IMG/VR virus record: IMGVR_UViG_3300031565_000340
Location: 1-24,903 of that record
Direction: 5' to 3' (one strand)
Source of the DNA: a virus
DNA: 24,903 bases
The notes beneath the pieces are model-generated. The model was not told the origin of the DNA. It made no database searches and saw only the letters and a program-made list of their open reading frames with translations. Of this stretch, positions 1-24,903 are shown piece by piece. The position numbers and the translations under genes were made by a program. Position 1 is the stretch's first letter; every line of letters begins with the position of its first letter.

Positions 1-299
1 AACTGAGCATCCATCGAGATTCGACCCTTCACGTCATAGACGTGTTGCATGACCATTAGCCACGACGAGTTCAATCGCATGGCCAGATCAATAGCGATTA
101 CGCAGCTTCCGGGTTTGTTGCGATAGTTGACTGGCACAAGTTCGGACTGAGCCAGGGCCTGACCGTATCGCCATGCCGCCTCTATCGAGTTGGGTTCAAA
201 CCCCCGCCTGGTCATGGCAAGTTGCGTCATCGGATTAGCCAAGGTAGCCAATTCCTTTTTTGCCTGTTCATCTTTTTGAATTTCAGTGGTTTGTGTCAT
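1..299 (-). CDS. RecT-like single-strand annealing protein, N-terminal part (runs off left edge)
   Basis: I read this frame directly from the reverse strand: it starts MTQTTEIQKDEQ and is open to the edge of the window. Residues ~42-95 (AQSELVPVNYRNKPGSCVIA, then a 'lamrl' helix, then MQHVYDVKGRISMD) resemble the conserved N-terminal core of phage RecT-type annealing proteins, with 'lvP..y.gkp..c.iai....rl....m.vMq....v.Gr.sm.'. Such proteins coat single-stranded DNA and pair complementary strands during phage recombination and replication. GGAAG lies 3 nt before the ATG, with AAAGGCAGG further up. It follows the small gene at 317-463 and the Rad50-like ATPase, a pairing that fits a recombination module. 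Only 99 codons are visible, so the family call rests on the N-terminus alone. Confidence 0.6.
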   Translation of the reverse strand, partial: MTQTTEIQKDEQAKKELATLANPMTQLAMTRRGFEPNSIEAAWRYGQALAQSELVPVNYRNKPGSCVIAIDLAMRLNSSWLMVMQHVYDVKGRISMDAQ

Positions 300-316
300 G
301 GTCTTCCTGCCTTTCT

Positions 317-463
317 TTAAGTTGATTCTAAATCCGCCTTGAGACTTGCGTTTTCTTTTTCCAGTTCGTCGATAGCGCTTTGAAGGTCTTCTCGCATATC
401 GCACACAGGGCACTTTCGCCCCTCGTAACAGACTTCATCGTGGTTGTCGCTGCATAGGTTCAT
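317..463 (-). CDS. 48-aa CxxC protein with coiled-coil tail
   Basis: A small gene between the Rad50-like ATPase and the RecT-like gene. Its ATG (463-461) overlaps the TGA of the ATPase gene as ATGA, so translation is probably coupled. The protein begins MNLCSDNHDEVCYEGRKCPV and has cysteines at 4, 12, 18 and 21, including a CPVC knuckle, so it may bind one zinc ion. Residues ~24-47 are charged and heptad-like (EDLQSAIDELEKENASLKAD), which suggests a short coiled coil and a dimer. No family is recognised. Its position suggests an accessory to the recombination pair, but that is inference from neighbours only. Confidence 0.6.
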   Translation of the reverse strand: MNLCSDNHDEVCYEGRKCPVCDMREDLQSAIDELEKENASLKADLEST

Positions 464-2409
464 GCCGCTACTGCCTCTTTCTTCTCGGCCACTTCGATTG
501 TCAATTCGCTCATGCCCTTCTCGGCGTACAGCTCGATCACCTGTGACTTCGCTTCCAGGGGCAGGGTCAGACTCTCGGCGTGGTCGATGAAGAGCGGCAC
601 GCTGAGGCCGTAATGCTCCGACAGGACGTTGATGACATCGACGCCGGCCAGGATCTGCTGCCCCGTACTCATATCCGGGTACGGCACACCGTTGAGCATC
701 GCCTCACAGGTTTCGTCAATGGTGCCATTGAGCCGATAATCGAAGAGTTTGAACTGAACGTGCGAGAACAGACCGTTGACCGCCGTTTCGATGAGCCGAC
801 TCTGCGCGGCCTTGTAGTCGGCAAGGTCGGCCAATTGCCGGTCACACTCGGCAATCTTCTGAGCGAGGTCTTTTTCTTTGGCCTCCAACTCCGCGATGCG
901 GGTCTTGTCGGCCTTGGCGCGGTCGGCCTGGGCCAGGGCCGCGTTGACGGCATCGCGTTCTCGCTGGGCTTCATTCTTCCGGCTCTCGATAGCATCCAGT
1001 TGTTCGGTGACGGGGGCGCCGATTTCGGCTTTAGCCTTCTCGATCTGCTCGGTCAGTTTGCACCACTCGGCATCCTGCGTCATATCCGGCTCGGGCCGAT
1101 TCAGAATCGCTGCGTCAATTTCGGCGACACGCTTCCTGCCGGCATCGCACGCGGCCTGGAATTGCTTGTACAGTTCGGCGGCTTTGGTCGAGAGTTGCCG
1201 TTTTTGTAATTGGAAACCGTCAATCTCGGCAGAGCGGTGTTCGACAGTCTCTTTCAACCTGTTAGCAGCCTCTTCGAGTTGGTCGTGTTTAGCCTGTTGT
1301 TCGGCTTTGTTGTCTTCGAGCTTGGCCTTCGGGAGCTTCTGGCCGCAGGCGTAGCAGACCGAGGCGATGTTGACCTTATCGATGGCGTCAATTTCGCCCC
1401 GAGTCCGTTCAAGGTTCTGCTGAACCTGATTCAACTCATGCTGAGCCGTTTCGATACTGGCCTCTATCGACTTAATCTGCCGATGCAGGGCGTTAATCCC
1501 CTCTTCTTTGGCGGCAAGCTCATCATTGATTCTGGCCTTCTCGTCACGGAGGGGCTGCGTCGGGTCCTGCTCGGCCCTTACGATGCTCTCGCGGTGAAGG
1601 CGCTGAACAGTCAGGTGGTTCTCGGCCTCCATTCTCGCCTGCCGGTCTTTTTCTTGACCAAGAAGAATGTTTCGGTCACTATTGAGACTCTGAAATGTTT
1701 GCGTGATATTCTGGCGTTTAACTTGGAGTTTTGAGGTCTCCTGCTCGGCGTAGCCGTTCATGGCACGGCGGATCTCGTCGATGCGCGGGTTGATTTCGTC
1801 CCGCTCTTTGGTATGCCGCACCTTCCGATCGTGCAGAACCTTCCCGTAGTCATTGTAGGACCGGCCATTGACCGAAACCAGCAGGCTCTCGAAGCCCTGG
1901 GGCTTGGCCACCGTGCCGGCGAAGGTCAGCAGCGTCCTTCGCCGTTCGGTGTGGTGGAGCTTGGAGTTGAAGTACGACAGGTCGGCCAGCATCTTGAACG
2001 TCTCCTCGGGAATCAGCGAGTCGATGAATGCTTGGTATTTGCCGACCGTCATGGGGACCTCATTGACCCAGCATAGCGTCTCGTAGCCCTTGAACTGGTC
2101 TTTGACGACCTTCTCGTGCTGCTCTTTGCGGAGCGTGTGCGTCTGACCGTTGGCGGCAATCGTCGCTTCGGACATAACGACCAGGCCCTTGATCGCATGG
2201 TTGTGCTCATCGAGCGGCCTGACCTCGAAGTCCTTGCGCCAAGTAGAGTCTTTACCAAATAACGGCCAGAGCCAGCCATCATAGAGCGTTGTCTTTCCGA
2301 TTCCGTTCTCGGCGTGAATCCGGGCGTTCTGCCCATCCAATGAGACTTCAAAGCGCCGGAGTCCCTTGAAGTTTTCCAACGTCAGATTGAGTAATGTTAG
2401 TGTGTCCAT
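460..2409 (-). CDS. Rad50/SbcC-like SMC-family ATPase with zinc hook
   Basis: A 649-residue protein of SMC/Rad50 layout. The N-terminal half-ATPase has Walker A (NGIGKTT, lysine near residue 39). A long coiled coil follows, interrupted near residue 352 by CYAC, the CxxC zinc hook that joins two Rad50-type molecules. A second coiled coil leads to the C-terminal half-ATPase with a signature-like STGQQ near 580 and Walker B FIDHAES near 606. The family tethers DNA ends and works with a nuclease. No SbcD/Mre11 partner is visible here, but the adjacent RecT-like gene suggests a phage recombination set. I chose the ATG at 2409 because GAAAGGAG lies 6 nt upstream; a longer frame to 2442 would overlap the micro-gene at 2424-2492. 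The protein is shorter than cellular SbcC (about 1000 aa). Confidence 0.85.
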   Translation of the reverse strand: MDTLTLLNLTLENFKGLRRFEVSLDGQNARIHAENGIGKTTLYDGWLWPLFGKDSTWRKDFEVRPLDEHNHAIKGLVVMSEATIAANGQTHTLRKEQHEKVVKDQFKGYETLCWVNEVPMTVGKYQAFIDSLIPEETFKMLADLSYFNSKLHHTERRRTLLTFAGTVAKPQGFESLLVSVNGRSYNDYGKVLHDRKVRHTKERDEINPRIDEIRRAMNGYAEQETSKLQVKRQNITQTFQSLNSDRNILLGQEKDRQARMEAENHLTVQRLHRESIVRAEQDPTQPLRDEKARINDELAAKEEGINALHRQIKSIEASIETAQHELNQVQQNLERTRGEIDAIDKVNIASVCYACGQKLPKAKLEDNKAEQQAKHDQLEEAANRLKETVEHRSAEIDGFQLQKRQLSTKAAELYKQFQAACDAGRKRVAEIDAAILNRPEPDMTQDAEWCKLTEQIEKAKAEIGAPVTEQLDAIESRKNEAQRERDAVNAALAQADRAKADKTRIAELEAKEKDLAQKIAECDRQLADLADYKAAQSRLIETAVNGLFSHVQFKLFDYRLNGTIDETCEAMLNGVPYPDMSTGQQILAGVDVINVLSEHYGLSVPLFIDHAESLTLPLEAKSQVIELYAEKGMSELTIEVAEKKEAVAA

Positions 2410-2423
2410 AGTGTTCTCCTTTC

Positions 2424-2492
2424 TCAGACCGTCCAGAGCCACACCGTGACGCTAAGCAGCCCGATCAACAGTTCCTTGAGTTCTCGTTTCAT
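2424..2492 (-). CDS. 22-aa hydrophobic micropeptide
   Basis: A very short frame beginning MKRELKELLIGLLSVTV and ending WLWTV. Its ATG (2492-2490) overlaps the TGA of the gene at 2489-2818 as ATGA, and its stop lies just before the GAAAGGAG of the ATPase gene. Charged N-terminal residues followed by about 15 hydrophobic ones ending in tryptophans look like a tiny single-pass membrane peptide. The exact coupling on both sides favours real translation. It could instead be a spacer or a coupling leader that keeps ribosomes moving to the ATPase start. No function can be assigned. Confidence 0.4.
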   Translation of the reverse strand: MKRELKELLIGLLSVTVWLWTV

Positions 2493-2818
2493 GGTTTCTT
2501 CGCCTCTATCGCCGCCTTAACAATGTCAACGAACGTCCATCTTCGGACTTTCAGAAACGGTCCCTTATGGTGAGGATCGCTGTAAATGCGCCGCGTGATC
2601 GGGTAGAGATTGTAGAGCCAGAAGCGCAAGGGTTCGTGACTTTGATAGACGGTCAGTTGATAGTGCGTCTGCGCGACCTTCTCAGTCAGTTCCATATCGT
2701 TCTCGAAGGCCAAGTCCGAGGCTTCCTCAAACGTGTCGGTGGAGATTTGACGCCTGCGGTCTTTCTGCCGTCTAACGTATTCGCGGTGTTCTCGGAATGC
2801 GTCGCCCATTTCAGTCAT
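2489..2818 (-). CDS. Conserved-looking phage protein of unknown function (109 aa)
   Basis: I place the start at MTEMGDAF (2818), with GAGGAG about 11 nt upstream; an in-frame TTG seven codons earlier is an alternative. The first 30 residues are highly charged (REHREYVRRQKDRRRQ). The second half is compact: FWLYNLYPITRRIYSDP followed by FLKVRRWTFVDIVKAA, with a spacing of aromatic residues that looks like a small folded domain. I do not recognise a named family. Its 3' end overlaps the 22-aa micro-gene by ATGA, so it belongs to the early operon. Confidence 0.6.
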   Translation of the reverse strand: MTEMGDAFREHREYVRRQKDRRRQISTDTFEEASDLAFENDMELTEKVAQTHYQLTVYQSHEPLRFWLYNLYPITRRIYSDPHHKGPFLKVRRWTFVDIVKAAIEAKKP

Positions 2819-2822
2819 GGCA

Positions 2823-2867
2823 TCACCTGCTCCTCGCAATCTTTACTTGCAGATATGGTTCGGTCAT
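2823..2867 (-). CDS. Possible 14-aa leader peptide
   Basis: A 14-codon frame, MTEPYLQVKIARSR, opens with an ATGA overlap on the stop of the gene at 2864-3184 and closes 5 nt before the start of the 109-aa gene. It contains the GAGGAG ribosome-binding site of that downstream gene. It may simply bridge ribosomes between the two genes. It is listed because the same ATGA arrangement recurs in this operon; the evidence is weak. Confidence 0.2.
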   Translation of the reverse strand: MTEPYLQVKIARSR

Positions 2868-3184
2868 GGGTTTACTCCCAGCCCTTTCTTGGCCAGAGCG
2901 ATGGCGGCGTTAACTCCTCCAATCGCCCTTGCTAATTTATCGCGCATAGTCTGGGTATCGGATACACCGATACTTTCGGCTATGCCAGCGAGATACTCTG
3001 CCCGATTGACCAGTTGGCGGCAGAGGGCTTCCAACTCTCTTTGTCTCTTGCCGATGCGTTCCTCGATCGCGGAAGCGGATTCGGACCAGTTATCTATGAG
3101 ATCACATGAACCACAATACTCACTACCCGAGTCGCCTTCGTGAACGCACGTGTCACATGTATGATGATTCAGTTCGCTGTTCAT
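2864..3184 (-). CDS. Zinc-ribbon-like protein with helical tail (106 aa)
   Basis: The N-terminus holds two CxxC knuckles, CDTC at residues 10-13 and CGSC at 24-27, as in small zinc ribbons. The remainder is a long amphipathic helical stretch (SASAIEERIGKRQRELEALC) followed by a second helical segment ending KKGLGVNP. The ATG (3184) overlaps the stop of the 29-aa micro-gene as ATGA. The last residues match the tail of the 78-aa protein at 3267-3503 at both protein and DNA level, which suggests a partial duplication. No family name is recognised; zinc binding is inferred from the cysteines. Confidence 0.65.
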   Translation of the reverse strand: MNSELNHHTCDTCVHEGDSGSEYCGSCDLIDNWSESASAIEERIGKRQRELEALCRQLVNRAEYLAGIAESIGVSDTQTMRDKLARAIGGVNAAIALAKKGLGVNP

Positions 3185-3270
3185 GGTTCAATCTCCCTTC
3201 CGTCGCCGTCGAACGCCAGTGGCATGAAGAAAGCCGCCAGCATCACCAAAATTGTCTTTAGTAGTTTCAT
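3181..3270 (-). CDS. 29-aa single-pass membrane or secreted micropeptide
   Basis: Reads MKLLKTILVMLAAFFMPLAF followed by DGDGREIEP. Two lysines and a hydrophobic stretch of about 16 residues look like a signal or membrane anchor, followed by an acidic nine-residue tail. The ATG (3270) overlaps the TGA of the 78-aa gene as ATGA, and its own TGA overlaps the ATG of the next gene in the same way. GGGGGA lies 5 nt before the start. A much longer in-frame extension exists upstream but would lie inside the 78-aa gene, so I prefer the short form. Function unknown; possibly a membrane-acting phage peptide. Confidence 0.5.
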   Translation of the reverse strand: MKLLKTILVMLAAFFMPLAFDGDGREIEP

Positions 3271-3503
3271 AATGTCCCCCATGGGTTTACTCCCAGCTTC
3301 TTCGCCTCGGCCAGGTCGATATCGGCGACCAGTTTTTGATAAACACAGCCGCTTGTGATTCGACCATCGCCATTGTCGATTAGTTCTAAACATTGTCGGA
3401 CCGCCTTGCAGTCGTCGAGCAGGGCCGGGGCGGCTTGTTCCAGGCGACAGGCCGGGCAATCGGAATAGAAGGGTGTGTCGCCGACTTTGTGGTTGTGCTC
3501 CAT
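3267..3503 (-). CDS. Small CPAC-motif protein (78 aa)
   Basis: The start at 3503 follows a clear GAAAGGAG site. The N-terminal third contains DCPACRLEQ, a CxxC knuckle near residues 16-19, with two further cysteines at about 32 and 38. The rest is helical and ends EAKKLGVNPWGTL, matching the end of the 106-aa protein at 2864-3184. It may be a zinc-binding or dimerising protein of the early operon. No family is recognised. Confidence 0.6.
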   Translation of the reverse strand: MEHNHKVGDTPFYSDCPACRLEQAAPALLDDCKAVRQCLELIDNGDGRITSGCVYQKLVADIDLAEAKKLGVNPWGTL

Positions 3504-3529
3504 TTCGTTTCTCCTTTCTATGGCCCGGT

Positions 3530-3715
3530 CTATTTCTTTGCTGACAATATCGCTATGTTCACGTTGAGTTCAGGGAGATTATAGACTGTCTCATCTTCTG
3601 CAATCTTGACCGTACTGGTACTCCATTCCAGGATGTCTTTCATCCGAAGTTTCTTATTACCCGTTACCGTTCTTGCTTCCTGAAGGATCGCTCGTTCAAG
3701 GTCTCTCATTGCCAT
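3530..3715 (-). CDS. Hypothetical early protein (61 aa)
   Basis: The start at 3715 is preceded by AAAAGGAGAAACG, close to the ideal site used by its neighbours. MAMRDLERAILQEARTVTGN is predicted helical, followed by KKLRMKDILEWST and a short beta-rich segment VYNLPELNVNIAILS. The first half could form a small helical DNA-contacting domain, but no motif is convincing. It lies in the early operon between two other small genes. Function unknown. Confidence 0.55.
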   Translation of the reverse strand: MAMRDLERAILQEARTVTGNKKLRMKDILEWSTSTVKIAEDETVYNLPELNVNIAILSAKK

Positions 3716-3756
3716 ATCGTTTCTCCTTTTCTAAAGGCCGGGCTGGGGCTCCGTGC

Positions 3757-3918
3757 TCATTGTTCCAATTTGTCCATCAATTCTCTGACTTCTTGCTGCT
3801 CTGGTATTCCACCGAGATCGTCTGCTAATTCATAATCCAAGTCCGTTGAGACACACGCGATTTCTAAGAGATACAAAGCCGTAGTTATTAAGTCTTTTTC
3901 TCGTTGGGTAAGGTTCAT
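3757..3918 (-). CDS. Small acidic helical protein (53 aa)
   Basis: I choose MNLTQREKDLITTALYLLEI at 3918 because GAAAGGAC sits 6 nt upstream; a longer frame reaching 3993 would translate through the structured element at 3934-4003. The protein is acidic and probably all helical (ELADDLGGIPEQQEVRELMD). Its stop is followed by a GC-rich stretch that shares the sequence GGAGCCCCA-(C)-GCCCGGC with the element upstream of the gene. Function unknown. Confidence 0.55.
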   Translation of the reverse strand: MNLTQREKDLITTALYLLEIACVSTDLDYELADDLGGIPEQQEVRELMDKLEQ

Positions 3919-3933
3919 TTTCGTCCTTTCAAA

Positions 3934-4003
3934 AGCCGGGCGTGGGGCTCCATCCCCGCCAGCCTGTTCGAGGCGGCTGTTCGTCCGTGTCACGTGCCCG
4001 GCT
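3934..4003 (-). ncRNA. Multi-branched structured leader element, 70 nt
   Basis: The outer strands AGCCGGGC and GCCCGGCT pair over 8 bp. They enclose a central hairpin (GCC-G-CCT with AGG-CT-GGC) and a GGGG/CCCC hairpin, giving a branched, cloverleaf-like fold of tRNA size. It lacks a TTCRA T-loop, so I do not call it a tRNA. It ends directly at TTTTGAAAGGA, the ribosome-binding site of the gene at 3757-3918, so it could control translation or protect the message end. Pairing was worked out by eye. Confidence 0.4.
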
Positions 4004-4017
4004 ATTTACTTTTCAAA

Positions 4018-4055
4018 AGCCCAGACCCCCATGCCGAGGCGCAAGGGCCGGGACT
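4018..4055 (-). terminator. GC-rich intergenic hairpin followed by U-run
   Basis: Directly downstream of the 87-aa gene. AGTCC/GGGCT and GGCCC/GGGTC form a two-part stem, with the apical loop beginning TTGCG, followed by TTTTG. This resembles an intrinsic terminator or message-end hairpin. Similar hairpins follow several other small genes in the window. Confidence 0.45.
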
Positions 4056-4060
4056 GAACA

Positions 4061-4324
4061 TCAAGATTGTTGCGGTATTTGCTCGGCCACGACCTCAGAG
4101 AGAATCTCGATGAGACGCGCACCAATGTCAGGTACGCGATCTCGGTATTCTTGTGGGATTTTCAGAGCATCTGCGCACTCACGACAGATTTCGTAATACA
4201 AGTGTGCGCTAGAATAGGCGTCTGCGTTCACAGTGAGAGGAACCCAACCTGTGGGCACATTCGAGGATTGACCTGCCTTCTGTTCTGCCAACTTTCCACA
4301 TTTGTCGCATTTGTGAATAATCAT
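4061..4324 (-). CDS. Zinc-ribbon-like protein (87 aa)
   Basis: The start at MIIHKCDKCGK (4324) has GAAAGGGACA upstream; an upstream in-frame ATG would overlap the preceding gene and lacks such a site. CDKC at residues 6-9 and CREC near 48-51 form the paired CxxC pattern of a small treble-clef or ribbon zinc fold, with a loop of about 40 residues containing GWVPLTVN between them. The C-terminal third is helical. Many phage early proteins of this type exist with no known role; no specific family is recognised. Confidence 0.65.
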   Translation of the reverse strand: MIIHKCDKCGKLAEQKAGQSSNVPTGWVPLTVNADAYSSAHLYYEICRECADALKIPQEYRDRVPDIGARLIEILSEVVAEQIPQQS

Positions 4325-4350
4325 GTTCTGTCCCTTTCGTAATGAGGTTG

Positions 4351-4560
4351 TCAAAGAAGCCGAATTTTCCGATTCGTTGACGACCAGAATGTATAGTGGT
4401 AGGTCAGAGGCGTTCGTTGTTCTTTACGCAAGACACGTACTGTCTCTGGCCCAACTGTGCCCAGACAAATCGCAGGACTACCGATGAGTATGCCGAACTG
4501 CGCGTACGCCTTTTCAGTTGCCTCTAAAATATATCCCCATTGGTACATTGATTTATCCAT
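4351..4560 (-). CDS. Hypothetical early protein (69 aa)
   Basis: Starts MDKSMYQWGYILEATEKAYA at 4560 after TTGAAAGGAAAACG. A helical N-terminus leads to a hydrophobic segment QFGILIGSPAICLGTVG (residues ~21-37) and a basic C-terminus rich in arginine and aromatic residues. The hydrophobic segment could be a buried strand pair or a weak membrane segment. Its frame extends upstream to 4617 through a hairpin but without a better start. Function unknown. Confidence 0.5.
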   Translation of the reverse strand: MDKSMYQWGYILEATEKAYAQFGILIGSPAICLGTVGPETVRVLRKEQRTPLTYHYTFWSSTNRKIRLL

Positions 4561-4581
4561 TCTCGTTTTCCTTTCAAATAT

Positions 4582-4617
4582 GTGGGGCCACAGACTTTTG
4601 GTCATCCATGACCCCAC
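4582..4617 (-). other. Intergenic hairpin GTGGGG...CCCCAC
   Basis: Six closing base pairs GTGGGG/CCCCAC enclose an inner GGTC/GACC hairpin. It lies between the tRNA and the 69-aa gene and ends 8 nt before that gene's GAAAGGA. It may stabilise the message after processing at the tRNA. Confidence 0.35.
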
Positions 4618-4647
4618 TGCGGAGGAGGTGATGAAAAGCTGATGATA

Positions 4648-4719
4648 TGGCGGGTGCCGGGATCGAACCGACCTAATCGGCTTATGAGACCGCCCAATTC
4701 ACCAGAATTGTAACCCGCG
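4648..4719 (-). tRNA. tRNA with CAU anticodon (Met, initiator-like or Ile2)
   Basis: All four arms can be drawn: acceptor CGCGGGT/ACCCGCC (6 of 7 pairs), a D arm with CAAT/ATTG and a GG in the loop, an anticodon loop CTCATAA with U33 and A37, a 4-nt variable loop, and T arm GTCGG-TTCGATC-CCGGC. The 3' CCA is not encoded. The first acceptor pair is C1 x C72, a mismatch; absence of a 1:72 pair is the hallmark of bacterial initiator tRNA, although the three G-C pairs of its anticodon stem are not all present here (position 31-39 is U-G). The anticodon could also be lysidine-modified to read AUA isoleucine. It lies inside the early operon, 21 nt after the excisionase-like gene. Confidence 0.7.
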
Positions 4720-4740
4720 AGCAATGGTATCGGCTGCCTC

Positions 4741-4962
4741 TCACGCCGTTTCCAAATTTGCATTGATCCACCCCAGCAATTCGTCACATTTGAGAAACAG
4801 TTTGTGCCCGAGCCTGTAGAACCGGATGCCGTTGCCGGGCTGCCGCCGCCAGCCGTAAATGGTGGTTTTCGGAATCCCTGTGACCTGGGCGGCTTTGCTG
4901 ACCGTAATCAGGCCCCCGGGGTTCATCTCAGCCGGCAACTGAATGTAGGCTCTCTGCCGCAT
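4741..4962 (-). CDS. Excisionase-like MerR/HTH_17-type DNA-binding protein (73 aa)
   Basis: MNPGGLITVSKAAQVTGIPK then TTIYGWRRQ is a winged-helix helix-turn-helix of the kind used by phage excisionases and small regulators: 'i(T/S)vskAA..tGip..tiy.wr', then a wing FYRLGHKLFLKCDELLGWI. Such Xis proteins bend DNA next to the attachment site and steer the integrase toward excision. The ATG at 4962 overlaps the end of the ribbon-helix-helix-like gene by 35 nt and has GAAG upstream; a start at MNPGG is also possible. It is the second gene of the early operon, opposite to the integrase, consistent with an Xis role. It could also be a transcriptional regulator. Confidence 0.65.
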   Translation of the reverse strand: MRQRAYIQLPAEMNPGGLITVSKAAQVTGIPKTTIYGWRRQPGNGIRFYRLGHKLFLKCDELLGWINANLETA

Positions 4963-5140
4963 TTTCTTCTTGACTTCTCTGTCTGGGTGGTAGATACTTG
5001 TCGAGAATGGCACGGAGGGCCGCACTAAAATTCCCATGGAGCTGGTACTCGGGGCTCGCATACAGCCGTTGCAGAAGATCGGGTTTCAGCGTGGTTTGCA
5101 GCAATTGCAACTTTGGTCTTTTGGGTCGTTTCTTGGCCAT
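4928..5140 (-). CDS. Small basic, probable ribbon-helix-helix regulator (70 aa)
   Basis: First gene of the early operon, with a strong AGGAGG site before its ATG at 5140. The basic N-terminus (MAKKRPKRPKLQLLQTTLKP) contains a strand-like LQLLQTTL followed by two predicted helices, DLLQRLYASPEYQLHGNFSA and ALRAILDKYLPP. This order of strand, helix, helix fits Arc/CopG-type repressors that bind inverted repeats as dimers. Two operator-like palindromes sit just upstream, so autoregulation is likely. The fold is inferred from pattern only; it could be a different small DNA-binding protein. Confidence 0.5.
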   Translation of the reverse strand: MAKKRPKRPKLQLLQTTLKPDLLQRLYASPEYQLHGNFSAALRAILDKYLPPRQRSQEENAAESLHSVAG

Positions 5141-5169
5141 GATGGCCTCCTATAGTGAAATTATAAAGT

Positions 5170-5209
5170 TTTATGACCGCATCATAAAGTGTATCGGCCA
5201 TTGTGTCAA
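5170..5209 (-). promoter_or_regulatory. Early promoter with overlapping palindromic operator
   Basis: On the minus strand TTGACA (5209-5204), 17 nt, then TATGAT (5186-5181) form a near-consensus sigma70 promoter driving the early operon from 5140. The -10 box lies inside a perfect inverted repeat TTTATGA-N5-TCATAAA (5170-5188), where a bound repressor would block RNA polymerase. A second imperfect palindrome ATAAA-GT-TTTAT (5163-5174) overlaps it. Further half-sites lie at 5216-5222 (TTTATGA) and 5249-5255 (TCATAAG), in front of the divergent plus-strand gene. Confidence 0.75.
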
Positions 5210-5282
5210 GGGGATTTTATGAAATTTTCAGAGAATTTTTTGGGACTATCATAAGTGGCGGAAGGTGAAAGGGTTATGTAAG

Positions 5283-5651
5283 ATGAATTTTATGGCTGAA
5301 AAAGAAAAAAAGCCGGGCCAGCCCAAAAACGAATACTACTTCGGGGGTCCGGTCCCCAGGGATGTTCAGGAACGCTTAGAGCCGTGCCGCGACCGCGGCA
5401 TGTTGAACCAGACGATAGCCCGAAAACTGGCCTATCTCTGGCTGGCGTTGCCGGAAGAAAAGCAGAATCAACTCTATTTCAGCAGTATCGACGCGGACTT
5501 CGACTTGCAGGACCAGGCCACCGCCGACCTGTTGGCGTTAGTCGATGAAGTCATTGTGGGAAATCTGCTGGCGCACTTGCCGGAAAGTGCAAAGCTCGCC
5601 GAATTCTATGCCGCCGCTCAACGGCCCGCGTCAAAGCAACGAGGTAGGTAG
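5283..5651 (+). CDS. Unknown protein divergent from the early operon (122 aa)
   Basis: Starts MNFMAEKEKKPGQPKNEYYF at 5283; a GTG at 5265 and an ATG at 5292 are alternatives, and GAAAGGG lies 9 nt before 5283. The N-terminal 20 residues are basic, then VPRDVQERLEPCRDRGMLNQ and a leucine-rich helical region (TIARKLAYLWLALPEEKQNQ), then an acidic middle (DADFDLQDQATADLL) and a basic end. It is the only plus-strand gene left of the integrase and shares its control region with the early operon, so a regulator of the lysogeny decision is possible. I recognise no domain. Confidence 0.55.
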   Translation: MNFMAEKEKKPGQPKNEYYFGGPVPRDVQERLEPCRDRGMLNQTIARKLAYLWLALPEEKQNQLYFSSIDADFDLQDQATADLLALVDEVIVGNLLAHLPESAKLAEFYAAAQRPASKQRGR

Positions 5652-5884
5652 TCTCGTCCTCGGCCAATAATGCCGTCAGGCGCCGCATAGTTTTGATTCT
5701 GGTCGCTGAAAGTAGAATCGTGGCTGGACCCGAACGATCACTGCGAAAACTTTTCATTCTAGGCTCCTATCTGGGTAGTCCAGCCCTCCTATTTGATGAA
5801 TGTACCAACAGACATGGAAAATGTAATGGTGATGGTGGCAAATTATTCTTGAGAGCAACCGCCTCTTCGAAGGTCGTGACATGC

Positions 5885-5902
5885 GGGTCGCGTTTGGGGC
5901 GC
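5885..5902 (+). repeat. 18-bp direct repeat, copy 1 (candidate integrase arm site)
   Basis: GGGTCGCGTTTGGGGCGC occurs exactly here and again at 6078-6095. The two copies flank the tRNA 5' half at distances of 86 and 47 bp. Tyrosine integrases of the lambda type bind arm-type direct repeats on both sides of the crossover core, so this is a plausible arm site. Confidence 0.55.
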
Positions 5903-5987
5903 GTTTGCAGTCCACGTATGCGACGTATGCAACTTTGGCCGGCTACCCTGAGTGGCGATTCTGGCTCAAAACCGCGTTTTTACGCTT

Positions 5988-6031
5988 ACGCCCGTAGCTC
6001 AGTAGGATAGAGCGTCGGTTTCCTAAACCGA
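5988..6031 (+). other. 5' half of tRNA-Arg(CCU): candidate attachment core
   Basis: ACGCCCG, TA, D stem GCTC, D loop AGTAGGATA, GAGC, then anticodon arm TCGGT-TTCCTAA-ACCGA are all intact, giving anticodon CCU. The sequence stops resembling a tRNA after position 43: no variable loop, T arm or matching acceptor strand follows. The integrase starts 83 bp downstream in the same direction. This fits a phage attachment site whose core is the anticodon arm, but here the 5' rather than the usual 3' half of the tRNA is carried. Confidence 0.65.
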
Positions 6032-6077
6032 ATTTTGAGGCTTTAAGTAGTTGCAGTTGAAAGACTTAGTAAAACAT

Positions 6078-6095
6078 GGGTCGCGTTTGGGGCGC
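6078..6095 (+). repeat. 18-bp direct repeat, copy 2 (candidate integrase arm site)
   Basis: Exact second copy of the repeat at 5885-5902, placed between the tRNA half and the integrase start codon. Similarity extends a few bases beyond the core (CATG before, TTT after). Binding of integrase here could also repress its own gene. Confidence 0.55.
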
Positions 6096-6113
6096 TTTTG
6101 GAGGCACTTTGGA

Positions 6114-7127
6114 ATGAAACGAATACGCATCTATAAGAGGCCGGATCGTCCGGGCTGGCACGTCAGTTGGCGAGAGGACGGCAAGGAACACAAAAGAAGC
6201 TTCCCGAACAAGAAGCTCGCCGACCATTACGCCCAGGTGAAATACGCGGAGCTGAACAGCGGCGTCTTTCGCTCCGTCATCGACATGGCTTGGCCGGATC
6301 TCGTTGCGGAGTACGCCCGGACCTACGATGTCCGGCGACTGACGCCCGCGGCCAAATATGAGGGAACTCTCACGTTGAGGCATTTTGCAAGCCTGGTTGG
6401 CCCTGTGAGCTCTCAAAAGATTAGGCAGGGTATAATTGATGCTTTCCTGTTGGCCCGTATGGAGGCCGTGGGTGAATGGACGCTAAATAAAGAGATTGCG
6501 AACCTTCGGGCCTTTCTCCGGTGGGCCAAGAAACGCCGGTATGTCGGCGGCGATTTGGAAGTCGAGAAGGTCAAGGCCACGCCCCGGCTGGTAATGAGCC
6601 TGACGGACGCCCAGGTGCGAAACCTGCTGATTGCCGCCCGGAACCGCAGCGACTGCTGGTACGTGAGGGTCCTCTTGGCCCTAACCACCGGGCTTCGAAG
6701 CAAGGACATCGACCGCCTCAGCGTCCAGGACATCGACTTCGAGAACCACGCCGTCCTTACGCGGTCGAAGAAAACCCGCAAGGCGATGGCGGCCCGGCCG
6801 CTGCACTCCTTCATTGTCCCGGTGCTGGCCCGCTATGTGGCCGAGTTTCCAGCCGGCCAGGTCGGGCTGCTGGCCGGCGACTCGAATACGCACAAGAAAT
6901 GGAAGGCAATCCGGCAGCGGGCGGGACTGCCGGATCTGAGGTTCCACGACTTGCGCTCCGTGTTCTCGACCGCCCTGCAGGCGCGAGACGTGCCGCTGTC
7001 CGTCGTCCAGACTCTGCTCGAACACAGCTCGCCGGCGCTCACGGCGAAGACCTATACGAACGCAGACCCACTGCTGGCACCCGCCGTTGAGCGATTGCCC
7101 GTCGCGCAGTGGCTTGAATCCCTTTAG
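6114..7127 (+). CDS. int: Tyrosine-family phage integrase
   Basis: A 337-residue site-specific recombinase. The N-terminal ~45 residues (IRIYKRPDRPGWHVSW...) are an arm-binding-like beta domain. Residues ~60-155 form the core-binding SAM-like domain, and 160-337 the catalytic domain. The catalytic set is visible: Arg195 in TGLRSKDI, lysine near 219 in RSKKTRK, His278-x2-Arg281 in FHDLRS, His304 in LLEHSS and nucleophile Tyr314 in KTYTNAD. I chose the ATG at 6114 because GGAGG lies 9 nt upstream; an in-frame TTG at 6051 would read through the direct repeat. It lies just downstream of the tRNA half, as expected for an integrase beside its attachment site. Confidence 0.93.
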   Translation: MKRIRIYKRPDRPGWHVSWREDGKEHKRSFPNKKLADHYAQVKYAELNSGVFRSVIDMAWPDLVAEYARTYDVRRLTPAAKYEGTLTLRHFASLVGPVSSQKIRQGIIDAFLLARMEAVGEWTLNKEIANLRAFLRWAKKRRYVGGDLEVEKVKATPRLVMSLTDAQVRNLLIAARNRSDCWYVRVLLALTTGLRSKDIDRLSVQDIDFENHAVLTRSKKTRKAMAARPLHSFIVPVLARYVAEFPAGQVGLLAGDSNTHKKWKAIRQRAGLPDLRFHDLRSVFSTALQARDVPLSVVQTLLEHSSPALTAKTYTNADPLLAPAVERLPVAQWLESL

Positions 7128-7150
7128 ATTAGAGAGGAAAGGTGTTTACT

Positions 7151-7600
7151 ATGTACAGAACAATAATTGTCGCGTGTCTCCTGCTGGCGTGCTGCTCAGG
7201 CTGCGCGTCCATCTTTTGCGGGGACCATAAGACCGTGAACATCAGCAGCGACCCCCAGGGTGCCGACTTCGAGATCGCCACGCCAGGCGGGAGGGTTATC
7301 GAAGCCGGTCGAACACCGGCCAACGTCACCCTCAAGCGGGGCAGAGGCTACTTCCAGGCCGGCGATTACACCATCCGTCTGGAGAAAGAGGGCTATGAGA
7401 CGGCCGAGCGCCCCATAGCCCAGGGCTTCGAGACGGGCTGGTACTTTGTCGGCAATGGCGTGTGGATGGTTCCGGGCTGGGTGATCGGCTGGCTGGTGGT
7501 GGACCCGGCGACAGGCGCCATGTGGACGATTGAAGATGTGTACGTCAAGCTCAGGCTGAAGTCTGGCGGTCAGACTCAGGCAGGTCCGGGAGTGAGGTAA
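7151..7600 (+). CDS. PEGA-like lipoprotein
   Basis: The start at 7151 follows GAGAGGAAAGG; a GTG at 7142 is also in frame. MYRTIIVACLLLACCSGCAS is a lipoprotein signal, with lipidation at one of the cysteines in ACCSGC. The mature part runs VNISSDPQGADFEIATPGG, then GRTPANVTLKRGRGYF, YTIRLEKEGYETAERPI, which is the PEGA surface-domain pattern. A hydrophobic tryptophan-rich segment follows (WYFVGNGVWMVPGWVIGWLV, residues ~95-115). It sits between the integrase and a zinc-ribbon membrane protein, the usual place for lysogenic-conversion genes. It may alter the lysogen's envelope, for example by blocking superinfection, but that is inference. Confidence 0.75.
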   Translation: MYRTIIVACLLLACCSGCASIFCGDHKTVNISSDPQGADFEIATPGGRVIEAGRTPANVTLKRGRGYFQAGDYTIRLEKEGYETAERPIAQGFETGWYFVGNGVWMVPGWVIGWLVVDPATGAMWTIEDVYVKLRLKSGGQTQAGPGVR

Positions 7601-7603
7601 TTT

Positions 7604-7843
7604 ATGGCCCTACAGAAATGTTTAGATTGCGACGGCCAAGTCAGTGATAAGGCGACGGTCTGCCCTCATTGCGGACGCCCTACCGCCAGGGCGATTCGCA
7701 GCAAGCGGCTGGCGTCGGCGGGCCGGAGCTTGCTGATGGTCGTGGCGATTCTGTCTATCATTCCGGCCGTCAAGATTCTCGGCCCTTACGGGTTGATGGT
7801 CCCGGCGGTGCTGACGGTGCTGACATTCTTGACCAAAGAGTGA
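7604..7843 (+). CDS. Zinc-ribbon membrane protein (79 aa)
   Basis: Starts 3 nt after the lipoprotein stop with GGGAGTGAGG upstream, so the two are probably cotranscribed. LDCDGQVSDKATVCPHCGRP supplies cysteines at 6, 9, 20 and 23 in the CxxC...CPHCG pattern of a zinc ribbon. After a basic linker (RAIRSKRLASAGR) two hydrophobic segments follow, LLMVVAILSIIPAV and GLMVPAVLTVLTFL, giving a small membrane protein with a cytoplasmic ribbon. Its 3' end overlaps the convergent gene at 7786-8055 by 58 bp. Function unknown. Confidence 0.7.
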   Translation: MALQKCLDCDGQVSDKATVCPHCGRPTARAIRSKRLASAGRSLLMVVAILSIIPAVKILGPYGLMVPAVLTVLTFLTKE

Positions 7844-8055
7844 AGGGCTTCTGTAGCTTGATCGCAGGTGATACCGCATTGGCCAAGCAGACGGGAGAAG
7901 TTGACGGTCATATTCTCGATGTCGGAGTCTGAGTAATTCATTGTGTCCACACCCCAAAAGACCAGGTTGCGTCGTATTCGCTCAATCGCTCGCCTCCGAC
8001 GCCAGAGGTTCCACTGTTTTCTGAGCTTAGCTATAATGGTTCGCATGGGTTTCAT
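7786..8055 (-). CDS. Hypothetical phage protein (89 aa)
   Basis: The start at 8055 has AAGGAG 8 nt upstream. The N-terminus is strongly basic (MRTIIAKLRKQWNLWRRRRA), and the middle reads FSRLLGQCGITCDQATEALH, a helical repeat resembling small phage proteins of unknown role. The last ~20 residues overlap the end of the plus-strand zinc-ribbon gene. It is the last gene of the operon that begins at 9532. Function unknown; the strong ribosome-binding site is the main support. Confidence 0.6.
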   Translation of the reverse strand: MKPMRTIIAKLRKQWNLWRRRRAIERIRRNLVFWGVDTMNYSDSDIENMTVNFSRLLGQCGITCDQATEALHSLVKNVSTVSTAGTINP

Positions 8056-8093
8056 TGTACCAACTCCTTATCGCTTTGGTGAAGCGGTTAAAA

Positions 8094-8131
8094 GCCCCGG
8101 CCCCCGGGACGCGCCAAGGGGGCGGGGCCGG
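8094..8131 (-). terminator. Very GC-rich hairpin with U-run after the 333-aa gene
   Basis: GCCCCG-CCCCC pairs with GGGGG-(C)-CGGGGC and is followed by TTTTAA. The loop begins TTGGCGCG. It looks like an intrinsic terminator 9 nt after the stop of the gene at 8140-9141, possibly partial because a gene with its own good ribosome-binding site follows. Confidence 0.6.
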
Positions 8132-8139
8132 TAGAAAGC

Positions 8140-9141
8140 CTATTCACTTACGCGACACGCATACTCGCGCGTCAGATTACGTCCGTGCCACGCCTGCGTG
8201 ACTTGCAGGCTCTTGCGCTCGATTTGGGCGTCACACTCCTCGCACTGGCCTTTGTGCACCCGCACTGCGATTTGGGCATCTGGCATCAATTTTTCCGCGC
8301 GCGACACAGCGGCATAATCCGCCGCCGTCCACTCGTCGCAATATTCGGCCTCGAATACAGACCGATGGTCGCAACAATCCTCATCGTGGTCGATGTCCTG
8401 GGCCTGGAGTCGGTCATAGCGAGGCCAGCGGGCCTGATCGCCCATCGCCGCGAATACGTGATCGTGGACGATGGTGTTGATTTCGGCCGCCGGCAACCGT
8501 CCCAGCTCCAGCCGTCCGAGCTGGGACTCCGTGCCGATCTCTCGCACCAGCGCCTCACACGCCTCAGCGTAGAGCCGCTCACTTTCCTTTTTGGCAGCCT
8601 CCTCCTCGGCTCGTTTCCGCTCGCGCTCGGCATGCTGGTCGATAACCGCCTGGATCGTAGCCTGATTCTGGGCCTCGAGCTCGGCCGTCCACGCCGCATA
8701 TTCGGCGGCGCACTCCTCCGGCAGATATGCCACGTCCATGTCTGGATTGACCAGATTATTGACGTATCCACCTACGGCTTGCACATACTGCTGCCCCTTC
8801 CTCACGCGCCGCTCGCGCAGACCGGTCACGGCTCGCTCTGTCTGCTTCTGCCTGTATGCTGCAGCATCGACCTTCTGCTCCGCCCGCTTCGCCAGGGTGG
8901 CCTGGATGACTGCCCGTACCGCCTCCAGGTCCGCCGTCGGTACATAGAGCGAACTGCCGTGACCGCCCGCGAAATAACGGGCCCGGCCGTCCACACCGGG
9001 CAGCTCATCCGCGAGTACCGCTCGCTCCTGCTCCGTGAGGGATTCGAGCCACTCTTGGGTTAGCTCCAAATCCTGCGGTCCGTGAGTAGTCGAGTTGCGG
9101 CGGATTGCGTCGGCTGCTGATACATTGACTTTTACGTACAT
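8140..9141 (-). CDS. Coiled-coil protein of unknown function (333 aa)
   Basis: Starts MYVKVNVSAADAIRRNSTTH at 9141 with AAGAGG upstream. Residues ~75-195 are alanine-, glutamate- and arginine-rich and helical (AERERKRAEEEAAKKESERL), suggesting a coiled coil. The C-terminal third is cysteine-rich: CCDH near 256, then QCEEC near 303-307 and a final cysteine, a possible zinc site. HHPRED-type homology cannot be judged by eye and I do not recognise the family. It is the longest gene of the 9532-7786 operon and lies behind two small ATG-loop hairpins. A role in replication or host takeover is possible, not shown. Confidence 0.65.
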   Translation of the reverse strand: MYVKVNVSAADAIRRNSTTHGPQDLELTQEWLESLTEQERAVLADELPGVDGRARYFAGGHGSSLYVPTADLEAVRAVIQATLAKRAEQKVDAAAYRQKQTERAVTGLRERRVRKGQQYVQAVGGYVNNLVNPDMDVAYLPEECAAEYAAWTAELEAQNQATIQAVIDQHAERERKRAEEEAAKKESERLYAEACEALVREIGTESQLGRLELGRLPAAEINTIVHDHVFAAMGDQARWPRYDRLQAQDIDHDEDCCDHRSVFEAEYCDEWTAADYAAVSRAEKLMPDAQIAVRVHKGQCEECDAQIERKSLQVTQAWHGRNLTREYACRVSE

Positions 9142-9156
9142 GATACACCTCTTTCT

Positions 9157-9193
9157 CCGGCCATGCCGGAATTTGCCTCTCGGCCATGCCGAG
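9157..9193 (-). other. Tandem CGGC-ATG-GCCG hairpins in front of the 333-aa gene
   Basis: Two perfect hairpins, CTCGGC-ATG-GCCGAG (9179-9193) and CCGGC-ATG-GCCGG (9157-9169), sit 9 nt apart and share a GGC-ATG-GCC core. They end about 10 nt before the AAGAGG of the gene at 8140-9141. They may bind a protein or hold the start region open. Confidence 0.45.
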
Positions 9194-9222
9194 GGCGTAA
9201 TGTGGTTGTGATGTCACACAAG

Positions 9223-9260
9223 GCCCCGGGCCGGAGTCGAACCGGCGAGCCGGACGGGGC
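9223..9260 (-). ncRNA. tRNA-like minihelix (acceptor plus T arm), 38 nt
   Basis: GCCCCGT pairs with CCGGGGC (6 of 7), and within it GCCGG-TTCGACT-CCGGC is a perfect T arm with the canonical TTCGACT loop; only 7 nt link the two on the 5' side. The D and anticodon arms are absent. The element lies 14 nt after the stop of the 85-aa gene. It could be a degenerate tRNA, an RNase P or tRNA-enzyme substrate mimic, or a plain message-end hairpin. Confidence 0.4.
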
Positions 9261-9274
9261 TGGCAAATGCTTAG

Positions 9275-9532
9275 TCACTCACGCGGATACGGATATGCCC
9301 GCAGAGTGGGATGCACAGGGCGACCAGTGGGATGGCGCGAGCAAAAGTCGCTAAATGCTTCCTCGGTGAATGGCAGGACTTCTGTCGCAGCGTCGCTGCA
9401 AGCGCGGGAAATGCGGCAAATCTCATCGTCGGCCAAGTCGCCCATCACCGCGTTGACCTGCGTACAGGTGATCAGAATAGTCCCGGTGGGCGTGGCGGAC
9501 ATTACCATACGTTCATTTCGATTAGCTTTCAT
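9275..9532 (-). CDS. Hypothetical protein with structured leader (85 aa)
   Basis: Starts MKANRNERMVMSATPTGTIL at 9532 after AAAGGGTAGC, a leader sequence shared with three other genes in the window. The middle is acidic with cysteines (LADDEICRISRACSDAATEV), and the C-terminus is proline- and arginine-rich. No domain is recognised. It is the first gene of an operon whose promoter is almost 400 bp upstream at 9918-9946, so it has a long leader RNA with alternative folds. Function unknown. Confidence 0.6.
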   Translation of the reverse strand: MKANRNERMVMSATPTGTILITCTQVNAVMGDLADDEICRISRACSDAATEVLPFTEEAFSDFCSRHPTGRPVHPTLRAYPYPRE

Positions 9533-9917
9533 TTTGCTACCCTTTCGATTTGAGCATTATCGCTCAATGCTCTGAGCGGGAGTCGAACCCGCAAGCCGCT
9601 CAAACGTCGAGCAGCTCCCGGCAGAGCGATGCGTTTTGTTTTTCACTTACCGCGATGCCGTCCCGGTCCCGCTATCAAACGTCCGCCGGCTCAAGCGTGG
9701 CCGACCCGTATGACAGCGCCGTGAGCCGAGGTCTCGGCTCGTCGTGGCGTGCATCTCAGAATTCGAGGCTTGCGATTTGTTTCGCTTCTCGGGTTCACCA
9801 GAGCGTGTTTTGCTATGGCGTTTGCCCTACCGGCACCCGTAACTCGGACCTGACCTCTTTGCTTCCTTTTGGCCCCGTGTCTTATTAACTTTTCAATTGA
9901 TCATTTATTCTGTATGT
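9533..9917 (-). ncRNA. Long 5' leader RNA of the 9532 operon
   Basis: Between the promoter and the first start codon lie about 380 nt without a convincing gene. The promoter-distal end (9552-9630) holds a tRNA-like element and competing helices. A strong hairpin GAGCCGAG-GT-CTCGGCTC lies at 9723-9740 (plus-strand reading). The open frame on the plus strand here has no ribosome-binding site and looks like the antisense reading of tRNA-like sequence. The part from 9745 to 9900 shows no structure I can name. Confidence 0.35.
9552..9630 (-). promoter_or_regulatory. Leader switch region with mutually exclusive helices
   Basis: Three pairings compete. A: GCTCTG (9627-9622) with CAGAGC (9574-9569) closes a 59-nt tRNA-like element containing a T arm GCGGG-TTCGACT-CCCGC and an anticodon-like arm TGCTC/GAGCG. 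B: ATCGCTC (9630-9624) with GAGCGAT (9565-9559). C: GAGCATT with AATGCTC, a perfect 7-bp hairpin at 9572-9552 just before the AAAGGG site. A and B share GCTC; A and C share GAGC; B uses the loop of C. This is the geometry of an attenuator or riboswitch-like control element. Confidence 0.4.
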
Positions 9918-9952
9918 ATTATCGACTATATCTTATGGTTTGTCCATAAGAT
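9918..9952 (-). promoter_or_regulatory. Promoter of the 9532 operon with palindromic operator
   Basis: On the minus strand TGGACA (9946-9941), 17 nt, GATAAT (9923-9918): one mismatch from consensus in each box. A perfect 9-bp inverted repeat with a 5-nt spacer, ATCTTATGG-N5-CCATAAGAT (9930-9952), covers the -35 box and spacer. Its core CTTATGG-N5-CCATAAG has the same layout as the operator at 5170-5188. Confidence 0.7.
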
Positions 9953-10223
9953 TCTATGAAATATCTATAAAATAAGTGCTTTCCGACCCTAAGTCTTTGT
10001 AAAATCAAGGGTTATGAACGCCAGTATTTTGCCCAAAAACCCATTATTTTTTGGCTATCTGACGGCAGGGGCAACGTTTGTGATTGTGTTAGACGGACTG
10101 CAAATAAGCGGACCTGTTCTATGAGCGGTTCACCGTTTGTCTTAGCCACGCGCCAGCTTCAAATCGTAGGCCCCTGGCTTGGGCAGGGCTGGCCAAACGC
10201 CATTCGGGATAGGGAGAAAATGG
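9953..10223. other. Intergenic region with weak hairpin only
   Basis: About 270 bp upstream of the promoter and downstream of the XRE-like gene. The only structure I see is GCC(C)AAAAA / TTTTT(T)GGC at 10031-10054, a weak hairpin with a U-rich 3' arm that could end the XRE transcript. No gene is supported. Confidence 0.4.
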
Positions 10224-10424
10224 TCAGGATGGTTTCCGGGCCAAATCGATGCTTAGAGCGGCCAGAATTCTGGCCAGTAAGTCAGCCTTCATCTCGGTGC
10301 GGCCAGACAGAAAGTTGTAGATTGCCACCTGTCCGCAACCGACCTGGGCGGCGAGCTTGGGGACGCTCATCTTGCGGGCGTCGAGGGCTGTTCGAATCGT
10401 CTTGCGAAAATCAATCTTTGTCAT
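10224..10424 (-). CDS. XRE/Cro-type helix-turn-helix regulator (66 aa)
   Basis: I start at MTKIDFRKTIRTALDARKMS (10424), which has GGAG 6 nt upstream; the frame extends further but through a terminator hairpin. Residues ~19-55 are a Cro/CI-type helix-turn-helix: MSVPKLAAQVGCGQVAIYNF LSGRTEMKADLLARILAALS, with the recognition helix at GQVAIYNFLSG. It is just long enough for one DNA-binding domain and no dimerisation domain, as in Cro. It is the last gene of the operon starting at 11123. It may regulate lysogeny or early genes; the operators with CATAAG half-sites are candidates for its sites. Confidence 0.75.
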   Translation of the reverse strand: MTKIDFRKTIRTALDARKMSVPKLAAQVGCGQVAIYNFLSGRTEMKADLLARILAALSIDLARKPS

Positions 10425-10437
10425 GCTTGCTCCAAAA

Positions 10438-10475
10438 ACCCCGGCCCGGCGGCGCAACGGCACACCGGGCGGGGT
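10438..10475 (-). terminator. GC-rich hairpin followed by U5
   Basis: ACCCC-G-CCCGG pairs with CCGGG-C-CGGGGT around a loop containing GCCGTTGCGCC, then TTTTT. It has the form of an intrinsic terminator between the 62-aa gene and the XRE-like gene. It is nearly identical in sequence to the hairpin at 10706-10741. Confidence 0.65.
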
Positions 10476-10482
10476 TAAAAAT

Positions 10483-10671
10483 CTATTGTAGGGTTGCATC
10501 TTCCATTTTGGATTGTGCGATTAGCAACCGAGCCTCATGCCTCGTTTTGCATGGAGGATTGTCCCATGCCCGGCGAACACCATCAGGGCCAGTGCGAATA
10601 ACCCGCCAATGCCCGGCATTGTCTTGTTGGATTTCGTATCGGGTTTGTTGTCGTTTTTCGTACTCGTTCAT
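10483..10671 (-). CDS. Hypothetical protein (62 aa)
   Basis: Starts MNEYEKRQQTRYEIQQDNAG at 10671 after GAAAGGGTAGGAAA, identical to the leader of the next gene upstream. It is polar and rich in Arg, Gln and Tyr; a strand-like segment HWRVIRTGPDGVRRAW could form a small beta hairpin, followed by a helix TRHEARLLIAQSK. The pattern 'y.v....g.W.v....G..r......' is common among small phage proteins but is not diagnostic. Function unknown. Confidence 0.6.
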   Translation of the reverse strand: MNEYEKRQQTRYEIQQDNAGHWRVIRTGPDGVRRAWDNPPCKTRHEARLLIAQSKMEDATLQ

Positions 10672-10705
10672 TTTCCTACCCTTTCTTTCTCACTGGTTTC
10701 ATAAC

Positions 10706-10741
10706 ACCCGGCCCGGCGGCGCAACGGCCAACCGGGCGGGT
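10706..10741 (-). other. GC-rich intergenic hairpin, sister of 10438-10475
   Basis: ACCCG-CCCGG pairs with CCGGG-C-CGGGT around a loop with GGC-CGTTGC-GCC. It shares a long stretch of identical sequence with the hairpin at 10438-10475 but is followed by GTTATG instead of a U-run, so it is less likely to terminate. It lies 9 nt after the stop of the 63-aa gene. Confidence 0.55.
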
Positions 10742-10750
10742 AGAAAATGC

Positions 10751-10942
10751 TCAGTCATCGAGTGCCTGTTCTTCCGCGCCCTCGCGGCTGGCATACCAGC
10801 GGGCATATGCTGTCATACGGTTGCCGATGTACCAATCATCAGGGATTAGCCAATAGCCCGTTACCATTTGCTCATCATCTTCGAGGATAAAAATACCATC
10901 TTTGTATTCTTCCATCGTGATTTCTGCGGCTGCCTTAATCAT
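10751..10942 (-). CDS. Hypothetical acidic protein (63 aa)
   Basis: Starts MIKAAAEITMEEYKDGIFIL at 10942 after GAAAGGGTAGGAAA. Acidic first half (EEYKDGIFILEDDEQMV), then TGYWLIPDDWYIGNRMTAY and a helical ARWYASREGAEEQALDD. The aromatic-rich centre suggests a compact small fold. It lies between the 46-aa CxxC gene and the 62-aa gene. No family is recognised; acidic, DNA-mimic-like composition is only a suggestion. Confidence 0.6.
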   Translation of the reverse strand: MIKAAAEITMEEYKDGIFILEDDEQMVTGYWLIPDDWYIGNRMTAYARWYASREGAEEQALDD

Positions 10943-10982
10943 TTTCCTACCCTTTCTTTAGAGTTTTGATTTACAGTTTACG

Positions 10983-11123
10983 TCATGCAATTTTTGGTCG
11001 AAGGTGTCGGACGAAGCAGTCACAGGCTGATTTTGTCGTCCGAGCAGTGCATAATCGTTGATAGGCTCGTTCGCAACGGCGACATATATTATTTGTTGTC
11101 TCGGTTTGTTGTTTCGTTTCCAT
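10983..11123 (-). CDS. 46-aa cysteine-rich CxxC protein
   Basis: Read directly from the reverse strand: METKQQTETTNNICRRCERA then YQRLCTARTTKSACDCFVRH and LRPKIA. Cysteines at 14, 17, 25, 34 and 36 include CRRC and CDC, compatible with one bound zinc. The start at 11123 has AATGAAAGGGTAG upstream, the same leader as three neighbours, and it is the first gene behind the strong promoter at 11185-11213. Highly basic overall. Function unknown; RNA or DNA contact is possible. Confidence 0.6.
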   Translation of the reverse strand: METKQQTETTNNICRRCERAYQRLCTARTTKSACDCFVRHLRPKIA

Positions 11124-11184
11124 TTTCTACCCTTTCATTGTGCCCTCGCGGGCGACCATAAATCGGTTATCTACTATATCGTCA

Positions 11185-11213
11185 AGTGTATAGCCTGTAC
11201 GATAGTTTGTCAA
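11185..11213 (-). promoter_or_regulatory. Sigma70-like promoter of the small-gene operon 11123-10224
   Basis: TTGACA (11213-11208), 17-nt spacer, TACACT (11190-11185) on the minus strand. A nearby inverted repeat CTATA-N10-TATAG overlaps the -10 region and start site and may be an operator. The site lies between the late-operon end structures and the 46-aa gene, and so separates late and early transcription. Confidence 0.7.
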
Positions 11214-11308
11214 TATGTTTTTTCTGAGATTTTGCAGAAATAATTGAAAATGTCGCGTATTGAGCTAAAAACGTGGATTTTCAGGAAAGATTTTCTATGC
11301 GTAAAATG

Positions 11309-11328
11309 GCGTCGTTTTGGGGCGACGC
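11309..11328 (-). terminator. Hairpin at the end of the late operon
   Basis: A perfect 6-bp stem GCGTCG/CGACGC with an 8-nt loop, followed by CATTTTA on the minus strand. It lies 110 bp after the tail hub gene and before the next promoter on the same strand. The U-run is short, so termination is a guess. Confidence 0.4.
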
Positions 11329-11342
11329 TCGATTTGTGATTA

Positions 11343-11373
11343 GGGCAGAGGGCAGAGGGCAGAGGGCGGGGGG
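11343..11373 (+). repeat. AGAGGGC heptamer tandem repeat, G-quadruplex motif
   Basis: Four GGG runs separated by exactly CAGA (11343-11366), then six more G at 11368-11373. This fits G3N4G3N4G3N4G3 on the plus strand, which is the template strand for late transcription. It partly overlaps the hairpin GGGCGGG/CCCGCCC (11364-11388). It may pause or stop polymerase at the operon end. Confidence 0.6.
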
Positions 11374-11388
11374 CCTCAGTTCCCGCCC
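11364..11388 (-). terminator. GGGCGGG/CCCGCCC hairpin after tail hub gene
   Basis: A perfect 7-bp G-C stem with an 11-nt loop, about 50 nt after the stop of the hub gene. No U-run follows; instead the CTCTGCC repeats begin. It is probably a message-end structure acting together with the tandem repeat. Confidence 0.4.
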
Positions 11389-11437
11389 TTGCCACATGGG
11401 AAAGAAACGATGAAGATGTCGAACAGCAGAATAATGG

Positions 11438-14017
11438 TCAGCCTTCAACCGGCGTTGCCTCATCAGTAAGGCCGACCGAATCGTTGAACGTGCAGAAGAC
11501 ATTTCTGACGACTGTTCTTGCATCAGTAAGGCCGACCGAATCGTTTATGACAAACGCACGGGGAACCGTAAGGTCGTACTGCTGCCAGGAATCATATCCG
11601 GCACGGACAGCATAGAGCACGAAGCGGAGCTGAGTTTGCAACCCGCCAAAGTCGGACAGCTCGTGGGCCTCTGTGTATTCGTAAGTTGTCCCCGTGATCC
11701 CCGTCTCTGTGTGAACCCGGATATTGTCCGCGGCGTAGATTTTCAGCGTATAGGTGACGCCGGATTCCGGCCCGATGCCGGCGGCGTCATGCTCGACCAG
11801 CTCGGTAATCTGCTGTGTGCGGTCGCGGTGAGTCCAGGTCAGCGTAGGCTGGCCCGTGAAAGTCGAAGGATAGCTGACTGTGTTGATTTTCAGGTTGCCC
11901 GGCGGATAGGGCCGGATGGCCCGGCTGTTGAAGGCCGTCGCGTTGTCGATCGGCGCCGAGGCTTCGGCGAGCTGGCCCTTGCCCGTGCGCGGGCAGACCT
12001 TGACGCCCGGCGTGTCGGTTGCCTCGTACTGTTCAGCCCCGATGTAATTGGCCGAGCCAAGGAACCAGATGCGATCGGTTATTGAGTGCGCGGTTGGCAC
12101 TGTATCGAGAACCCCTCGTGCCAAGGTCACGCGGCTGTTGGCCGTATCGACGGCCGTCACCTTGACGATCTCACTCCCCACCATCGCATAGGTATTCACG
12201 GCCACTTGATCCAGGTTCACAATGTTGGCTAGGTCAACTATCTGGTCCACCGCATTCAACGGCATAGTCTCGGCCAGCGTGGCCGTTGGCGTGAAGGTTC
12301 CGCGCCCGTCGCTCACGAAGGGATCGGACCCGGACGGGCGAATGAACGCTTCGTAGTCCAGGGCGTCGCTGCTCGGTTTTTGAGCGGCCACCATGAGCCA
12401 GCCCTGGTCGCCGTCGATAATCTCGGGATCTGGCAGGCCTATCTCGACCACCAAGCTCCAGAACGGCGCCTCGACCAATAAGCGATTCGGGGCCACCGCC
12501 GGTTCCGAAACCGGGTCCGTCCAGCCCGTACCCGGCGGGGCCGAGAAAATAGCATCATGTGTCCTAAAAACATCCTCGACGCAATGCAACGTGACCTTGC
12601 CGTCTTCGAGCGTGCCAAAATTAGTGTCGATAACGCGCACGACAAGCTGGACGATGCGGTGGGCTGCGGAACTGATTTTGATCACATCGAAGGGCCGCAG
12701 GTGCGCCATGGTCCGTTTGCCTTTGATTGTCATCGTCGCCAGCATCGAGGTTACAAGTTGCCGCTCCCTGGCTGCAAGTTGCCCGCCGAGAACGGGCTTT
12801 GTGACGGCGAAGAAGTCCCGCTCCAGCGGAATCGACTTGCCGCCCTGGATGTCCATGACCGCAATGTCGTGATCGGGAATCGCCGTGACCGTGTTATTGA
12901 GCACGTCCGTTATGCGCACGTTCACAACGTCGGGGATCTCGCCGTAACACTCGCGGCCGAAATTCTCGACGGCGTCGATGTCGGACTCATCGAAACTTTC
13001 AAGCTCTCCCACGACCTCTCTGGCCAGTCTGAACACGAAGAGCCCGGTTTCGGGGTCTTGATAGATTCGACCGTTGATCGTCGTCAGCACGTCCCGAATC
13101 AAATCCTCGATGCTCTCGTTTGCATCGTACCAATGGCGACTCACGCCGAAGCCTTCCGTGTGCAGCGTATCGGCCGCCGCCAGCCATGATGTACTGTCGA
13201 TGAGACTGTCCGAATACCCTAAGCCCCACCTGGTGTTTGTATAGCACTCGCGTAAAACGTGGGCCGCATTCAGGTCCCCGCTGATGTCCGCTTTGTCTTT
13301 GTACCATTGCGGCGAGCCGTCATCGAGGATATCCGTGCGCTTCAGCAGAAAGCTCCACGGTTTCGGGTATTTGGACGTGCCGATATTGACCTGCTTGAGA
13401 ATCGCCCTGACCAGCCCGCGGCCGGCGCTAATGTCTGCTCCCAGCTTGGACGCCAGATAAGCGTTGACGGCTTGGCTTGAAGCGCCGTATTCGATATCAA
13501 TACTGCCGACGATCCCGCCCTCGCCGTCCTCGCCACCGAACAGGTTCGGCAGGTCGATAGTGATTGAAGTCTCGCCATCGTCGGCCAACTCGGTCGGATC
13601 ATCCGGGTTCGGCCATGCGACCTTGTCGGCCGCGCGAATCTGTTTGACGCCATCTATAGGGCCGTGGCAGAGCTTAAATTCCACCCCTGCCGAATAATGA
13701 TAGCCGACCGTCTGATAAATCGGGTTATGCGAGCCCTTGTGCCCACCCATGCCCCATTTCCAGTCGAACTTTTCCCCGACTTTCTTGCGAATCGCTCGGG
13801 TCGAAATATCCCCCCACCACGCAACGGTCGGATTCGACACGAACTTCGGCGTCCCGAAGATCACCCCGTATGGCCGGCCTTCCTCGATTTCAGGCCACTC
13901 AAGGTTCGATGGTTTGGCATTGGGAATCTTCGGCTTTTTCTTCATCGCCTCGGCCAAGGCAAAGCTCACCGTCGCCGTCACGATCGTCCAGAACAGATAG
14001 GCTAAAATAGCATCCAT
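11438..14017 (-). CDS. Tail-tip central hub protein (gpJ-like)
   Basis: At 859 residues this is the last tail gene, the usual place for the lambda gpJ-type hub and host-recognition protein. The N-terminus has a hydrophobic segment (residues ~3-23), then IEEGRPYGVIFGTPKF, typical of this family's start. Residues ~85-330 (SAGVEFKLCHGPIDGVKQI, LGYSDSLID, VLTTINGRIYQDPETGLF) match the hub domains of phage tail proteins. The later part is beta-rich with fibronectin-like segments (PSTFTGQPTLTWTHRDR). The C-terminus carries two copies of NDSVGLTD 20 residues apart, encoded by an exact DNA repeat. It follows the gpL-like gene by 7 nt. It should form the tip that contacts the host envelope. Confidence 0.82.
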   Translation of the reverse strand: MDAILAYLFWTIVTATVSFALAEAMKKKPKIPNAKPSNLEWPEIEEGRPYGVIFGTPKFVSNPTVAWWGDISTRAIRKKVGEKFDWKWGMGGHKGSHNPIYQTVGYHYSAGVEFKLCHGPIDGVKQIRAADKVAWPNPDDPTELADDGETSITIDLPNLFGGEDGEGGIVGSIDIEYGASSQAVNAYLASKLGADISAGRGLVRAILKQVNIGTSKYPKPWSFLLKRTDILDDGSPQWYKDKADISGDLNAAHVLRECYTNTRWGLGYSDSLIDSTSWLAAADTLHTEGFGVSRHWYDANESIEDLIRDVLTTINGRIYQDPETGLFVFRLAREVVGELESFDESDIDAVENFGRECYGEIPDVVNVRITDVLNNTVTAIPDHDIAVMDIQGGKSIPLERDFFAVTKPVLGGQLAARERQLVTSMLATMTIKGKRTMAHLRPFDVIKISSAAHRIVQLVVRVIDTNFGTLEDGKVTLHCVEDVFRTHDAIFSAPPGTGWTDPVSEPAVAPNRLLVEAPFWSLVVEIGLPDPEIIDGDQGWLMVAAQKPSSDALDYEAFIRPSGSDPFVSDGRGTFTPTATLAETMPLNAVDQIVDLANIVNLDQVAVNTYAMVGSEIVKVTAVDTANSRVTLARGVLDTVPTAHSITDRIWFLGSANYIGAEQYEATDTPGVKVCPRTGKGQLAEASAPIDNATAFNSRAIRPYPPGNLKINTVSYPSTFTGQPTLTWTHRDRTQQITELVEHDAAGIGPESGVTYTLKIYAADNIRVHTETGITGTTYEYTEAHELSDFGGLQTQLRFVLYAVRAGYDSWQQYDLTVPRAFVINDSVGLTDARTVVRNVFCTFNDSVGLTDEATPVEG
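11461..11545 (-). repeat. 25-bp direct repeat at the 3' end of the hub gene
   Basis: An identical 25-bp sequence at 11461-11485 and 11521-11545, exactly 60 bp apart, encodes two NDSVGLTDA/E units. The period of 20 codons keeps the frame, so copy number could change by slippage or recombination without breaking the gene. The final copy runs to within 9 residues of the stop. Confidence 0.8.
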
Positions 14018-14023
14018 AACAAC

Positions 14024-14824
14024 CTATATAAGGGGGCTGCCCGTAAATGGGTTCTTCGTCGGCAGGAACTCGTCGCCGCCATAGTTGACTTTATTGGCGA
14101 ATTTGATGCTCACGCACGTAGCCGGTGTATGATCGCATCCCGCGTAGGCGGTAAAGCTGTCGCCTGCGGTCAGTCCTGGAATCGTCCGCGTCAGCGTCAC
14201 GTCGTTGCCGGTATGCGCCGTAATCATCCGTTTGGCTCCGCCGCCGACGAATTTGCCAGCCTTGAACCATCCGGGTGTTTTCGTCCCGAACGTCGTACTG
14301 GTAACGACCAGGCCGACGACGGAATCGACTGTGCCTGCGACCATGTATGATGTGGAGTTAAGTCCGCACCACGCATCGTAGAGGGCATGGTCGCAGAGCC
14401 GCTGGCACTGTCGCCGCCGCCCTACCCGAGATATGCTCGATGTCCGCGGCGTGGCCACCAGCGTCGGCACGCCGTCCTTATCGAACTTGACGGAAGTGAA
14501 CTCGCCATACCACCACGTGACAAAATCCGGCTCGTGCCCGCGATAGATCGTTACCCATGTCCGGCCCTCAATCGGTCCAGGGACGAGCCGGGCCGCAAAG
14601 GCGTTATCGCGTGAGAGCTGGAACGTCATATCGTTTTTCTTGTGATTGTCCGTGATCCGCAATTCCGACCGCTTACAGGGTTCCAGTGTGTAAACATAAC
14701 TGCCATAGGTCACGGCCAGCCCGCCGGACGTGATCCTGCAGTGCGTCCCCAGATCGTCGGCCAAGTGGTACAACTCCACCGGCCTGCCGGACGCCACACT
14801 TTGTTCGCTCGTCAGGTAGCTCAT
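14024..14824 (-). CDS. BR0599/DUF2163-type tail-tip protein, gpL-like, probable Fe-S binder
   Basis: 266 residues. N-terminal half: PVELYHLADDLGTHCRITSG and a beta-rich domain with YGEFTSVKF. C-terminal half: C144-x8-C153 (CDHALYDAWC) and C230-x6-C237 (CDHTPATC), then FANKVNYGGDEFLPTKNPF, the hallmark of the phage BR0599 family. The same x8 and x6 cysteine spacings bind a [4Fe-4S] cluster in the phage lambda tail-tip protein L, as far as I recall. It sits directly upstream of the hub gene, as gpL precedes gpI/K/J, and its ATG (14824) overlaps the stop of a 45-aa membrane protein gene. It should join the tail tube end to the hub. Confidence 0.88.
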   Translation of the reverse strand: MSYLTSEQSVASGRPVELYHLADDLGTHCRITSGGLAVTYGSYVYTLEPCKRSELRITDNHKKNDMTFQLSRDNAFAARLVPGPIEGRTWVTIYRGHEPDFVTWWYGEFTSVKFDKDGVPTLVATPRTSSISRVGRRRQCQRLCDHALYDAWCGLNSTSYMVAGTVDSVVGLVVTSTTFGTKTPGWFKAGKFVGGGAKRMITAHTGNDVTLTRTIPGLTAGDSFTAYAGCDHTPATCVSIKFANKVNYGGDEFLPTKNPFTGSPLI

Positions 14825-14958
14825 TGCCGCGGCCCTCGCAATTTGTACAGCGTCTCGTCAATGACTTCGAACGTCCTGATCATAAGCACCCACGTCAAGG
14901 CTATGGTCCACCCGAAGAGCCCCGCCAGTATCAAGCTCAGATTGAGTATTCGCTTCAT
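14821..14958 (-). CDS. 45-aa single-pass membrane protein inside the tail operon
   Basis: Reads MKRILNLSLILAGLFGWTIA then LTWVLMIRTFEVIDETLYKL and RGPRQ. One hydrophobic segment (residues ~5-27) follows a short basic N-terminus, with a polar tail of ~18 residues, so a type II or signal-anchored inner-membrane protein is likely. The ATG (14958) overlaps the upstream stop as ATGA and its own stop overlaps the next ATG the same way, so it is almost certainly translated. It could be a holin-like or superinfection-exclusion protein, or a factor used during tip assembly; nothing in the sequence decides. Confidence 0.65.
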   Translation of the reverse strand: MKRILNLSLILAGLFGWTIALTWVLMIRTFEVIDETLYKLRGPRQ

Positions 14959-16634
14959 GCTTTCACCGCCTGCCAGTCTAATTGACAGCGGTTCTCATGT
15001 GCCGCTGTCCAGACCAACTCTACGTCGTCAGCGGCCAGACAGACCTTGTCGAGGAAGCAGATCACGCAGTCGCCGGGCTCGACGGCCACATCGAGATCGG
15101 CGTCAATCGAGACAATCTCTTCACTGCCCGAATCGACAATGCCAGTAATCTCACGGTAGAGCTGCGTGCCATCGGGAAAGATAAACGCCAAGTCCGTCCG
15201 AAGATCGTTGACACCCATATTGTCCGCAAGCCCGATATTGACGATGTTGAAGCTGGTATCGGATGCACCGAAGCCCTCGGCGAGGCTCAGATCGTTCTTG
15301 TACGTAGGAATATAGACCGTCCCCTGCCGGCCATAGAGTGAGTGCAGGAACAACCGGAACTGCCAGCACGCCGCCTTCGTGTCGTTGTAGAACAGGTGGG
15401 ACTGGAGCCGGATATTGAATTCGCTGTCGCTGAAATACTCGAAGTCCCCCGTCTCATAGTCGGTAACTTCCATGTCCCCATCGGAGCTTTTCTGCTGTGT
15501 GGGATCGACCGGGATACCCTCAGTAAGGACGGCCAGCCCCTTATAGGTGACGGCCGGCGTATAGCCGGTCAGTTCGATGTTATCCTTGACGGCGAAGAAC
15601 GCCTCGATCATAGCCGGGCCGCTGCTGTGAATCTGCCGCGTTACAGGCGCGTGCATCTGCGCTGTTCTGCAGGGCATGATAACCTTGCGGCCCGTGAAAG
15701 TGTTTTGCACCGGCGAGGACAGCGTAAGACTATCGGCGGCGACTGTCTCGACCTGTACCACTTCGGCCAGTGTTGACGACTGCCAAATGACGGCCAGACC
15801 CCCATCCCTAAAATCGGCATTGGTCGTATCGACGCTAATCACGGTATCCTCTGCCGTGATCGTCGCCGTATGCACGACCATTTCGGACCATATCGGTAAT
15901 CCCCATGCCCGCTTCTGCCAGGAGAACAGCGCGGCGTCCAGAGCCGCCTGCTCCTGGTCGGTCTCGATGAGCAACGGGAATTTGAATTGTTGTCGCGGCG
16001 CTTGACGCAGACATATACGCTGCAATGAGCCGTCCTTGCTCGGCAGAGTATTCGTCAGCCATTTTAGGTGTTCGGTCAACGGCGATTGCGGACGCCACGC
16101 GAACAGAATCAGCCGCGTGCCCGAGATCACGACGACGGGCTCGTTGGCGTCGGCAAAATTGAAGGTGATACTGCCCTCGAACGTCGCGCTGCCCTGGAGC
16201 GGTAAGTCCAGCGTGAAGATCGTATGGCCGAGCGGAGCCAGCTCAAAAGGCGGCGTCTCGCCGCTCAGCTCCCACTCGTCGCCGTTAAACTCGATGATCT
16301 CCGCACAGGTCTTCGGGACGAAATAGGCGTTCCAGACTAAGAGCTCTTCCTGGAGCGGAGAGATAATGGCGCCGAAATTCAATCGCATGGGGTCCACGTG
16401 AATGCGATAGTAGTAATCGTCAACGAACGTAAGTACCTTGATACCCACATACCCGTATTCGATTCGTGCTATGGGAAGTTGATTGTCCCACTCGCTCTCG
16501 CCGAGAGGAAGGACGGATTCTAAGGCGCAGATATCGACGGGACTGACCTCGGTATTGTCGGCAATCGTCGCCGAGCAGCGAAGCGTATCTTCGACAAACA
16601 TGCTGGGCTGAAGGATACAGTTATAAGCCGTCAT
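14955..16634 (-). CDS. Tail-tip structural protein (559 aa), distal-tail-like
   Basis: A beta-rich protein encoded between two smaller tail proteins and the gpL-like protein, the position of a distal tail protein. I place the start at the ATG at 16634, whose A is shared with the upstream TGA (TGATG); a GTG one codon earlier is possible. Segments such as RLFLHSLYGRQGTVYIPTYK near 435 and FIFPDGTQLYREITGI near 490 resemble the C-terminal domain of tail-tip proteins of B3/D3112-type phages. Cysteines occur throughout but without a metal pattern. Function is inferred from order and style; no single motif is decisive. Confidence 0.65.
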   Translation of the reverse strand: MTAYNCILQPSMFVEDTLRCSATIADNTEVSPVDICALESVLPLGESEWDNQLPIARIEYGYVGIKVLTFVDDYYYRIHVDPMRLNFGAIISPLQEELLVWNAYFVPKTCAEIIEFNGDEWELSGETPPFELAPLGHTIFTLDLPLQGSATFEGSITFNFADANEPVVVISGTRLILFAWRPQSPLTEHLKWLTNTLPSKDGSLQRICLRQAPRQQFKFPLLIETDQEQAALDAALFSWQKRAWGLPIWSEMVVHTATITAEDTVISVDTTNADFRDGGLAVIWQSSTLAEVVQVETVAADSLTLSSPVQNTFTGRKVIMPCRTAQMHAPVTRQIHSSGPAMIEAFFAVKDNIELTGYTPAVTYKGLAVLTEGIPVDPTQQKSSDGDMEVTDYETGDFEYFSDSEFNIRLQSHLFYNDTKAACWQFRLFLHSLYGRQGTVYIPTYKNDLSLAEGFGASDTSFNIVNIGLADNMGVNDLRTDLAFIFPDGTQLYREITGIVDSGSEEIVSIDADLDVAVEPGDCVICFLDKVCLAADDVELVWTAAHENRCQLDWQAVKA

Positions 16635-17662
16635 CACACGACCTTCTTAAACGCAAATCCGGCGTATAGATTCACCGGCGTGTCATTGATTCCGTTGTTG
16701 TGAAACACAAGCCATGTTTCGTCGCCGTAAGTCAGCTCTTGCCCGGGGTCGTATTGCGTGACGTTCAAGCACCGCACGCCGGACGGCCAGCCGATGAGCG
16801 AATAGTTCAAATCGGTTCGCTTCAAAAATACATAGGCCGGCGCCATCGCTGCCATCGCATTGTACGCACTGGGCGACTTGGCATAAAACATCGAGCAAAA
16901 CGCCCGTTTGCTATAGGTGCCGAAGGATGTGTTCGGCGTTGCGCGTTGACCCGACACGCAGGAAAACGCAATCGGATATTCGGCGGTTTCACTGCACCGC
17001 CTCCAGCTTGCCACGCTGTCGGCGTTTACATAAACCGCCCCCTGCACCAAATCATACCCCGCGTATCCGCTCAATGACAAGTATCTCGGTACGTATTGAT
17101 TCTTATAGTCATACCCCGTCCAATCTTTGGCCGGCTCGCCGCTGCTCATCGAGGCCGTAAAGAATTGCCCGCCCGTAAACGTCCCCTGCTTCTCCAGCAA
17201 TCCGAAGGACATAAACTGGAATTTGCCCGATGTGATTTCAACGACAATGCTCACTGTGTCATTGACGCTAAAGAAGTAATAGGACGGAATGGCGGTCAGG
17301 GACACCGGCGAGATCGCGCAGGCGTAAGATTGACTCGCGGCGTTTTGACCGTATCCGGGCTGTTTGTCCCAGGATTCGCCCACGTCGTAGCCCGTTGAGC
17401 CATTGACCAAAATGCCCGTTACGTTGCCATAGCCCTCCGAATTGACGTTATCACCCGTTATCGTAGAGCCTTTCTCGTTGACTGCCGAGCGAAAATTGAA
17501 GTACATAACGGTCGAGTCCCCGGCCGTCTTTTGCACATGCAGGCGTTTGCCCGTCCCATCATCGGCCCAGAGATTCACCGTCCAGCTATCGGCCAGCAGG
17601 AAGACCCTGAGTTTGTCGATGAGGTCATTTGCCCCAGTACTTGTGCCCGTTTCGTAAGACAT
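16634..17662 (-). CDS. Virion tail protein (342 aa), paralogue of the next upstream gene
   Basis: Begins MSYETGTSTGANDLIDKLRV then FLLADSWTVNLW, matching the start of the 426-aa neighbour (MAWKTGKAQGHKELLLALKG FLTSD): both show 'tG...g...L...L..FL..d'. Beta-strand-rich with many Ser, Tyr and Gly after that, typical of tail tip or fibre-associated proteins. It lies between the tape measure side and the distal-tail-like protein, with its stop overlapping the next start. Similar proteins occur in siphophage tail modules as virion structural proteins without a detailed function. Start at 17662, 3 nt after the upstream stop. Confidence 0.65.
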   Translation of the reverse strand: MSYETGTSTGANDLIDKLRVFLLADSWTVNLWADDGTGKRLHVQKTAGDSTVMYFNFRSAVNEKGSTITGDNVNSEGYGNVTGILVNGSTGYDVGESWDKQPGYGQNAASQSYACAISPVSLTAIPSYYFFSVNDTVSIVVEITSGKFQFMSFGLLEKQGTFTGGQFFTASMSSGEPAKDWTGYDYKNQYVPRYLSLSGYAGYDLVQGAVYVNADSVASWRRCSETAEYPIAFSCVSGQRATPNTSFGTYSKRAFCSMFYAKSPSAYNAMAAMAPAYVFLKRTDLNYSLIGWPSGVRCLNVTQYDPGQELTYGDETWLVFHNNGINDTPVNLYAGFAFKKVV

Positions 17663-17665
17663 AAT

Positions 17666-18946
17666 CTACTCCAGTTTCAGCGCCCAAAAGTCCGTCCCGT
17701 CGGCGTTGGGAATAATAGGGAAACCGACATACGTGTCACCGTTCTTCGCAAAGGTATCTTCGGCCGCTATGCCGCCAAAACCGGGAACCGCAAAGACGCC
17801 CTGCAATTCCCCGAATATATGCTTGCTGGGATTTGAAATCATCACGGTCACGGGGAAGACAGGATAGGAGCCATCGAGATTTTCTCTGATAATGCCGTAA
17901 TAGCCCGGACTTGAAGAGATGCTCCACAATTCCCCAGGCGACTGGGATTCATCGGATGCCGACACCACGTAAGGCCATGTATGATTCACCCTGTCAATCG
18001 ATGACCCCGTTCCGAACTTGCTTCTGATCTTTATCCACGATGTCCCCCGCAAGACCTTCAACGTCGAATAATCGGACGCCGTATCAAAGACGCTCGCGGT
18101 GCACACGGCCGCCGCATCGGCATAGGGGTTCGGAAAGCCACGGTGCTGGATTTGCGTGGAGCTGTAGCGATTATACGCCACCGTGGTATCGGGACATGCC
18201 GCCCCACCGACCACCATCGGATAGGGAAACTGCGTCGGTAGCCCATAGGGCAGCGCGAAGCCCAGATAGCAGGCTTCATAGACCGTAGAGACTTTCGCCA
18301 CGACGATATAGCGCCGGCCGTTGGCCGCAAACCAATAGCTGATTTGATTCTGCCACAAGAGCATCCTCGCCATTCTGCCCTGTGTCAATCCGGGCATGTA
18401 CTGGAGTTGCACATCACTGTAGCCCGTCATGCCCGCTATGCGCCAGTTGTAGTAATCATTGCCTACCGATTCGACGGTTTGTATGGCGGAATAAATCTCA
18501 TCATCGCCAGCAGTGCCCGGACCCATAAGAATCAACTCGTAACCGCCGGCGCCGTCGTAATCCGGGTTCCATCGCGTCGCAGTATAAGCTTCGGTCGCGC
18601 CTAAGCCGTCCGCCACGTCGAAGGTGAACTCGTCGTCGGCCTCGAACGCCGTGCTACCGGCGACAATCGTAAAGGCGACAATGCCGTTATCGTAGGGCGT
18701 GCCTACTGTGGCGGCCGCTTGTGCGCCCGACACCGAACCCGTCACGGTAAAGTTGGTCGCGCTGGTCGCGGTCAACGTCCAGGTCTCATCGACCGGCGAC
18801 GTGGAGGCCCGTTCGGCCGAGACGTAACCCGTCCCCGTGTTGGCCCCTGCTTGGCAGTTGTACGCCTTCTTGTCGCTGGTCAGAAATCCCTTGAGCGCCA
18901 GCAGCAATTCCTTATGTCCCTGTGCCTTGCCTGTTTTCCATGCCAT
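17666..18946 (-). CDS. Virion tail protein (426 aa)
   Basis: First gene after the tape measure. N-terminal ~30 residues share a pattern with the 342-aa protein. Residues ~55-120 form a small beta domain (WTLTATSATNFTVTGSVSGA) of the kind found as an insert in phage tail proteins. The middle segment, EIYSAIQTVESVGNDYYNWR then a GLTQGRMARMLLWQN stretch, and the C-terminal half are beta-rich and aromatic. The start at 18946 has AAGGCGAG upstream. It is probably a tip or tail-surface component; exact role unknown. Confidence 0.62.
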   Translation of the reverse strand: MAWKTGKAQGHKELLLALKGFLTSDKKAYNCQAGANTGTGYVSAERASTSPVDETWTLTATSATNFTVTGSVSGAQAAATVGTPYDNGIVAFTIVAGSTAFEADDEFTFDVADGLGATEAYTATRWNPDYDGAGGYELILMGPGTAGDDEIYSAIQTVESVGNDYYNWRIAGMTGYSDVQLQYMPGLTQGRMARMLLWQNQISYWFAANGRRYIVVAKVSTVYEACYLGFALPYGLPTQFPYPMVVGGAACPDTTVAYNRYSSTQIQHRGFPNPYADAAAVCTASVFDTASDYSTLKVLRGTSWIKIRSKFGTGSSIDRVNHTWPYVVSASDESQSPGELWSISSSPGYYGIIRENLDGSYPVFPVTVMISNPSKHIFGELQGVFAVPGFGGIAAEDTFAKNGDTYVGFPIIPNADGTDFWALKLE

Positions 18947-18958
18947 AGTGACTCGCCT

Positions 18959-21229
18959 TTATATGATCCCGTGCTCTCGCAGGGTGCCGATGATCTGCGC
19001 CTGGCCTTCGCTGCTCCGCATGGCTTCGAGCGCCGCTGCTTTGCGGTCTGCTACGATAACGATCTTGACCGGGGTGGGATTCACGGTGATCGGCGGCTGT
19101 GCCGGAGTATCGAGGCCGAGTCGTCCCCCGTGCCGCCGCAACGGAACAAAGCCCAACTCGGGGCCCGCTTCGCCCGCCATGCCGATCTTGCCGCCGGCCA
19201 TCGGGAAATAAGTGGGACTATTGAGGACAGCCCCGCCGGCCATCGGAACGAGCCGCCCATTGCGGAACACGTTGCCGAAGGCGCTGCCCAGAATCTCACC
19301 AAGCAACCCACCCATCTGCGCATTGCCGGCGCCGGCGAGCGGGTTCTGAAAACCCAAGGCTCCCGCCATGGGCCCGCCGACGAGCAGATTCATAATGCCG
19401 GACATCGCAAGCTGGCTGGCCAGGTTAGCGAACATCCGCTGGAAGGATTGCCCGATGCTGTCAATCAAGCCTTCGAGACTCGCAAAATCCATCATAAAGT
19501 CGCTTAGCGCCGACTGCGTCCCCTGTAAGGCGTTGCGGGTTTCGAGCCAGAAGCCGGAAGACTCTACCGCCAACAGTTGAACCTTGCTAACGTACCATTC
19601 ATTCAGCAAGACCTTATCCTCGATGAACTCGCTGTAGTCCGTCATTTCGAGGTCAACTAAGCCCTTCTGGGCCTCGTAGTAACCCGTCCCTAACTTGCGC
19701 ATGTCCTCGTACATGCGCGCGGTAATATCGGCGCGTTTATGCGCCAAGTCAGAGTCGCCACCCAGAGCCACCTCGGCCCCCTCCATATCAATGATGTTGC
19801 CGACTTTGCCTTTCAACGGCGTCTGGGCGCCCTGCATTTGAGTCATTGCCAGAAGTTTCTTCTCCATCTCTGGAGAAATCTTGAGTTTTCCTTCTGGTAG
19901 GTTCGTGAGCGCCCCTGACTGGAAGTGCTGAAACAACGTCTCGAACCGCTCCGTATCGGAAGGCACGCGGAACATCCCACCGGGACCGACCTGCTGCCAT
20001 TTGCCTTGCTCTCTCTCATATTGCTTTTCTGCCAACTCCCACTGAGCCCTCGTCGCAGGGTCCGACATGCCGCCGCGCATAAAGCCGCTTGTAAAAGCAA
20101 AGCCGAGGTTGCGCCAGCCTTTGTTGACTTGCGACCGCTCGCCGCCGCCGGTCGCCGCTTCCCAGTAGTTGCGCCATGCTGCGGTCTGCTCCAAAATCAA
20201 CCCGGTCAGAGTTTTCAACTGGCCCGAAAAAGGCTCTATCAGATCCACCATTCCGATCTTCATGGCCTGTCCGAGTTGCCGGAACGTATGCCCAAGGGTA
20301 TCCGTCATCTTGCCATAGGCTTCCTGCGTCCGGCCGGCGGAGTGTAGCGCCGCTTGATAGTCGTTCACGTATCCGGCCTGGTCTTTGAGCAAGACGCTCA
20401 GGGACACTCGCGCCCGGACTTCTTTGAAGATGTCCGAGATAACGGATTCCGATAGCCCGCTGAGTTTCTTGAGCATCCCGGTAAGTCCCTCCGCCGCGAG
20501 CGCATCGTTCGACAATTCAATGCCATGCTGCTTGGCGATCTTAATGGCCTGATCCTGTTGACCTTGCAGGGCGATAATAGCCTGCCGCAGTCCAGTGATG
20601 GCTTCATCTGTGCTGATGCCGCCCCGCGTGATCGTGGATAGCGCCGCCGAGACCTCTTCGAGCGCAATGCCCGCCCCGGACGAAATCGCCGTCACTCGTC
20701 CCACGACCGGCGCGAGCTGACCGAACGTCGTCTGACCCTTCTTGACGGTCGAGAACAGAATATCGGAGACGCGGCCGGCTTTGTCGGCGGACAGGCCGTA
20801 GGCGTTTAAGATGCCTGTTATCGCGTAAGTCGCCGTCGCCGTGTCAGTAATCCCAGCTTTCGCCGCCCGGACTGCGGACTCTAATGTCCCCACCCCATCT
20901 TCGGCCTTAATGCTGGCCGACAGAATGTTATACAAGCCTGTACTCAGCGTGGCGCTGCCTTCGCCGAAGTCGATAGCCATCCGTTTGACTGCCCGACCGT
21001 ACCCCGGCATATACTTCATCGTCTGCAGGTCCAGCATCGTGCTGACGTTGGCCATTTGATCTTCAAAGCTGGCAAACGCTTTGACCGATATCCCGGCATA
21101 AGCGCTGACGGCCACCATAGCCAACCGAGCGCCCTGCTGTATCCTGCTGCTGGCGGCCTGAAAACCCATCGCTCCGGCCTGTGCGCCGCTGGAGTCGATC
21201 TTCAGTCGTAAGGTTGCTACATCAGCCAT
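18959..21229 (-). CDS. Tail tape measure protein
   Basis: 756 residues, directly after the chaperone pair, with the start ATG next to the upstream TAG. N-terminal segment FASFEDQMANVSTMLD (residues ~52-67) is the classic signature of phage tape measure proteins, followed by alanine-rich helices (YAITGILNAYGLSADKAGRV, VSAALSTITRGGISTDEAIT). A glycine-rich hydrophobic part, GSAFGNVFRNGRLVPMAGGA, lies near the C-terminus, with a basic end RRHGGRLGLD. The protein sets tail length and is ejected at infection. At about 0.15 nm per residue this predicts a tail near 110 nm (estimate from the family rule). Confidence 0.9.
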   Translation of the reverse strand: MADVATLRLKIDSSGAQAGAMGFQAASSRIQQGARLAMVAVSAYAGISVKAFASFEDQMANVSTMLDLQTMKYMPGYGRAVKRMAIDFGEGSATLSTGLYNILSASIKAEDGVGTLESAVRAAKAGITDTATATYAITGILNAYGLSADKAGRVSDILFSTVKKGQTTFGQLAPVVGRVTAISSGAGIALEEVSAALSTITRGGISTDEAITGLRQAIIALQGQQDQAIKIAKQHGIELSNDALAAEGLTGMLKKLSGLSESVISDIFKEVRARVSLSVLLKDQAGYVNDYQAALHSAGRTQEAYGKMTDTLGHTFRQLGQAMKIGMVDLIEPFSGQLKTLTGLILEQTAAWRNYWEAATGGGERSQVNKGWRNLGFAFTSGFMRGGMSDPATRAQWELAEKQYEREQGKWQQVGPGGMFRVPSDTERFETLFQHFQSGALTNLPEGKLKISPEMEKKLLAMTQMQGAQTPLKGKVGNIIDMEGAEVALGGDSDLAHKRADITARMYEDMRKLGTGYYEAQKGLVDLEMTDYSEFIEDKVLLNEWYVSKVQLLAVESSGFWLETRNALQGTQSALSDFMMDFASLEGLIDSIGQSFQRMFANLASQLAMSGIMNLLVGGPMAGALGFQNPLAGAGNAQMGGLLGEILGSAFGNVFRNGRLVPMAGGAVLNSPTYFPMAGGKIGMAGEAGPELGFVPLRRHGGRLGLDTPAQPPITVNPTPVKIVIVADRKAAALEAMRSSEGQAQIIGTLREHGII

Positions 21230-21945
21230 CTACTTGCCCGTACTGTTTTGCTCGTCGGCCCATTTCAGCCATTCCTGGTCCATTGCCACAATCAGCTCCA
21301 TAGCGTCCAATTTATCAGGCAACTCATGAAATTCGATAGCCGCAATGATGTCTCTGAACCCCAGCGGTGATATTCCGAAGGCACATTGACGGCAGCGTTG
21401 AAGTTGACAAAAAACGTCCCAGACATCGATGAGGTCTTCGTAAACATAGGGTCTGTTTTCAAGGGCCGGCGTCGGCTTGCCGGCGGCTGCTCGCTTTTGA
21501 AGAAACTCAACATCTTTACCCCAGACCAAGTGCCATCGAAGGCACTCTGTCAGTTTTTTGCTGCGTCCTTTTTGAGTTCATTGCGAAACCACTCCTTCTC
21601 GTCGGCGGACGCCAGCACGAACGTGGCCAAGTCCTTGATTTCGTCCAGTAGCTCAATGGCCTTCTTTGTACTGAACGGGACAGACTTGCCGTTTTCGGTC
21701 AGGTTCTTCCAGCCCTTGAGAAGATGCTCCGCAATCGCGGGCTTGATAATGACCACTCGCTCCTCGAACGTCAGGCCCGTGGTTCTGATCCTCTGCCGGT
21801 GTGGAGCCAGCAGCTCGCCACACGCCTTGCGAAATTCCGGGGACCCCGTGCCTGCAATCAGTAGCTCCACGTCGAGGTCGTAAGGCACCCAGACGCCTTT
21901 GTTTTGCTTGTCGGCGTCCAGGCTGAGTTGTTTGATATCTGCCAT
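21230..21945 (-). CDS. Tail assembly chaperone fusion GT made by -1 frameshift
   Basis: The frame from 21230 has no good start of its own: the first codon usually taken (TTG at 21529) has no ribosome-binding site. It is open upstream to the slippery A AAA AAC at 21553-21559, where a -1 shift joins the upstream chaperone to LTECLRWHLVWGKDVEFLQK and onward. The T-like part (~106 residues) ends MDQEWLKWADEQNSTGK. In lambda and many siphophages the G and GT products, made in a fixed ratio, coat the tape measure protein during tube assembly. The position between tail tube and tape measure is exactly conserved here. Confidence 0.85.
21550..21945 (-). CDS. Tail assembly chaperone G-like protein
   Basis: 131 residues starting MADIKQLSLDADKQNKGVWV at 21945 with AGGAGAAAG upstream. 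A longer frame to 22047 would overlap the tail tube gene and lacks a site. A beta-rich N-terminus (VWVPYDLDVELLIAGTG) is followed by helices to LKKDAAKN and the stop. It is the short, unshifted product; its last sense codons are the slippery AAA AAC. It chaperones the tape measure protein with the fusion form. Confidence 0.85.
   Translation of the reverse strand: MADIKQLSLDADKQNKGVWVPYDLDVELLIAGTGSPEFRKACGELLAPHRQRIRTTGLTFEERVVIIKPAIAEHLLKGWKNLTENGKSVPFSTKKAIELLDEIKDLATFVLASADEKEWFRNELKKDAAKN
21553..21559 (-). other. Programmed -1 ribosomal frameshift site A AAA AAC
   Basis: In the G frame the codons read GCA AAA AAC TGA, giving the ideal X XXY YYZ heptamer immediately before the stop. Shifting back one base continues with CTG ACA GAG into the T frame. 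Confidence 0.88.
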
Positions 21946-21997
21946 CGTTTCTTTCTCCTGTTGTGTTTGTTTACAAACTACATTGCTTCCGTTGGCG

Positions 21998-23539
21998 CTA
22001 TGCCGCGAAGCGCACAATGCGGATCGTGATGTCTTCGGTTGACTCACGATACGCCTGCCAAGTGCACGGCACTTTGAAGTCGTCGCCCATGCCAGCTCCT
22101 GCGTGACGCGCAGCGTCGGTTATTTTCACCGCCGGAAGGTCGATCACGTACCCGTTGCCCGCGGTGTCCTGGAAGACTTTGGCCAGAGACGTATTGCCGA
22201 AATCCAGGAATTTGTCGTATAACGTCTTGCTCTGATAGTAGGCGGTAAACGTCCCCGTGACTTGCACCTGCCCCGTGCCGATATCGAAGGCACCGAGCGT
22301 ACCGATTTTCAATCGTTCGCGCAGATTGTTGACCAGGCTCAGATTGAAATCGAGTATGTCAATGGCCAACGCATTTTCGTACACCCCCACCACGTGGTCG
22401 ATGCTGTTGAGAATCTCGTTGCCGTTGGCTGCATCGTATCCGGCCCCGCCGCTGGCCGTCTCGGACGTTTCGATCTTGCCCATGACGCCCAAGCTCCCCG
22501 TGACTATAGCGTTCGTCCCCACGGTCAAGTCGAGCTGGTTAATCATGCAGCCCACGTAGAGCGCCAGTTCCGTCGTCAAATCGCTGTAGGTTCGCTCCAG
22601 ATTGAATGAGTTTTTGGTGACTCCGTTCACAATGGAGCTGCCCTGCTTGACCGTGCGCGACTGGCCCGCACTCTCCGTAACGAGCAACCCACCCACGACA
22701 ATGATTTTAGCGGCCGTTGCTGAGAGCACTTTGAAATACCCGTTGTCTGCCGCCGCCGTGAAGCCGGAAGTTTTGATCCATTCACCGGGAACAATGCTCC
22801 CGAAGCCACTCCCCGAGTCGTTGAACGAATTGTCGGCATCTGACGCGCTAATCGTAATCGCCGTCACCGTCACGGGCGCCGTCCATCCAGCCCCGGCCCT
22901 TGTGGTTCCGAGATGGTCATGGTCAAACACATTCGTCTCGGGAGTAAAGGTCTCAGTCGTGGCAATGGCGTTGCCCGTGAGTCCGTATGCTTTCGCCGTC
23001 AAAACGCACGCATTGACAACGAACGCTGCCGCCTCGACTAACGGGTGGGGCGTCGTCGTCCCGGCGTAATAGTCCACTCCGGCAGTGCCCGTGCCGTTGA
23101 TGGTTGCGACAAAGCTCGCCTTCGTAGCCGGCAGATCGCCACTCGTAATTTTGATGTCGTTTGCTACCGCCAACGTATCCTTGAAGGTATAGACCGTAGT
23201 GCCGATGGTCACGGTATTGCTGGTAGCCGGCAGCGTGTCCATCGTCAACGTCCCCTGGGCCTTCACGTTAGCCGACATCAGGGCCGCCGCGAGAAGATCG
23301 TCAAAGCTCGCATAGCTCAGCTCGAAGTCCATATTGCCTGCCACGGCCACGCGCGTGCGCACGACGCCCGCCGTCTGCCGGTCGGACCGGATCTCCCTCG
23401 AACTCGTAATGTCCGCCATTTGCTTGAGCGATTCGCTGGTGATCCGTGCGACTTGCAGGTTCCGGCCCGCTATCTGCTCGCCGAAGCTGTCCTCCTGAGC
23501 AAACGCCCATTGTTCTCTTGCGATGTCACTAATTGTCAT
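21998..23539 (-). CDS. Major tail tube protein with inserted beta domain
   Basis: 513 residues, far longer than a bare tube protein (about 200-330). Tube-like parts are at the N-terminus (REIRSDRQTAGVVRTRVAVA GNMDFELSYASFDDLLAAAL) and C-terminus (FTAYYQSKTLYDKFLDFG, PAVKITDAARHAGAGMGDDF). Between them, residues ~96-215 form a separate domain (LPATSNTVTIGTTVYTFKD ... AKAYGLTGNAIATTETF) of a type found inserted in phage tail proteins. A further beta stretch to ~285 holds SDADNSFNDSGSGF. The inserts would decorate the outside of the tail. Start at 23539 with GAAGGGAAT upstream. It lies between the tail terminator and the chaperones, as expected. Confidence 0.85.
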   Translation of the reverse strand: MTISDIAREQWAFAQEDSFGEQIAGRNLQVARITSESLKQMADITSSREIRSDRQTAGVVRTRVAVAGNMDFELSYASFDDLLAAALMSANVKAQGTLTMDTLPATSNTVTIGTTVYTFKDTLAVANDIKITSGDLPATKASFVATINGTGTAGVDYYAGTTTPHPLVEAAAFVVNACVLTAKAYGLTGNAIATTETFTPETNVFDHDHLGTTRAGAGWTAPVTVTAITISASDADNSFNDSGSGFGSIVPGEWIKTSGFTAAADNGYFKVLSATAAKIIVVGGLLVTESAGQSRTVKQGSSIVNGVTKNSFNLERTYSDLTTELALYVGCMINQLDLTVGTNAIVTGSLGVMGKIETSETASGGAGYDAANGNEILNSIDHVVGVYENALAIDILDFNLSLVNNLRERLKIGTLGAFDIGTGQVQVTGTFTAYYQSKTLYDKFLDFGNTSLAKVFQDTAGNGYVIDLPAVKITDAARHAGAGMGDDFKVPCTWQAYRESTEDITIRIVRFAA

Positions 23540-23560
23540 TTTGTATTCCCTTCAAAATCG

Positions 23561-23968
23561 TTACCCGATATCGTCTGCATAGAATGGGCAGACCACATTG
23601 ATCTGCCATGAATCGCTGAACAGTCCCTGCTCGTGAGCCGACGGCGTCCGAAACGTCACGCCGGTATCTGTCACCCTACGGAAGGCCGCTCGGACGGCGT
23701 CCGCGATTTCCCGCAACTCGCCGTCCCCTTCGCCAATAGGCCCGAAGAGCTGGGCAATCATCACGCCGTGGGTCCGCTCTCGCTGCCCGTCTGGACTGCC
23801 GATCGACATTTGAAACGTCTCGCCGGTCTTGATCGTCAACCGGCACCATTTGGCATTGTCCGGGTTGTCGAACTTGTGATTGTCGTAGTGCGTCGGCAAC
23901 TCCAGCACGTCGGCCACCTGGCTTTTGAACCGGCTACGGATCGCGTTGGCTATGGCTTCGCTTGTCAT
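23561..23968 (-). CDS. Tail terminator protein (DUF4128-like)
   Basis: 135 residues: RSRFKSQVADVLELPTHYDN, then KWCRLTIKTGETFQMSIGSP, RTHGVMIAQLFGPIGEGDGE, ADAVRAAFRRV, and GLFSDSWQINVVCPFYADD. This order of a short helix, a beta sheet with a 'G.m..ql..p.g.G' turn and a long helix fits the gpU/tail-terminator fold of the DUF4128 type. The terminator caps the growing tail tube and joins it to the head. It is placed between the gp10-like neck protein and the tube gene, the standard order. Confidence 0.8.
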   Translation of the reverse strand: MTSEAIANAIRSRFKSQVADVLELPTHYDNHKFDNPDNAKWCRLTIKTGETFQMSIGSPDGQRERTHGVMIAQLFGPIGEGDGELREIADAVRAAFRRVTDTGVTFRTPSAHEQGLFSDSWQINVVCPFYADDIG

Positions 23969-23971
23969 GCG

Positions 23972-24370
23972 TTACGCCGCCTCCCTGAACATCGCCCGCA
24001 ACTCTTCGACAGTCACGGCCAGCATTCCCTCGGGCGCCTGCTTGCTGTGCCCGTGCTCCAGCCGTTCGATATAATCGACGTTGTTGCTGATCCAGACGAT
24101 TTGATAGGGCGGCAAACCCGCAAGAGCCGCCAAACCGGCGGCGACCGTCAGGCTTCCGCTGACATCGAGCACATCGAGCTGTCCTGTGGCCGGGTCACCA
24201 ATGGTCACCTGCCAGTCGCCGCGGGCCCTGCCGGTATCGACGGGAGTTTTGGAAACCAGCCGGCGTAGGGCCTCGAACGCGACTTTCTTGTGCAGCGTGA
24301 CGGCCCTATCCGGCACCTTGCGGGCAAAGGCGTCGATCTCTCGATTGAATTGAGCGAGGTTGTCCGTCAC
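23972..24370 (-). CDS. HK97-gp10-like neck/tail completion protein
   Basis: 132 residues with KTPVDTGRARGDWQVTIGDP and NNVDYIERLEHGHSKQAPEG followed by M, both hallmarks of the HK97 gp10 family. The start is GTG at 24370, which overlaps the stop of a 20-aa basic peptide gene as GTGA, so its translation probably depends on that small gene. The family acts at the head-tail interface. Its stop lies 3 nt before the terminator start. Confidence 0.87.
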   Translation of the reverse strand: MTDNLAQFNREIDAFARKVPDRAVTLHKKVAFEALRRLVSKTPVDTGRARGDWQVTIGDPATGQLDVLDVSGSLTVAAGLAALAGLPPYQIVWISNNVDYIERLEHGHSKQAPEGMLAVTVEELRAMFREAA

Positions 24371-24429
24371 CGGCCTTTGCCTTTCTTGCCTTTCCCGCCG
24401 CCTTTTCTTTTTTCCTTATGGCACGGCAT
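24367..24429 (-). CDS. 20-aa lysine/glycine-rich micropeptide
   Basis: MPCHKEKRKGGGKGKKGKGR, net charge about +10, with a perfect AAGGAG 8 nt before the ATG at 24429. Its TGA overlaps the GTG of the gp10-like gene. The strong ribosome-binding site shows ribosomes load here. It may encode a DNA- or RNA-binding peptide, or act mainly to deliver ribosomes to the weak GTG start. No family is recognised. Confidence 0.6.
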   Translation of the reverse strand: MPCHKEKRKGGGKGKKGKGR

Positions 24430-24433
24430 TGTG

Positions 24434-24895
24434 TTATCTCCTTAGTTGCAACAGATATAGACAAATCCATTCGCCGCTGTATATCGGCGCTACTCGCGTA
24501 ATTACCCAAATGGCTGTGTCGATGCTGACCTTCATGCCCTTCTCTGGAGTAAACTCGATGTCCTTCGCTGGCACGCCCGTCGCCAAATCGCCGACCTTGA
24601 CCAGGTCCCCGTCAACGTACTTCAAAGACACCTCATAAGGCGGAATGGCCTTTTTGTTGTATTGTGTCGCGTCAGAGGTTGTCTTCTTGCCTGTGGCCGG
24701 GTTGTAGGTCTCCGTGGGATACACCCAAAAGGTTAACACCTTTCCGAGCTCGGCGATAATCTCATCGACCGCCTCCAGCATCTCCGTATCAAGCTCGGTG
24801 GCCGTCCCTGACACGGTCGGCGCCGTCGGCGTATCAATCGACTCCAGCACGCCGCCGGTGAAAAACGCCATCAGGTCATTGCCCTGTATCCTCAT
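24434..24895 (-). CDS. Head-tail connector, stopper-like protein (153 aa)
   Basis: The N-terminal third (TPTAPTVSGTATELDTEMLE) is probably an extension. The core VLTFWVYPTETYNPATGKKT, then VGDLATGVPAKDIEFTPEKG, VSIDTAIWVITRVAPIYSGE and a final LYLLQLRR follows the stopper/head-completion pattern of 'Y.p.tG ... P..gd.v.i.g..w.I..v.pi..g....y.l.lr'. It stands just before the gp10-like and terminator genes, as stoppers do. The start may be the ATG at 24895 or at MAFFTGG (24871); the right edge of the window hides the context. Confidence 0.65.
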   Translation of the reverse strand: MRIQGNDLMAFFTGGVLESIDTPTAPTVSGTATELDTEMLEAVDEIIAELGKVLTFWVYPTETYNPATGKKTTSDATQYNKKAIPPYEVSLKYVDGDLVKVGDLATGVPAKDIEFTPEKGMKVSIDTAIWVITRVAPIYSGEWICLYLLQLRR

Positions 24896-24903
24896 ATCTT
24901 CAC

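Follow-up and report, generated by a model that had tools for sequence, protein, structure and literature searches.

Two short stretches on the minus strand of a phage genome would fold into tRNA-like shapes with parts missing. Are they tRNA genes in decay, or selected mimics that serve the phage as RNA? The window analyzed here is the entire IMG/VR virus record (24,903 nt), which is laid out as tail genes on the minus strand, an early region, and an integrase at 6051-7127 on the plus strand. A preliminary description, made from the sequence of this window, had listed a full tRNA and two reduced forms, and had offered decay, message cutting and decoy functions as explanations. Here, the three structures were re-examined, similar elements were sought in other genomes, and the possible roles were weighed.

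Three tRNA-like structures in the window

A descriptor comprising a T loop (TTCRANY), a 5-bp T stem and a 7-nt acceptor with at least 6 pairs returned exactly three matches in the window, all on the minus strand (Table 1). The mean over 200 dinucleotide shuffles was 0.09, and no shuffle reached two. The three structures of the preliminary description are thus present, and the one it named a full CAU tRNA is indeed called as such. Both reduced elements carry an acceptor helix and a T arm in a 12-bp stack; all 5 bp of the T stem are paired, and the loop reads TTCGACT. The 38-nt minihelix reads GCCCCG TCCGGCTC GCCGG TTCGACT CCGGC C CGGGGC, and the 59-nt form reads GCTCTG CCGGGA [GCTGCTCGACGTTTGAGCGGC] TT GCGGG TTCGACT CCCGC T CAGAGC. 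In isolation, the 59-mer folds as earlier described (-30.5 kcal/mol, z -2.6); in context, the 3' strand of its acceptor has an alternative partner in a downstream hairpin. For the 38-mer, the nearest-neighbor minimum is another hairpin, at -19.3 versus -18.3 kcal/mol for the tRNA-like fold, energies that leave out tertiary D-loop/T-loop contacts.

Table 1 Positions of the structures and neighboring features.
Feature	Position	Strand	Basis or remark
tRNA, anticodon CAU	4648-4719	-	ARAGORN; Rfam RF00005, 35.5 bits (gathering 29); intergenic slot of the same kind
38-nt minihelix: acceptor, GG linker, T arm	9223-9260	-	Descriptor scan; model R1
59-nt long-insert form: acceptor, GG-containing linker, extra hairpin, T arm	9569-9627	-	Descriptor scan; fold
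Small hairpin TTGTG-TGACAT-CACAA, directly 3' of the 38-nt element	9206-9221	-	Fold
7-bp hairpin 3' of the 59-nt element, overlapping and competing with its acceptor 3' strand	9552-9572	-	Fold
Cloverleaf-shaped fourth element without T loop, 75 nt, intergenic	3930-4004	-	MFE fold
85-aa gene, function not assigned	9275-9532	-	Between the 59-nt and 38-nt elements
333-aa gene, function not assigned	8140-9141	-	Downstream of the 38-nt element
Sigma-70-like promoter candidate for the leader holding the 59-nt element	9918-9946	-	Consensus match 10/12
Unannotated 105-nt tRNA-like structure upstream of gene 89	D29 record 47980-48084 (= L304 2981-3085)	-	Sequence comparison

The 38-mer starts 14 nt past the stop codon of the 85-aa gene. 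Between the end of the 59-mer and the ATG of that same gene (at 9532) there are 36 nt; this element lies in a leader and not between two recognizable genes. Each is followed by a small hairpin, as are many of the related elements described below in the Gordonia phages VanLee and Morgana and in genome G003. The window phage holds two such elements only, and its remaining gaps contain different hairpins or none. The cloverleaf-shaped element has four arms and an 8-bp acceptor-like stem in its MFE fold, followed by CTTTTGAAAGG, and is preceded by another hairpin at 4017-4060. In the gaps 10436-10480, 10700-10748 and 8085-8139 (-) there are bulged, GC-rich hairpins whose 3' side has a similar 5+1+6 stack; they have no T loop, some are followed by T-runs, and two share CCCGGCGGCGCAACGGC.

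The reduced elements were compared with known classes. Neither was reported as a canonical tRNA by ARAGORN or by RF00005 at gathering, and ARAGORN found no tmRNA in the window. No Rfam 15 family matched at its gathering score, the only matches being to tRNA and sub-threshold or chance ones. No T-run follows either element, and neither is among the predicted minus-strand terminators of the window, whose other gap hairpins do carry 4-5 T. An integrase attachment site was also considered for the reduced elements and set aside: the integrase lies more than 2 kb away, with an attP-like tRNA piece of its own. That piece, at 5988-6061 (+) just upstream of the integrase gene, is the 5' half of a tRNA-Arg(CCU)-like gene (22.6 bits to RF00005) and is the probable attP core.

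The nearest relative of the window phage, IMGVR_UViG_3300031566_000108, departs from it at window 481-956 alone; it has the same sequence across both reduced elements and is therefore of no use for testing covariation. More distant relatives identified by tail proteins (L011 and L012) have a different early region and no elements. A tail-protein scan of genome contigs returned no relative, and megablast against phages returned no match. Two further observations concern the sister contig (L009), which is otherwise near-identical to the window. More than 90 differences separate the two within 481-956 of the window, inside an SbcC-like gene, which makes this stretch an apparent recombination tract. 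At 2335-3500 of the sister contig, a helicase gene appears to be interrupted by an intein-like insertion, with a splice-like CLDG start and an NTT end.

A family of minihelices in phage gene gaps

A first scan used the 24-mer made up of the T arm and 3' acceptor strand of the 38-nt element. Nine further loci matched, only one of which is an ARAGORN tRNA; several of the others lie in gene gaps and have a matching strand, CCCCG, 8-12 nt 5' of the T arm. The genomes of these loci, together with VanLee and Morgana, were found to hold up to 12-16 elements each, as against 0-2 in shuffles. The shared layout is a 6-bp acceptor, a short linker with a D-loop-like GG, a 5-6-bp T stem and a canonical T loop. 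With no stack length imposed, the strand between the T loop and the 3' end measured 12 nt in 45 of 61 matches, a set that includes a few true tRNAs, 13 nt in 10 and 11 nt in 4. The resulting stack of ~12 bp has the length of the tRNA acceptor/T stack but is split 6+6 instead of 7+5. The nucleotide at N-1 is mostly A and RCCA is not encoded, while N73 is A or G and N74 is C in most members, features absent from the AT-rich ones. In longer members, the GG and the T arm are separated by an inserted hairpin, and the 59-nt element is laid out in this way.

Viral contigs in IMG/VR were then searched with the pattern GCCCYG-N10-20-GGTTCRANTCCNNNNCRGGGC, in which three T-stem pairs are left free. It matched 107 stretches, with 59 distinct non-tRNA sequences among the fetched loci, and the letter-reversed pattern over the same search gave 0 matches. 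The three free pairs are formed in 59, 58 and 56 of the 59 sequences (shuffle means 23-25, maxima 36-40), and pair 5:68 covaries (CG 36, TA 20, TG 2, CA 1). In 56 of these sequences the linker GG stands at offset 2-4 after the acceptor, where G18G19 of the D loop would fall, compared with 23% for shuffled linkers. Of 63 T arms picked regardless of the acceptor, 46 are closed by a perfect 6-bp helix within 40 nt, versus a mean of 16.4 and a maximum of 23 with permuted partners. In an alignment of 47 sequences, 96.6% of cells are paired and 125 double changes occur; none of 500 shuffles reach this, and slid controls give 38-53%.

A covariance model built from this alignment (R1) scores 9223-9260 at 48.6 bits (E 1.3e-6), a score that is partly by construction, since the window sequence is a member of the alignment. 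Independent support for the membership of the 38-mer comes from 38-nt sequences that closely resemble it and show compensatory changes, in L151 in the acceptor and in L146 in the T stem; they are located on AT-rich contigs (38-46% G+C) with no protein homology to the window phage. On the 59-nt element, R1 aligns the T-arm part alone (22.9 bits); the layout of this element equals that of long-insert members in G003, G007 and VanLee. We conclude that the 38-nt minihelix belongs to a widespread, selected phage RNA family whose existence, judged by comparing sequences, is near certain.

The hosts of the carrier phages include actinobacteria and Bacteroides. None of the 16 elements checked in VanLee falls within a gene, whereas a 45-mer placed at random would be outside genes 13% of the time, and 16 of the 17 early minus-strand gaps of at least 60 nt hold exactly one element. 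Twelve of the 16 begin 2-22 nt past a stop codon, and nine end 46-51 nt before the next start, about 47 nt being usual. Mycobacteriophage Konstantine has an element in 8 of 11 gaps, most of them starting 6-12 nt past a stop, with 45-53 nt left to the next start. The elements of both phages lie between co-directional genes, in one orientation relative to transcription. Four related Gordonia phages retain the element in syntenic gaps, while the sequence on either side of it has diverged. Single or few copies are present in Microbacterium phage Appa, Gordonia phage Trine, a Bacteroides fragilis phage and a saliva phage, and phiC31 has one possible element at ~31,490. The element is rare in cellular genomes: the seven whole genomes searched have 0-3 copies each.

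Several individual loci were also recorded. Trine has three tandem minihelices ~115 nt apart (L297 6771-7041), two of them inside annotated gp40; the first overlaps the gp40 start, and that start is therefore probably miscalled. One to three minihelix copies are found on each of a set of Streptomyces, Nonomuraea and Herbidospora genome contigs (L178-L255), in regions consisting mostly of genes without assigned function and one SSB. VanLee additionally encodes a YrlA-like Y RNA (L038 15329-15557, +; 47 bits, below gathering) that adjoins a Ro-like gene and a tRNA-Arg. A model search of 150 genomes from the class of a Phycisphaerae bin returned no element and, having no positive control, shows little. 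Matches on archaeal genome contigs were set aside as mostly inside tRNAs, as was one in Acidovorax AP1, a tRNA-Leu-like half beside its integrase.

Possible roles in phage transcripts

Compensatory changes, which the preliminary description had proposed to look for in related phages, were thus found, and together with recurrence in unrelated phages and stereotyped placing between co-directional genes they support its suggestion that the reduced elements are selected mimics. Among its alternatives, mimicry for message cutting is, we infer, the best supported. The reading we somewhat favor is that the elements are cis-acting, tRNA-mimicking signals that punctuate phage operons by directing both processing and stabilization; the fold is what is observed, and cutting is what it may lead to. 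The fold would rebuild the tRNA elbow in the nascent mRNA and would therefore be recognized by host enzymes that measure the distance from elbow to end. RNase P may act at the 5' end, while at the 3' end RNase Z, a 3' trimming activity or the CCA enzyme may cut or stop; alternatively, the element could block 3' exonucleases. The expected outcome is the separation of neighboring cistrons, with compact structured ends that would resist exonucleases. RNase P is known to bind the stack of T arm and acceptor, to clamp the elbow and to measure a fixed distance from it (PMC4919913), and its substrates include tmRNA, viral tRNA-like structures, phage RNAs and polycistronic mRNA (PMC11143913). A broader proposal, plausible but held more tentatively, is that minimal tRNA mimics serve as universal punctuation in many unrelated phages, one per gap, with host RNase P and/or tRNA 3'-end enzymes splitting long early transcripts into end-protected mRNAs. 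Several points speak against processing: the 6+6 rather than 7+5 stack, the prevalence of A at N-1, the missing RCCA, the tRNA-like fold of the 38-mer lying 1 kcal/mol above the MFE, and the presence of only two elements in the window phage.

A possible parallel is found in cluster A phages. In D29 and five related phages, a tRNA-like structure of the 105-nt class precedes the first early gene by 33-51 nt, and its T stem and D arm show compensatory changes among relatives; this is a larger tRNA-like structure, not a minihelix. The 3' end of the D29 copy is 49 nt upstream of gene 89 and ~522 nt past the predicted Pleft start, a start estimated from the -35 box. For L5, ~90% of leader transcripts end 482-532 nt past the mapped start with no terminator seen, and smaller products have their 5' end in common; the authors of that study speak of termination (PMC5712189). 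When D29 coordinates are joined to the L5 data by homology, there is a hint that the structure sits where the abundant L5 leader RNA ends. Such a match would fit RNase P, RNase Z or a simple 3'-exonuclease block alike.

The elements may instead remain uncut, as a stable mRNA knot or a site for an elbow-recognizing factor (the ribosome L1 stalk, EF-Tu, TruB, or a phage or Ro-like protein) that insulates or tunes translation or decay of the neighboring gene. We consider this possible but rather unlikely: constant spacing to the next start and from the stop, the second short hairpin that often follows, and the presence in VanLee of a Ro-like protein gene and a YrlA-like RNA are consistent with it, but a plain hairpin would need no T loop, D-loop-like GG or 12-bp ruler, and no phage gene is common to the carriers examined. 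Mimicry of the acceptor and T arm, and many copies per genome in some phages, would suit an excised small RNA that, as a sponge, titrates tRNA end-processing or tRNA-targeting defenses in trans. Such an RNA would not be expected to occur as one copy per gap at fixed distances from genes, and many genomes have a single copy. The suggestion that the elements are decoys for tRNA-targeting defenses found no support, because an anticodon arm is lacking in the commonest form and the elements are located inside operons, and we regard excision as improbable.

Decaying tRNA genes or attachment-site remnants are very unlikely to explain the two elements. The window does contain a true tRNA and an attP-like tRNA-Arg half, and the Acidovorax AP1 match beside an integrase resembled a tRNA-Leu-type attachment-site half. 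Against this, the same reduced geometry, covariation and gap placing recur in phages without protein homology, and both acceptor strands are retained; the earlier suggestion of decay was not borne out, because a reduced form of fixed geometry is found in many phages without a matching tRNA. We give similarly little credence to an element acting as DNA, such as a protein-binding inverted repeat, a promoter part or an intrinsic terminator. Inverted repeats do occur in gaps, and the ESAS repeats of cluster K have been read as DNA sites (PMC3203893), but compensatory base-pair changes, the conserved T loop, the lack of a T-run after the two window elements and the single orientation relative to transcription all argue for RNA.

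Significance and comparison with known systems

The elements appear to be unannotated in the records examined, and a full-text literature search, with preprints and most subscription papers outside its scope, found no description of them. In some well-studied phages, most early gene gaps are filled by this conserved, non-Rfam RNA family. If its members act as processing signals, the operon maps of phages will have to be reinterpreted, as will transcript ends and expression levels, and a 38-nt natural operon insulator would become available for synthetic biology. The broader proposal, if true, would reveal a general, unrecognized layer of phage gene expression and would provide a mechanism by which the toxic leader RNA of L5/D29-like phages, the most abundant cluster A RNA, acquires its 3' end. 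The family also opens to direct test the question of whether phage mRNAs are generally processed by host RNase P.

tRNA-like RNA inside transcripts is already known; on the records and literature covered here, the multi-copy, minimal, gap-filling phage version is new. In tRNA punctuation, tRNAs in mitochondrial transcripts and t-elements in plant mitochondria define mRNA ends. The phage elements similarly are tRNA-like and lie between genes, but they have no D stem and usually no anticodon arm, and their cutting is presumed. The tRNA-like domain of tmRNA consists of an acceptor, a D loop without stem, an optional helix and a T arm. The 59-nt form shares this layout, but the window elements have no mRNA-like part, no encoded CCA and no G3-U70 pair, which is needed for alanylation. 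The YrlA Y RNA (RF02553) also contains a tRNA-mimicking module; unlike the minihelices, it is a separate gene beside Ro, and the VanLee minihelices are unmatched by RF02553.

RNase P cuts tRNA-like or hairpin RNA in the his operon mRNA and in the phage M3 and C4 RNAs (PMC11143913). Those are single cases, whereas the minihelices form a family, defined by T loop and GG linker, in many phages. The SAS/ESAS of cluster K are likewise repeated intergenic inverted repeats upstream of starts, but their authors report little support for RNA pairing and no tRNA likeness (PMC3203893); ESAS, CaiB repeats and HF2 intergenic repeats were considered as the same thing and rejected. The leader RNA from Pleft of cluster A phages (PMC5712189) is comparable in that the D29-like element has a 6-bp acceptor and lies ~50 nt before the first gene, although at 105 nt it is longer than the minihelices and has more complete arms.
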